This document shows positions 1 through 54,918 of a DNA stretch of 54,918 bases, piece by piece. The notes under the pieces were generated by a model, which saw only the letters and a program-made list of their open reading frames with translations, was not told the origin of the DNA and ran no database searches. The position numbers were made by a program, and so were the translations under genes. The number at the start of each line of letters is the position of its first letter. The stretch's first letter is position 1. The DNA is from Parabacteroides sp. (GTDB lineage: Bacteria > Bacteroidota > Bacteroidia > Bacteroidales > Tannerellaceae): positions 1 to 54,918 of the forward strand of contig JAGBDR010000053.1 of the NCBI GenBank assembly GCA_017937385.1, in the 5' to 3' direction.

Positions 1-49
1 GAATCTTCTCGAAGTTCTGGACACCGATGGGATAAATCTTCTTGCTCAT
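1..49 (-). CDS. AAA-ATPase/PD-(D/E)XK family protein, N-terminal fragment
   Basis: The window edge cuts this gene; only the first 16 codons are visible, reading MSKKIYPIGVQNFEKI. They match the N-terminus of the complete gene at 42650-44200 (MATFYPIGIQNFEKI), so this is probably a second copy of the AAA-ATPase-like family whose C-terminus carries a PD-(D/E)XK nuclease domain. A -7 box lies 33 bp upstream on the same strand, so the gene probably has its own promoter. The family is commonly present in many copies in Bacteroidales genomes and its function is not established. Everything past residue 16 is unseen. Confidence 0.7.
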   Translation of the reverse strand, partial: MSKKIYPIGVQNFEKI

Positions 50-81
50 AGCCTTACTTTTTTACGGAAATACCGGATAGG

Positions 82-89
82 CAAAGATA
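82..89 (-). promoter_or_regulatory. -7 box of the gene cut at the window start
   Basis: On the minus strand this reads TATCTTTG, a perfect match to the Bacteroidetes -7 consensus TAnnTTTG, 33 bp before the ATG at 49. No clear -33 TTTG box is seen. Confidence 0.55.
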
Positions 90-780
90 CGGTTTTTATG
101 GATATTTCCTATTTACACCCATACGAACTTTCCAATTTAATGCGGGGGCGAATGAGAATTGAAGAGGATCGTACAATAAGGTGGGGAGGGGTTATTGTAT
201 AATATTGTTTCATTAACAACAAAACACATTCTTTTAAAAATGCAACAAATTCCGGTTCCGTGCCGAAAAAAAGGGAGTTCCGGCCGTGAAGTGCGCAGTT
301 TTTTGCCACAAAGACGGTCGTCATCGCCCTGAAGTCGGACATCATTGGCCACAAAGTCCGACCTCAGGAGCAACGAAGACGGTCGTCACGGCAATGAAGT
401 CCCTCCTCATGGCTGAAAAAGGGGTAAATTGCTTTTGCGATATTCGGAGCCAAGGAAACTTTTGTTTGCTACAAGCGATTCTCCGAAAGTTCAGCTTTTC
501 CATCATGTCAGCCATCACCGCTTTTCGGTAACAAATATTTTCGGTTTTTCGGTTTCTTCCCGACCTGTCGCTTCCGACTGTCAGCGGATTCCGGTAAAAA
601 AGATAAAAATGTCACTCGTGAAACCTGCCAGATTTTCTTCGAAATAGAAAAATACCCAATAGAGGGATATTGTAATATTTTCCAGTTGCAAACAAGCCAC
701 TCCGATTCTAACGGACAGCCTACACAACTGGCATTCTGTGAATGCATTGGCAGGATACATCGGGATTAAAAAAATTAGCG
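90..780. other. Gene-poor intergenic region with a degenerate tandem repeat
   Basis: No convincing gene is seen. Short frames on both strands have no recognisable protein character and no promoter. The stretch 307-412 holds a two-copy imperfect direct repeat, listed separately. The rest looks like unstructured, possibly decayed sequence between the divergent partial gene at 1-49 and mnmA. Confidence 0.5.
311..412. repeat. Two-copy imperfect direct repeat, 65-bp period
   Basis: The 13-mer AAGACGGTCGTCA occurs at 311-323 and again at 376-388, and TGAAGTC recurs at 330-336 and 395-401, all with a 65-bp period. Between the copies GTCGGAC (334-340) and GTCCGAC (356-362) form a 7-bp inverted repeat. 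It resembles a decayed dispersed intergenic repeat; its family is not known to me. Confidence 0.6.
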
Positions 781-788
781 TACCTTTG
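781..788 (+). promoter_or_regulatory. -7 box of mnmA
   Basis: TACCTTTG matches TAnnTTTG and lies 25 bp before the mnmA ATG at 814. This supports the start at 814 rather than the in-frame ATG at 742, which lies upstream of this box. Confidence 0.6.
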
Positions 789-813
789 TACTATTCTTAT
801 TCAGCATACAAAT

Positions 814-1890
814 ATGGAAATTGCAGCATTAGTATCAGGAGGAGTCGACAGCTCCGTAGTTGTCCACCAGTTGAAAGAGGCAGGATATGATCCGACCATT
901 TTTTACATCCGTATCGGCATGGAAGACAAAGACGGGTATATCGACTGCCCCGCCGAAGAAGACATCGAGATCACCTCCTATATCGCCAAGAAATACGGAT
1001 GCCGGTTCGAAATCGTCTCCTTGCACGATGAGTACTGGGACCGTGTCGTGAGCTACACCATCGATTCCGTCAAACGCGGACTTACCCCCAACCCGGACAT
1101 GATGTGCAACAAATACATCAAATTCGGCTGTTTCGAGGAGAAATGGGGAAAGGACTTCGATAAAATCGCAACCGGCCATTACGCTACGACCACCGAGATA
1201 AACGGCAAGGTATGGCTTTCCACTGCCAAAGATCCGGTAAAGGATCAGACCGACTTCCTCGGCCAGATCACCCGTCTGCAAATACAAAAGCTGATGTTCC
1301 CGATCGGCCATCTGATGAAGAGCGAAGTGCGTGCCATCGCCGAACAACAGAAACTGCCGAGCGCCAAACGGAAAGACAGCCAGGGAATCTGCTTCTTAGG
1401 CAAAATCAACTACAATGACTTTATCGAACGGTATTTGGGGAAACGGCCCGGTAAAATCGTCGAATTGGAAACCGGCAAAGTGCTGGGCAAACACAACGGC
1501 TATTGGTTCCACACGATCGGGCAACGCAAGGGATTGGGGCTGAGCGGCGGACCGTGGTTCGTCATCAAAAAGGATATCCGTCGGAACATCATCTACGTCT
1601 CCAACGGCTACGACCCGGAAACGCAATACGGCAAGATTATCAACATGCAGGGCTTCGATTTCATCACCGAAGACCCGTGGGGTGAGTTTACAGACGAGAA
1701 AGAGATCACGTTCAAGATCCGTCACACGCCGGACTTCACGCATGGCCGCATCCGCCGTATCGGAGATTTATACCGCATCGAATCTGACAACAAAATCCAG
1801 GGAATCGCCCCCGGACAATACGGAGTGGTCTACGACAAAGACCACCATCTCTGCCTCGGAAGCGGCATGATTATTGCTGAAGAAAAATAG
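814..1890 (+). CDS. mnmA: tRNA-specific 2-thiouridylase MnmA
   Basis: This 358-residue cytosolic enzyme thiolates U34 of the wobble position of tRNAs for Lys, Glu and Gln, using ATP to adenylate the base and a cysteine persulfide as sulfur carrier. The N-terminus [15 protein letters not shown] carries the PP-loop (SGGVDSS, residues about 8-14). Two expected cysteines are visible: one in NPDMMCN (catalytic nucleophile) and one in SQGICFLG (persulfide cysteine). The C-terminal part with [11 protein letters not shown] and QGIAPGQ is typical of MnmA. The start at 814 is chosen because the family begins with the PP-loop strand and a -7 box sits at 781-788; the upstream in-frame ATG at 742 would add 24 unrelated residues. 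Confidence 0.95.
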
Positions 1891-1910
1891 GTGGATTACT
1901 GATTATTATA

Positions 1911-1918
1911 TATTTTTG
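1911..1918 (+). promoter_or_regulatory. -7 box of the toxin-antitoxin operon
   Basis: TATTTTTG matches TAnnTTTG and lies 31 bp before the antitoxin ATG at 1950. No clear -33 box is seen. Confidence 0.45.
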
Positions 1919-1949
1919 TATCAAGTCGTAATATTCAAACCAAGTAAAG

Positions 1950-2183
1950 ATGGAAGCAACAAGCATAAACAAAGAAACGGTCAGAAGCCTGAAGACATTC
2001 GAAATTTCCATACCGGAAGAATATGCCGCCGCAATCCGCAAACTCATCCGGGACTTAGGCGGCAAAGTCAAAATCCGCAAAGAAAAGAAATGTGGACTGG
2101 ATGAAGCCTTGGAGGATGTGAAAGCCGGGAGAGTGTATCATGCAGAAAGTACGGAAGACCTTATGAAACAACTTTTCGGATGA
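1950..2183 (+). CDS. Antitoxin of a type II RelB/YafQ-like system
   Basis: This 77-residue acidic/basic protein is the first gene of a two-gene operon; its last four bases (ATGA, 2180-2183) overlap the start of the toxin. The N-terminal part (FEISIPEEYAAAIRKLIRDL) could form a short strand and helix as in dimerising antitoxins, and the C-terminal part (DEALEDVKAGRVYHAEST) resembles the toxin-wrapping tail seen in many RelB/DinJ partners. The assignment rests mainly on size, gene order and the neighbouring YafQ-like toxin. It is expected to neutralise the toxin and to repress its own operon. Confidence 0.75.
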   Translation: MEATSINKETVRSLKTFEISIPEEYAAAIRKLIRDLGGKVKIRKEKKCGLDEALEDVKAGRVYHAESTEDLMKQLFG

Positions 2184-2461
2184 ACAAGAGATACTCAATC
2201 AACTATACCGGCAAATTCAAAAAAGATTTGAAGCTTTGCAAAAAAAGAGGTTATGATATAGCTTTATTCGAAAAGGTTTCCAAACTTCTCGAAAATACCG
2301 GCACACTCCCACCCGAATACCGCCCTCACAAACTGAGTGGTAAGTATGACGGCCTATGGGAGTGCCATATACAGTCAGATTGGTTATTGGTCTGGAGTCA
2401 GAATGATACGGAGCTGATTCTTCTTTTTACCGATACCGGCACGCATGCCGACCTGTTCTGA
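2180..2461 (+). CDS. YafQ/RelE-family mRNA interferase toxin
   Basis: This 93-residue basic protein has the RelE/YafQ layout: an early FKKDLKLCKKRG helix, then LPPEYRPHKLSGKYDGLWECHI, and a C-terminal core WLLVWSQNDTELILLFTDTGTHADLF. The segments HKLSG, WECHI, LVW and TGTHADLF are hallmarks of YafQ-type toxins, which cleave mRNA in the ribosomal A site. The family's catalytic His is probably in the C-terminal GTHADLF. Translation is coupled to the antitoxin by the ATGA overlap. The stop lies 3 bp from the convergent DUF5916 gene with no terminator between. Confidence 0.88.
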   Translation: MNKRYSINYTGKFKKDLKLCKKRGYDIALFEKVSKLLENTGTLPPEYRPHKLSGKYDGLWECHIQSDWLLVWSQNDTELILLFTDTGTHADLF

Positions 2462-2464
2462 CAG

Positions 2465-5062
2465 TTACAGGTCAAACCAATAGTTCATCTTAATCATAAA
2501 AGTATTCGTAGCGGGGAGGCCGAACATACGGTCCAGATTATTTCCCCATCCGGAAAGGAAATGGCTGTCACGGTCCGACATCCGGTGTTCCCAAACGAAA
2601 TACAAGGTCGAACCGGGCAAATACTCCCAACGGGCCACCAGATTGGAACGGAACTCGTTAAAACTGAAATCCGGCTTGGCCTTTACGAAAGACATTTCAT
2701 CCGCCGACAACGGACGGAAACGCTCCTCATACGTGTGCGAAGTCGTATTGGTCATGGATTTGAAATCACGGAACCGGGCGGTCGAGGTAAAAGGCGCTCC
2801 ATAAAACTGGACGGAAATATCCGGCGTCACGTTGACCTGCAACTTCATGGTCAGCCCGTATGTTTTCTGATCCATGTGTGCCGTCACATAAGGGACCGCT
2901 GTATGCTCCGGTGCGGCCTGCACGAATTGCATATTATCCGTGTTCCAGGCATAATCCACCTGCCCGGAAAGATAGACATGATTTCCGAGGCGGAAGGTCA
3001 GCCCCGGCATAAAAGAGTTGAAGCGGTTATATCCGTCCAGATTATGGTTCCCTTCATATTGCAACGTCAACATCACCCGTTTTGCCTTATCCGTATTGAA
3101 CTTGGCAGACGTCAGAAAATAAGGATCGAACCGCACGTCTGGACCGCCACGCAACAAGCGGCTGTCCAAGCTGTTCCAACAAAACGTTTCCGACAAGACC
3201 AATTCGTAACGGTTCATCGTCATCGTCTGCCACTTCAAGGCCACATCATTATAAAAAGGAGTCCCGCCATAATTCCACCGGTTCCGTTGTGTCAACGTAA
3301 AAGCATTATAGCGGAACATCTTCCAAATATCCGTCTGCCGATAGGCAGCCTCCGTTTCGTTCGACAAATTGTCCGTTTGTTTCAGATAGCCGATATCATT
3401 CAGGTCAAAACCGGGAGATGACCAACTGAACGTTTCCGCAAAAGTCCATTTCGCATTTCCTTTCCGTCCCAGCTTCAAGTAACCGCCAGTCCCGCCCAAC
3501 GAACGGCGGTCCGGATCGACCCTCAAATAGCCGGCAGAAGAAGAACGCTGGTAATAATGCACCGCGTTTTCCTGCAAGGCACGGATCGCCTCCTTGCTGC
3601 CGTTCAGGGAGCTGACCATCGCCTTTGCCTCGATATAATACAAACGGTTCTTGAAGTACTGCGTAAAATCGATCCCGGCCGTAAACGCATTACGCACCAT
3701 GAAATCCTCCAGATACGGCTCGTCCAACGCACGGTTTACCGATGTGGCCATTCCTCCCAACAACGTATTTCCTTCCCAGTTTTTCTGTACCCGGACCACG
3801 GTATAATTCGTCAACGGCTCCACCACGACCTTGTTTTCCACCCCGCTGTACGTCACGTCGGAAGACGACCGCGCCGTCAAACTCTGTACCACACCGACCG
3901 TCACTCCCTTGCGGTTCGTCCCCGTCAGTTTCAATGCCCCGATAATCGGAATGTTCTCTTTCCGGCTGGCAAAACTGTTGACCTGGTCGATACCCGGAGG
4001 CGTATAGGACGGGGCAGCTCCGATACGGCGCGTGTAAAACATCATGTCATTGCCATTGGCAAAATCCAGAATATGCTTGCCCTCCAAGAAGAACGGGCGC
4101 TTTTCGTCATAGAAAGTCTCGTAGGCAGTCAGGTTCATCACCGAAGGGTCCAGCTCCACTTGCCCGTAATCCGGATTGATCGTCAGGTCCAACGTAAAAT
4201 CCGACAAAGCGAATTTGGCATCCAGCCCCGCATTGCCGCTCCAGCTGTGCCCCGTCTGGTAAGGGCTGCCGGGAATCTTCGGTTCGCTTCGGTATTTTCC
4301 CATCACATAAGGCAGAAACTCGATCCCGCGAGGTTTCGGCAATTCTGTCATGCCGTGCATCTCCCCGAACGAAAAGACATGCCCGTTGTTCTTCAGCGGG
4401 ATCATGCTCCAGTTCTGCACCTCATTGTTCCGCCGGATGATACGCCGGACATGAAGTCCCCAGATCCCCTCTTCCGACTGCTGGTTATAACGAAGCTGGC
4501 TGAACGGAATACGCAATTCGGCCGTCCAGCTCGAATCCGGCAGGTTGACCTGTGTCTTCCCCTCCCAAACAGCATTCCAGCTCCGGTTCACGTCCAGTTT
4601 GTCCGTCACGATCAGATCCGTCTTGTTTCCACCCAAGTTGATATTGAATTCCGGAGCTGCCCGGTAATCGTGGTAGGTGTCGAAAGCCACACTGATCAGA
4701 TCGCCCATACTGTTATCGTCCCGGTTACCGATGAAACGGTTCATTTTGCCCGGAACCCGGTCTTTGCAATATACCCCGACATAAATATATTTGTCATCAT
4801 AAAACAGTTTCACCCGCGTAGGCGAAAGAGAAACGGCCCGCTCATAAGGAATGATTTGCACAAAACGGTCGGACCACTCGCCCTGTTCCGTCCAGAAAGG
4901 TTCGTCCAGCTTTCCGTCTATGACCGGTTTGCTGCCCGACACCTTCGTGATCGTGTAAATACGTTTGTAGGCATCCTTGAAAGGGATGACGGAATCCTGT
5001 TGCCCATAACAGAACGTACCGGCCGACAAAATGAGAAGAAGCACAAGAATACAGTATTTCAT
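2465..5062 (-). CDS. DUF5916 outer-membrane protein with CBM9-like domain
   Basis: This 865-residue protein starts with a signal peptide (MKYCILVLLLILSAG...CYG). Residues about 35-230 form a CBM9-like beta-sandwich (KPVIDGKLDEPFWTE, then FYDDKYIYVGVYCKD and SWTAELRIPFSQLRY), as in DUF5916 proteins. The remaining 600 residues are rich in alternating aromatic strands such as YYIEAKAMV and the C-terminal NTFMIKMNYWFDL, which fits a beta-barrel ending in an outer-membrane targeting signature. The ligand is unknown. It is convergent with the toxin gene and is separated from prs by a terminator, so it is probably monocistronic. Confidence 0.85.
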   Translation of the reverse strand: MKYCILVLLLILSAGTFCYGQQDSVIPFKDAYKRIYTITKVSGSKPVIDGKLDEPFWTEQGEWSDRFVQIIPYERAVSLSPTRVKLFYDDKYIYVGVYCKDRVPGKMNRFIGNRDDNSMGDLISVAFDTYHDYRAAPEFNINLGGNKTDLIVTDKLDVNRSWNAVWEGKTQVNLPDSSWTAELRIPFSQLRYNQQSEEGIWGLHVRRIIRRNNEVQNWSMIPLKNNGHVFSFGEMHGMTELPKPRGIEFLPYVMGKYRSEPKIPGSPYQTGHSWSGNAGLDAKFALSDFTLDLTINPDYGQVELDPSVMNLTAYETFYDEKRPFFLEGKHILDFANGNDMMFYTRRIGAAPSYTPPGIDQVNSFASRKENIPIIGALKLTGTNRKGVTVGVVQSLTARSSSDVTYSGVENKVVVEPLTNYTVVRVQKNWEGNTLLGGMATSVNRALDEPYLEDFMVRNAFTAGIDFTQYFKNRLYYIEAKAMVSSLNGSKEAIRALQENAVHYYQRSSSAGYLRVDPDRRSLGGTGGYLKLGRKGNAKWTFAETFSWSSPGFDLNDIGYLKQTDNLSNETEAAYRQTDIWKMFRYNAFTLTQRNRWNYGGTPFYNDVALKWQTMTMNRYELVLSETFCWNSLDSRLLRGGPDVRFDPYFLTSAKFNTDKAKRVMLTLQYEGNHNLDGYNRFNSFMPGLTFRLGNHVYLSGQVDYAWNTDNMQFVQAAPEHTAVPYVTAHMDQKTYGLTMKLQVNVTPDISVQFYGAPFTSTARFRDFKSMTNTTSHTYEERFRPLSADEMSFVKAKPDFSFNEFRSNLVARWEYLPGSTLYFVWEHRMSDRDSHFLSGWGNNLDRMFGLPATNTFMIKMNYWFDL

Positions 5063-5107
5063 GGTCTAACGAATCAAGCGGGAAGGTTATCGCTTTTTTC
5101 ATGCAGA

Positions 5108-5115
5108 CAAAGTTA
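5108..5115 (-). promoter_or_regulatory. -7 box of the DUF5916 gene
   Basis: On the minus strand this reads TAACTTTG (TAnnTTTG), 46 bp before the ATG at 5062 and just downstream of the prs terminator. It suggests independent transcription. Confidence 0.5.
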
Positions 5116-5131
5116 AGCATTTTGTGGAAAT

Positions 5132-5170
5132 AAAAAAAGGCCGCACATCCCGTAGGATGGCAGCCTTTTC
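5132..5170 (-). terminator. Intrinsic terminator of prs
   Basis: Read on the minus strand, GAAAAGGCTGC pairs with GCGGCCTTTTTTT around an inner CATCC-TACG-GGATG stem, ending in a run of T. It follows the prs stop at 5189. Confidence 0.85.
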
Positions 5171-5188
5171 CCCTATTATATGAACTAA

Positions 5189-6130
5189 TCAAATAGCATA
5201 CAGAGAACTGATCGACTCGCCGCTGCACACACGACGGATGGCTTCGGCAAACATATCGGCAACAGACAGCACCTTCACTTTCTCGCATTTCTTTGCATAA
5301 GGAATGGAATCCGTAAAGATCATTTCTGTCAGCGCAGACTGGTCGACCCGGGTAGAAGCCGGATCAGACATCACGGCGTGGCTGGCGATGGCACGCACAG
5401 ACTTGGCACCGTTTTCGAGCATCAGGTTGGCAGCCTTCGTAATCGTTCCGGCCGTGTCGACCATATCGTCGACCAACAGGACGTCCAAGCCTTCCACATC
5501 ACCGATGATACGCATCTCTGCCACCTCATTGGCACGCAAGCGGGACTTGTGGCAAATAACCATCGGGACACCCAGATATTTGGAATAGCTGCTTGCACGC
5601 TTGGTTCCTCCCACATCGGGCGTAGCGATACACAAGTTGTCCAACGGCAAAGAATTCTTGATATAATCCAAGAAAATAGTAGATGCATACAGATGGTCGA
5701 CCGGAACATTAAAGAATCCCTGAATCTGGTCAGCATGGAGGTCCATCGTGATCAAGCGGTCGATGCCGGCAGTACTCAGCATATCTGCGATCAGCTTGGC
5801 ACCGATAGACACACGCGGTTTGTCTTTTCTGTCCTGGCGTGCCCAACCGAAATAAGGAATAACTGCGATTACAGAGTGTGCAGAAGCACGCTTGGCAGCA
5901 TCGATCATCAGGAGCAGTTCCATCAGATTATCAGAGTTAGGAAACGTTGATTGTACCAAAAATACATCACGGCCACGGATAGACTCTTCGTAAGAAACGG
6001 AGAACTCTCCATCAGCAAAGTGCTGAATGTTCATCTGCCCCAGCGGGCAACCAAGACTATTGCAAATTTTCTCTGCAAGATACCGGGAGTTGGTTCCCGA
6101 AAACACCAAGAAAGGAGTTTGTGCACTCAT
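5189..6130 (-). CDS. prs: Ribose-phosphate pyrophosphokinase (PRPP synthetase)
   Basis: This 313-residue cytosolic enzyme makes 5-phosphoribosyl-1-diphosphate from ribose 5-phosphate and ATP for purine, pyrimidine, His, Trp and NAD synthesis. The length and motifs fit class I enzymes: FADGEFSV near residue 42, the flexible ATP loop YFGWARQDRKDKPR near 97, MDLHADQIQGFF near 129, and the PRPP-binding loop VLLVDDMVDTAGT near 218. It has its own -7 box upstream and a strong terminator downstream, so it is probably monocistronic. Confidence 0.97.
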   Translation of the reverse strand: MSAQTPFLVFSGTNSRYLAEKICNSLGCPLGQMNIQHFADGEFSVSYEESIRGRDVFLVQSTFPNSDNLMELLLMIDAAKRASAHSVIAVIPYFGWARQDRKDKPRVSIGAKLIADMLSTAGIDRLITMDLHADQIQGFFNVPVDHLYASTIFLDYIKNSLPLDNLCIATPDVGGTKRASSYSKYLGVPMVICHKSRLRANEVAEMRIIGDVEGLDVLLVDDMVDTAGTITKAANLMLENGAKSVRAIASHAVMSDPASTRVDQSALTEMIFTDSIPYAKKCEKVKVLSVADMFAEAIRRVCSGESISSLYAI

Positions 6131-6175
6131 TATTCCGAATATTTATCTTAAGTAAATAAATTTGAATTGTGAGTG

Positions 6176-6206
6176 CAAAGGTATAAAAGAATTGACAATT
6201 GACAAT
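6176..6206 (-). promoter_or_regulatory. prs promoter (-33/-7)
   Basis: On the minus strand ATTG (6203-6206) is followed after 19 bp by TACCTTTG (6176-6183), close to the Bacteroidetes consensus TTTG-N19/21-TAnnTTTG. The -33 box lies inside a short run of repeats of the TTGACAAT type (about 6190-6222). Confidence 0.6.
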
Positions 6207-6222
6207 GGACAATTGACAATTA
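6190..6222. repeat. Short AATTGACAAT-type tandem repeat
   Basis: Four close copies of AATTGACAAT/GACAATGGACAATT-type units lie between prs and the GH13 gene. They overlap the likely -33 element of prs. Confidence 0.6.
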
Positions 6223-6263
6223 GCAAAAAAACTAATGGGCAAATATTCGTTCTATAAGTGTTC

Positions 6264-6307
6264 CCGTTCCCTGCCTATGCGTTTTTGATTGCATGGGCAG
6301 GGAACGG
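6264..6307. repeat. Strong intergenic hairpin
   Basis: A 17-bp arm CCGTTCCCTGCCTATGC (6264-6280) pairs with GCATGGGCAGGGAACGG (6291-6307) with a single mismatch and a 10-nt loop. It lies just past the GH13 stop. No T-run follows on either strand, so it is not a classic terminator; it may stabilise the mRNA end or be a REP-like element. Confidence 0.7.
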
Positions 6308-6333
6308 AAAACGCATGGGCATGGAATAAATTT

Positions 6334-8025
6334 TCAATAAGCGAACTTCAGCAAGCGGCCGGAATAAGCCGGTATCGTGACCTGATAAGGCCAGGCGGCC
6401 GTCAAGGTGCTGATACAGTGTTCTCCGGTCATCAGATCGGTCAGTACCGCCGCTTTGTTATCTTCGAAACCAAGTGCCCCGAATACTTCATCGGGGATCC
6501 GGACGCGAACCGTCTGTTCCGCCTTGTCGAAGTTGACGACCACCAACAGCACTTCATTCTCATATTTACGCAAGAACACAAACTGGCGGTGCGAATTGAA
6601 ATAAGGATTATCCCGGTTGGCATACATCAGATCATAGAAAACGCCCTCTGTTATGACCCGTTCGGATCCGGAGACGTTCAGGAGCTTGGCATACGTCTCG
6701 CGCAACTGCCGTTGTTCGGCCGTCAGTCCGCCGCCATCGAAAGTTCCTCCGTTTGTCCAGCCACGCAAGGTAGCAAGGCTCCAATAGTCAAAAATCGTCG
6801 TGCGCCCGTCACGCCCGCTGAATCCCTCTTCGTCCATGCCCGGTTCGCCCAATTCTTGCCCGCAGTAGATCATCACCGGGTTGGTGTTCATCGTAGCCGA
6901 CACGATCATCCCCGCAACGCCCGGACGCGGATCTGCGGCAAAGAAATCAGAGGCGATACGCTGCTCGTCATGATTCTCAAGGAAGTTCAACATATTATGC
7001 TGGATGCCTTCAAGCGACTGCCAACATCCGGAAATATGGCTGGCCGGAGCCTGGTTGCACATGACAGCCCGTACCGTATCGTACAGCCCGACCTTGTCAT
7101 ACAGATAATCGAAATGGCCATTCCAGATATAATTGCGATATTCGGCCGGGTTGTAGACTTCGGCTATGAAACAGACATCCGAAGCCTGTTTCACTTTCGG
7201 GATCACCCAGTGCCAGAACTCAACCGGAACCATTTCCGCCATATCGCACCGGAAGCCGTCAACCCCTTTCCCTGCCCAGAAAAGCAAGATATCCAGCATC
7301 TTCAACCAAGTATTAGGGATCGGATCAAAATGCGGGGTACGGCCGTTCAGATAATCGACGCCATAATTCAGCTTGACGGTCTCATACCAGTCGTTTTGCC
7401 CCGGACAAGTACTAAAACAATCATTTCCGGTCACTTTCGCCGGGAATTCGCTGTATTCGAAATCTTCCTGTTGCGCCCCGAACTGCAGGCACAAGGTCTG
7501 CCCCGGTATATAATAAAAATTATTATGGGGATCAAAGGCTTTCGAGGTGTTATCCTTTTGCCCCAGGTCTTCGACATACGCCATCTTGGTGTCCGAGCAA
7601 TACTGGCGGGCCACATGGTTAGGGACGAAGTCGATAATCACTTTCAGGCCGGCTTCGTGCGTCCTCCGGACCAACGACTCGAATTCTTCCATCCGGTCAG
7701 GCACCTGATCGGCCAGGTCCGGGTCTATATCGTAATAATCCTTGATCGCGTATGGCGAACCGGCATTGCCCTTCACGACGGCCGCATGGTCTTTCCGGAT
7801 CCGGTAGGCCGTATAATCGGTATTCGTCGCATGTTCGATCACTCCGGTAAACCAGATATGAGTGGTTCCCAACTCCTTGATCTTAGACAAGGCAACCGGT
7901 GTAAAATCCGAGAATTTGCCGACTCCGTTTTCAGCTTTGCTGCCATTTTTTACCAGGGAGGAGTTCATATTTCCAAACCAACGTGGAAAGACCTGATATA
8001 TAATCATCTTATTCGTCTGTTTCAT
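6334..8025 (-). CDS. GH13 alpha-amylase-family glycosidase
   Basis: This roughly 563-residue protein has the GH13 barrel and all four conserved regions: VIIDFVPNH (region I), DGFRCDMAE with the Asp nucleophile near residue 260, CFIAEVYNP with the acid/base Glu near 288, and FLENHDEQR with the transition-state Asp near 350. A beta-domain follows (SHRQFVFLRKYENEVLLVVVNFD). No signal peptide is seen, so it probably acts in the cytoplasm on maltodextrin-type alpha-glucans; the exact specificity cannot be read. The ATG at 8025 (MKQTNKMIIYQ) is preferred to an upstream TTG at 8040. It lies 58 bp after the patatin gene and may be co-transcribed with it. Confidence 0.9.
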   Translation of the reverse strand: MKQTNKMIIYQVFPRWFGNMNSSLVKNGSKAENGVGKFSDFTPVALSKIKELGTTHIWFTGVIEHATNTDYTAYRIRKDHAAVVKGNAGSPYAIKDYYDIDPDLADQVPDRMEEFESLVRRTHEAGLKVIIDFVPNHVARQYCSDTKMAYVEDLGQKDNTSKAFDPHNNFYYIPGQTLCLQFGAQQEDFEYSEFPAKVTGNDCFSTCPGQNDWYETVKLNYGVDYLNGRTPHFDPIPNTWLKMLDILLFWAGKGVDGFRCDMAEMVPVEFWHWVIPKVKQASDVCFIAEVYNPAEYRNYIWNGHFDYLYDKVGLYDTVRAVMCNQAPASHISGCWQSLEGIQHNMLNFLENHDEQRIASDFFAADPRPGVAGMIVSATMNTNPVMIYCGQELGEPGMDEEGFSGRDGRTTIFDYWSLATLRGWTNGGTFDGGGLTAEQRQLRETYAKLLNVSGSERVITEGVFYDLMYANRDNPYFNSHRQFVFLRKYENEVLLVVVNFDKAEQTVRVRIPDEVFGALGFEDNKAAVLTDLMTGEHCISTLTAAWPYQVTIPAYSGRLLKFAY

Positions 8026-8083
8026 CGCGCTATTTGTCAATTATGTTACTATTTTAGGTGAATACCGAAACATCCAGAACAGG

Positions 8084-8923
8084 CTATGGCATCAGGGATT
8101 TGCTTTTCCCCGCCATAATCGCGTTCACCAGGGTTTCATATTTATTTTCTTTTATCACAGCCTCGAATGCCCGGATAGCTGCCGCATACCCGATGTTGAC
8201 AATCTCGTCTATATTCTCCAAGTCGAAAGTCTTATACCGGCCGAATTCCTCCGCTTCGATCAACACATCGCACATCTCGCGATCTTCCAAAGTGTTGGCC
8301 CGGAACATATAATGATAAGAACGTTCCGCGATATGAAAAATCGTCTGCTTGTATTTTTGCGGGACAAGGGGACTGACATTCACACCGATGATACGTTCAC
8401 ATTCTTCCCGGATGATGGAAACCGGAAAATTATGGAAAAGACCTCCATCGACATAATGCACGCCATTTATCACAACCGGGCTGAAGATGATCGGGATGCT
8501 ACAGGAAGCCGTCACCGCCTCCACGATGGGACCGCTACGGAACTCATGGCTCTCGCCGTTGTCAAGATCCGTTGCAACGACCACCAAAGGAGTTTTCAGC
8601 TCTTCGAATGTCTTTGCTCTCAAATGACGACGGAGAAAATAGCGGAACCGTTTGCTGTCGAACAAGCCCGATTTCGGAATCTGCAACTGCGCGAACTCGG
8701 AAAACTCGCGTCCGGTAAAGAGATCCCGGATCTCATCGGACGTATAACCGTCAGCAAACAGGGCGCCCATCAACGAACCGACACTTGTACCGACCACGAC
8801 ATCCGGCTTCAAACCGCACTCTTCCAGCAATTTAAACACCCCGATATGAGCAAAGCCTTTTGCTCCTCCTCCGCTCAAAGCCAGTCCCAATTTGTAGGTC
8901 TTATGGTTTGTTTCTTCCGTCAT
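8084..8923 (-). CDS. Patatin-like phospholipase family protein
   Basis: This 279-residue protein carries the patatin fold signatures: an oxyanion loop LSGGGAKGFAHIG at residues about 14-26, the nucleophile elbow GTSVG near residue 45, and the catalytic Asp in YVDGGLF near 156. There is no signal peptide or transmembrane segment, so it is a cytosolic or peripheral RssA-type lipid acyl hydrolase. The substrate is not predictable. It is upstream of, and in the same direction as, the GH13 gene. Confidence 0.9.
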   Translation of the reverse strand: MTEETNHKTYKLGLALSGGGAKGFAHIGVFKLLEECGLKPDVVVGTSVGSLMGALFADGYTSDEIRDLFTGREFSEFAQLQIPKSGLFDSKRFRYFLRRHLRAKTFEELKTPLVVVATDLDNGESHEFRSGPIVEAVTASCSIPIIFSPVVINGVHYVDGGLFHNFPVSIIREECERIIGVNVSPLVPQKYKQTIFHIAERSYHYMFRANTLEDREMCDVLIEAEEFGRYKTFDLENIDEIVNIGYAAAIRAFEAVIKENKYETLVNAIMAGKSKSLMP

Positions 8924-9072
8924 TTACGCTTTCATTCTTATTCTGTGACAAATATGCTGCTTTTTTTAGAATGAAACATGATTATTTACGAAAAAGTTTC
9001 CGGTTTCTGCATTTTGTCATCCCGACAACGGAAAAAGCGACCCCGAAAATAGAAGTGTTAATAAAATAAGAT

Positions 9073-9165
9073 AGTTTATTAATAAATATTACCCTTGCGT
9101 ATAATTTGAATTAAATGGGGTAGAAAACCGAATTTTACGGGGTAGTAGTTTCGATTTGGACCAAT
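9073..9165 (+). repeat. 93-bp dispersed repeat, copy A (upstream of glutamine synthetase)
   Basis: This block aligns without gaps to 42376-42468 with 14 mismatches in 93 bp by eye (about 85% identity). It contains two GGGGTAG boxes (9117-9123 and 9139-9145) spaced 22 bp apart, each followed by a C(G/C)AATT or CGATTT-like tail. It ends 30 bp before the -7 box of the glutamine synthetase gene, so it could be a regulator-binding region or a mobile-element remnant. Confidence 0.75.
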
Positions 9166-9194
9166 AAGCATCATTTATAAATCTCGTTTTTATG

Positions 9195-9202
9195 TATCTT
9201 TG
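9195..9202 (+). promoter_or_regulatory. -7 box of the glutamine synthetase gene
   Basis: TATCTTTG matches TAnnTTTG and lies 28 bp before the ATG at 9231, supporting that start. Confidence 0.6.
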
Positions 9203-9230
9203 CAGCCGGTATAACATAAAAACAATCTGT

Positions 9231-11423
9231 ATGTCAATCTCACGCTTCAATGCAGTGGAGAAAGCATCCAACCGAAAGGCCGTGGAAGCCCTTACTCCCA
9301 ATCAGAAAGTATCCGAATATTACGGTGAGAACGTCTTTAACCGAAAGGCGATGCAAAAGTATCTCTCCAAAGAGACCTACAAAGCCCTGACTCATGCGAT
9401 CGACAACGGAACTCCTATCGACCGCGAAATCGCCAATCATGTGGCAGCAGGCATGCGCATGTGGGCACTGGAAAAAGGCGTCACCCACTACACGCACTGG
9501 TTCCAGCCGCTCACCGACGGGACCGCCGAGAAGCACGACGCTTTTGTCGAGCATGACGGAGGCGGCGGCATGATCGAAGAGTTCAGCGGCAAGCTGCTCG
9601 TCCAACAGGAGCCGGACGCCTCCAGCTTCCCCAACGGCGGATTGCGCAACACGTTTGAAGCCCGCGGCTATTCAGCCTGGGATCCCTCCTCTCCTGCGTT
9701 TATCGTAGACGACACGCTGTGTATCCCGACCGTATTCATCGCCTATACCGGTGAAGCATTGGACTACAAGACTCCGCTGATCCGTTCCATCGAAGCCCTG
9801 AACAAGGCGGCCAAGGAGGTCTGCCACTATTTCAACGAGGATGTCAACAAGGTCATCACCTATTTGGGATGGGAACAGGAATATTTCTTAGTAGACGAAG
9901 ACCTCTATTCCGCCCGGCCGGACCTGTCGCTGACGGAACGGACCCTCTTAGGACATGAAAGTGCCAAGAACCAGCAATTGGACGACCACTATTTCGGTGC
10001 CATCCCATCCCGCGTACAGGAGTTCATGAAAGATCTGGAAACAGAATGCTACAAGTTGGGTATTCCGGTCAAGACACGCCATAACGAGGTGGCCCCGAAT
10101 CAATTCGAGCTGGCGCCTATTTATGAGGAATGCAACCTCGCCAACGACCACAACCAACTCTTGATGTCGGTGATGAAACGGGTTGCCCGCCACCATAACT
10201 TCCGGGTGTTGCTCCACGAAAAACCGTTTATGGGTGTGAACGGCTCCGGCAAGCACTGCAACTGGTCGATGGGAACCGATACGGGCATCAACCTCTTCTC
10301 GCCGGGAAAAGACCGGGAAGACAACCTGCGTTTCATCACATTCGTGGTCAACTCGCTGATGGCCGTCTATAAATACAACGCTTTGCTGAAAGCCAGCATA
10401 GCTTCGGCCACCAACGCTCACCGTTTAGGAGCCAACGAAGCGCCTCCCGCCATCATCTCTTCTTTCTTGGGGACACAGATATCCGAGATCTTAGACAAAT
10501 TCGAGAACTGTTCCATCGAGGATGCCATCGAGGTGGACGACAAGAAACGCCTGCACTTGGGCTTCGGGCAAATTCCGGAGTTGTTGTTGGACAATACGGA
10601 CCGCAACCGTACCTCTCCTTTTGCCTTCACCGGAAACCGTTTCGAATTCCGTGCTTTGGGATCGTCGGCCAACTGCGGCTCAGCCATGTTGGCACTGAAC
10701 TCCGCCGTCGCCTACCAGCTCCGCCAGTTCAAACAAGATGTCGAGGCCCTGCGTGCCGAAGGGAAGAGCAAGGAGGCTGCCATCTTCGAAGTACTGAAAG
10801 CCTACATCAAAGAATCCAAGCCGATCCGCTTCGACGGAAACGGGTATGGCGACGAATGGAAAGAAGAAGCGGCCCGCCGCGGACTGGACTGCGAGAACAG
10901 CGTCCCGTTGCAATACGATGCCTACCTGAAACCGGAAGTCATCCGGATGTTCAAGGAAACCGGCGTATTGAGCGAAAAGGAACTGGAAGCCCGCAACGAA
11001 GTGAAATGGGAAATCTATATTAAAAAGGTACAGATCGAAGCCCGCGTCCTCGGCGACCTTTCGCTCAACCATATCATTCCGGTTGCCGTCCGTTACCAGT
11101 CACTGTTGTTGGACAACATCGCCAAGCTGAAAGAGACATTCGGCGGATACCCGGAATACGACGATATGTCGGAAGAGCCCCGTCGCTTAGTCCGTAAGAT
11201 CGCCGGACATATCTGTTCCGTCACCCGCATGGTAGACGAAATGGTGGAAGCCCGTAAAAAAGCCAACCGCATCACGGATCTGCGCACCAAAGCGATTGCC
11301 TACCACGACACCGTCGCTCCCTACCTGGACGAAATCCGCAGCCATATCGACGATTTGGAACTGATGGTAGACAACCAGATGTGGCCGTTGCCCAAATACC
11401 GGGAACTGCTCTTCATCCGGTAA
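9231..11423 (+). CDS. glnN: Type III glutamine synthetase (GSIII)
   Basis: This 730-residue enzyme condenses ammonia and glutamate with ATP hydrolysis to make glutamine. The length (about 730 residues against about 450 for GSI) and the N-terminal domain (MSISRFNAVEKASNRK..., then GMRMWALEKGVTHYTHWFQPL) identify the GSIII class typical of Bacteroidetes. The catalytic motifs include WEQEYFLVD, PVKTRHNEVAPNQFELAP, KPFMGVNGSGKHCNWSMGTD and NRTSPFAFTGNRFEFRALGSS. The ATG at 9231 is chosen because the frame upstream runs through the -7 box. Nitrogen control is likely, and the repeat at 9073-9165 is a candidate site. Confidence 0.96.
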   Translation: MSISRFNAVEKASNRKAVEALTPNQKVSEYYGENVFNRKAMQKYLSKETYKALTHAIDNGTPIDREIANHVAAGMRMWALEKGVTHYTHWFQPLTDGTAEKHDAFVEHDGGGGMIEEFSGKLLVQQEPDASSFPNGGLRNTFEARGYSAWDPSSPAFIVDDTLCIPTVFIAYTGEALDYKTPLIRSIEALNKAAKEVCHYFNEDVNKVITYLGWEQEYFLVDEDLYSARPDLSLTERTLLGHESAKNQQLDDHYFGAIPSRVQEFMKDLETECYKLGIPVKTRHNEVAPNQFELAPIYEECNLANDHNQLLMSVMKRVARHHNFRVLLHEKPFMGVNGSGKHCNWSMGTDTGINLFSPGKDREDNLRFITFVVNSLMAVYKYNALLKASIASATNAHRLGANEAPPAIISSFLGTQISEILDKFENCSIEDAIEVDDKKRLHLGFGQIPELLLDNTDRNRTSPFAFTGNRFEFRALGSSANCGSAMLALNSAVAYQLRQFKQDVEALRAEGKSKEAAIFEVLKAYIKESKPIRFDGNGYGDEWKEEAARRGLDCENSVPLQYDAYLKPEVIRMFKETGVLSEKELEARNEVKWEIYIKKVQIEARVLGDLSLNHIIPVAVRYQSLLLDNIAKLKETFGGYPEYDDMSEEPRRLVRKIAGHICSVTRMVDEMVEARKKANRITDLRTKAIAYHDTVAPYLDEIRSHIDDLELMVDNQMWPLPKYRELLFIR

Positions 11424-11460
11424 CGTTCCTCCACCATCCCTTTTGGGCATAAAACCGTTC

Positions 11461-11522
11461 AACCTTTCATCCGTAACCTCTTACCAAATTCCAAACAGGT
11501 TACAGGTGAAAGGTTGTTTTTT
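11461..11522 (+). terminator. Terminator of the glutamine synthetase gene
   Basis: AACCTTTCATCCGTAACCT (11461-11479) pairs with AGGTTACAGGTGAAAGGTT (11497-11515) and is followed by GTTTTTTG. This is a long stem with a T-run. Confidence 0.85.
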
Positions 11523-11610
11523 GCCTGCACTTTCCTCACTTTCTCTTCAAAAAAACAGATAAAATTAAATCAAAAAGCCTTTTCAACAGTCCGATTCCCT
11601 TCCGTAACCA

Positions 11611-11917
11611 AGTTCTCGTAGGACTCAGGTGAAAACGGGAATGAGAAAACGTTTGAAAGTCTATTTTTACCCGTTTTAAACAAATCTTACTTACTGAAAC
11701 TTATAATTTGTTATTTCCGTTGCAAATATAAAGAATATATTTAATATGATGCGTTTTGTGTGAAAAAAAACTTTAGTTGCTGTGTAAAATATCATTTTGT
11801 TACTAAAATGCGGGTTTTGCGTTTACTTTGTTTGATTTAAGAGTGTAACTGTACAATTCTATGATTTCCGAATATCCAATTTGTTATGTGATTTAAAACC
11901 TGAGTCCTACGAGAACT
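11611..11917. promoter_or_regulatory. Candidate invertible promoter segment upstream of SusC/SusD
   Basis: A perfect 20-bp inverted repeat, AGTTCTCGTAGGACTCAGGT at 11611-11630 and its reverse complement at 11898-11917, encloses 267 bp of AT-rich sequence immediately before a SusC gene. The segment carries a perfect -7 box TATATTTG on the minus strand (11723-11730) that points away from SusC, and a weaker TTACTTTG (11823-11830) pointing towards it. This is the architecture of the recombinase-switched promoters known for Bacteroidales surface loci. No invertase gene lies in the window. If correct, the assembly may show the OFF orientation. Confidence 0.75.
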
Positions 11918-11973
11918 ACGTTACTTATAAGAGATACGAATTTATTTATACATTAATTTAATACAAAGTGTCT

Positions 11974-14900
11974 ATGAAACGAGTATTTTTTCTTATGTTG
12001 TGTTTGGTAACAAGCATGAACATAGTATTGGCTCAGAATCGCAAAATCACTGGAACGGTTATTTCAGCGGAAGACAATGAGCCGGTAATCGGAGCGGCAG
12101 TAGTCGTAAGAGGAACCCAAATCGGTATCGTAACCGATGTGGACGGCGTTTTCAGCTTAGAAGTGCCTTCCTCTGCCAAAACATTAGTAATCTCCTATTT
12201 AGGTATGAAGACGCAGGAAGTGGTCATCAAAGACGGACTGAAAATCATCCTGGAATCCGATTCCCAAAGCCTGGACGAAGTCGTAGTAACCGCCATGGGA
12301 TTAAATCGCGAGAAAAAATCATTAGGATATGCGATCCAGGAGGTAAAAGCGGACGAGTTGACGAAAGCGGGAAGTTCATCTATCACAAGTTCGTTGAGCG
12401 GAAAAGTCGCCGGAGTACAAGTAAACCAGTTCGGTGGATCGGTCGGTGCATCTTCTCGCATATCCGTACGTGGTAACTCATCTTTGAGCGCAGACCAGCA
12501 GCCGTTGATCGTAGTAGATGGTGTGCCCATTGCAAACGACACACAACGTTCAGGAGATAACGCCTACAACGGTGTCGACTATGGTTCTGGTCTGAACGAC
12601 ATTAACCCGGAAGACATCGAGTCGATCTCTGTACTGAAAGGAGGTTCAGCCGCACTGTACGGTATGCGTGCCGGTAATGGAGTAATCCTGATTACAACCA
12701 AATCTGGAAAAAGTTCAAACGGCGTAACCATTTCTTACGACATGAATGTAACAATGGACCGAGTAGCCAATCTCCCCAGATTCCAGAATTCGTATGGTCA
12801 AGGATTGTATGGTGAAGAATACTACTGGAAATATGGCGATCATTCCGATTTAAGCTATCAGGATTATGCCGTCAAATACGGTTATGATTACAATACGGGA
12901 GTAGGACAAGAAGATATGTCATGGGGACCTCGTCTGGACGCAGGATTAAAAATCAGCCAGTTCGACAGCAATGGCGAATATGTCGACTGGGTTTCCCGGC
13001 CAAACAACGTGAAAGATTTCTTCCAAACCGGTTTGACCATGAACCATGTCGTGTCCATACAAGCCAAAGGCGAAAAGGCGACTACACGTGCTTCACTTTC
13101 CTACCGTGACCAAAAAGGGACCATCCCCAACACGGACCAAAAGAAATACTCCGGTCAGGTGAATACGGAGATGAAACTAAACAAATACATCACGTTCAAT
13201 CTTTCAGCCAATTATACCCGTACCGAAAGTGACAACTTGGTCGGCCAAGGTTACGGAAGCAACAACCCGGTCGTTTCATTGGTAACATGGGCCGGCCGTC
13301 AGGTCAACATGAAATCTTTGAAAGAAAATTGGGCACAGAAAGATGCAGCCGGAAACTACACCTACTATAACTGGATTGACCAGTGGCACGTGAATCCTTA
13401 CTTTACGGTAAATGAAAACACGAACAGCTATCAGCGTGACCGTATTTTTGCAAAGTCTTCTTTGTTCTATCAGCCGTTTGAATGGTTGAAGTTTGAAGGA
13501 CGTATCGGTATGGATTATTACAATGCCAAGACGTTCGAACGCCATTATTATGACCGTGGCGACTATCCTGACGGTGCGTTCTTCCAGCGCAACACATCCA
13601 ACACAGAGTTGAATGCCGACATTATCGGTACAATCAACAAAAACTTCGGTGATTTCAACCTGAGCGGTGTCGTAGGTGCCAACTACCGTGATTTGAACTA
13701 CGAAACCCATCAACTTGGAGCCAGTGCTCTGACCGTTCGGGGCGTTTATACATTAGCAAATGCATCCGGTGCCGTAACAGCCAATATGGACCATAGCCAC
13801 ATCCGTTCGAATTCCGTATATGCCAACGCTTCTTTAGGTTGGAAAAACCAATTGTATATGGATGTCAGTGCCCGTAATGACTGGAGTTCTACCATCCGCG
13901 AAGCGTTTTTCTACCCGTCTATCAGCTTGAGCTGGATTCCGACCGCTTCATTCGAGAACTTACAGAATGATGTATTGACTTTCTGGAAGTTGCGTGGAGG
14001 TATTGCTCAGATTGGTTCGGCTACATCAGCCTACCGTAACAACTATTACTACTATGCGGAAAGCAATTCATTCAACGGTGTCTCACAGATGTACAAGAGT
14101 TTCGGTTATCCTAACTACAATTTGAAACCGGAAAGTATCACAACCTGGGAAATCGGTACGGAAGTCGGCCTGTTCGATGATCGTCTGCATTTCGATTTGG
14201 CCTACTACCAGAAACAGACCAAAGATCAGATTTTATCTGTATCGACTTCCAACGTAGTCGGTTTTGGTTCCATGCTGGTCAATGCAGGACGGATTGACAA
14301 CAAGGGTGTCGAACTTCAGGTAAGAGGCGACATCATCCGTAGTAAGAAAGACGGTTTCAATTGGAGCTCGACATTAAACTTTGCCAAAGACAGAAGCAAG
14401 GTTGTAGAACTGTATAATGATCCGGAAACAGGTAAAACTTTATTGGATACGTATGGATTAGGTTGGACTTGGGGTATCGCGACTCAAGCGAAAGTCGGTG
14501 AAAAATGGGGTGCTTTGGTTGCTGACGGATTCAAGCGTATAAGCCAGGATGATGTGACAGCCGGAACTGCGACAGCCGACCAAATCGGTGCGATCAAATT
14601 GCTTTCAAACGGAGCTTTGGACGCTGAAGCTTCCAAAGTGATCGGTAACGTGACTCCCGACTTCATGATGGGATGGCGCCATGACTTCACATATAAAAAT
14701 TTCGGTTTCGGCTTCTTGCTTGACTTGCGTATCGGTGGTGACATCTGGTCACAGACTATGTCTCACTCTTACCAGACTGGTGTGGCAAAAGTAACAGCCG
14801 AGAACGGAATCCGCGAACGGCCTATCATTGCAGGTAAAGACGTTTTGACAAACGAACGTTTCGTTATGCCGGATGCCAACGGGCATTATGTAGAAAACAC

Positions 14901-15225
14901 GATTGAAACCGATGCCTTTTCCTGGTTTAATGGAAACAACGTAGCGGAAATGTATGTTTTTGACGGTTCGTTCCTGAAACTGCGCGAAGTTTATCTCTCG
15001 TATGATGTTCCGAAATCTATCTTAAACAAGACGAAGTATTTCAATCGTGCGACAATCTCATTGATCGGAAACAATTTGGCTTTGCTTTGGGTACACTCTT
15101 CCAATACATTGCGTATCGATCCGGAATCGGGTGGTGTAGCAAGTGACAGCCGCGGTGTCGGTCTGGAACAGTCTTCAACTCCGGGTTCACGCAGTTTCGG
15201 TCTTAAGTTAGGTTTGACATTTTAA
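11974..15225 (+). CDS. SusC/RagA-family TonB-linked outer-membrane transporter
   Basis: This protein of about 1083 residues imports a ligand captured by its SusD partner across the outer membrane. It has a signal peptide (MKRVFFLMLCLVTSMNIVLAQ), a carboxypeptidase-regulatory-like domain (GTVISAEDNEPVIGAAVVV), the SusC signature LDEVVVTAMGLNREKKSLGY near residue 105, a plug domain (ISVRGNSSL, LIVVDGVP, INPEDIESISVLKGGSAALYG) and a long barrel ending in SFGLKLGLTF. It lacks an STN domain, so FecIR-type signalling is unlikely; control probably comes from the candidate invertible promoter. The ATG at 11974 is preferred to the GTG two codons earlier. SusD follows after 18 bp. The ligand is unknown. 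Confidence 0.95.
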   Translation: MKRVFFLMLCLVTSMNIVLAQNRKITGTVISAEDNEPVIGAAVVVRGTQIGIVTDVDGVFSLEVPSSAKTLVISYLGMKTQEVVIKDGLKIILESDSQSLDEVVVTAMGLNREKKSLGYAIQEVKADELTKAGSSSITSSLSGKVAGVQVNQFGGSVGASSRISVRGNSSLSADQQPLIVVDGVPIANDTQRSGDNAYNGVDYGSGLNDINPEDIESISVLKGGSAALYGMRAGNGVILITTKSGKSSNGVTISYDMNVTMDRVANLPRFQNSYGQGLYGEEYYWKYGDHSDLSYQDYAVKYGYDYNTGVGQEDMSWGPRLDAGLKISQFDSNGEYVDWVSRPNNVKDFFQTGLTMNHVVSIQAKGEKATTRASLSYRDQKGTIPNTDQKKYSGQVNTEMKLNKYITFNLSANYTRTESDNLVGQGYGSNNPVVSLVTWAGRQVNMKSLKENWAQKDAAGNYTYYNWIDQWHVNPYFTVNENTNSYQRDRIFAKSSLFYQPFEWLKFEGRIGMDYYNAKTFERHYYDRGDYPDGAFFQRNTSNTELNADIIGTINKNFGDFNLSGVVGANYRDLNYETHQLGASALTVRGVYTLANASGAVTANMDHSHIRSNSVYANASLGWKNQLYMDVSARNDWSSTIREAFFYPSISLSWIPTASFENLQNDVLTFWKLRGGIAQIGSATSAYRNNYYYYAESNSFNGVSQMYKSFGYPNYNLKPESITTWEIGTEVGLFDDRLHFDLAYYQKQTKDQILSVSTSNVVGFGSMLVNAGRIDNKGVELQVRGDIIRSKKDGFNWSSTLNFAKDRSKVVELYNDPETGKTLLDTYGLGWTWGIATQAKVGEKWGALVADGFKRISQDDVTAGTATADQIGAIKLLSNGALDAEASKVIGNVTPDFMMGWRHDFTYKNFGFGFLLDLRIGGDIWSQTMSHSYQTGVAKVTAENGIRERPIIAGKDVLTNERFVMPDANGHYVENTIETDAFSWFNGNNVAEMYVFDGSFLKLREVYLSYDVPKSILNKTKYFNRATISLIGNNLALLWVHSSNTLRIDPESGGVASDSRGVGLEQSSTPGSRSFGLKLGLTF

Positions 15226-15243
15226 CCAGTAAATTATCAAGTT

Positions 15244-16743
15244 ATGAGCAATAAATATAAAATTTGGGCAGTATCGCTTGCAGCGATGGTTGCCACGGGA
15301 TGTACAGGATCCTTTGAAGAAATAAATACGGATCCAGACGCATATAGCAAAGTTCCTTACACGAATATGCTGGCAAATGTATTGCGTAGAACGGCCGATC
15401 AGTATGGTGGCGACTTAGACATCGCGCAATGGGCCGGTTATGTATCGGAAGTCCAGTATCTGAATAATTACGGAGGTTACATCCCTTCCAACAACACGTA
15501 TGGAAACCGCTGGTATCAAACCTATTGGGGGCATACGCAGCTGCAAGACATCCTGGATCAGACGGAAGCAGAACCGGAAGGAAATAAAAACATGCGAAAT
15601 GTTTGTACGCTTATGCAAAGCTACCTGATTCTGATGTGTACGGATTGTTTCGGCGACATTCCTTATTCTGAAGCGTTTAAAGGAGCTCCGGAAGCTGGTG
15701 GTATCCTGAAAGCTTCTTATGATGCGCAATCGGACATCTACCCGAAAATCCTGGCAAACCTGAAAACGGTGGCTGACAGTTGGGCGGACGGTTTGGGCAG
15801 CGATGCACTGGGCGATGGTGATTTCTTGTATGGAGGAAATGTAGCAAAATGGCAGAAATTCTGCAATTCTTTACGTTTGCGCGTTGCTATGCGTATATCA
15901 GGTGTTTATCCGGCATCCCAAAGCATCGTTGAAGAAATACTCACGAACCCATCCCGGTATCCATATATCACCGAATGCAAAGACAATGCTTATTTCTGGT
16001 GGCAAGGCTCCGGTGATTATTTCGAACGTTATTACAGCAACTTCAGAACACGTGATGACGACGGTATGGCTGAAATCTTTATCGATCATCTGAAAAAGAT
16101 GGAAGATCCCCGCTTGGCAGTTGTAGCAAAACCGGCAAAGAACGACGGGGAATACCGCGGATTTGAAAACGGTGCCGCCGCCGCTCCTGCATCGATCCAC
16201 GATATCTCGCGCATCGGAGTCAAATATCGTGAAGATCCGGCCGGTTTCTCACCTTTCTACCGGGCATGTGAAAACTATTTCATCATGGCAGAAGCAGCTC
16301 TGAACGGCTGGAATGTTCCGATGAGCGCGGAAGAAGCATATGAACAAGGTGTACGTCTTTCTATGGAAGACAACGATCTGGATGCTGCTACGGCTGACGC
16401 CTATTTAGCCGGAAAAGGTAAGTGGGATGGAACCAAAGACCGTTTGTATTTCGAATGGTGGGTTGCCCTGTTCAAGCAGAACATCGAGGCTTGGTCGTTG
16501 TATCGCAGAACCGGCTATCCGACTTATATTCACACTGCCAAAGCAGCCGACGGAGTCACTCCGCAATATCCAGGTGCCCGTTCTACCTATAAAGGTATAC
16601 ACAACGATGTTCCGTTCCGTTTCCCTTATCCACAGAACGAATACTTGTATAACGAAGCAAATGTAAGAGCCGCAGCAGAAGGCATCCAAGACTATGTCTG
16701 GGGCAAACAGATGTGGTGGGACAAGCGTACAGATGTGAAATAA
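15244..16743 (+). CDS. SusD/RagB-family surface lipoprotein
   Basis: This 499-residue lipoprotein has a signal peptide with a lipobox (LAAMVATGC, Cys about residue 20) followed by GSFEEINTDPD. The TPR-like helices of the SusD fold are suggested by MQSYLILMCTDCFGDIPYSEAFKGAPE and by FYRACENYFIMAEAALNGWNV. The overall pattern is that of the SusD-like_2 subgroup, which caps the SusC pore. It is co-transcribed with SusC and ends in a strong terminator. No glycoside hydrolase gene follows in the same direction, so this pair may serve a non-glycan ligand. Confidence 0.92.
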   Translation: MSNKYKIWAVSLAAMVATGCTGSFEEINTDPDAYSKVPYTNMLANVLRRTADQYGGDLDIAQWAGYVSEVQYLNNYGGYIPSNNTYGNRWYQTYWGHTQLQDILDQTEAEPEGNKNMRNVCTLMQSYLILMCTDCFGDIPYSEAFKGAPEAGGILKASYDAQSDIYPKILANLKTVADSWADGLGSDALGDGDFLYGGNVAKWQKFCNSLRLRVAMRISGVYPASQSIVEEILTNPSRYPYITECKDNAYFWWQGSGDYFERYYSNFRTRDDDGMAEIFIDHLKKMEDPRLAVVAKPAKNDGEYRGFENGAAAAPASIHDISRIGVKYREDPAGFSPFYRACENYFIMAEAALNGWNVPMSAEEAYEQGVRLSMEDNDLDAATADAYLAGKGKWDGTKDRLYFEWWVALFKQNIEAWSLYRRTGYPTYIHTAKAADGVTPQYPGARSTYKGIHNDVPFRFPYPQNEYLYNEANVRAAAEGIQDYVWGKQMWWDKRTDVK

Positions 16744-16815
16744 GAACATACGCAATATCACTATTTTTAGGGTTACACATTTTTAGGAAAGACACACTAA
16801 TTGTGAATCCACTTC

Positions 16816-16851
16816 AAGATGGCGGCTTGCGAAAGTCGCCATCTTTCTTTT
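16816..16851 (+). terminator. Terminator of the SusC/SusD operon
   Basis: AAGATGGCGGCTT pairs with AAGTCGCCATCTT around a GCGA loop (one G-U pair) and is followed by TCTTTTAAT. It marks the left edge of the AT-rich RiPP island. Confidence 0.85.
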
Positions 16852-16925
16852 AATCATACGTTCTATTGTTTAAGTTTATAAAAGCAATATTTTTTCAATA
16901 ATATGTTTTTTAACATGGCAAAAAA

Positions 16926-16957
16926 TTTGCTTATACAAAACAAGAATCATAAATTTG
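16926..16957 (+). promoter_or_regulatory. Promoter of the RiPP cluster
   Basis: TTTG (16926-16929), a 20-bp spacer and TAAATTTG (16950-16957) fit the Bacteroidetes consensus TTTG-N19/21-TAnnTTTG exactly. The 5' leader to the precursor ATG at 17013 would be about 50 nt. Confidence 0.75.
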
Positions 16958-17012
16958 AAAAATTAGACATTGATTTGTGTAATAGATTGTTTAACTTAAA
17001 AAATTAACACTT

Positions 17013-17162
17013 ATGGATTTTGAGGAAAAGGATCTCGTACAGATTCTAAATGATGCAGAAATGCTGACACAAGAAGAAATGCATGAAGTGGTAGGTGGTG
17101 CAGATCCTCCTCCATGTTCAGCCTGTTGTACTGCATATAATGGTGGTATCAACAAAGATTGA
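17013..17162 (+). CDS. RiPP precursor peptide with double-glycine leader
   Basis: This 49-codon gene starts at an ATG 55 bp after a consensus promoter and ends in TGA at 17160-17162. The N-terminal 29 residues (MDFEEKDLVQ..., then LTQEEMHEVVGG) form an acidic helical leader ending in Val-Gly-Gly, the cleavage site of C39 exporter peptidases. The predicted core is ADPPPCSACCTAYNGGINKD, with three Cys in a CxxCC arrangement after a triple proline. It is followed by a radical SAM/SPASM maturase and a C39 ABC exporter, which is the context of GG-type Bacteroidales natural-product precursors. The product's chemistry (for example a thioether bridge) and its activity are unknown. Its short length makes it easy to miss. 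Confidence 0.88.
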   Translation: MDFEEKDLVQILNDAEMLTQEEMHEVVGGADPPPCSACCTAYNGGINKD

Positions 17163-17170
17163 TGAAATGT

Positions 17171-17218
17171 AAACTCCAAATGGGGAAAGTACTTTTTAAA
17201 TGCTCCCATTTGGAGTTT
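17171..17218 (+). promoter_or_regulatory. Intercistronic hairpin after the precursor gene
   Basis: AAACTCCAAATGGG (17171-17184) and its exact complement CCCATTTGGAGTTT (17205-17218) form a 14-bp stem 8 nt after the precursor stop. No T-run follows. It probably protects or partly terminates the short precursor transcript so that the precursor is made in excess of the maturase. Confidence 0.75.
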
Positions 17219-17260
17219 AGATACAATCTTAATACTAATACAAATACAAATTTAATTAAT

Positions 17261-18721
17261 ATGAAACGATATATTCTGAATCCACGATATGTCTTACGTA
17301 GTGAAGGCAACAAAGTATATATATTAGTTGATCATAAATATCAATTAGAAGCTTATTTATCTGTTATACATCCGATTTTTGCCATGATATTATCATTCTT
17401 TAAAGGTGGTTTATTATGTGATATACTGGATGAAATATCCACATTTTTTCAATTAGAAAAATCAAAAATTGAAAAATTAGTAACTCCTTTATTGGAAAAT
17501 AAAAATGTAATAACAAATGGAAGTTCCGCATTTCCTAAACAGATAATCATTGAATACAAAGAAGATATTCCTATTCATAATTATTCTCCCTTTGATTTCA
17601 AATACAAAGATATTGATCTTCAGATATCTAGATTTAAAGCTCCTTCTGATATTATTTGTAATATAACTATGAAATGTTTAACTTCATGTATATATTGTTA
17701 TGCAGATAGGGCTGGCAATCAAAACAAAACAATGCCAATAACTCTTTTAGAGAAAATCATAAAAGAGGCTAAAGAACTTAAAGTCGTCCGATTTCGTTTA
17801 ATGGGGGGTGAAGTTCTATTATATAAAGAGTGGGAAGCCATCTTAAAAAAAATGGCAGAATTAGACTTTCAGCCATCAATATCAACAAAGATACCATTAA
17901 CGGAAAGACATCTTGATATTATTCGAACCTTGGACTTAAATAAATCACCAATTCAATTTTCGTTAGATACAATGATAAAGGATCATTTGTATCAGATCCT
18001 AAATATCAAAGATCCTTATTATGATAATATGATAAAATGCTTTGATTTAATGGAAAAATATAATATGGATTATATGATACATACTGTACTTACAAATAAG
18101 AATGACAGCATAAAAGATATTGAGAGTTTGATTAGTTTTTTTAATCATAGAAAAAATATAAAACGTTGGTTCTTAGATACAGCAAAATGTTCTATGTATA
18201 TAGGTAAGGAGTATAAAACTTATAAATCTACTATTTCTAATATCAATGCAATCAGAGAATATTTAACATCTTTAATAAAAGAGGATTTTTTTGATTATGA
18301 AGTAAAATTGCCTGTAATCATCCCAAACGTTAATAATATTTCAAAAGAAGAAAAAAAAGAGAAATTTGAAAAACGCACAATGTGTGCCGGTAACTTAAAT
18401 GCTTTATATATTCTCCCAGATGGAAAAGTTACTATATGTGAAGAACTTTATTGGCATCCTCGATTCATATTGGGGGATTTGAATAAGCAAAGTCTATCTG
18501 AAATTTGGAATTCACAGAAAGCCAATGATCTTTTTTATATAAAACAAAATGATATTCAAAAAAGCAGCCCATGTGCATCATGCGAAGACTTCAAAGAATG
18601 CCATAGCTATAAGCACCTATGCTGGAGAGATGTCATTTGGGCATACGGGATGGAAAAATGGGACTATCCAGACCCTTATTGTCCCAAAGCTCCTCATATA
18701 GAAAAAGATATAACACTTTAA
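17261..18721 (+). CDS. Radical SAM/SPASM peptide maturase
   Basis: This 486-residue enzyme is expected to modify the precursor peptide. Residues about 1-110 resemble a PqqD-like leader-binding (RRE) domain (YVLRSEGNKVYILVD, then LEKSKIEKLVTPLL). The radical SAM core begins at CLTSCIYC, a CxxxCxxC motif at residues 139, 143 and 146 that binds the [4Fe-4S] cluster cleaving S-adenosylmethionine, followed by RLMGGEVLL. The C-terminal SPASM domain has many Cys from about residue 375 (MCAGN, VTICEE, PCASCEDFKECHSYKHLC, PYCPKAP) for auxiliary clusters. The ATG at 17261 is chosen; an earlier in-frame start at 17159 would read through the hairpin. Its base composition is strikingly AT-rich. Confidence 0.9.
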   Translation: MKRYILNPRYVLRSEGNKVYILVDHKYQLEAYLSVIHPIFAMILSFFKGGLLCDILDEISTFFQLEKSKIEKLVTPLLENKNVITNGSSAFPKQIIIEYKEDIPIHNYSPFDFKYKDIDLQISRFKAPSDIICNITMKCLTSCIYCYADRAGNQNKTMPITLLEKIIKEAKELKVVRFRLMGGEVLLYKEWEAILKKMAELDFQPSISTKIPLTERHLDIIRTLDLNKSPIQFSLDTMIKDHLYQILNIKDPYYDNMIKCFDLMEKYNMDYMIHTVLTNKNDSIKDIESLISFFNHRKNIKRWFLDTAKCSMYIGKEYKTYKSTISNINAIREYLTSLIKEDFFDYEVKLPVIIPNVNNISKEEKKEKFEKRTMCAGNLNALYILPDGKVTICEELYWHPRFILGDLNKQSLSEIWNSQKANDLFYIKQNDIQKSSPCASCEDFKECHSYKHLCWRDVIWAYGMEKWDYPDPYCPKAPHIEKDITL

Positions 18722-18738
18722 ACATAAAAAAACAGAGC

Positions 18739-21045
18739 ATGAAATGTTTTCTACAAATTATCATTCTATTATCATTTTCCTTTGTGTCATTTGCACAAAA
18801 TAAATATGAGGGGAAAGTTATTGATGATGAAGGGAAAGTAATTCCTCTTGCAAATATCGTGTTGTTATCGGCAACAGATTCTTCTTTCATCAACGGCACG
18901 ACAAGTGGACAAGATGGTCGTTACATTTTGGAATCAGAATTTTGTGAAGGTTGTTTACTTCGTTTTTCTTCCATTGGTTATCAAACAATTTATACAGACG
19001 GTTTAAGTCAAACGACCATTCTGCCGAAGTCATCTTACGCATTAGAGGAAATTGCCATTTCTACACAACGTCCTGTTTATCGAATAAAAAGTACCGGATT
19101 TATCGCAGAAATAAGCGGTAGCCTATTAGAAAATACAGGAACAGCCAATGATGTACTAAAACAGTTACCAGGAGTTATCTACAACAATGGCAAGTTCGAA
19201 ATATTTGGCAAAGGAACGGCAACTATCTATATCAACAACAAACAAGTACGAGATGAAGCAGAACTGGAACGTTTAAATTCTGAAAACATTGTATCAGTCG
19301 AGTTAGTAAACAATCCGGGAATCCGTTATGATTCAGATGTACGTGCTGTATTGAAAATTTGTACCAAAAGGAAATACGAAGGTTTTGCCTCTCGAATACG
19401 CCTACGTGGAACACAAAACCATCGTTTTTCAAACTTAGAACAACTTGACATGAGTTATACGACCGATGAAATCAATTGGTACGGGCTTATGTCACATAAT
19501 GCTCCCAACAGCCAGATAGATGGACGAAACAACATAACAATTCGCAATAACAACGGTACAATCTATGATCTATGCTCTAACATGGAAGACTGGAAACAAA
19601 CAGCCCATTTTGCGACATTGGCTACCGGAATGGGAATAAGGTTAGCCCAAGGACATGAAATAGGTACTTCCTACACATACGATTACTCGAACAGTACCTA
19701 TGAAGGATTTGACATCGAAAAGCTCTTGTCCAATAACACAGAAATCAGTCGTTTGTCCAATTTCTCTTTTTCAAACAATAAATACAATCAACACAATATC
19801 AACATCTATTATACTGGTAACCTCGGAGAACACACGGTTATGAATTTGAATGCAGACTATGTACATCGGGATGCAGATAGCCGAGGTAAAGTTAAAGAAG
19901 AAGAAAAAGGACAAACACGGACAGTGACTTCAATCAATAATTCTATTTACAATCTATATGCAGTCAAAGTTGCTGTAAACCAAACAATCGGCAAGAACAC
20001 GTTGGAAACTGGTCTGGATTTCAGCTATATGGATTATGATCAAACATTTTTGAATAAAGAGAACTATCTTCCTAATGGTCTATTTTCTTCCGCTGAAACA
20101 AAAATTGCCGGATTTGTGAATTACGGAATGCAATTGGGGATTCTTAAAGTAGAAGCTGGCCTGCGTTACGAATATTTTCATGCTAAGTATTATGAAGAGG
20201 ACCCAGAAATACCATTACTCACTCGCACTTACAAAGAATTATATCCAACTGCATCCTTATCATTGCCAATCGATAAAATTAATTTTTCATTGTCCTATTC
20301 CAAACGAACAGCCCGCCCCTCTTTTTATCAACTGCGTAATGGAATCGAATATACAAGTATCTATCTTTATTCACAAGGAAACCCATATTTACGCTCCAGC
20401 CAATTGCATGATATATCGCTAAATACTGGTTATCGTTTTTTCTTTCTGTCATTAGGCTATTCTTATACGAAAGACCGGATGGTCATGGCAGACCACCTTT
20501 TGAATAGTAACCCTTTTACGTTAGTGTTATCGCATCAAAATATATCTCATTATCAAGGTATCAATGGAATGTTGACATTCAAACGCCAAATAGGACTATG
20601 GAATCCTGCTTGGACAGTCGCTATATACAAAGATTACCTTAATCTATATGACGACAAAGGACGTAAAATCAAATTAGGACAACCATACGGTTACGTTGCA
20701 CTGAATAACATGTTTACCTTTCCTAAAGGTTTCATCCTGAATATAGATGGAACGGGCATGACTTCTGGTAATAGTGGAGAAGTATTTATGAAACCAACCA
20801 TGTCGTTAAATTGGGGTATCCGAAAAAGTTTCCTGAAAGGAGCATTAGAGCTAGATTTGCAGTTTCAAGATGTGCTACATACTTCAAAAAGGAAGATGAT
20901 CATTCATACTGAACATGCTAATTATTATCGATGGAATTACAACGATTCTCGCCTGATACGCCTTTCTATTGTTTACAAATTCAATACTTACACAAAAAAA
21001 TACAAAGGAAAAAATTCTGCACAAAGTGAGGTTTGGAGAATGTAA
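18739..21045 (+). CDS. Outer-membrane beta-barrel protein of the RiPP cluster
   Basis: This 768-residue protein has a signal peptide (MKCFLQIIILLSFSFVSFAQ), a carboxypeptidase-regulatory-like domain (YEGKVIDDEGKVIPLANIVLL, about residues 23-100), a plug-like region (ANDVLKQLPGVIYNNGKFEIFGKGTA and RLNSENIVSVELVNNPG), then a barrel with many aromatic strands. The pattern fits the OMP_b-brl_3 family of TonB-receptor-like proteins. It starts 17 bp after the maturase gene. It could pass the mature peptide through the outer membrane or act as a receptor or immunity factor; the sequence does not decide. The start at 18739 is set by the signal peptide, since the longer frame overlaps the maturase. 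Confidence 0.85.
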   Translation: MKCFLQIIILLSFSFVSFAQNKYEGKVIDDEGKVIPLANIVLLSATDSSFINGTTSGQDGRYILESEFCEGCLLRFSSIGYQTIYTDGLSQTTILPKSSYALEEIAISTQRPVYRIKSTGFIAEISGSLLENTGTANDVLKQLPGVIYNNGKFEIFGKGTATIYINNKQVRDEAELERLNSENIVSVELVNNPGIRYDSDVRAVLKICTKRKYEGFASRIRLRGTQNHRFSNLEQLDMSYTTDEINWYGLMSHNAPNSQIDGRNNITIRNNNGTIYDLCSNMEDWKQTAHFATLATGMGIRLAQGHEIGTSYTYDYSNSTYEGFDIEKLLSNNTEISRLSNFSFSNNKYNQHNINIYYTGNLGEHTVMNLNADYVHRDADSRGKVKEEEKGQTRTVTSINNSIYNLYAVKVAVNQTIGKNTLETGLDFSYMDYDQTFLNKENYLPNGLFSSAETKIAGFVNYGMQLGILKVEAGLRYEYFHAKYYEEDPEIPLLTRTYKELYPTASLSLPIDKINFSLSYSKRTARPSFYQLRNGIEYTSIYLYSQGNPYLRSSQLHDISLNTGYRFFFLSLGYSYTKDRMVMADHLLNSNPFTLVLSHQNISHYQGINGMLTFKRQIGLWNPAWTVAIYKDYLNLYDDKGRKIKLGQPYGYVALNNMFTFPKGFILNIDGTGMTSGNSGEVFMKPTMSLNWGIRKSFLKGALELDLQFQDVLHTSKRKMIIHTEHANYYRWNYNDSRLIRLSIVYKFNTYTKKYKGKNSAQSEVWRM

Positions 21046-21102
21046 ATATTCACCGGATATTAATATATTTTAATACAATATTTTCAATTAATATAGCTCA
21101 AA

Positions 21103-23322
21103 ATGATCAAGACGAAATTTCCATATATTAAACAACCCGATGCAATGGAGTGTGGAGCTACATGCCTTCGAATGATCTGCCGGTACTACGGCAAAGAATA
21201 TTCAGCAGAAACAATGCAGAATTTGTGTATTGTTACACGTGAAGGTGTTTCGTTACTCAACGTGAGCGATGCAGCCGAGTTACTGGGATTTCGGACCGTA
21301 TGTGGAAAAATCACATTGGAAAAAATGAAAGAAAAACGTCCTTTCCCATGTATCTTACACTGGAACCAAATACATTTTGTAATCTTGTATGATATAAAAG
21401 TCAAAAAGAACAATAAAATTTTTTTCTGTATAGCAGATCCAGGAAAAGGTCTATTGGAATTGGACGAAGAATCATTTAAAGAAGCTTGGATCAGTACTAG
21501 TAGCAATGGGAAAGAAAAGGGAATTTTGATGGTTCTGCAACCAACTCCGGATTTTTATGAAAAAGAAGATGAGAGAAGAATGGAAAAGGATATTTTCCAC
21601 TTTTTATATGGATATATAAAACCTTATCAACGTTTTGTATTCCAATTGCTATTAGGTCTTGTATTAGGAAGCATGCTACAACTATTGTTTCCTTTTCTCA
21701 CACAAGCTATCGTGGACAAAGGAATCGCTGGAAAAAATCTAAATCTGATTTATCTTATATTAACTGGACAGTTAATATTGGTATTGAGTCGAGCTTCCGT
21801 AGATTTCATGCGCCGTTGGATTTTGCTACATATCAGTATGCGAGTCAACATCTCTTTATTATCTGATTTTTTAATCAAACTGATGCGGTTGCCAATGCCA
21901 TTTTTCGACACAAAAATGACAGGAGATCTTTTACAACGCATCGGAGATCACGAACGAGTGGAACGATTTTTAACTGCGCAAACGTTAAGCGTCATTTTTT
22001 CATTTTTCAGTGTAATTGTCTTCGGAGGTATTTTACTCTATTATAATCTGCTGATTTTTCTAATATTTTTATTTGGAAGTCTTTTATACGCAGGTTGGGT
22101 CACACTGTTTTTAAAAAAGCGTCGTTTGTTAGATTACCAAAAATTCGAACAACGATCTCGTAGTCAAAGTAAAATAATGCAATTGCTAAATGGTATGCAG
22201 GAGATCAAGTTGCAAAATTGTGCACGGCGTCAGCGATGGGAGTGGGAAGACATACAAGCCGATTTATTCCAAACAGATTTGACATCCATGCAATTACAAC
22301 AAAGTCAAGAAGCAGGTAGTATATTTATTAATGAAATCAAAAACATTATAATTACTATTATGGCTGCAACTTCTGTAATCAATGGAAATTTATCACTAGG
22401 TATGATGTTATCCATACAATATATTATCGGCCAACTAAACGCTCCTATCGAACAATTCGTTCAATTCATTTATGGTTGGCAGGACGTACAAATCAGTTTG
22501 GAACGAATGAGTGAAATCAGGGAACGAGAAGAAGAAGAAACAAATGAACGTACAATAACCTCATTCCCAAATAAAGGAGAAAAACATGATATAGAACTGC
22601 GAAATATAACCTTCCAATATGAAGGAGTCCATTCGCCAAAAGTTTTAGATGATATTTGCCTAATTATTCCAGAAGGTAAAATAACAGCAATTGTTGGAAC
22701 AAGTGGTAGCGGAAAAACTACACTTATCAAGCTACTACTCGGATATTATAACCCAACTAATGGATCTATACTAATAGGGAAAAATGACTTAAATAATTTC
22801 AATTTACGTTGGTGGCGTAATCAATGCGGTGCCGTTATGCAAGATGGCTATATTTTTACAGAATCAATTGCGAGAAACATTGCAGTAGGAGATAAAGATA
22901 TTGATCAGTCACGCTTGTTATTGGCTGCCCGTGTTGCCAACATTGATGAGTTTATCATGCGACTACCACTAAAATATAATACCATTATTGGACAAGACGG
23001 ACAAGGAATGAGCCAAGGACAAAGGCAGCGAATTTTAATAGCACGCGCAGTTTATAAAAATCCTTCTTATCTATTTTTCGATGAAGCAACCAATTCGTTA
23101 GATTCTAATAACGAACATGCTATATCAAAAAATTTAACAGGATTTTATAAAGGGAAAACCGTTATAATCGTTGCTCATCGACTTAGTACAGTTCGTAATG
23201 CAGATCAAATTGTTGTTTTGGAAAAAGGAAGGATTTCTGAAATTGGAAATCATACGTTCTTGATAAAACAGAAAGGAACTTACTATAATTTAATACAGAA
23301 TCAATTGGAATTAAGTAATTAA
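21103..23322 (+). CDS. C39 peptidase-containing ABC exporter (PCAT)
   Basis: This 739-residue inner-membrane protein cleaves double-glycine leaders and exports the core peptide. The N-terminal C39 peptidase shows QPDAMECGATCLRM with catalytic Cys17, then HFVIL with His91 and IADPG with Asp112. A transmembrane domain covers about residues 160-460 (FQLLLGLVLGSMLQLLFPF, FSVIVFGGILLYYNLLIFL). The nucleotide-binding domain has Walker A GTSGSGKTT near 532, the signature MSQGQRQRI near 637, Walker B YLFFDEATNSLD near 658 and the switch His in VAHRLST. It is complete. It normally works with an HlyD-type adaptor, which here survives only as a stub. Confidence 0.95.
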   Translation: MIKTKFPYIKQPDAMECGATCLRMICRYYGKEYSAETMQNLCIVTREGVSLLNVSDAAELLGFRTVCGKITLEKMKEKRPFPCILHWNQIHFVILYDIKVKKNNKIFFCIADPGKGLLELDEESFKEAWISTSSNGKEKGILMVLQPTPDFYEKEDERRMEKDIFHFLYGYIKPYQRFVFQLLLGLVLGSMLQLLFPFLTQAIVDKGIAGKNLNLIYLILTGQLILVLSRASVDFMRRWILLHISMRVNISLLSDFLIKLMRLPMPFFDTKMTGDLLQRIGDHERVERFLTAQTLSVIFSFFSVIVFGGILLYYNLLIFLIFLFGSLLYAGWVTLFLKKRRLLDYQKFEQRSRSQSKIMQLLNGMQEIKLQNCARRQRWEWEDIQADLFQTDLTSMQLQQSQEAGSIFINEIKNIIITIMAATSVINGNLSLGMMLSIQYIIGQLNAPIEQFVQFIYGWQDVQISLERMSEIREREEEETNERTITSFPNKGEKHDIELRNITFQYEGVHSPKVLDDICLIIPEGKITAIVGTSGSGKTTLIKLLLGYYNPTNGSILIGKNDLNNFNLRWWRNQCGAVMQDGYIFTESIARNIAVGDKDIDQSRLLLAARVANIDEFIMRLPLKYNTIIGQDGQGMSQGQRQRILIARAVYKNPSYLFFDEATNSLDSNNEHAISKNLTGFYKGKTVIIVAHRLSTVRNADQIVVLEKGRISEIGNHTFLIKQKGTYYNLIQNQLELSN

Positions 23323-23332
23323 TAAAATTCAT

Positions 23333-23521
23333 ATGGACTACGAACAAATGAAACGGCAAGCAATAGAAGAGCAGAATAAGATTGAATTGCGCAGTGAAAG
23401 AATCCGTAATATAATCGGCCAAATGCCTCCATTTTTGGTTCGATGGGGAAATACATTGTTATTGTTTCTATTGTTGTTAGTGGCATTTCTTTTTATAGTA
23501 TCAGATTTTTTGCCGATATAA
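23333..23521 (+). pseudogene. Truncated HlyD-family secretion adaptor (N-terminus only)
   Basis: The 62 codons read as the start of a type I secretion adaptor: a basic/acidic helix with IELRSERIRNIIGQMPPFLVRWG, then a single membrane span (NTLLLFLLLLVAFLFIV) and SDFLPI followed by TAA. Full-length relatives continue for some 350 residues with lipoyl and helical-hairpin domains; none of that follows here. The next gene starts 9 bp later with a different, GC-richer composition, so the gene seems cut by a recombination or deletion at about 23505-23530. A natural 62-residue membrane protein is possible but less likely. It starts 10 bp after the exporter. Confidence 0.75.
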
Positions 23522-23529
23522 ATGATAAT

Positions 23530-25488
23530 ATGGGAAAAATACCGTTCGTCATCTTATCCGCCTGTTTCACTTGCTACCTGTACGCACAGCAAGCGACGGA
23601 AATCACACGCGACTCTATCGTGAAAGTCTTGCAAGCGACTTTTCCCGAACCCCAATCTTTTGCTGTTTATGCCCACACGGACCGTTCGGTCTATTATGCC
23701 GGTGAAACCATTTGCTGGAAATTATATCCGGTCGATCGGGGACAGGACGGAAAACAGGAATCATTTCCCACGCTTTTTGCCGTTCTTTCCGACCGGCAGG
23801 ATTCACGGGTACAAACCATAAAAATCTCCGACCGGATCAACGACAACGATACGTTTCTGAAATTGCCCGATACCATCCAAGCCGGCTTTTATACGTTTGC
23901 TCTATTGACAGATACATTCAGCATGGACAAGGCTCTTTTTCGAAAGGAACTGCAAATCCTTCCCAAAGGCGACGGAGTCTTTCCTACGGTGGAAGATTAT
24001 GAGGTCGAGTTCTATCCGGAAGGCGGCAAACTGTTGGGCGGAACGGCCTGCCGTGTCGCATTTCGGGCGGAGAATTCAAGGAAACAACCGGTAGCCATCA
24101 GCGGGCATATCCAAAACCTATACGGAGACACTTGCGCACGCTTGTCAAGTTCAAGCGGCGGGATCGGAAGTTTTTCTTTTGTCCCGCAAACAGGCATGGA
24201 TTATTTCCTGGTTTGCCAAAATGCAGACCGTTTGCCGAAGACCTGTCCGCTTCCCAAAGTAGAGGCAACCGGAGAAGCATTGGCCGCCGGTTGGAAAAAG
24301 GATCTCTTGATCGTTTCCCGCAAAACGGGAGGCGACGTAGACCGCAAGGCGATCCGTTACCTGTCGGTCTGCTCGGAACAAGCCTTGCTCTTCTGGAACC
24401 AATGGGATCCGGACAAAGAATATTTCTTTTTCCGGCAAGCGCAATTACCGGACGGGCCGTTACAACTTGTCTTGTATGACGAATCTTTGCGTATTGTAAG
24501 CCAGCGTTCCGTCTTCTCCGGAGCCGACAAGAAGTTGGCGCATACGACCGTGCAGGTAGAAAAACAGTCGCTTGCCGGTCCCGTCAAGCGACTGTCCGGC
24601 CAAATAAAGGTGACAGACCGGTCCGGAAAGCCGTTGGCATGTAACCTGTCGGTTTCCATCATCGCTTTCCCTGACTCTTCCGGATATACACCGGACGGTT
24701 CTCTGTGGAGAACCTGTTGCTTGCCGGCAACAGGATGGGACTTCAGCCCCTCGCTGTTCACCTATATGGGAAATGAAGGTACCCTGTCCACCCAGGCCTT
24801 GGACGACCTGATGCTGACCTTGAAACCGGGACAGCCGAAAGATACCACTACTTCCCCAACACACGACATCGACAAACACATCTACTTAGATCCGGTAGAG
24901 GTCAAAGCTTTCGCTATCTCCAAAAAGAAACACGACACCTCCTATTCGGCATTCGCTGACCTGCATATCGGCCGTAAAGAGATAGAACAACGGAAACTTA
25001 CGGAGGTCACTCAAGTCTTCCGGGGCTACCCGAGTATCCGTATCATGCCGGACCGGACACTTCGTATACGGGGAGCGACCACGACTCCCTTGATCGTCAT
25101 CGATGACATACCGTTGAGTTACACAGTTTCCGTGGAAAGATGGTTGGAGAATCCGCCGTTGGAGCAGTTGTCGATCGAGGATATCGAACGGATCGACGTG
25201 ATACAGGGAGCACGTGCCGCCATCTTCGGCATGTACGGAGGGAGTGGTGTCGTGTGCATCACCACCCGCACAGGAAAGTCGGATCAAGAGAAAAACGTCT
25301 CTTCCGCCATCGACGAGCCGGCCATCCGGACACTTTTCTGGCAACCAGACCTAAAAACGGATGCCCACGGAACAGCCAGCTTTTCACTCCCTGCCCTCAT
25401 CCACCCTTCCGACAAGATCCAAATCCAAATCGAAGGATTTTCTTTAGACGGAACCGGAACCGTCGTATTCGGGTTACATGAAAAATAA
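23530..25488 (+). CDS. TonB plug-domain protein without a barrel
   Basis: This 652-residue exported protein has a signal peptide (MGKIPFVILSACFTCYLYAQQ), then macroglobulin-like beta-domains (VYAHTDRSVYYAGETICW near residue 45), and near residues 470-585 a plug-like domain (LRIRGATTTPLIVIDDIPL, IEDIERIDVIQGARAAIFGMYGGSGVVCITTRTG). It ends in another beta-domain (GTASFSLPALIHPSDK) and has no beta-barrel. Such MG2/plug proteins occur in Bacteroidetes but their role is not established; some members are longer, so loss of an internal part cannot be excluded. Its composition matches the host, unlike the cluster just upstream, so the two are probably unrelated in origin. Confidence 0.8.
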   Translation: MGKIPFVILSACFTCYLYAQQATEITRDSIVKVLQATFPEPQSFAVYAHTDRSVYYAGETICWKLYPVDRGQDGKQESFPTLFAVLSDRQDSRVQTIKISDRINDNDTFLKLPDTIQAGFYTFALLTDTFSMDKALFRKELQILPKGDGVFPTVEDYEVEFYPEGGKLLGGTACRVAFRAENSRKQPVAISGHIQNLYGDTCARLSSSSGGIGSFSFVPQTGMDYFLVCQNADRLPKTCPLPKVEATGEALAAGWKKDLLIVSRKTGGDVDRKAIRYLSVCSEQALLFWNQWDPDKEYFFFRQAQLPDGPLQLVLYDESLRIVSQRSVFSGADKKLAHTTVQVEKQSLAGPVKRLSGQIKVTDRSGKPLACNLSVSIIAFPDSSGYTPDGSLWRTCCLPATGWDFSPSLFTYMGNEGTLSTQALDDLMLTLKPGQPKDTTTSPTHDIDKHIYLDPVEVKAFAISKKKHDTSYSAFADLHIGRKEIEQRKLTEVTQVFRGYPSIRIMPDRTLRIRGATTTPLIVIDDIPLSYTVSVERWLENPPLEQLSIEDIERIDVIQGARAAIFGMYGGSGVVCITTRTGKSDQEKNVSSAIDEPAIRTLFWQPDLKTDAHGTASFSLPALIHPSDKIQIQIEGFSLDGTGTVVFGLHEK

Positions 25489-25501
25489 ATAAAAAGGCAC
25501 T

Positions 25502-25724
25502 GTGTCAGAAGGCACTGTAGGTGCCTCGCAAATTAGCCCCAGGTTTTAACCTAGGGGGAAATGTATTCCTCTCGCCAAGTTTGTACCCTGTAAGGGTACT
25601 GCCATACGTAAACAATTCGTATTCAGGCAGCACCCTTACAGGGTGCCAACAGGGTGAGGAAACAGAGGTCCTGGGGTTGAAACCCCGGGCTATTATGCGA
25701 AGCGCCTACAGCGCTTTTTGACAC
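25502..25724. repeat. 223-bp imperfect palindrome
   Basis: The outer arms (25502-25558 and 25665-25724) are reverse complements with some mismatches, for example GTGTCAGAAGGCACTGTAGG against the complement of CCTACAGCGCTTTTTGACAC. An inner stem pairs CCCTGTAAGGGT with ACCCTTACAGGG, and the tip pairs ATACG with CGTAT around TAAACAATT. It lies between convergent genes and could act as a bidirectional transcription barrier. It resembles a large REP-type intergenic element. The flanking bases 25489-25501 and 25725-25809 show nothing else. Confidence 0.8.
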
Positions 25725-25809
25725 ACTTCCAAGCTCAGAAAAGTTTTGCAAAAAGGGAATTATCTATCACCCAATACGGAACTCTGTACCATCCGGTTCA
25801 ATAGAAATT

Positions 25810-28038
25810 TCAATAGACTACATAGGGTTCCCCCTCCACTTTCAACTCACCGAAACAACCTTCCGAGCGATAGGGCTGTCCGCCTCCAATATAGAGTTCG
25901 ACTTTGCCTTCATGCTGGACCAGATTACCCCGGTTGTCGACCAGCGCCAACTCTTCCGGAGAAAGCGTAAAGGTGACGGTCCGGCTTTCTCCCTTGTTCA
26001 AGTGAATCCGCTCGAAGCCTTTCAAAGCACGTAGCGGGACCCGTGTGTTTCCATTCTGCGGATGGGTAACATAAAGCTGGACCACCTCATCGCCATCCTG
26101 TTTTCCGGTATTGGTCACTGTAGTGGTCAGCCGGATGCTTTCACCGGTCTTGGCTACCGGATCGACCGACAAAGGCTGATAGGAGAAGGTCGTATAGCTC
26201 AAACCGTAACCGAAAGGATAGCGGACATCCCCTTTGAAATAGCGGTAGGTACGGTTTGCCATCGAATAATCCTCGAAGTCCGGAAGGTCTTCATCGTTCA
26301 TATAGGTGGTCAAAGGCATACGGCCGGACGGATTGTAATCGCCGAACAGGATGTCCGTGATGGCATCGCCCGCCGCCTGTCCGCCGTACCAAGCCTGCAA
26401 GATGGCATCCGCATTCCGGCTCTCCCAGTCGAAACTCATCACGGAACCGGACATATTGACCACAATTAACGGACGGCCCGTCTTCTTCAGCTCCTTCATC
26501 AGTTCGGTCTGGACGGCCGGCAACTTCATCGTCGTCCGGTCGCCGCTGGCAAACCCGCTAAAACCATCAGCACCGGCATCACCGGCTTCCCCTTCATAGT
26601 CGGCACTGATACCGCTCACAAAAATAATCACATCCGCTTTCTTCGCCCGGGCTGCGACCTGTGCGAAAGAGGGAGCCCCCTCTAACTTGCGGACAATCCC
26701 GACACCGGTCAGCGTATCGATTGCAATCGTATTGCCGAACCGTCTTTGCAGGCTCTTGTAGGGAGTGACGATCTCGCTTGGGACACCGAAATAGTTGGCC
26801 AACAGCGTCGTTTCATTGTTCATGTTAGGGCCGATCAAGGCGATCCGTTTGATCTTGGAGGCATTCAGCGGAAGCAGATTCTTGTTGTTCTTCAATAAAA
26901 CCATCGACTTCTGCGCCATCTCATAGGCATGCTTTTTATGCGCATCACACTCGAGGACCTCCCGCCCGATCGAGGCATAAGGCACACGGTCTTGCGGATC
27001 GTACATACCCAATTTGAACTGGATTGCAAACAGGCGGGCAAGCGAAACGTTGATCTCCTTTTCCGAGATAATCCCCCGCTCGACACCCTGTTTCAACTTC
27101 TGGTACAAGTTGCCACACTCCAAGTCCGTCCCTTTCAAGACGGCATCGGCCACCGCTTCCGTGTCATTGCTATGCGTCTTGTGGTGGTGGGCAAAATCAC
27201 TTACCGCCCAACAATCGGAGGTGACATACCCGTCGAACTTCCACTGGTTGCGCAGAATGTCCTGCAACAACTCATTATGCCCGCAACAAGGTTGCCCCTC
27301 CAGCCGGTTATAGGCGCACATCACGCCATGCACTTTCGCCTTCACCACCAGCTCGCGGAAAGCGGGCAGATAGGTATCCCACAAATCATAGGCCGAAGTC
27401 CGGGCATCAAAATAGTGGCGATTGCCCTCCGGACCGCTATGAACGGCATAATGTTTCGCACAAGCCACCGCCTTCAGATAAACCGGATCATTTCCTTCCA
27501 GACCACGCACAATCGCCGCGCCCATTTTGGAGGTCAGATAAGGGTCTTCCCCATACGTCTCCTGCCCGCGCCCCCAACGCGGATCACGGAAGATATTGAC
27601 ATTGGGCGTCCAGTAGGTCAATCCCCGGTAACGGCCGATCCCTGTTTTACCTGATTTCAAATCCTCGTTGAAAAGGGCACGTCCTTCCGTAGCGGTCATA
27701 TCGCCCATCCGCTGCATGGCCTCCGTGTCGAAGGTCGCCGCCATAGCGATCGCCTGTGGGAAGACCGTCACCTTCTCCTGGGTACGCGCCACGCCGTGGA
27801 GCGCTTCGTTCCACCAGTTATACGCCGGTATTCCCAACCGGGGAACCGCCGGGGCGGCATGTTTCATCAACTCCACCTTTTCGTCCAGCGTCAGCCGGGA
27901 AATGATATCCTGTACCCGCACTTCCAACGGCAGATCCGGGTTACGAAACGGATAATCGTCCGTCTGGGCCATTAATCCGGAAAAAGGAATAATCGCCAAC
28001 CATACAAAAGTTCTCAGTCTGTTTCTTTTGAAATTCAT
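25810..28038 (-). CDS. GH3 beta-glycosidase (beta-xylosidase type)
   Basis: This roughly 742-residue secreted enzyme has a signal peptide (MNFKRNRLRTFVWLAII) and the three GH3 domains. The barrel contains YNWWNEALHGVA, DPRWGRGQETYGEDP and AKHYAVHSGPE, with the Asp nucleophile in GYVTSDCWAV near residue 272. Then come the alpha/beta sandwich (MVLLKNNKNLLPL) and an FnIII-like end (VVQLYVTHPQNG, ALKGFERIHL). The EALHGVA pattern is typical of xylan beta-xylosidases. It is the last gene of the PUL and is followed by the large palindrome. A start 4 codons earlier (28050) is equally open. Confidence 0.9.
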   Translation of the reverse strand: MNFKRNRLRTFVWLAIIPFSGLMAQTDDYPFRNPDLPLEVRVQDIISRLTLDEKVELMKHAAPAVPRLGIPAYNWWNEALHGVARTQEKVTVFPQAIAMAATFDTEAMQRMGDMTATEGRALFNEDLKSGKTGIGRYRGLTYWTPNVNIFRDPRWGRGQETYGEDPYLTSKMGAAIVRGLEGNDPVYLKAVACAKHYAVHSGPEGNRHYFDARTSAYDLWDTYLPAFRELVVKAKVHGVMCAYNRLEGQPCCGHNELLQDILRNQWKFDGYVTSDCWAVSDFAHHHKTHSNDTEAVADAVLKGTDLECGNLYQKLKQGVERGIISEKEINVSLARLFAIQFKLGMYDPQDRVPYASIGREVLECDAHKKHAYEMAQKSMVLLKNNKNLLPLNASKIKRIALIGPNMNNETTLLANYFGVPSEIVTPYKSLQRRFGNTIAIDTLTGVGIVRKLEGAPSFAQVAARAKKADVIIFVSGISADYEGEAGDAGADGFSGFASGDRTTMKLPAVQTELMKELKKTGRPLIVVNMSGSVMSFDWESRNADAILQAWYGGQAAGDAITDILFGDYNPSGRMPLTTYMNDEDLPDFEDYSMANRTYRYFKGDVRYPFGYGLSYTTFSYQPLSVDPVAKTGESIRLTTTVTNTGKQDGDEVVQLYVTHPQNGNTRVPLRALKGFERIHLNKGESRTVTFTLSPEELALVDNRGNLVQHEGKVELYIGGGQPYRSEGCFGELKVEGEPYVVY

Positions 28039-28060
28039 CTTATCATTCAATTTATTTGAT

Positions 28061-29797
28061 TTAACGACATTCTTTTATTTGGAAAGTCTGCGTGATCCCG
28101 TTTTCGTTATAGGTATCGATCGTGAAGTAGTAATCGACCCCACTGTTCAGGCTTCCGATTTCCAAGGTGTTTTCTCCCATCACCTGAAAATTGTTATACA
28201 ATTTGTCCCCGGCGATCCCGTAGCGGACAATATACCCCTGGGCATCCGGCACAGCCTCCCAAGCCAGGCGGGCTTTGCAGGGATCCGCCTCATCCCGCTC
28301 TACCATGAAATCATTCACAGCCCCCGGCTTGCTCCCCAGTCCGTTTCCAAAGACCCTCAGATCCCGCAGGGAAAGGTTTTCTGACACCGTATATGCCTGG
28401 TTCTGCAACTTGATGTACCGGGCCTTAAACGGTTCCTCAAATTCAATATAATCATGAGGCGTATCGGTCTTCTTCGTACTGTAGTCCACCACCAAAGACC
28501 AGTTTTCACCATCCGCCGAAGCGTAGATCGAATAGCTCTGGTACACACCGGGGACCACCCCTTTCTGACTGGCTCCGTATTCATCAAAATTTACCTGAAT
28601 GGCCTGGATGGACGAAAGCCGCTGCAAATCGACCTGCAACCATTCCGTATCCCGGTTCGACCGGGCGACCCAAGCCGTACGGGCATCCTCATCCACTGCA
28701 TTTTCTACCGGATAGCCATCCAGTGAAGAAGAGGCGGTCACCTTTTTCCCATACGAAAGCAGCATCCAGCCGGGTTGGTATTCACCTGCCATCTGTTCTT
28801 TTCCGCCGGGCAGGAACATCGGGTAATCGCCTAAATAGGTGTTCGTAAACAGATACCCGTCCTTGTCAAAACCGGACGGATAGAAAGAGACCCGGCGTTC
28901 AAACATGTGGCGGACGGAAATCGAATTGGTCGCCGCTTTCCAATAGTTTTCACTACCGGCCGTAAAGATGCAGCCATGTCCCGCCCCGCCGATAAATCCG
29001 GTCGGCTTATAGGAAACGGGGCTGTTTTCCATATAGGTAAAAGGACCGACGGGAGAAGTGCCGACATACACGCCATCGGCATACGACTTCCACTCCGTTC
29101 CGGGAGCGGCATATTGCAAATAATACTTTCCCTGGTGGGCGGTCATCCAAGATCCTTCGATGTAAGGGCGACGAGACAGTTCGTTCAGCTCCCCGGTCCG
29201 TTCCCATCCATGAATTTCCTTTTCGCTATTGAAGCAAGCGATGACCTCCGTCTTCGCTTCCAACGTGTTCAAGTCCAGTACCTGCGCATAAATCGGATCT
29301 TGAGGCGAACAACCGTAATACATATACAGGTTGTCTCCCTCGACATAGAAAGCCGGATCCCAATAAGACCAGATTTCTTTCACCGCTTCCCATTCCCCCT
29401 TTTCCGGGGCAGCGGAACGGTACAACATCCCTTTGCCGTGTGTGGACCCGACATAATACAGATAGCCGCCATGGACGAAAAGCCCTGGCGCATAATCCTC
29501 GATCGGTAATACGGAATCGGTTATCAACACATGTTTCCAATCCCGAAAATCGTCTAAATACCAATATCCGGACGATTTGGAAGCAAACAAATAATAGGTA
29601 TCCTTAAACGACACGACAACCGGATCGGCCGCCTCCCGAATTCCTTCTCCCCCTTCGATCACCATGAATCGGTAATCGAGGTTAACAGGATTACAAAAAG
29701 TTTTCGGCGAACGGGCAATCTTCGCCTGAATGGAAAAAGAATCCTGGCACCCCACCAACGCAGGAATAGCCAATAAAGTCAGCAATAAAGTTTTCAT
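28061..29797 (-). CDS. GH43 lipoprotein with F5/8C and FnIII-like domains
   Basis: This 578-residue protein has a lipoprotein signal (LLTLLAIPALVGC). The five-bladed GH43 propeller supplies the catalytic acids: Asp in REAADPVVV, Asp in SYWDPAFYV and Glu in YIEGSWMTA. Residues about 345-480 form an F5/8 type C (CBM32-like) domain (VTASSSLDGYPVENAVDEDA, then TEWLQVDL and FKARYIKLQ), and the end is FnIII-like (ARLAWEAVPDAQGYIVRYG). It probably removes xylose or arabinose residues at the cell surface. It starts 36 bp after the stop of the preceding lipoprotein gene and lies 22 bp before the GH3 gene in the same operon. Confidence 0.88.
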   Translation of the reverse strand: MKTLLLTLLAIPALVGCQDSFSIQAKIARSPKTFCNPVNLDYRFMVIEGGEGIREAADPVVVSFKDTYYLFASKSSGYWYLDDFRDWKHVLITDSVLPIEDYAPGLFVHGGYLYYVGSTHGKGMLYRSAAPEKGEWEAVKEIWSYWDPAFYVEGDNLYMYYGCSPQDPIYAQVLDLNTLEAKTEVIACFNSEKEIHGWERTGELNELSRRPYIEGSWMTAHQGKYYLQYAAPGTEWKSYADGVYVGTSPVGPFTYMENSPVSYKPTGFIGGAGHGCIFTAGSENYWKAATNSISVRHMFERRVSFYPSGFDKDGYLFTNTYLGDYPMFLPGGKEQMAGEYQPGWMLLSYGKKVTASSSLDGYPVENAVDEDARTAWVARSNRDTEWLQVDLQRLSSIQAIQVNFDEYGASQKGVVPGVYQSYSIYASADGENWSLVVDYSTKKTDTPHDYIEFEEPFKARYIKLQNQAYTVSENLSLRDLRVFGNGLGSKPGAVNDFMVERDEADPCKARLAWEAVPDAQGYIVRYGIAGDKLYNNFQVMGENTLEIGSLNSGVDYYFTIDTYNENGITQTFQIKECR

Positions 29798-29833
29798 GTT
29801 TATTGTGTTTACAAAATGATTTTATTTCGTCTT

Positions 29834-32101
29834 TCACCTCCTCTTCGACAAATTGAATGACTCACGGACCTGTCCGTCCTCCAGGCGATGCAGCACCCAA
29901 CCGTTGCCGTCCGCCAAGGCTTCCAATCGCCAGTCGTAGGCCGGATTCCGGAGCATCTTTCGGATGGAGCGAGGGAAAGCGTCGGCTGCACGGGCGTCCT
30001 CCCAGGTACGGATGGCTTGGAAGATACGGTCCTTTTGCGGACAGCTTTCGACATCCTTTTGATTGACCTGCAAGTTATAGGTAGCACCATAACCAACGGA
30101 AATCGCTTCGACATGTTCATATTGTTCAACCGTAGAAGTGTCTTTGATAGCAAAGTTACCACCGAACGAGACGGGGTAGTAATTGGAGTAAGTCACATCC
30201 CGCAGGTCTTTCCCTTGACTCGTCGCGCTTCCCCATTCGCGGGTATCGATGTCGTACAAGTTACGTCCGCCCCCAACATTCCACACGCTCTGATAATGCC
30301 AGGAACCTTCCGACAAGGTCGCACCGGAAAAGCGGATATAAGGAACCCCTATCTCCTTCGCCCGTTCGAACATCCGGCGGAAGAAGCGTTTCGTCGAATA
30401 ATAGCCATGTCCGTTGTTAAACAAGAACTCCTGTCCATCGAAGTCATAATAGGCAAGGTTGTTGATTTTACAAACATCTGCATAATATTCTGCGATCTTG
30501 TCTTGAAGCGCCAAGTTCGGAATGATACCGTCATAGCCATAATTTACCGTTACCTGTAACTTATAAACCGTTTCGTTTTTAGCATGAGCGGACGGAGTCG
30601 TTCCCCAATAGCCTCGCTTCACATTCAACAAGGTATAAGGAGCCGTATCGGTAACTCCCTTATAATGGATCAGCTCTTTCCCGATCTTGACCATGTTCAG
30701 GTTCTCGCAATGTCCTTCCCAACTGGCTATCTCCTCCAGATATTTCGGATCGTCTACGGTAATCACGGTATCGGTCGCCGACAAGTCGTTCATCAGGATA
30801 CGCTTCTGTTGGAAACAAAGACTATCGCTCGGCACAGGACTTGCGTCCAACGTGCCCGGAGCCAATGAGTTGGTGATACACACACGTCCCAACAACAGCC
30901 CTTTTTCGTTTGCCAACACGCCAAACTCCTTGTGCGACTTGTTTCCGTCCTGAAAACGGAACGGCTTCTTTGCAAAGTCTTTCCCATCCAAATAGCCCTC
31001 GTTTCCCCGATCGGGGCGCAAGAATCCTTGGTCATAGGCGTGTATGGTCTTGAAGCCCAAACGAGAAGCGTATGAAATGATGCTATCATACTGGTTACCG
31101 CTTGTCATCAAATCAGGCACGTAGGCGGCCGGATCTTTGATCCACTTGCCGTCGACCGTCGGATAGGGCAAGCCCTCCGACAAGACAACATTCTGAATGA
31201 CATCCAGCAACGCCGTGCTGTCCGGACTGCCCCACAGAGCGATCGAGGAACCGATGAAATCGACTCCCGGCACCGGCTCCGTCTCTATATGGTTCGGCGT
31301 ATTGGCCGCCATGTTAGGGATCAACGAATAATAGACCTCTTTTGACTTCCGCCGGTCACGGGAATGGTAGTTCAGATAGATCCGCCCCTGTTCATCGACC
31401 AAGGCGGCATTGCCGTACATGATGCGGTAATAGGGTTCCTTGTTGGCGTAGAACGCCACGTCGCTGACACCATCTCCGCCAAGCGTAAAGATCTGCCCTT
31501 CATGCAAATGGTCGGGCAAGGGATATTGCTTGGCATCGGGCGTATGGATAATGTATTGGAACGGAGCGGCATCCCCTTCGACATCCGCCGTACCTCCCAA
31601 CGTATTGTCGTCTAACGCCAACACCCCGATACTGTAATTGACGAGATCGCTGGTGTCGCGTGCCACCCCGATGATTTCACCCAACAGGTTGGTGATGTTC
31701 GTGTGATAATCTCCCCACTGTACGCAATCCACACCGTTTCGCGGTTCGAGACTTTTCAACGTCAGCTTCAGATATTTGTCATGAGGGTCCAGCACAATCT
31801 CCGCAACCGAACCGTTCGGATAGCCGAGTGTCAGCACCCGGTTCTTCTTGTCATACGCCGCCTGTTGCGGGTAATGATACTGTTTCTTTCCGCTCTCATA
31901 CAAGGACAACACCGGAGAAGGCTTGTCTTCCGGGCTGAACTCACGTGCCGGAGAGACGGTGATGTTTTTCAGACTGGTGATATATCCGTTCCGGTCGATC
32001 TCGACACTCAGGTAATCCGTCCGGAAATTCCAGGAACGGTCTGCCGTACATCCCCAGACCGCCAAAAGCGTGACCAGGCACGCGATCCATTTCTTTTTCA
32101 T
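29834..32101 (-). CDS. Lipoprotein of unknown function, possible glycoside hydrolase
   Basis: I do not recognise the family. The roughly 755-residue protein has a lipoprotein signal (MKKKWIACLVTLLAVWGC) and an N-terminal beta-rich part (YLSVEIDRNGYITSLKNITV, as in mutarotase-like sandwiches). A barrel-like part has FKTIHAYDQGF, then an inserted beta-domain (ATDTVITVDDP, LLNVKRGYWGT), then LAYYDFDGQEF, VPYIRFSGATLSEGSW and EAISVGYGATYNL. The strand-end acids in YDFDGQE and LSEGSW are candidate catalytic residues. Position between glycosidase genes supports a carbohydrate-active role. A start 6 codons earlier (MIRTTY, 32119) would overlap the previous stop by ATGA and may be used for coupled translation. 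Confidence 0.65.
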   Translation of the reverse strand: MKKKWIACLVTLLAVWGCTADRSWNFRTDYLSVEIDRNGYITSLKNITVSPAREFSPEDKPSPVLSLYESGKKQYHYPQQAAYDKKNRVLTLGYPNGSVAEIVLDPHDKYLKLTLKSLEPRNGVDCVQWGDYHTNITNLLGEIIGVARDTSDLVNYSIGVLALDDNTLGGTADVEGDAAPFQYIIHTPDAKQYPLPDHLHEGQIFTLGGDGVSDVAFYANKEPYYRIMYGNAALVDEQGRIYLNYHSRDRRKSKEVYYSLIPNMAANTPNHIETEPVPGVDFIGSSIALWGSPDSTALLDVIQNVVLSEGLPYPTVDGKWIKDPAAYVPDLMTSGNQYDSIISYASRLGFKTIHAYDQGFLRPDRGNEGYLDGKDFAKKPFRFQDGNKSHKEFGVLANEKGLLLGRVCITNSLAPGTLDASPVPSDSLCFQQKRILMNDLSATDTVITVDDPKYLEEIASWEGHCENLNMVKIGKELIHYKGVTDTAPYTLLNVKRGYWGTTPSAHAKNETVYKLQVTVNYGYDGIIPNLALQDKIAEYYADVCKINNLAYYDFDGQEFLFNNGHGYYSTKRFFRRMFERAKEIGVPYIRFSGATLSEGSWHYQSVWNVGGGRNLYDIDTREWGSATSQGKDLRDVTYSNYYPVSFGGNFAIKDTSTVEQYEHVEAISVGYGATYNLQVNQKDVESCPQKDRIFQAIRTWEDARAADAFPRSIRKMLRNPAYDWRLEALADGNGWVLHRLEDGQVRESFNLSKRR

Positions 32102-32115
32102 ATATGTTGTTCGTA

Positions 32116-34350
32116 TCATACTCTTTCCAATTTATACAAAACCGTTTTACCGGCTTTCACCGTTACTTTTCTGTTCCATTTCAAAAAGGCATTGTCGCCC
32201 AAGGGAGAAGAGGCGCTTTCTTTGTCTTCCGCCAGAATCGTGACCGTGGCGTCATAGGCGGTCGGGTTCGTGATCTGCAAAACCATCCGCTTTTTATCCT
32301 GCTTGACGATTCGAGCCCGGACATGATCGAATACAAACAGGGTATTCCGGTCGGTCCGGACATAAATGCCCGGTATCTCCAAAGCCATCAGAGCGCCGTT
32401 CGTCTCGTTCCAGCCGGTCTTGCCTCCGTCTCCCCGGCTACCCCGGCTGTCAGCATCGCAATAGGTCAGACGTTCCGTGATTTTACCGTTAGGCTGGATG
32501 CCCTCGGCATGGGCATGGATGATATCGCGCAACAAATCGGCATATACCGTATCGCCCGTTGCCCGATAGAGTTTGAAAAGCGCATCCCCCGACTGCGTGC
32601 AGAATCCGGGAGCCCCATGCTTGTTTTGCGTACTGGCCCATACCGCACCGGTCAGATTCGCCCCCAACCGGGCAAGCGGTGTTTCTTCCGGCAGTCGATA
32701 CGGGAAAGAGACCGTCCAGGTTGCGCATAAATGGGCAAGGTCGGCAGACCGTTGCAGATACGACTTGTCGCCCGTCACCTCATATAAGGTCATCAGCGAG
32801 GTCATGAAAGCCGCGGCGGTCTCCGAATCCGCATTCTGCAAAATATCCCCGCAACCACCGGAGGTAAAACCGAGCAAGGCAAAACTACGATAATAATAGT
32901 CTGCCGCTTTACGGGCAATTTCCAAATAAGCCGGTTCCTCAAAATAGACAGAAGCCAGAGCAAGCCCGCCTGCCGCCATGATCCCGCTTGTCGTATTATA
33001 GACGGCTATTTCTCCGGTCTCTACCTGTATATAATTGCCCCATGTCCCATACTTTTCCCAAGTCGAAACAAAGGCATCCGCCAATTTCCGGACCTTTTCT
33101 TCCCAACCGGACGAGATTGCATCAGTCCGCCCCTGCTCTTTCAGCAGGTTGAACTGCTTAACCATCCAATAAAGGAGATCCGCGTTTTTACGGACCAGGC
33201 CGATACCCGGATTCAAGGCCGAGGCATCCCGATACACGACTTTGCCGTCCGCTCCAAGCACGTCATAATAAAAACCGCTTTTCCCCTGTCCGTTGAGAAG
33301 AGCAAAATCAAATGTGTTTCTGACTTTACGCAGATGTCCGGTATCGCCTAATGCCAACATCGGGAAGGTATTCATCAAACCACCAATCCATCCGTATGAC
33401 ATCCAGTCTGCATTCTCCGGACAATAAAAGCCGGTTTCATCCTTTTCATAATAACGTTCATCGATGTTTCGCACCATACGGGTAAACACTTCGCTCATCG
33501 GCATCAGATTGCGGACCTCACCTCCCGCCACATACCCTTTCCGAAGTTGCATGAAACGGGCCAGCAATTGCGGGACATCCCGGCAAGGGAAATCGATTTT
33601 CTTCACTCTCAACACAATCCGGTCTCCCGGTTTAACCGAAATTCCCCGGTCCGGGCTCTTGCTGAAACCGATAAACTCTGGTTTTCGTGAACGGACCCCC
33701 GGAGCGCTGATAACGAAAGAGGCCCCTTTCCGATCCGGTGTCTCCGCTACGATCAGTCCATGGTCCAACACGCTGCCGCCCCACTCTATTCCCTGCTCAG
33801 TCAACAAGACGGAACCGCTCCCTTTCCTACGGTCCAACCAGACAATAGCCGGCGTAGCCGTGTTGCACACGCTCAACTCCAGCAACGAAGGAGCACCAAA
33901 CTCCGGCGAAAGTTGCGGAATCGGATTGGAGGTCAAAGCAAGGTCCGGCCGATAATAGTCGCTCTTGTCTAATCCGGTCGCATATTCCCGGTTGACAATG
34001 CGCTGCCGGTTCCCGTTGTAGACCGCGGCCGGAATCATCACATAATTGTCGCTGCTCCAATCCGGTTCGTCGAACGCCACCGCTACCCCGGCATTCTCCA
34101 TCCCCTGCCGGGCCGTGAAAGTAAAGGTATAGGAACTACCGCCAGCCAACTTCTCCTCTTTCGTCTCGACCGTCCAAGAAGCCGAATCCGAGAGAACCGG
34201 CCGACAAGTTTCCAACTGTGCTTCCCGGTAGCCACACTCCAATAAACGAAAAGCAGGTTCTCCGGGAAACACCTGCGGCAACCAACTTTGTGCCTGTGAC
34301 ATTCCGGCCGACAGACACAAAGCGATTATCAGTGAGATTCTGTAATTCAT
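32116..34350 (-). CDS. Secreted protein, six-hairpin glycosidase-like
   Basis: This 744-residue protein has a signal peptide (MNYRISLIIALCLSAGMSQA), about 270 residues of beta-sandwich (SYTFTFTARQGMENAGVAVA, IVWLDRRKGSGSVLLTEQG), then an alpha-helical region with repeated aromatic-Gly turns (MSYGWIGGLMNTFPML, GKSGFYYDVLGADG, YGTWGNYIQVETG, LLGFTSGGCGDILQNAD). This pattern fits an (alpha/alpha)6 toroid, the fold of many unsaturated glucuronyl hydrolases and related glycosidases. A C-terminal beta-domain follows (ITNPTAYDATVTILAEDK). The exact family is not recognised. The gene is in the PUL operon and its stop overlaps the possible upstream start of the next lipoprotein gene. Confidence 0.7.
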   Translation of the reverse strand: MNYRISLIIALCLSAGMSQAQSWLPQVFPGEPAFRLLECGYREAQLETCRPVLSDSASWTVETKEEKLAGGSSYTFTFTARQGMENAGVAVAFDEPDWSSDNYVMIPAAVYNGNRQRIVNREYATGLDKSDYYRPDLALTSNPIPQLSPEFGAPSLLELSVCNTATPAIVWLDRRKGSGSVLLTEQGIEWGGSVLDHGLIVAETPDRKGASFVISAPGVRSRKPEFIGFSKSPDRGISVKPGDRIVLRVKKIDFPCRDVPQLLARFMQLRKGYVAGGEVRNLMPMSEVFTRMVRNIDERYYEKDETGFYCPENADWMSYGWIGGLMNTFPMLALGDTGHLRKVRNTFDFALLNGQGKSGFYYDVLGADGKVVYRDASALNPGIGLVRKNADLLYWMVKQFNLLKEQGRTDAISSGWEEKVRKLADAFVSTWEKYGTWGNYIQVETGEIAVYNTTSGIMAAGGLALASVYFEEPAYLEIARKAADYYYRSFALLGFTSGGCGDILQNADSETAAAFMTSLMTLYEVTGDKSYLQRSADLAHLCATWTVSFPYRLPEETPLARLGANLTGAVWASTQNKHGAPGFCTQSGDALFKLYRATGDTVYADLLRDIIHAHAEGIQPNGKITERLTYCDADSRGSRGDGGKTGWNETNGALMALEIPGIYVRTDRNTLFVFDHVRARIVKQDKKRMVLQITNPTAYDATVTILAEDKESASSPLGDNAFLKWNRKVTVKAGKTVLYKLERV

Positions 34351-34391
34351 CTTTAATCAGATACGCCTAATTTTTCTGTTTCAAACTTACC

Positions 34392-35975
34392 CTATTTTCC
34401 GTGGAACCGGAACCAATTGAAATCAGCGGCGCCATCCACTCCCTCCTCCGTCGTTGAGAAGTTGAAGAGCGCAAAGCGGTTGGCCGTCCAAGGCAGTCCC
34501 AAGTCCATTTTGAGCACATCGCCTATCGGGAAGAAATTTACTCCGTCGAGGCTGTAATAGAAACGGGCTGTAAAGTCCTTATCGGTCACACGCGCCCTGA
34601 TCCAAATCTTATCCTGCTGGAGATTCTCGACCGTCATCTCGATAATTTCCCCGTCATTACACATAACGACCTTCCGGTTTCCTCCCTCCTGTTGTACAGC
34701 TACATAAGCATACGGAAATTCAAAAACACCGAAACCGGCGACATTACCATTCTTCAGATGCGAGATGTCCAGTTCGACCGTCCCCTCCGAGTTGGGACCT
34801 TGTACCCGTTGCGTCAAGGTGTTCCGGGCCTCTTTCAGACTTGGAGCGACAGAGGCCTTGAGACGCATATAGCCGGGACGTTCCGTCAATGACCATTTGA
34901 GCGGATCGGGGTTATGGTTCCACTGCCATTGCAAACCCAACTTTTTCCCGTTAAATTCATCGGTTGTGGCAGGCGCCGTTATCTTATAGCTCTTGCCGAC
35001 ATTCGGTTTTTGATAGGTGATGGCATCCTTGCCGTCTACACCCGGAATCGGCCAGCCATCGACCCACTTCACCGGCAAGAGGTGCGGAACACGTCCGATC
35101 GGGCCTCTGTCTTGCATGATGATAAACCACCAGTCGCCATTTTTCAACTGGACCATACCGCCCTGATGCAAACCATTGGCCGGATAAGAGGTATCATCCT
35201 GTATAATCACCTTATGCTCGTATGGGCCGTAGATGTTCTTCGAACGGAGGCAAACCTGCCAACCTTCCGTTCCACCTGCGGGACAAGTAATGTAATACAT
35301 CCCGTTAATCTTGTACACGTGCGAACCTTCCATGCCGGCATTCTTCCCGGAGCCATGGCTATCGTCCACCCCCTTGTTCCAGATTTCGACCGGTTTCCCT
35401 TTCACCGAACGTGCATCGGCATTCAACTCCGTAACATAGAGTTTGCGTTGGCCATGTACGACATAGACTTTACCGTCATCATCAAAGAACAAGCCCGGAT
35501 CATAGAGATATTCGGGGAAGATCGTCCGTTTCCACGGTCCTTCCGGTTTCTCCGCCTCACAAACGGAAAAATGCCCCGTTTCCGTTCCCCAGCCGTAGGG
35601 CGTACAGAACGCGACATAGAATTTGCCGTTATGATAGCGGATGGAGTTTGCCCACGAACCGTTCAGATACAGATTTCCCCCTTTCATGTCGTAACGGGGA
35701 TCCTCCTCATACCGGTCGACTGCATATCCGACCATCTCCCAGTTCACCAAGTCTTTCGACTTGGCTATCGGGCAACCGGGCACATAGTGCATACTGGTGG
35801 ACACGAAATAGAATTCATCCCCTACCCGTATCACATCCGGATCGGGCCAGTCGCCCCACATGATCGGATTGGTAAACGTCCCGTCGCCATTATCCGGCGT
35901 CCATGCCTGTTGGGCCTCCATTGAAAGCACACTCATTCCGAACAGGCATCCTGTTAAAAAAGATCTTATTTTCAT
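34392..35975 (-). CDS. GH43 enzyme with C-terminal concanavalin-like domain
   Basis: This 527-residue secreted protein has a signal peptide (MKIRSFLTGCLFGMSVLSMEA). The propeller starts with YTNPIMWGDWPDPDV-type sequence, with the base Asp near residue 45, the middle Asp in YLYDPGLFFDDDG and the acid Glu in GMEGSHVYK near residue 215. Residues about 330-525 form a beta-sandwich of the beta-xylosidase C-terminal type (DEFNGKKLGLQWQWNHNPDP, then WTANRFALFNFS). This two-domain layout is typical of GH43 beta-xylosidase/arabinofuranosidase subfamilies. It follows the DUF5054 gene by 16 bp. Confidence 0.92.
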   Translation of the reverse strand: MKIRSFLTGCLFGMSVLSMEAQQAWTPDNGDGTFTNPIMWGDWPDPDVIRVGDEFYFVSTSMHYVPGCPIAKSKDLVNWEMVGYAVDRYEEDPRYDMKGGNLYLNGSWANSIRYHNGKFYVAFCTPYGWGTETGHFSVCEAEKPEGPWKRTIFPEYLYDPGLFFDDDGKVYVVHGQRKLYVTELNADARSVKGKPVEIWNKGVDDSHGSGKNAGMEGSHVYKINGMYYITCPAGGTEGWQVCLRSKNIYGPYEHKVIIQDDTSYPANGLHQGGMVQLKNGDWWFIIMQDRGPIGRVPHLLPVKWVDGWPIPGVDGKDAITYQKPNVGKSYKITAPATTDEFNGKKLGLQWQWNHNPDPLKWSLTERPGYMRLKASVAPSLKEARNTLTQRVQGPNSEGTVELDISHLKNGNVAGFGVFEFPYAYVAVQQEGGNRKVVMCNDGEIIEMTVENLQQDKIWIRARVTDKDFTARFYYSLDGVNFFPIGDVLKMDLGLPWTANRFALFNFSTTEEGVDGAADFNWFRFHGK

Positions 35976-35991
35976 GCTTACTAACTATTTT

Positions 35992-37989
35992 TTATTTTAT
36001 GAATTCTACTGTAAAGCGATACTTAAGCGAACCTTCGTTCCACATGCTGAAATTCGTTCCCCACAGATTGTTGCTCAGGTTGAAATGAATACCGCCGCGC
36101 TTATCCGGGTATTGGGTCGAATAGTTCAACCCTCTTGCCTCTCCGACATTCACTAAAAAAGCCGCCTCGCTCCAGATACGGATAGTTCCGGCGGAGGTGA
36201 TCAAATCGACATAGCGGTCTATCCCATGTTGCTGGCGGTTTCCTTTCTCCACCACGTCGAGCAGATCGACCGGAGCCCCCACCTTTTCGGCAACAATCGA
36301 AACCAGATCATCCGTATTGAACGACAACCAATAGGCTTCAGGAAGACGGACGGCCGGTTTATTGAATATTGTCAGTTCGATTTCCGCTTTCTTCCCATTC
36401 CTATAAGCCAGCGTATTTACATACATCATCTCCGGGAAAACCCGTTCGTCCACCCCCTTCTGCTTAGGGAAAACGAGCGTACTCAGCGTCCGCGTCCCGT
36501 TCTTCTCCTTTTGTGTCTCCTGCTTAACCACTTGGGCCGGCAGAGTAACACTCACCGCTTTCGACTTGTCCAAACCGGTCTTGCCCAAATCATCATAAGC
36601 CCAACCGTAACGGGCACGCATATAAGAATCGAAGAAACGGTCGTAGTCGTGGCTATCATACATCTGATAAGACAAGCCTTCCACCTTCAATATCCCGTTT
36701 TTCAACAAAGTCGTTTTCCACGGTTCTCCCTGGGTCAACACAATCTTTTTAGCGTACGTCGGCAAGGTCGGATTGTCGATTTCTTTCATCTTGACCAATG
36801 CTTCCTGTTGTAGATCGCCGGGCAGGTACTCGATGGCCTGATAGAGATACCAGTCAATCTCTTTCCATGATTTCTCCGCCATCTGGAACGGTTCGGTAGC
36901 ACGTGCCATCAAAAATGGGTCCATGTCGTATTTATCCCAATTCCGGAGATGTGTCTTGACATCCACCCCTTGCGTATGTTCGGCAACCAACCCCAGTTCG
37001 ACGGCAAAATTCAACGCCGCATCGCTCTCACGATCGAGTTTCTTCTCTTTCAACCACTTTGAATAGAGCGCAGACAATGCCCTGAACTTCGCCATACGGA
37101 TCGGGGAACTGCCATACCCGTAAATCCAGGTATCGCCAATTTCAGAGGTCACGACCGGCAACGACTCTTTTTGCTGTAATAACTCCTCTGCAATCTCATT
37201 GAACGAAGCGGCTACCAATCGGGCATTCGGATAGCGTTCACGCAGGCCGGCATAGATCTTCTTGACCGCTTCATACGAATGCGGTCCGTGATTGTCGCCG
37301 ATAAAGTTGACCGATATGGCCGTCTTTCCTCCCGGCAACACATTGTCGGAACCATAATCCTGCTGGTAAACCAAGATCAGTTCGTTTCCCTCCGGGTCCC
37401 TCCACCGGCAGAACTCAGGGACAGCCGGAATGGGGCAAGCCGGATTTACCCCGATATGGAGGAAGCGGATACCGGCCCGGTTCATCGGGGCAATAAGGCT
37501 GCGGGTATGCCCCGGCACATCGGTCATTTTGGCGGCAATCGTTTTTTTACCATATTTCTGGTCTAACTTATGCGCCAATAACAGGTTGGTTTCCAACAAA
37601 TCCAGATTCATCGTCTCCGTCTCCACCGTAAAAGGGACCCCGTTCCAGACGATGTCACCCTGCCGGATCGCCTTTTCCAAACGTTCCACGTCACGATCTG
37701 AAGCCGTTTGCAGGTATTTCCAGACCAACCAGGAACCGGTGGTCCAGACATATCGTTCACCGGAATGGTCGGCTTTCAATTTTTCCGCCACATCCAACGC
37801 TTTCGGGATAAACTCGTCGATATAGCGTTTCTCGACAACAGAACTCAGATCGGTAAACCCGACATCGAGGTGCGTCTTAAAGACGACATAGACTTTCGAA
37901 ACCTCTTCATCCACTTGTGCCTGCCCGCCGCTTACCGCCAGGAAGCCACACAATACCATTAAAAAATACTTGACAACAGATGCTTTCAT
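35992..37989 (-). CDS. DUF5054 (GH38-like) secreted protein
   Basis: This 665-residue protein has a signal peptide (MKASVVKYFLMVLCGFLAVSG) and the early motif FKTHLDVGFTD, which resembles the metal-binding HxD strand of GH38 alpha-mannosidase-type barrels. Other conserved pieces are RYVWTTGSWLVWKYL, MTDVPGHTRSLIAPM and EIGDTWIYGYGSSPI. DUF5054 proteins occur in PULs and have no settled activity. It probably acts in the periplasm on the same glycan as its neighbours. Its start lies 6 bp downstream of the second stop of the GH43-CBM6 gene, so its expression is probably coupled to that gene. Confidence 0.8.
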   Translation of the reverse strand: MKASVVKYFLMVLCGFLAVSGGQAQVDEEVSKVYVVFKTHLDVGFTDLSSVVEKRYIDEFIPKALDVAEKLKADHSGERYVWTTGSWLVWKYLQTASDRDVERLEKAIRQGDIVWNGVPFTVETETMNLDLLETNLLLAHKLDQKYGKKTIAAKMTDVPGHTRSLIAPMNRAGIRFLHIGVNPACPIPAVPEFCRWRDPEGNELILVYQQDYGSDNVLPGGKTAISVNFIGDNHGPHSYEAVKKIYAGLRERYPNARLVAASFNEIAEELLQQKESLPVVTSEIGDTWIYGYGSSPIRMAKFRALSALYSKWLKEKKLDRESDAALNFAVELGLVAEHTQGVDVKTHLRNWDKYDMDPFLMARATEPFQMAEKSWKEIDWYLYQAIEYLPGDLQQEALVKMKEIDNPTLPTYAKKIVLTQGEPWKTTLLKNGILKVEGLSYQMYDSHDYDRFFDSYMRARYGWAYDDLGKTGLDKSKAVSVTLPAQVVKQETQKEKNGTRTLSTLVFPKQKGVDERVFPEMMYVNTLAYRNGKKAEIELTIFNKPAVRLPEAYWLSFNTDDLVSIVAEKVGAPVDLLDVVEKGNRQQHGIDRYVDLITSAGTIRIWSEAAFLVNVGEARGLNYSTQYPDKRGGIHFNLSNNLWGTNFSMWNEGSLKYRFTVEFIK

Positions 37990-37995
37990 ATTCTT

Positions 37996-38106
37996 TTATT
38001 TATTCCTTTTTTCAAATGTAAACCATTCCAAGTTCATCAAATCGTCCTGTTCACCGACAGAGACACCCTTGAAGACCAGGACCAACGCATGTTTGCCGGT
38101 AACCGG
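37996..38106 (-). pseudogene. In-frame tail of the GH43-CBM6 gene after a nonsense codon
   Basis: Past the TAA at 38107-38109 the same frame stays open for 36 codons and reads PVTGKHALVLVFKG, then MNLEWFTFEKRNK and a second TAA at 37996-37998. TGKHALVLVFKG and the LEWFTF ending are the normal last strands of a CBM6 domain. Codon TAA probably replaced a Tyr codon (TAT or TAC) in a DIYPVTGKH context. This is decayed or conditionally read-through coding sequence, not an independent gene. Confidence 0.82.
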
Positions 38107-39726
38107 TTAGATGTCCGTCTCATGGATAGCATAAGCAACCTCCCCGTCCATCGGTTCCACTTCGCACGTACCGATCAACTCGCCCGTTGGATCATCCAAA
38201 CGGATCTCAATCTTTCCGGCCAAGTTCTTGCCCCAAGTCTTACAGATAAAACGATTCACCCCCGTACCGGTAAAATCATAATATTTCCAATAGGCATGGT
38301 CGCCATCGCGGATTTCCGACAAGAACTCGATCGGCATATCCTGTTCCGGCCGACGCACGGCGACACACACATTTCCGGACAATAGGCACGCCCTCGACGC
38401 CTCCATCCGATAGAATGGCGAAATCGGTCCGCCAATCCCTTGCGTCGTCATTTCCACTTCGGGGATCGTACCGTCCGGATTGAACGTGATCGGTTCCAAA
38501 CAGGCTTTCCGCATAGACCCTGTCTTCGTCGCATGAGTCGGCCGATGATAGGCGATGTACCATTGCCCGTTTATCTCCGTGATACACCCATGATTGTTCA
38601 CCAAATTCCGGTCGCTCCCCCAATTGTCGATAATGACCCCTCGGTAGGTGTAAGGGCCTAACGGGGAAGTGGCGGTCGCATAGTCCAAAGTCGCACAATT
38701 GGACTTGCCATGCCGGGAATGGCTTCCATAGACCAGATAGTAGATCCCGTTCCGTTTCCGCACGGAAGAACCCTCGTTGAAACTATCCGCCGTATAGGTC
38801 AACAGGCTATCCCGGACAGCTCCCTCTATGGAAAGCATATCCCGGCTCAGCTTGGCTCCCCGAACGTGCCATTGCCCCCAAAACAGATAGGCCTGCCCGT
38901 CATCATCGATAAAAACAGAGGGATCAATGCCTTCTATCCCTTCGATCTTCTTTCCGTCCTTGAAGGGGCCGTAGGGAGAGGTAGAGACGGCCACCCCTTC
39001 GTTCTCACCATCCTTGGCGAGGCAATAATAAAGATAATACTTTCCATCCCGATGGATGCAGTCGGGGGCATACAAGAGATCGTCGGAATAATCGACCTGG
39101 TCCCCCGTCCCTTTCGTGGCAAAAGAGAATTGCTCCACATTCCAGTGCACCAAATCGGACGAAGAAAGGACATGATAGGAATTCGAGCACCACGCATTAC
39201 CGGGTTCATCGCGCGAACCATATACATAAACCCGTCCGTCGGGCATTTGACGCACTTCCGGATCTGCAATGAAAACGCCCGGAGGGGCGATCGGATTCAA
39301 CATCCGGGCAGTCGCAACCCCCGGATATTTCACATCGCCATCCGTTTCCTTTTGGTCAGAGGCACGATCGGTAAAACGATGTTTCACATACCGCAAAACA
39401 TAGTTTCCTTTACGAAGAACCAGACTATCTCGCGTCAACTTCTCGACAATCAAAGTATCGGAAAAAGACAACGTCTGGTGGTTCCCGATACTTTTTCCCG
39501 TCAGGATCAACCGGTTTCCCTCATTTTTCCACGTTTCATACCGAAGAGTCGCCATATTGATGGAAGAGGCCTTGCCACCGGCCTCAATCTTGATTCCCTG
39601 CGACATCGACTCCATTCCCGGAACTGGTTCCACCCACGAGCCTTCGATACTTGTACCACTACAAGCTGTAAGCAATATGGCCGACATCAATCCGCTCGCA
39701 TTTTTTATGACTGATTTCATTCGCAT
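38107..39726 (-). CDS. GH43 lipoprotein with CBM6, truncated by an in-frame stop
   Basis: This 539-residue lipoprotein (lipobox LMSAILLTAC) has a lipocalin-like N-terminal part (GSWVEPVPGMESMSQGIKIE, about residues 25-120), then a GH43 propeller with Asp in PPGVFIADPEV, Asp in GIDPSVFIDDDG and Glu in SFNEGSSVRKR, and a C-terminal CBM6 (YWKYYDFTGTGVNRFICKT, KIEIRLDDPTGELIG). The domain is cut at ETDI-TAA; the missing last strands are encoded in the same frame downstream to 37996. The catalytic domain is intact, so activity may persist while the binding module is probably destabilised. It lies between GH3 and DUF5054 genes in the PUL operon. Confidence 0.88.
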   Translation of the reverse strand: MRMKSVIKNASGLMSAILLTACSGTSIEGSWVEPVPGMESMSQGIKIEAGGKASSINMATLRYETWKNEGNRLILTGKSIGNHQTLSFSDTLIVEKLTRDSLVLRKGNYVLRYVKHRFTDRASDQKETDGDVKYPGVATARMLNPIAPPGVFIADPEVRQMPDGRVYVYGSRDEPGNAWCSNSYHVLSSSDLVHWNVEQFSFATKGTGDQVDYSDDLLYAPDCIHRDGKYYLYYCLAKDGENEGVAVSTSPYGPFKDGKKIEGIEGIDPSVFIDDDGQAYLFWGQWHVRGAKLSRDMLSIEGAVRDSLLTYTADSFNEGSSVRKRNGIYYLVYGSHSRHGKSNCATLDYATATSPLGPYTYRGVIIDNWGSDRNLVNNHGCITEINGQWYIAYHRPTHATKTGSMRKACLEPITFNPDGTIPEVEMTTQGIGGPISPFYRMEASRACLLSGNVCVAVRRPEQDMPIEFLSEIRDGDHAYWKYYDFTGTGVNRFICKTWGKNLAGKIEIRLDDPTGELIGTCEVEPMDGEVAYAIHETDI

Positions 39727-39774
39727 GTTATTTTATTTAACCAGAAATTTTCTTATATCTTTATCTCTTACCAC

Positions 39775-42120
39775 TTATAACGTAAAACTTCCTTTCAGGC
39801 GGATATCTTCCACAGAAGAACCGATATAGATTTCAAAATCACCCGGTTCGAGAACCCGCTTCATCTGTTGGTTCCATAACATCAGATCTTCTTTGGCGAT
39901 CTGCAAAGAGACCTTTTTGGTCTCTCCCCGTTTCAAATAGACCTTTTGAAAAGCTTTCAAGGCTCTCATCGGAGTCGTGACACTACCAACAACATCCCGA
40001 ACATAAAGCTGGACCACTTCCGCACCGTCGCAATCTCCCGTATTGCTCACCTCACACGAAACAAGGACTGTCGAACCGCCGTTTAAGATCGTATTATCTA
40101 TGCTGATATTCTTATATTCAAAAGTCGTATAACTCAATCCGTGCCCCAAACAGAACAACGGTTTCGGATGGGCAAAAACATAGTCGCGCCCCGGTTTTCC
40201 CGGTGTGCCGGGATGTTTATAAAAACCTCTTGACGAAGGCTTCTGGGCCGCATACAACGGGATGTGCCCAGTCGTGGGCGGGAATGTCATGCTCAACCGA
40301 CCGGACGGGTTGACCTCTCCAAACAACACGCGGGCCACCGCCTCACCGCCTCTCTCACCCGGATACCAGGCCTCGACAACCGCATCGACCTTAGCCGCCT
40401 CCTCGCCGATCGTCAAAGGACGCCCGTTGATCATCACCAGTACAACCGGTTTTCCGGTAGCGACAACGGCGTCAAGTAATTGAGGCTGTACACCAGGGAA
40501 ATCTAGTTCATTACGGTCATACCCTTCCCCACAAGTGGCCAGCTCTTTCGAGTTCGGATCTCCCCAGCCAATCCCCGAAAGGGTCTGGCTCGTACCGCCC
40601 AACACCAATACCACCGCATCGCTCTTTTCAGCCGCCTCGACCGCCGAAGCGATACTATCTGTAAACAAAGAAGTTATGCCGCAACCTAATGCATAATTGA
40701 TTTTCACCTCCTCATTCAAATATTCTTTCAAACCTTGAAGGACGGTGACCCCGTATGCATTGTTCTTCGTGGGGCTATAGTCACCGAACTGTACCTTGTC
40801 CGCATTTGGACCTATCACAGCCAAAGACTTCAGTTTGCTTTTGTCCAAAGGCAAGATCCGGTTGTTGTTCTGCAACAAAACAATGGATTCTTCCGCTATA
40901 CGTCTTGCCAACTCCACGCTTTCCGGCGTATGGACCTTCTGCTGGTCCCCCTTTTTCACTTTAAAAGGACGGTCAAACAGCCCCATCTTGAATTTGATGG
41001 TCAAGACCCGTCTCACACTCTCGTCTATGACCGATTCGGACAACCGGCCTTCCTTCACCAATTCAACCAAGTGCTTATACCCATACGCACCGGGGGCTTC
41101 CACATCCACCCCGGCCGTTATCGCCTGATAACCGGTTTCCTTAGGTCCGTCGGCCGTATGGTGGAGATAGTTCATCATGCCGATAGCACCATAGTCAGAA
41201 AATATATAACCATCGAATCCCCATTCATCGCGAAGAATATCCTTCAACAACCATTTATTGGCATGGATAGGCACCCCGTCGATCTCATGATAACCGGGCA
41301 TGATGCTATAGATATTCGCCTCCTTGACCGCTCCCTCAAACGGATATAGGTGGTCTTCACGCAATTCCCGTTCTCCCACCAATGCCGGAGCAATATTAAT
41401 ACCGGCTTCAGGTTTGGAATAGGCAACGAAATGTTTGCCCATAGCCGCCAATTTTCCGGGAGCGATCCCCCGGGCCGACTGTTCCGGTTCGCCTTGCAAG
41501 CCTTTCACGAAAGCGACTCCCATCTCCTTGACTAAATAAGGATCTTCGCCATAGCACTCCTCTACCCGTCCATACCGAGGATCACGCGCAATGTCGAACA
41601 ACGGGGATAAGGCCTGGTCCACACCGGCCAACAGAGCCTCTTGGGCAATCACGCCCGCCATCTCTTTTATCAGTTCCGGGTTCCAAGTCGATCCTAAGCC
41701 GATCGATTGCGGGAAAATAGTCGCACCGAGCGCCATGTGTCCATGCAGACACTCGGCAATCTGGATGGCAGGAATCCCCAAACGCGTATGTTCGCGCAAA
41801 TAGCGGTCTGCCGCTTCTGAAAACTTGGCGATTTTTTCATGTTCAATGAAAGGACTTTCCAAACACCCGATACTCTTTCCCGCAAAAAGTTTCTCAAGAG
41901 AAGCCTCTGTAACCCGGCCTTTGCCATCAAACTCCAGCGTCCTCAAACTTTTCATATTCAGTTGTTCGACCTTTTCCTCCAACGTCATTCGCCCCAATAA
42001 ATCTTCTACCCGTTGTTCTATTGCCAAACGCGGATTCTTATATGGGAAATCCGGACTACTTGCCCAAGAGGAATGAAAACTCAGACAACAACAAACACAT
42101 ACACAAAAAATATTTTTCAT
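39775..42120 (-). CDS. GH3 beta-glucosidase (BglX type)
   Basis: This 781-residue secreted enzyme has a Cys-rich signal peptide (MKNIFCVCVCCCLSFHSSWA). The GH3 barrel shows DLLGRMTLEEKVEQL, DPRYGRVEECYGEDPYLV and MGKHFVAYSKPEAG, with the Asp nucleophile in GYIFSDYGAI near residue 307. The sandwich domain (SIVLLQNNNRILPL, AVIGPNADKVQFGDYS, GERGGEAVARVLFGEVNPSGRL) and FnIII-like end (VVQLYVRDVVGS, ALKAFQKVYL) are complete. The overall pattern resembles periplasmic BglX-like beta-glucosidases or xylosidases. It is the first gene of the enzyme block below the nuclease-gene interruption and has a possible own -7 box. Confidence 0.92.
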   Translation of the reverse strand: MKNIFCVCVCCCLSFHSSWASSPDFPYKNPRLAIEQRVEDLLGRMTLEEKVEQLNMKSLRTLEFDGKGRVTEASLEKLFAGKSIGCLESPFIEHEKIAKFSEAADRYLREHTRLGIPAIQIAECLHGHMALGATIFPQSIGLGSTWNPELIKEMAGVIAQEALLAGVDQALSPLFDIARDPRYGRVEECYGEDPYLVKEMGVAFVKGLQGEPEQSARGIAPGKLAAMGKHFVAYSKPEAGINIAPALVGERELREDHLYPFEGAVKEANIYSIMPGYHEIDGVPIHANKWLLKDILRDEWGFDGYIFSDYGAIGMMNYLHHTADGPKETGYQAITAGVDVEAPGAYGYKHLVELVKEGRLSESVIDESVRRVLTIKFKMGLFDRPFKVKKGDQQKVHTPESVELARRIAEESIVLLQNNNRILPLDKSKLKSLAVIGPNADKVQFGDYSPTKNNAYGVTVLQGLKEYLNEEVKINYALGCGITSLFTDSIASAVEAAEKSDAVVLVLGGTSQTLSGIGWGDPNSKELATCGEGYDRNELDFPGVQPQLLDAVVATGKPVVLVMINGRPLTIGEEAAKVDAVVEAWYPGERGGEAVARVLFGEVNPSGRLSMTFPPTTGHIPLYAAQKPSSRGFYKHPGTPGKPGRDYVFAHPKPLFCLGHGLSYTTFEYKNISIDNTILNGGSTVLVSCEVSNTGDCDGAEVVQLYVRDVVGSVTTPMRALKAFQKVYLKRGETKKVSLQIAKEDLMLWNQQMKRVLEPGDFEIYIGSSVEDIRLKGSFTL

Positions 42121-42536
42121 AAATTTTCAGAATAAAAATAATCTTAAAAATAAAATGTCTTTCACGGAACTTTATATTCGACTCCCATTGCCGATACTTA
42201 TTGTACAAAATACAAAATCAATCGCACAAAAATAATAAATTCAAGGAAATAATGCGTTATGATTTACCGCTATTTATTTGAATATTTTTTTGATTCGGCA
42301 AAAAAATGACAATATCTCCCCTAAATCAGGAAAAATCCAGAAACAATTGATTATTAACAATATACCCCAAATATCAGTTTGTTAAAAAATATTATCCTGC
42401 CGTGTAATTTGAAATAAATGGGGTAGAAAATCCAATTAGACGCAGTAGTAGTTTCGATTTAGACCAATGCCTTTTTGAAGAATTTTACAATAAGGTATTT
42501 GAAAATTGCCGATTTAAATCAGCCCTTTTATAAGGA
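42121..42536. other. Intergenic region upstream of the GH3 gene
   Basis: An AT-rich gap without a gene. It holds a possible minus-strand -7 box TATTTTTG at 42227-42234, about 107 bp before the GH3 start, and the second copy of the 93-bp dispersed repeat at 42376-42468. The stretch 42469-42536 shows nothing recognisable. Confidence 0.55.
42376..42468 (+). repeat. 93-bp dispersed repeat, copy B
   Basis: This block aligns without gaps to 9073-9165 (14 mismatches). The first box GGGGTAG is at 42420-42426 and the second, changed to GCAGTAG, is at 42442-42448, again 22 bp apart. Unlike copy A it is not followed by an intact gene on the plus strand, which hints at a moved or duplicated element. Confidence 0.75.
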
Positions 42537-42648
42537 AGATGCTCATCATAGACAGCCCCTTCCGCTTTCGTCATGTTGTAATAGCGCAACTTCTCGCGGG
42601 CTTCGGCCAGGCCGAGGATTTTCGTATCGGCTGCGATCACTCCGTTCT
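42537..42648 (-). pseudogene. Internal fragment of an Rpn-family nuclease gene
   Basis: This 112-bp block aligns without gaps to 44491-44602 inside the complete Rpn gene, with 9 mismatches by eye (about 92% identity). It corresponds to residues about 205-241 of that protein (AREKLRYYNMTKAERDAYDE region). Neither end of the gene is present, and the fragment directly abuts the stop of the AAA-ATPase gene at 42650. It marks an earlier insertion, duplication or gene-conversion event. Confidence 0.85.
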
Positions 42649-42649
42649 C

Positions 42650-44200
42650 TTACGGCCGGACGATCCACTTCGCAATATTCCGTGTTTCATTATCGAAACT
42701 CACACCGATTTTAAACAGAGTCCGCAGGTCAGATGCAAATGGTAAGGCGTATTGCCTGTCTTCAATCTGTTGCAACGCCTCTTCTGCAGTCCCATTCAAC
42801 TTGAACTCCATGACATAAATATAACGGTCGGTCTGCAACACCAAATCTATCCGTCCGCGGGAAGTGTGATACTCCACTCGGGCATAAAAACCGACCAACT
42901 TGAAAACTATAAACAAAACATTCTGGTAATGGACCTCCAAATTACGGATCAACTCATAGGGCGTATCGGCAAAGAAACTTTGAAGGCGGACAAAAAACGC
43001 ATCTACATCCCCCTTACGGATATCTCTAACAAAATGCTGAACCTGGAATGCGGTGTCAACCGATTTTACCGATGTATAAAAAGGCAACAGATAACGGGTA
43101 AACCCTTCTGCGACTTCCTCATTCGGGAAACCAAGCGTATACATCTTAAACTCCGGATCATACCCCTTGATCGTCAGATAACCACTTTGGTAAATGACCG
43201 GTATGGGATTGTATGAAACGGCATCGATGCTGTTCAACACATCCGCATCCGTTTCCGTATGCGCCATACGATACAAATCATAATCTGTACGTTTCAACAA
43301 TTCGACCAAATAAGTGGGAGTTCCCGTTTCAAACCAATAACTTCCCAACTGCTTATATTTAAACGCATTCAAAAGACTGAACGGATTATAAACGCCCGGA
43401 CTACTCGCCGTGAAACGATAACCGTCATACTGTTTCTTCAACAAAGAACAAGTCTCTTCAAACGGAAGGTTCAACGAAGTTCCCAAAGCATGAATGTCAT
43501 CTTCAAAATAAGTATGCAACTCTTCTTCCGAAATACCGCAAAGGGTTACATACGGATCACGCATGGACAAGTCGTCCAAGTTGTTCAAATCACTGAATAC
43601 GCTTACTTTACCAAACTTCGTAACACCAGTCATTAAGGCAAAGCGGATCGCACCGTCCATCGTCTTCAACACTCCATAGAAAGGTTTCAGCATATTACGG
43701 AACTCTTCCAAGAGTACTTCATTCCCAATCGCCTGCAACAAAGGTTTATCATATTCATCCACCAAAATAACCACACGCCGCCCCGTCTTTTCATACGCAC
43801 GGCGGACCACACCGGCAAAACGCAAAGCCAGGCTTCGTTCTGCCGGATCTGCCCCATACAATGTTTCCCAAGCGACTAAACTCCGATTTAATATATCTTC
43901 CAAGTCCTTCCCGGATTGGTATTGCGAAATATTAAGGTCAATATGCAGAATCGGATAGGCCACCCAATCCTTCTCCAACCGCTCCATCGCCAAGCCTTTG
44001 AATAACTCTTTCTTTCCTTGGAAATAAGCGTCCAAAGTAGATAACAACAGGCTTTTCCCAAAACGACGAGGACGGCTCAGGAAATAATAACTCCCCGTCC
44101 GAACCAATTGATAAATCAATGCGGTCTTATCAATATAAAGATACCCCTCTTTGCGGATCTTCTCAAAGTTCTGTATACCTATCGGATAAAATGTTGCCAT
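42650..44200 (-). CDS. AAA-ATPase-like protein with PD-(D/E)XK nuclease domain
   Basis: This 516-residue protein begins MATFYPIGIQNFEKIRKEGYLY and shows an ATPase-like part: SRPRRFGKSLLLSTL as phosphate-binding loop near residue 45, VVILVDEYDKPLL as Walker B near 150, and FALMTGVTKFGKVSVFSDLNNL. The C-terminal part has the nuclease-like core RIDLVLQTDRYIYVMEFKLNG (Asp...GluXLys). This pairing is the AAA-ATPase_like/PDDEXK_9 family, multicopy in Bacteroidales and of unknown function. The ATG at 44200 fits the family start; an extra 8 codons upstream are open. With the Rpn gene it interrupts the PUL. A relative begins at the window's left edge. Confidence 0.88.
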   Translation of the reverse strand: MATFYPIGIQNFEKIRKEGYLYIDKTALIYQLVRTGSYYFLSRPRRFGKSLLLSTLDAYFQGKKELFKGLAMERLEKDWVAYPILHIDLNISQYQSGKDLEDILNRSLVAWETLYGADPAERSLALRFAGVVRRAYEKTGRRVVILVDEYDKPLLQAIGNEVLLEEFRNMLKPFYGVLKTMDGAIRFALMTGVTKFGKVSVFSDLNNLDDLSMRDPYVTLCGISEEELHTYFEDDIHALGTSLNLPFEETCSLLKKQYDGYRFTASSPGVYNPFSLLNAFKYKQLGSYWFETGTPTYLVELLKRTDYDLYRMAHTETDADVLNSIDAVSYNPIPVIYQSGYLTIKGYDPEFKMYTLGFPNEEVAEGFTRYLLPFYTSVKSVDTAFQVQHFVRDIRKGDVDAFFVRLQSFFADTPYELIRNLEVHYQNVLFIVFKLVGFYARVEYHTSRGRIDLVLQTDRYIYVMEFKLNGTAEEALQQIEDRQYALPFASDLRTLFKIGVSFDNETRNIAKWIVRP

Positions 44201-44267
44201 AATCTGCTTTTGTTTACGTATCAAGACAAAAGTAATTAAAAATAAAATATGAAAAACACACCTTCAG

Positions 44268-45215
44268 TCAAAGAGCCGAAATTTCTTCAACCGACAGTCC
44301 GGTTGACAAAGAAATGATGTCTGAAGAAACACCACTCTTTTTCAGATTACGGGCAATTTCTATCTGTTTTTTCCTTTCCCCCTCTGCACGTCCTTCTACA
44401 CGTCCCTTGGCAAGTCCTTTAGCAAGCCCTTCCTCCACACCTTCCATGCGGGTGGTTCCCAAAAGATCGTTCTGTATCATCAATGCGCTGAGATGCTCAT
44501 CATAGGCATCCCGTTCCGCTTTCGTCATGTTGTAATAGCGCAACTTCTCGCGAGCTTCAGCCAAGCCGGGGGTTTTCGTATCGGCGGCGATCACTCCGTT
44601 CTTGAGGTAATTCACCCATTCTTCCAAAGGGGTGGCGGCCACTTTGTCGAACTCATTCACACGAATCAGAAAATATTCCGGATAGATTTCAGCTGGTGAT
44701 TTGGTTACAATCACCTCTTTTTCTTTGGCCGTTATCTTCAAACGGTCACCGGTATGGACACCAACAAAATGCGTCATCCCATGGTATAGGTAATCGCGCC
44801 CTTTACCCAAGTCGAAATAAAGAATACTAATGGAGTAGATTTTCTTTACCTCTTGATAAGTCGAACCTAAGGAAATATGTTCGGTAATAGCCTTTGCCAC
44901 GCCATAAAGGATCCGTTCCAAATAATAGACCTCCCGCGTGTTCTGGATTTCGACAATGATAATTTCATCTTTGCTGTTTTTCGCCTTGATATCGACCCGA
45001 TTGTATTTATCCTCTGCAAATTCCTGGTTTCCTTCACTTTCCAGAATTTCTACAATCGTAACTTTCTCATTCAACAATACAGTCAGAAGCCCTTCGAGCA
45101 CCCCGAAGTTCGCCTTTTGGCGAAGCAAACGCTTGATTGCCCAGTCAAAACGAATGTATTTGTCCATCAATTCCTTGCTCATTACTTCCTTACTTTTGTT
45201 TGCTTCTTTTTTCAT
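44268..45215 (-). CDS. Rpn-family recombination-promoting nuclease (PD-(D/E)XK)
   Basis: This 315-residue protein starts MKKEANKSKEVMSKELMDKY and continues with IRFDWAIKRLLRQKANFGVLEGLL, typical of the PDDEXK_2 (Rpn/YhgA-like) family. The nuclease motif is NRVDIKAKNSKDEIIIVEIQ (Asp...GluXGln). The C-terminal tail has short Lys/Arg-Gly-Glu repeats (GLAKGLAKGRVEGRAEGERK), as is common in the family. E. coli Rpn proteins are DNA endonucleases that raise RecA-independent recombination; a similar role here is inferred. The ATG at 45215 is chosen because the upstream frame reads through a strong hairpin. It breaks the PUL gene order. Confidence 0.88.
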   Translation of the reverse strand: MKKEANKSKEVMSKELMDKYIRFDWAIKRLLRQKANFGVLEGLLTVLLNEKVTIVEILESEGNQEFAEDKYNRVDIKAKNSKDEIIIVEIQNTREVYYLERILYGVAKAITEHISLGSTYQEVKKIYSISILYFDLGKGRDYLYHGMTHFVGVHTGDRLKITAKEKEVIVTKSPAEIYPEYFLIRVNEFDKVAATPLEEWVNYLKNGVIAADTKTPGLAEAREKLRYYNMTKAERDAYDEHLSALMIQNDLLGTTRMEGVEEGLAKGLAKGRVEGRAEGERKKQIEIARNLKKSGVSSDIISLSTGLSVEEISAL

Positions 45216-45230
45216 AGTTATTTGATTTTT

Positions 45231-45260
45231 GCTTCCCTGCCCGACGGTGGGCAGAGAAGC
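45231..45260. repeat. Hairpin before the Rpn gene
   Basis: GCTTCCCTGCCC (45231-45242) pairs with GGGCAGAGAAGC (45249-45260) with one mismatch and a 6-nt loop. It ends 15 nt before the Rpn start codon on the minus strand and has no T-run, so it may limit read-in or translation. It shares the TCCCTGCC core with the hairpin at 6264-6307. Confidence 0.65.
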
Positions 45261-45278
45261 AAATGTACACATTTTACT

Positions 45279-45851
45279 TCATTCTATATCAAGACTTGCC
45301 ATTTTTTTCTCCAGTATTGTCTGTTTATTGCTATCCCAATATTTACAATCAAGCTCAAAAAATGTAGAAGTATAAGGCATCGTCAGTTCTGTCTTGATCA
45401 CAATTATTTCAAACAAATTACTGATACTATCTAAACGTGCTATAAGATGATCATGTTTTATGCTTTGTATCTTTGAAGAAAGAAGAACTTCGTTTATTTG
45501 CTTTTTCAACTGATTTATCCCTGAGCAAAAGTTTTCATCTAAAAAAGACAATTCTTCATCTTGATAAATGTGAGCATACACATGAGGAGAGTTGTCAACC
45601 ATTTTTTTAACAGCACTTAAAACATCTACATAAGACTCCTGTGCATATAAAGTGGTGATTCCTTTTTTTGCTTGTAATGGATAGGCCATATCCGTCACGA
45701 CAATCCAATTACGATGTCCCAATAAAGGAAGTTTTTCCTTTAATTCGGTTTGCCAGTTCGTTTGACTTGAAACTGTATCTTCTTGTTTTTGAATACAGCT
45801 CCCAAATAAAAACAAATTAACAAACAATAGATACTTAATCAATTTATTCAT
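45279..45851 (-). CDS. Small lipoprotein, RbsD/FucU-like (tentative)
   Basis: This 190-residue protein has a lipoprotein signal (LLFVNLFLFGSC). The segment LLGHRNWIVVTDMAYPLQ resembles the GHGD-(x)-IVIADAxFP core of RbsD/FucU sugar mutarotases, where a His and an Asp act on the anomeric carbon; here H-R-N and T-D-M occupy those places. If right, it would be a surface or periplasmic sugar-anomerising protein, unusual because RbsD and FucU are cytoplasmic. Its start overlaps the GH116 stop by ATGA (45848-45851), so the two are translationally coupled. The assignment rests on one motif and is uncertain. Confidence 0.55.
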   Translation of the reverse strand: MNKLIKYLLFVNLFLFGSCIQKQEDTVSSQTNWQTELKEKLPLLGHRNWIVVTDMAYPLQAKKGITTLYAQESYVDVLSAVKKMVDNSPHVYAHIYQDEELSFLDENFCSGINQLKKQINEVLLSSKIQSIKHDHLIARLDSISNLFEIIVIKTELTMPYTSTFFELDCKYWDSNKQTILEKKMASLDIE

Positions 45852-48397
45852 AACTTTATCGTTCTTCTATTTCCTTCTTCCAAATCGAAATGTCTCAATT
45901 TCATATCCTTCTTATTACCGACAGTTAACGATTTCAAATGAAGTGAACCATTAAGAACTTCGATGGTCACATCATGATCGGTCACTTGGATCGTTCCCCA
46001 GGCGTAACCGTTACTCCAAAAATAGTTACCAGGACGGTCCGTTATTTTCAAACTTTTGTCAACACCTGAATATTGGAAATCACTTAAAGCGATAATAGCA
46101 GACCAACTTGCCATCGAACGGGCATAATGATGTCCACATTCCGGTTCGCTGAAAGGATTACGTTTGGCACCATCATGACGGTCACGGATAGCACGGATAC
46201 AAGTAAGCGCATCTTCTTCCATACCTTCGTAAAGCATTCCGGTGGCAGCGCAATATTCAAATCCCGTCATTACTTCAGCAAAGTACGGGAAGGGCACTTC
46301 CAAACGTCCTTTCGGCCAAGATGCCATAAGCAAGCCAGCCTCATTGCCCATTACGTAAGAACGCATATTATTGAAATGGCGGCTGAAATCTTTCACGAAG
46401 TTGTACTTCATGATATTACCCATCGTTGTTTGTATATTCGTTTTGTTTCCCAAATAACCCAATCCGCACAAATGGGCCATATATTGTCCGACCAACTGAT
46501 CGACCAGGCAACCTTTCCCTAATTGGAAACTTGGAACCTTTGTATCCGGATCGTTCATGTCCAGAAACTCGAATGTTTCCGGGTCAGTAATCTTATGTTC
46601 ATAATACTCACCATTGAACAGATTTTCGTCCATCCAATTACTCCCTTTCTCGAACAGCGTATGGCATTTAGTGGCAAAATCCCGGTCTTTCATAGCTATA
46701 GCCATCTTTTCAGCCGCCTTTAATGCACCCATATACCAGAAACCCATCTGCGGGTTAGGCCCGAAGTAGTTTACATCCATCGTGTTATGTTGCGAACCCT
46801 CCATAACACCGTCCTGGTCAGCATCCCAGCCCTTGTCCGTCCAAGCATAGGAGAGGACTCTCTTGACCTGTTCCCAGTTGTTTCCAAGAAAATCATTATC
46901 ACCCGAAAGTTGCCACTCGCGATACATCTTCATGATGCATCCCATCTGTCCATCGGCTGCCGCACTATTGCCTTTGTTCGCTTCCGAAAGTGGAAGAGAG
47001 GCACGGAAGTTCATCAATCCATTTTCTTTGGTGGCATAATTGAATTCCACATCACGCATGGTTTTTGCCAGTTCTCCGAAAAGGTAAGGAGTTGCCGTTT
47101 CATAATTCCAGACGTGAGTACAGGATCCGGCACATGAACCAAACCGGTCCATAACACCTTCCCACCCCATCAAGTGTCCACTGGGCAGACGAAATACGGT
47201 TTGTGAACGCAAAGTAGCCAAGTTAAACAGGGCAGCTTCTTTTACGACATCCGGATAAGAAGCATGAAGCAAGGCATTTACGAAAGATAGTGTCTTCTTT
47301 TCCAGTTCAGGCATTTGAGGGATGATCGTCTCTGCCGCTTTCCAAGCATCCGTATATTGATTGCAGTAATAGTTTCCAACTACCGTGGAAGACCAGGCTT
47401 TCCGGTTCGGAAAACTCCAGGTGATATAGAATGTAAACGTTTCCGTACTTTGAGGCGCTATCGTCTTTTTTACGGCCAGAGAAGCCATCGGGTCTTCATC
47501 TTCCTGTTTGTTCCGTTCGGTTAACATACCGTCTGCACTGAAATCGTCCCAAAAGTTTAGTATGCCGTTATTCCAGCTGTCGGCTTTGGACGAGGTACGA
47601 TAAGTTACTTTTCCGGTTGCCTGGGTCGTAAGGGCAACAGTTCCCCATGCCGGATCATTTTGGTCTACCCCATCCGAATACAAATAGAGTCCTTTTATTC
47701 CGTTGCTTTCGATGTATTTGTTTTTGTTGTCTTTTACTCCCATAGGGATATAATCACCTTTCCAGTCTGTACGGAATTGACTCCCGTCTTTACCTATGAA
47801 GTTACGCATGGAACCACATATCGCAACCTCCATCGGTTGATGGGTGGTATTGGTCACCTCATAAGAGAGAACGGCGACAGGCAATCCGCTGGCATCGGCA
47901 TCACCCGGAACAAGGGGATTAAAACCCTTTACCTTCACTTTCACAGGCAAATCTTTATCAGATAGATGAACCTGCCCGAATGGATAGGCAGCATCAAATG
48001 AAGCCTCTGCAAAGCGAGGTAAACCATGATGATTTACCGGTCGCCCTTCATAATGAAGATATTCCTGTGAATATAAAGAACCTGCCAATAATGTCGTAGT
48101 AGCTTCCTGATTTTGCGGTTTGGCATAAATGGCAAAGAAAGGGGCATTGTTACCGGTTGTCACCGTACTGTATTTCTTTGCCGGGACATTCATGATTTCC
48201 CAGTCGCGAAGTTCTCCCCGCCCCCCTAATGATACAGTACCGGTCCCGATGCCGCCTAACGGAAGCGCGATCTGGTAAAGATGTTCTTGATCGTATTTTT
48301 TCAACACTGGCCATTGTTGCGGCTTCCATTCCTGAGCTTGAATCGTTATAATGCCGGAAAGTACGATTCCTGTTACGATAAAATTGAGTTTGTTCAT
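45848..48397 (-). CDS. GH116 beta-glycosidase (GBA2-like)
   Basis: This 849-residue secreted protein has a signal peptide (MNKLNFIVTGIVLSGIITIQA). The N-terminal sandwich starts with ALPLGGIGTGTVSLGGRGELRDWEI, the signature of GBA2-type proteins. The (alpha/alpha)6 domain has SCTHVWNYETATPYLF, whose Glu (near residue 431) is the expected nucleophile, and HNTMDVNYFGPNPQMGFWY, whose Asp (near 540) is the expected acid/base. Known bacterial GH116 enzymes are beta-glucosidases or beta-xylosidases. It lies downstream of SusC/SusD beyond a weak terminator. Confidence 0.9.
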   Translation of the reverse strand: MNKLNFIVTGIVLSGIITIQAQEWKPQQWPVLKKYDQEHLYQIALPLGGIGTGTVSLGGRGELRDWEIMNVPAKKYSTVTTGNNAPFFAIYAKPQNQEATTTLLAGSLYSQEYLHYEGRPVNHHGLPRFAEASFDAAYPFGQVHLSDKDLPVKVKVKGFNPLVPGDADASGLPVAVLSYEVTNTTHQPMEVAICGSMRNFIGKDGSQFRTDWKGDYIPMGVKDNKNKYIESNGIKGLYLYSDGVDQNDPAWGTVALTTQATGKVTYRTSSKADSWNNGILNFWDDFSADGMLTERNKQEDEDPMASLAVKKTIAPQSTETFTFYITWSFPNRKAWSSTVVGNYYCNQYTDAWKAAETIIPQMPELEKKTLSFVNALLHASYPDVVKEAALFNLATLRSQTVFRLPSGHLMGWEGVMDRFGSCAGSCTHVWNYETATPYLFGELAKTMRDVEFNYATKENGLMNFRASLPLSEANKGNSAAADGQMGCIMKMYREWQLSGDNDFLGNNWEQVKRVLSYAWTDKGWDADQDGVMEGSQHNTMDVNYFGPNPQMGFWYMGALKAAEKMAIAMKDRDFATKCHTLFEKGSNWMDENLFNGEYYEHKITDPETFEFLDMNDPDTKVPSFQLGKGCLVDQLVGQYMAHLCGLGYLGNKTNIQTTMGNIMKYNFVKDFSRHFNNMRSYVMGNEAGLLMASWPKGRLEVPFPYFAEVMTGFEYCAATGMLYEGMEEDALTCIRAIRDRHDGAKRNPFSEPECGHHYARSMASWSAIIALSDFQYSGVDKSLKITDRPGNYFWSNGYAWGTIQVTDHDVTIEVLNGSLHLKSLTVGNKKDMKLRHFDLEEGNRRTIKL

Positions 48398-48417
48398 GTG
48401 TGAAATATAGTTTATTT

Positions 48418-48446
48418 AAAAGACCGGCTCTATGACCGGTCTTTTT
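48418..48446 (-). terminator. Weak terminator/attenuator between SusD and GH116
   Basis: AAAAGACCGG and CCGGTCTTTT form a 10-bp stem with an 8-nt loop between the SusD stop (48461) and the GH116 start (48397). On the minus strand the T-run is short (TCTTTTAAAT), so read-through is likely, giving more SusC/SusD than enzyme mRNA. Confidence 0.7.
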
Positions 48447-48460
48447 AGTTTTTACATAGA

Positions 48461-50092
48461 TTACCAATTCGGATTTTGTCCTAAATTGGGATTTTTATCT
48501 CTTGCAGATTGAGGTATCGGCCAGAGGTAATGCTTACTTGCATCAAAAGTACGTTTTTGTCCCAAGAATTGTTCTACAGTATAGTCTCCAATAGGAACCT
48601 TTTCATCCTTATTGATACCATACCCAGGTTCATTTAGAACTTTTTCCGCAGTTTTCCAACGAAGAATATCAAAATAACGTTTATGTTCCGCTACGAATTC
48701 GTGTCGTCTTTCTTCCCGAATCTTTTCCCTCATAGCTTCCTGGTTGCCGATCAACTTATCTACTCCCGGTAATTCAGCACGTTCACGCACTTGATTGACA
48801 GCCCATGCAATTTGTGAATTACTTGGATCATATTCATTAAGTGCTTCTGCATAAATTAGAAGAACTTCCGCATATCTGTATAAACTGAAATTTGTCCATG
48901 AAGCATCCGGTTTAGTCAATTCCTGAGAATTATATTTCAAATACATATAACCAGTTATACCACCCCCTTCATGGTTGATTCTTTCATCTTTATTATATGC
49001 AGGATGAGGCATATAAGGTTCGTGAGATCCATTGGGACGTAAACATTCGTAACCGGGCAGGAAGAAAGTCTTTTTTAAACGGGCATCTCTATTCTCCCAC
49101 GGATTATTTACGTCATACAAATCCGATTCATAAATGCTCTTTCCATCTGTCATTTCGTATGAATCTACCAGCTGGCGGGTTGGACAAAAACTGGCCCATC
49201 CCTGCCCGGTTATACCTGTTCCTGCCGGAGAAGCCAAGATCGGCAACATATGCGTTTTCTCGTCTTCCTTGTATTGAAAAGCCAATATCACTTCTTTGTT
49301 GTTATTATTAGCTTCCGATTTGAATATATAGGCGAAATCATCTTCTAAGCCATATAAACCCAGGTCAATAACTTGTTTTGCAGCATTGGCTGCTTCTTTC
49401 CAAAGATTAGTTGCATCCTGCCCGTTATGGAATTTAGCATAACTTGCCATATCCAAATACATATCAGCCTTTAGAGTCAGAGCTGCACCTTTTGTAATAC
49501 GTCCGATATCATCACCGGAATAGGTTTCCGGTAAATAATCAATCGCTTTATTTATGTTTTCAAGTGCATAGTCTAATACTTCTTGTTTAGAAGAACGAGG
49601 CAATGCAGATTCTTCCAAATCAATCGGCTTTTCTTTGATCAATGGGATATCACCAAAATGACGCGTCATTCGATAATAACGTAATGCCAATATAAAACGA
49701 GCCTCTCCTTCAAAACGTTTCTTTTTAGCCTCATCGATTTCCATATCTTTCAAACGATCTAAGTAGTAAAGGATTCTACGAATATAATCATACCTCCATT
49801 CTTCGGAAAGATAACCGGTTGCCGCATTGTGTGAGCCTTGGCAAATATACCCCAATCCACTCTCTCCCCAAGCGTTTGTCATCAACGAATTATCACTTTG
49901 ACAGTCACGCCAGAAATCACGAGAATCAGGCAACAACGGGTATAAAGCATTTACACCTGTTTGTGCATCCGCTTCCGTTTTCCAAAAGGTATTTTCCGAA
50001 GCCTGGGAAAGAGGATCTCTATCTAAGAAATCAGAACAACTGCCGAATGTCAGGGCAGAAACTAATAAAAATGCGATACTATATTGTTTCAT
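48461..50092 (-). CDS. SusD/RagB-family surface glycan-binding lipoprotein
   Basis: This 543-residue lipoprotein has a lipobox (LLVSALTFGSC) and the SusD start CSDFLDRDPLSQASENTFWKT. Helical TPR-like parts include RFEGEARFILALRYYRMTRHFGDIPL and VLLIYAEALNEYDPSNSQIAWAVNQVRERA, and the end HYLWPIPQSARDKNPNLGQNPNW is a common SusD C-terminus. It captures the PUL's glycan at the cell surface and delivers it to the SusC partner, whose stop is 5 bp upstream in transcription order. Confidence 0.96.
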   Translation of the reverse strand: MKQYSIAFLLVSALTFGSCSDFLDRDPLSQASENTFWKTEADAQTGVNALYPLLPDSRDFWRDCQSDNSLMTNAWGESGLGYICQGSHNAATGYLSEEWRYDYIRRILYYLDRLKDMEIDEAKKKRFEGEARFILALRYYRMTRHFGDIPLIKEKPIDLEESALPRSSKQEVLDYALENINKAIDYLPETYSGDDIGRITKGAALTLKADMYLDMASYAKFHNGQDATNLWKEAANAAKQVIDLGLYGLEDDFAYIFKSEANNNNKEVILAFQYKEDEKTHMLPILASPAGTGITGQGWASFCPTRQLVDSYEMTDGKSIYESDLYDVNNPWENRDARLKKTFFLPGYECLRPNGSHEPYMPHPAYNKDERINHEGGGITGYMYLKYNSQELTKPDASWTNFSLYRYAEVLLIYAEALNEYDPSNSQIAWAVNQVRERAELPGVDKLIGNQEAMREKIREERRHEFVAEHKRYFDILRWKTAEKVLNEPGYGINKDEKVPIGDYTVEQFLGQKRTFDASKHYLWPIPQSARDKNPNLGQNPNW

Positions 50093-50097
50093 GATTT

Positions 50098-53000
50098 TTA
50101 AAATTGAAGATTAAAACCAAATGAGAATGTTCTTGACAACGGATACCAGCCTCCTTCCGGATCAAATCCATCATATCCGGTGATAGTAGCCAAGTTTTGT
50201 CCAGATAGATATAATCTCAAATATTTGATATTTACACGTTCCAACACACTTTTCGGAATAGTATAACCAACCTGTATATTCTGAATCTTCAGATAGTCGG
50301 CTGTTCGCAACCAAAAACTATTATATCTTGAATCATAATCATTAGATGTATTGGACAATGTCAGACGTGGATAAGAAGCGTTCGGATTACTTTCACTCCA
50401 TGCGTCCAAATGCATCGGCCGTGCATTGTCTGTCAGATAAAATGCCCATCCCTCATATCCTTGAAGATATTTTTTTATATTTAATTTGCCATACATATTC
50501 ATAGAAAAATCAAAATCCTTATACCCAAATGAAAGATTCATACCAAAATTAACAGGTATTTTACGATTGAGTACAACACGGTCTTCACCATCAATCTTTT
50601 TGTCTCCGTTTTGATCTTTATACTTAATATTACCAGGCAATACATTTCCTTGATTTGGAGAATTGGCTATTTCTTCCTCACTCTGGAATAGACCGATTGC
50701 TTCGTAACCGAATGGCAATTGATACCGGTCATTCAAATAAGTTACAGAATTCCCTTCAATCCATTTTTCAGAATTTCCCATTTCCAATACTTTATTTTTA
50801 GAATAGCTGAAATTGACATCTACTCCCCAACGGAAATCATTTTTACCATCCTGATAGCTGGTCATAATCTCCATTCCTTCATTTCTCATTTTCAACAAAT
50901 TGGATAATGGTGCAGACAATCCAAATTCACCCGGCACAGGAGGTGTGTACAAAATATCAGTTCTCTTATTAATAAAATAATCGGCTGATAATTTTATACG
51001 CTGTTCTAACCATCCAAAATCAATACCGAAGTTACTCATCTTGGCTTTTTCCCACGTTATGTTAGGATTAATGGCAACACTATTATAAGCACCACCGACC
51101 AATTTATTATTGAATGTGTAAATTTTAGGATTATAACTTAAAACTTGCGATGTAGCATAGTAACCTACTTTTTCAGCATCTCCTAAAATACCCCATGACG
51201 CTCTGATTTTCAATTCTGATAACCAATCGGATGTCACATCCATAAAAGATTCACGATGTAGATTCCAACCCGCAGAAAAAGACGGGAAAGCCCCCCAACG
51301 ATGTCCTTCTGCAAAACGGGAAGAACCATCACCACGAACACTTGCTTCAAATAGATATTTACCTTGATAATCATAGTTTAAGCGGCCGAACCAAGATTGG
51401 ACAGCCACATCTTGGGCGTTACCTCCGTTTTGTTTATTTGTATTACCGGTATCCAACACATCTATACCGGCAAAAGGCATATCTTCTCTGGATGCCCAGA
51501 AATTTTCTGTTTTGTAATATTCTTGTGAATAACCGGCCAATACTTTGAAATTGTGATTGTCGGATATTTTAAAAGAATAATCGGATGTAAACTGTAACTG
51601 TGTGCGGAAGTTATACGAGTTTGTTTCCTTCAATGAAGAAACTCTGTTTTCTGTTCTAGCTATATTCCCTTCTTTGTCATACAGATAATAAGTATTTACT
51701 CTGTTTTTTGTTGTTGTATTTTGAGAATATGTAGCAACACTTCCTTTTATATTCCAATCTTTTAAAGGAGAGTAAGTGACATCGAAAATAGCCATCATCT
51801 CTTTATGTCTTTCTTTGGAATATCCGGATTCATTAACACCTGCAATCGGGTTACTTCCCATTGCACCACCGGCAGCATATGAACCGTCAGAATTAAAAAT
51901 AGGTGTAACAGGTGAGATACGTGCAGCCGATGTCTGCCAAATGGTTGTTCCGCCATTCGGATTTTGGATATTTGTTTGTGTATACTGTAAGCTGGCGTGT
52001 GCTTCCAGATTTTTTAATATTTGGAAACGCATATCTGGTTTGAATACCAAACGATTGTAGTTATTGTTCGGTAAGTTACCTTCCTGATAGTCGTTAGATA
52101 CGGAGAAACGATAGGAAATAGCTTTTTCTTTACCGGATACTGCTATATGTGTATTGTTGATAACGGTATTTTTTTTGTAGATTTCTTTATACCATTTATT
52201 ATCTGCATATTTACCGGCATGTAAATCTTGAATACCTTGCTCTCCGTAAACCGCTTCTTTTCCATCATTGATCATGGCCTGGTCATACAAACGCATGAAA
52301 TCTTCTGCTCCGACAAAGTCTAATTTGAATTGCGGGTTCTGTATACCTATGTTGCTGGAAAATTCAACGACAGGACGATCGGTTGCTTTAGCCGTCTTGG
52401 TGGTTACCAGAATAACACCGTTTGCAGCGCGAGAACCATAAATTGCTGCTGATGCCGCATCTTTTAATACAGATACACTTTCGATATCATTGGGATTCAA
52501 TGTATAGATATTGCCAGGCATGCCATCAATCAGTACTAAAACACCGGAACTACCTCCAATGGTAGATGTTCCACGGATATTAATACTGGCTCCAGAGCCG
52601 GCAGCTCCACTGCCTTTCGTTACAGCCATACCAGGAACAGAACTTGACAATAATTCTTGTACATTGGTAACTGGGCGTGATTTCAACACTTCATCTGTTT
52701 TAATCGTACCGATTGCTCCAGTCAAATTTACTTTTTTCTGTGTACCAAAACCTACGACTACAACTTCATCCAAAGCCTGTGAATCTTCTTTTAAAGTGAT
52801 GGCCAAGTTGGTTCGATTACCAACTTTTATCTCCTGTGAAGTATAACCAATGTATGAAATGACAATAATACCATTTTCCGATATATTTTCCAAGTTAAAA
52901 TTACCATCTATATCAGTAATCGTACCATTGGTAGTTCCCTTTACAGATACATTCGCCCCAATCACAGGCTCTCCATTCTGATCTTTGACAACGCCTGTTA

Positions 53001-53409
53001 CTGTTTTTTTCGTTTGTTGCGAAATGGGTGATTCCACCGACAGAATAATCTTCTTATCCACCACCGAATAACGTACGTTCGTCCCGGCAAAGACATTGTC
53101 CAGCACCTTGAAGATGTCACTCTTTTTCGTACTCACGGAAACACGGCGGTTTAAATCGACATGTTTCGTATTGAAAAAGAACGAGAACTCCGACTGGTTT
53201 TCAATTTCATCTAAAACTGTTTGGACCGTCTGGTTCTGGATGTTCAAACTGACAGTCGCTTTTTGTGCATAGCTGTTCGTGGCTTGTGCCAAACCGATGG
53301 AACAGAATAACAAGAATATGTATAGCTTCATAACTCTTGGAATTTTGTTTAAGGTAAACCAAAATAACTCTGGTACCCAAAACAATTGGGTAATAAAATG
53401 TTTTTGCAT
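50098..53409 (-). CDS. SusC/RagA-family transporter with STN signalling domain
   Basis: This protein of about 1103 residues has a hydrophobic signal near VMKLYIFLLFCSIGLAQA, an STN domain (VSLNIQNQTVQTVLDEIENQ, FFFNTKHVDLNRRVSVSTKK, about residues 50-120) that contacts FecR-type anti-sigma factors, and a carboxypeptidase-like domain (VTGVVKDQNGEPVIGANVSV). The SusC signature ALDEVVVVGFGTQKKVNLTG follows, then a plug (VLVLIDGMPGNIYTLNPNDI) and a barrel ending RTFSFGFNLQF. The start at 53409 is kept because similar proteins often have a short leader ending in RVMKL; the ATG at 53331 is the alternative. With FecR upstream, expression should respond to its own ligand. Confidence 0.95.
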   Translation of the reverse strand: MQKHFITQLFWVPELFWFTLNKIPRVMKLYIFLLFCSIGLAQATNSYAQKATVSLNIQNQTVQTVLDEIENQSEFSFFFNTKHVDLNRRVSVSTKKSDIFKVLDNVFAGTNVRYSVVDKKIILSVESPISQQTKKTVTGVVKDQNGEPVIGANVSVKGTTNGTITDIDGNFNLENISENGIIVISYIGYTSQEIKVGNRTNLAITLKEDSQALDEVVVVGFGTQKKVNLTGAIGTIKTDEVLKSRPVTNVQELLSSSVPGMAVTKGSGAAGSGASINIRGTSTIGGSSGVLVLIDGMPGNIYTLNPNDIESVSVLKDAASAAIYGSRAANGVILVTTKTAKATDRPVVEFSSNIGIQNPQFKLDFVGAEDFMRLYDQAMINDGKEAVYGEQGIQDLHAGKYADNKWYKEIYKKNTVINNTHIAVSGKEKAISYRFSVSNDYQEGNLPNNNYNRLVFKPDMRFQILKNLEAHASLQYTQTNIQNPNGGTTIWQTSAARISPVTPIFNSDGSYAAGGAMGSNPIAGVNESGYSKERHKEMMAIFDVTYSPLKDWNIKGSVATYSQNTTTKNRVNTYYLYDKEGNIARTENRVSSLKETNSYNFRTQLQFTSDYSFKISDNHNFKVLAGYSQEYYKTENFWASREDMPFAGIDVLDTGNTNKQNGGNAQDVAVQSWFGRLNYDYQGKYLFEASVRGDGSSRFAEGHRWGAFPSFSAGWNLHRESFMDVTSDWLSELKIRASWGILGDAEKVGYYATSQVLSYNPKIYTFNNKLVGGAYNSVAINPNITWEKAKMSNFGIDFGWLEQRIKLSADYFINKRTDILYTPPVPGEFGLSAPLSNLLKMRNEGMEIMTSYQDGKNDFRWGVDVNFSYSKNKVLEMGNSEKWIEGNSVTYLNDRYQLPFGYEAIGLFQSEEEIANSPNQGNVLPGNIKYKDQNGDKKIDGEDRVVLNRKIPVNFGMNLSFGYKDFDFSMNMYGKLNIKKYLQGYEGWAFYLTDNARPMHLDAWSESNPNASYPRLTLSNTSNDYDSRYNSFWLRTADYLKIQNIQVGYTIPKSVLERVNIKYLRLYLSGQNLATITGYDGFDPEGGWYPLSRTFSFGFNLQF

Positions 53410-53488
53410 AACTTTGTAGTGATCTAATTAATAAAAAATGATTTGTTACTGCTTGTCGCCAAACAAGCGTTTTAAAGTCAATTCATTT

Positions 53489-53522
53489 CATCCGGAAGAA
53501 TACGCCAATATTTTTCCGGATG
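53489..53522. promoter_or_regulatory. Hairpin between FecR and SusC
   Basis: CATCCGGAA (53489-53497) and TTCCGGATG (53514-53522) form a perfect 9-bp stem with a 16-nt loop between the FecR stop and the SusC start. The T-run (TTTTCTTT) follows on the plus strand, not on the transcribed strand, so it is more likely an mRNA-stability or attenuation element than a terminator. Confidence 0.55.
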
Positions 53523-53562
53523 TTTTCTTTAAGGAGGTCTGTTTTTCATGTTTACTTGATTT

Positions 53563-54588
53563 TTAATAGATTTCTATTCTCGTTTTCTCATGCATGGCAT
53601 CCTGCGTATCCAAATAACGCCATTTGATATTAGACGATATTTTGAAAATCTCCAAGATACGTTCCAACCGTTGATGGCTGAAAGAACCGGTAAACGCTTC
53701 ACTTCGCAGACGGTCGTTAGACAATACGAAAGTTACATTAAACCGCTTTTCCAACATCCGTAACGCTTCGGGCAGAGGGGTTGCCTGAAAAACAATCTTT
53801 CCGTCTTTCCAAGCAATCTCCGACTCACCATTCGTGTCGGTCAGTTGTATGCGGGAAGAGGAAGAATCATAAACCAATTTCTGTCCGGGTTTCATTGATA
53901 CGGCTACGGAACGCCGGTTCTTCCTATAATCGAAACGGACTTTCCCTTCAATCAAGGTCGTAGAGACAAAGGCGTCTTTCTCGAATGCTTCGACGTTAAA
54001 AGAAGTACCCAGCACCTCTATTTTTGTTTCATGAGGAGCCGTGATGACAAAACCATGTTCCGGATCTTTCTGCACCTCAAAAAAAGCCTCTCCCTGCAAA
54101 GTCACCCTTCTTTTGTCCTGATCGAAGAAAGACGGATAGGTCAATGTAGACTCAGAATTGAGGTGAACGACAGAACCGTCCGGCAGATGAACCGTAGTCG
54201 TCATACCCGGATTCGTCTTTACTTCAATCATCTGCGCGACTTCAACCGGACGAGGTTTCAGATTCTGTATGCCAAAAGCTATCAAAAGAGGCATGAACAG
54301 AATGGCTGCAACCCGTTGCAGCCAAGTAACCACGGTTACTTTAGGACGAATCGTTCTGGGGCTCATCTTTTGGCAAACGGAAGACAATGCTTTCTCCGTA
54401 TCCACTTTCGATAATACCTGCATCGTATCTGTTACCAGATAAAGAGTATGGATTTGCTTGGCAATCCGATAGTTTTCCTCCGATTGCTTGATCCATTCCT
54501 CAACTTGCCGGCATTCCTCGGCGGTCGCTTCGCCGGAACAATAGCGGGGAAGAAGAGGCTCTATTATATCTGTATTCGGTGTTTCCAT
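53563..54588 (-). CDS. FecR-family anti-sigma factor
   Basis: This 341-residue protein spans the inner membrane once. The cytoplasmic N-terminus (IIEPLLPRYCSGEATAEECRQ) binds an ECF sigma factor, a transmembrane helix follows (WLQRVAAILFMPLLIAFGI), and the periplasmic FecR domain shows TTVHLPDGSVVHLNSESTLTY and RVTLQGEAFFEVQKDP. The C-terminal DUF4974-type part has IVFQATPLPEALRMLEKRFN and ends TRIEIY. It should receive the signal from the STN domain of the SusC encoded 154 bp downstream. The ATG at 54588 is preferred to a TTG at 54621. No ECF sigma gene lies in the 230 bp between it and the 5S rRNA gene, which is unusual. Confidence 0.93.
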   Translation of the reverse strand: METPNTDIIEPLLPRYCSGEATAEECRQVEEWIKQSEENYRIAKQIHTLYLVTDTMQVLSKVDTEKALSSVCQKMSPRTIRPKVTVVTWLQRVAAILFMPLLIAFGIQNLKPRPVEVAQMIEVKTNPGMTTTVHLPDGSVVHLNSESTLTYPSFFDQDKRRVTLQGEAFFEVQKDPEHGFVITAPHETKIEVLGTSFNVEAFEKDAFVSTTLIEGKVRFDYRKNRRSVAVSMKPGQKLVYDSSSSRIQLTDTNGESEIAWKDGKIVFQATPLPEALRMLEKRFNVTFVLSNDRLRSEAFTGSFSHQRLERILEIFKISSNIKWRYLDTQDAMHEKTRIEIY

Positions 54589-54774
54589 ACCTGTTTTTAT
54601 CCTTGTTTGTTTATTAGACAAGAGAAACCAAACGGATTCCTAAACGAAAATCCACTTTTTTTCAATATTTTCTAAAAAAACTTTGGTTCATCCGACATTA
54701 GAAATCCACAAAACAAAAATAAACCAAAGACCAATAAAGTATTTATGAAAAGTCCGAACCACCCGCTATAAACA

Positions 54775-54808
54775 CAAAAAAAGCCGACCCCCATTGGAAT
54801 CGGCTTTC
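54775..54808 (-). terminator. Terminator of the rRNA operon
   Basis: On the minus strand AAAGCCGATTCC pairs with GGGTCGGCTTTTTTT, ending in a T-run, about 12 bp past the 3' end of the 5S rRNA gene. Confidence 0.85.
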
Positions 54809-54819
54809 TTAACTAAAAA

Positions 54820-54918
<99 letters not shown>

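Follow-up and report, generated by a model that had tools for sequence, protein, structure and literature searches.

Introduction

Bacteroidales possess RiPP clusters in which a radical SAM (rSAM) enzyme occurs together with a C39 peptidase-containing ABC exporter (PCAT). BGC2 of P. vulgatus is one example, in which a GG-leader precursor, an rSAM maturase and a PCAT are clustered (Fernandez-Cantos et al. 2023, PMC10352776). The same study reports PCAT and OMP genes and no MFP for BGC6–9. A TBDT, Oar, is needed for the secretion of PopC over the outer membrane in Myxococcus (PMC6434023), and TonB-linked pfam14905 barrels in Bacteroidetes graspetide loci were proposed to mediate export (PMC8939145). 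Colicin V-type type 1 secretion links a PCAT and its GG-leader substrate to an MFP and TolC. Among the maturases, SuiB and SkfB carry an RRE-like N-domain on a radical SAM and SPASM fold; SuiB joins Lys and Trp.

Here we describe a related locus in the window, by which we mean the whole analysed stretch of 54,918 nucleotides from a Parabacteroides sp. It has the clustering of precursor, maturase and PCAT in common with BGC2, which we assume to be our P. vulgatus ATCC 8482 locus L159, whose rSAM enzyme is 32% identical to the window maturase. Unlike the window, L159 has a CGLGCYTGG-type core and an adaptor of 381 aa, and the strand of its PCAT carries no barrel within 4 kb. With colicin V-type secretion the window shares the C39-ABC exporter and the GG leader and keeps a remnant of the MFP N-terminus, but this MFP is without its periplasmic part, and no TolC-type gene was detected beside the PCAT with an insensitive profile. 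The cargo of Oar is a protein; the parallel would lie in the use of a TBDT for secretion (PMC6434023). The graspetide loci are ATP-grasp systems, whereas the window encodes an rSAM enzyme; both have a pfam14905 barrel (PMC8939145).

Results and Discussion

An earlier note on this DNA had proposed RiPP biosynthesis with PCAT export, carried out by a 49-residue GG-leader precursor, an rSAM/SPASM enzyme, an outer-membrane barrel and a C39-peptidase exporter, all in one direction. Indeed, Pfam recovered the three proteins on the strand of the precursor, whose ORF (17013–17162, ATG start, 49 aa) reads exactly as quoted there. The set comprises the precursor, the maturase (17261–18721), the barrel (18739–21045) and the PCAT (21103–23322), followed by an overlooked fifth gene of the operon, which encodes 62 aa (23333–23521). 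The limits given earlier (16852..23525) are those of a low-GC island, with 27–39% GC inside it versus 43–57% in the adjoining genes, and the operon looks foreign. No convincing flanking direct repeats were found at the island ends. The right-hand neighbour gene has one other relative (39%) among the 38 genomes of the genus searched, and an empty site could therefore not be demonstrated. A plasmid search gave five records, including Phocaeicola massiliensis OY725993 with 22% of the query at 50.5%.

The precursor begins with a 29-aa leader (17013..17099, + strand) that ends in VVGG and carries L at -12, E at -8 and M at -7. It fits the PCAT leader consensus Leu(-12)-x3-Glu(-8)-Leu(-7)...GG, as quoted in PMC8277102, with M at -7. 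The core ADPPPCSACCTAYNGGINKD follows with its stop codon (17100..17162, + strand) and contains the motif C-x-x-C-C-x4-G-G. The proposal was to count as refuted, as named beforehand, if orthologous maturases had no homologous short ORF beside them. Counting the window, all five loci found whose maturase shows 46% identity or more carry a CxxCC GG-precursor; in the four nearest relatives, L091 (= L023), L092, L093 (= L025) and L094 (= L026), the short ORF starts 205–301 nt 5' of the maturase ORF. These orthologous precursor–maturase pairs in all five closest loci found make RiPP biosynthesis with PCAT export the best reading. All five precursors share the PCAT-type leader and the C-x-x-C-C-x4-G-G core, in which the three Cys and the Gly pair are invariant, making the three Cys plausible as modified residues. 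In raw proportions, with pS near saturation, pS exceeds pN in all ten precursor pairs (L093/L094: pS 0.78, pN 0.24; window/L091: pS 0.89, pN 0.45). Judged by this conservation, the precursor gene is real.

Membership of the GG-Bacteroidales model TIGR04149 (GG_sam_targ_CFB), which the earlier note had brought up, did not hold. The precursors of that model likewise have a GG leader and an rSAM neighbour and come from Bacteroidota, yet the window precursor scores 15.1 bits against a cut-off of 25, and none of the four relatives was matched. No NCBIfam model reached its cut-off with any of the five, and CxxCC-x4-GG constitutes a compact precursor family below these cut-offs; the Pfam search covered the window's precursor only. 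A 34-aa ORF at 16903–17007 was rejected as a second precursor: it has no GG, its part from 16918 has no family match, and it overlaps the whole of the candidate promoter. Across loci the precursor filter was strict, with a candidate in 30 of 79, some probably spurious, and it overlooked L091's own precursor, found separately as L023. With this filter, no GG peptides were seen in L193, L210, L294 and L083.

The maturase (486 aa, 17261..18721, + strand) matches PF04055 (9e-14) and PF13186 (6e-13); its ORF is listed from 17159, with the ATG at 17261 as the likely start. A contig scan with this protein alone returned no relative among 16 pattern-matched stretches; an eight-sequence alignment as query led to 79 loci. 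The four nearest relatives found are 46–55% identical, and a tree of 78 rSAM rows separates the five CxxCC-locus maturases from the others by a branch with 100/100 support. The predicted fold resembles SuiB and SkfB, including an N-terminal RRE-like domain that we infer for about residues 1–110. The N-domains of this fold we take to be RREs; a search by sequence gave no RRE family match in the maturase. SuiB and SkfB align from model residues 4 and 8 at 14–16% aligned identity, a level at which the chemistry is not transferable, and the window core has no Trp. The scores on the PapB (23.9 of 340 bits) and SkfB (24.3 of 300 bits) models are far below those required. Cys is conserved in the core, and the product would be a sactipeptide or ranthipeptide if it carried a Cys-to-carbon thioether.

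The PCAT (739 aa, 21103..23322, + strand; PF03412 2.3e-26, PF00664, PF00005) pairs with the GG leader and its L-12, E-8 and M-7. It is the only full PCAT found in the genome, where a PCAT search gave a single match at E<=1e-100; one further PF03412 match, on C3, is partial. Directly behind it, the 62-aa protein (23333..23521, + strand) contains two parts known from HlyD-type adaptors, the N-terminal cytosolic motif (IELRSERIRNIIGQMPP) and a single hydrophobic helix. It had no match at E<=1 in Pfam and NCBIfam, but a profile of 438 positions, built from 13 full-length adaptors only, matches it over positions 5–45 (E 2e-13 among 11 sequences). This match identifies the protein as the N-terminal end of an adaptor of the HlyD type. 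The periplasmic domain past the membrane helix is absent, and with it the parts that reach TolC. Such reduced adaptors recur, either with 47–71 aa or with about 150–230 aa. All 11 short proteins (47–71 aa), most of which were originally found with a related profile, match only within positions 2–59, and five of them (L111, L118, L154, L162 and L193, of which L111 and L118 are near-identical) end in the common tail L-[PS]-Y-P-Y-[SG]. The L111/L118 pair differs by three synonymous and three non-synonymous changes, too few to judge.

The barrel (OMP_b-brl_3, 768 aa, 18739..21045, + strand, with the start ATG corrected to 18739) matches PF14905 with 2.5e-56 when searched without its first residue. 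It has a likely signal peptide, a CarboxypepD_reg-like N-domain, a plug and the barrel itself. The plug is seen in the predicted fold and by profile, with Pfam Plug below its cut-off (14.0 of 23.9), and the fold is importer-like with the plug kept. We think that this plugged TBDT-type nature and the reduced adaptor, both unnoticed earlier, are the more unusual parts of the operon.

We compared adaptors and barrels at 74 Bacteroidales PCAT loci, of which 63 were counted after 11 had been dropped as contig-edge. With the barrel allowed at most 1 kb upstream or at most 2.5 kb downstream (the 1-kb rule), it accompanies a short or no adaptor in 14 of 22 cases and a long adaptor in 4 of 41 (L172, L179, L182, L078). 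Operons in which precursor and maturase intervene, e.g. L293, escape this rule, and a 4-kb rule was added afterwards. Short adaptors without a barrel occur in L200, L211, L087, L089 and L090 by the 1-kb rule, with a barrel within 4 kb in L087; L206, L208 and L223 have neither adaptor nor barrel. "None" means that no adaptor was detected, as in L210; L198 later showed one of 69 aa. Some profile seeds came from loci counted later, and detection is therefore not independent of the sample. In the PCAT tree, a group of 12 (SH-aLRT 100) consists entirely of loci with a reduced or no detected adaptor, and in each of them a barrel is present within 4 kb (in L294 called by a custom profile, with no PF14905 match). 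Within it, L293, L193, L198, L210 and L294 carry maturases of another group (TIGR04463/Clo7bot/CefB/PapB-like, all scores below cut-off), as does L083 outside it. For L081 the listed stretch shows no maturase, and the PCAT frame is interrupted. Phylogenetic contrasts restricted to supported branches gave four independent pairs (sign test p = 1), too few for a decision; the association is mostly, in essence, one evolutionary event. Outside Bacteroidales, at class level, 50 of 52 loci were usable and had 46 long, one short and three no adaptors, and no barrel. TolC-type genes beside PCATs were detected in none of the 74 Bacteroidales loci and in one of the 52 class-level loci (L254), with an insensitive profile made from five proteins of the window's genome; it left undetected the ORF after L220's PCAT, which is TolC-like by eye.

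From these data we consider it reasonably probable that the five genes form a RiPP operon with leader-guided maturation, PCAT export and the barrel as the likely outer-membrane exit. The RRE-like domain would bind the acidic leader and the radical SAM/SPASM core would modify the 20-residue CxxCC core, perhaps through a Cys-derived thioether, the chemistry we favor without giving it even chances. Cleavage after VVGG and transport over the inner membrane by the PCAT are very probable from what is known of the family. The mini-adaptor, consisting of cytosolic tail and one membrane helix, is expected still to dock on the PCAT but to be unable to reach TolC; therefore, the co-encoded barrel is the most likely exit, although we rate this at a little under even chances. 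We take the operon for a variant of the Bacteroidales rSAM RiPP type, with the barrel probably in place of TolC. One may speculate further, and here we are tentative, about a TolC-independent peptide exporter of Bacteroidales, in which a PCAT clade with an adaptor shrunk to a 47–71-aa single-helix (or hairpin-less 150–230-aa) protein hands RiPPs to a co-encoded, outward-working TBDT-type barrel, common to two rSAM maturase groups.

The same operon could instead rely for export on TolC and a full-length HlyD adaptor from other parts of the genome, with the barrel as a receptor for re-uptake of the peptide, perhaps with metal, or for self-protection. The plugged TBDT fold would suit this role, as would Cys-rich cores able to bind metal. 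The genome has 35 PF02321 (TolC-type) matches, and its assembly of 128 contigs contains three C-terminal pieces of adaptors, two of which sit at contig ends, so a full adaptor could exist elsewhere. However, the barrel tracks the adaptor state more than the maturase: it stays with both maturase groups and is absent at 37 of 41 long-adaptor loci (1-kb rule), though this is mostly a matter of one clade, and the distant L159 combines its long adaptor with no such barrel. We regard this alternative as credible but rather doubtful. Decay of the 62-aa gene, as what is left of an adaptor severed at the island edge, with the exporter non-functional or dependent on another adaptor, appears quite improbable. 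The gene does lie at the island boundary, beside a higher-GC gene that begins at 23530, and the 54-aa form of L200 falls outside the barrel clade; yet a 61-aa counterpart occurs twice on one contig of P. distasonis NM39_I3 (the copies differ by one synonymous and four non-synonymous changes, too few to judge), and the 47–71-aa forms of other loci are conserved in sequence. Moreover, pN is far under pS in the window/L091 pair (0.32 and 0.92), by which protein-level constraint is shown. Least probable of all, and very unlikely in our view, is that the GG-leader peptide acts unmodified, as a bacteriocin or signal, and that the maturase has another target. Bacteroidetocins are unmodified antimicrobial peptides of Bacteroidales, as cited in PMC10352776, but core motif and maturase clade co-occur here, and the window's ORF list holds no second GG-leader candidate beside the maturase.

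Should the peptide indeed leave through the barrel, TBDT-type proteins would serve as export devices for small modified peptides of gut bacteria. Reduced adaptors are also a candidate answer to the question, raised by PMC10352776, of Bacteroidales RiPP clusters that have a PCAT and an outer-membrane protein without a recognisable membrane fusion protein; the MFPs undetected in BGC6–9 could be of this reduced kind.

Two further elements lie around the precursor gene. A candidate Bacteroides-type promoter, TTTG-N20-TAAATTTG (16926..16957, + strand), is located 55 nt 5' of the ATG. It is a pattern match to what we take to be the consensus and weak evidence, with two matches in the window versus 0.88 expected from shuffling. 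In the precursor–maturase gap, folding against shuffles revealed a strong hairpin (17170..17219, + strand): the region 17160–17262 reaches -26.5 kcal/mol (z -6.2), and none of 200 shuffles was equally stable. Stems are present in this gap in four of the five CxxCC loci, and the hairpin is a possible partial terminator or processing site.

Results and Discussion

The operon runs in a single direction, all genes on the same strand, through the precursor (17013-17162), a radical SAM (rSAM)/SPASM maturase (17261-18721), a TBDT-type outer-membrane barrel (18739-21045), a C39 peptidase-containing ABC exporter (PCAT, 21103-23322) and a 62-aa mini-adaptor ORF (23333-23521). To its left lies a SusC/SusD-like pair (11968-16743, named from translations) and to its right an MG2/Plug protein (23530-25488). 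The earlier note had listed precursor, rSAM enzyme, barrel and PCAT in one direction, and this inventory is right; we consider a RiPP operon highly probable. The operon coincides with a low-GC island (16850-23525; 27-39% GC vs 43-57% in the adjoining genes), which looks like a horizontal acquisition; boundary repeats at the island edges and an empty site were both searched for and not found. A further GC dip (33-42%) lies at 11.2-12.4 kb in the window, which is contig 45 of an assembly of 3.73 Mb in 128 contigs.

Maturase relatives are present in 5 of 123 family genomes (E<=1e-20) and 12 of 393 order genomes (E<=1e-25), the own genome counted in both cases. When an eight-sequence maturase alignment was scanned against genome contigs, 189 stretches matched the pattern and 167 of them were confirmed; the best 80 were retained and represent 79 distinct loci. 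The nearest maturases among these 80 belong to loci L091, L092, L093 and L094, with 55%, 50%, 47% and 46% identity to that of the window, and in all four a homologous double-glycine (GG) leader ORF starts 205-301 nt ahead of the maturase ORF, which argues that the short precursor proposed earlier at 17013-17162 is, judged by sequence, a genuine gene. The five aligned CxxCC cores, PPPCSACCTAYNGG, MRACSCCCTEKNGG, GPVCAVCCSENNGG, EEKCASCCQLALGG and EQKCGACCQLLGGG, share an invariant C-x-x-C-C and a Gly pair four residues further on. The five corresponding maturases form one side of a branch with support 100/100 (tree of 78 rows), and pS exceeds pN in all ten precursor pairs (0.59-0.89 vs 0.24-0.53; raw proportions, near saturation). 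Beside more distant maturases the Cys pattern differs; Phocaeicola vulgatus and its relatives, for example, have CGLGC[YF]. A Cys thioether in the product is possible, if somewhat short of an even chance. Among the listings of open-licence PMC searches, no title or abstract start dealt with a CxxCC precursor family, which leaves absence from print unproven.

Two of the five loci carry, near the CxxCC precursor, a second GG-leader peptide with a Cys-less core, W...GR-(x)W-(I/V)R (L091:5592-5714 and L093:7152-7346); none with such a pattern occurs in the window. A Phocaeicola massiliensis plasmid record (OY725993.1:9548-9862) gives a partial maturase match (22% of the query, 50.5% identity).

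A match to the Bacteroides-type promoter is found 55 nt ahead of the precursor ATG; it is weak evidence because about one match per window is expected by chance. The precursor-maturase gap holds a strong hairpin (z -6.2), with counterparts in L091 (z -5.95), L094 (z -2.2) and L092 (a 19-bp stem, without shuffle control); in L093 no hairpin was found within 34 nt ahead of the maturase ORF. The natural reading is that the hairpin would act as a leaky terminator or processing site, raising precursor output above that of the enzyme.

The more unusual feature of the operon is the missing bulk of its adaptor. The 62-aa protein has no match in Pfam or NCBIfam, and its start resembles HlyD-type adaptors located 3' of other Bacteroidales PCATs. 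Against a profile of 438 positions, built exclusively from 13 full-length adaptors, all 11 short proteins (47-71 aa) match, each inside positions 2-59 (E 2e-16 to 4e-5 with these 11 as the search set, L198 weakest), most of them having been initially selected with a related profile. The 62-aa protein is constrained, since pS is 0.92 and pN 0.32 between the window and L091; closer pairs hold too few synonymous and non-synonymous changes for an estimate (L111/L118, 3 and 3; two L091 copies, 1 and 4). Other reduced adaptors form a second class of about 150-230 aa, which retains some of the periplasmic domain, apparently without its hairpin as judged by eye. Reduced adaptors of 159, 168, 61 and 67 aa gave no Pfam match at E<=0.01, unlike a 435-aa adaptor run alongside, which matches HlyD_3. 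HlyD adaptors cut to one helix were likewise the subject of no title or abstract start among the open-licence PMC search listings, absence from print again being unproven.

We sampled 74 Bacteroidales PCATs from 57 of 148 genomes and removed 11 contig-edge loci. Among the remaining 63, short or no adaptor goes with a barrel in 14 loci and none in 8, a long adaptor with a barrel in 4 and none in 37 (Fisher p 1.3e-5, descent ignored); short adaptors only give 8 and 5 (p 4e-4, descent ignored). Four added Bacteroidales PCATs brought 67 rows, with 15/9 (barrel/no barrel) for short or none and 4/39 for long, or 17/7 and 5/38 under a 4-kb rule. Outside Bacteroidales, 50 usable of 52 PCAT loci comprise 46 long adaptors, 1 short and 3 none, and a barrel was found in 0 of the 50. 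A quick-method PCAT tree places 12 PCATs in one group (SH-aLRT 100). In all 12 the adaptor is reduced or undetected, and our own barrel profile finds a barrel within 4 kb. Because supported branches yield 4 independent contrasts in total (sign test p = 1), what can be stated firmly is that reduced adaptor and barrel are combined in one PCAT clade; we do not claim many-fold replication. Within this group, PF14905 gave no match to the L294 barrel, no adaptor was detected in L210, and in L081 the PCAT is interrupted and the listed stretch shows no maturase.

PMC10352776 describes Bacteroidales PCAT clusters and asks by which route BGC6-9, without a detectable membrane fusion protein, achieve export. 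TBDT-related proteins are proposed as graspetide exporters in PMC8939145, and PMC6434023 reports a TBDT that is required for the secretion of a protein. That the barrel is the outer-membrane exit for the peptide is a possibility we place just under even.

The exporter set is not bound to a single maturase type. Five loci of the group of 12 (L293, L193, L198, L210, L294) hold TIGR04463/Clo7bot/CefB/PapB-like SPASM maturases, all scoring under the cut-offs of these models; L083, outside the group, is a similar case with a 164-aa adaptor. L293:1919-8373 reads barrel, GG precursor with Cys-rich core, maturase, PCAT and 47-aa mini-adaptor. No GG precursor passed our own filter in L193, L210, L294 and L083. 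The L293 host belongs to the family that includes Bacteroides ihuae.

Two divergent, long-branched PCATs (L222, L223) have no adaptor detected, and a barrel gene lies directly downstream of the L222 PCAT. Stand-alone C39-like ORFs adjoin a second barrel gene at L093:3855 (93 aa), L093:6645 (141 aa) and L116:4402 (140 aa). The window's own assembly holds C-terminal fragments of full-length adaptors (C105:10079-10294, C124:17934-18125, C22:4-126), two of the three at contig ends. In Parabacteroides distasonis NM39_I3, PCAT and a 61-aa mini-adaptor occur twice on one contig (L091:3-2376 and 9908-12305), the copies flanking maturase and barrel, one on each side.
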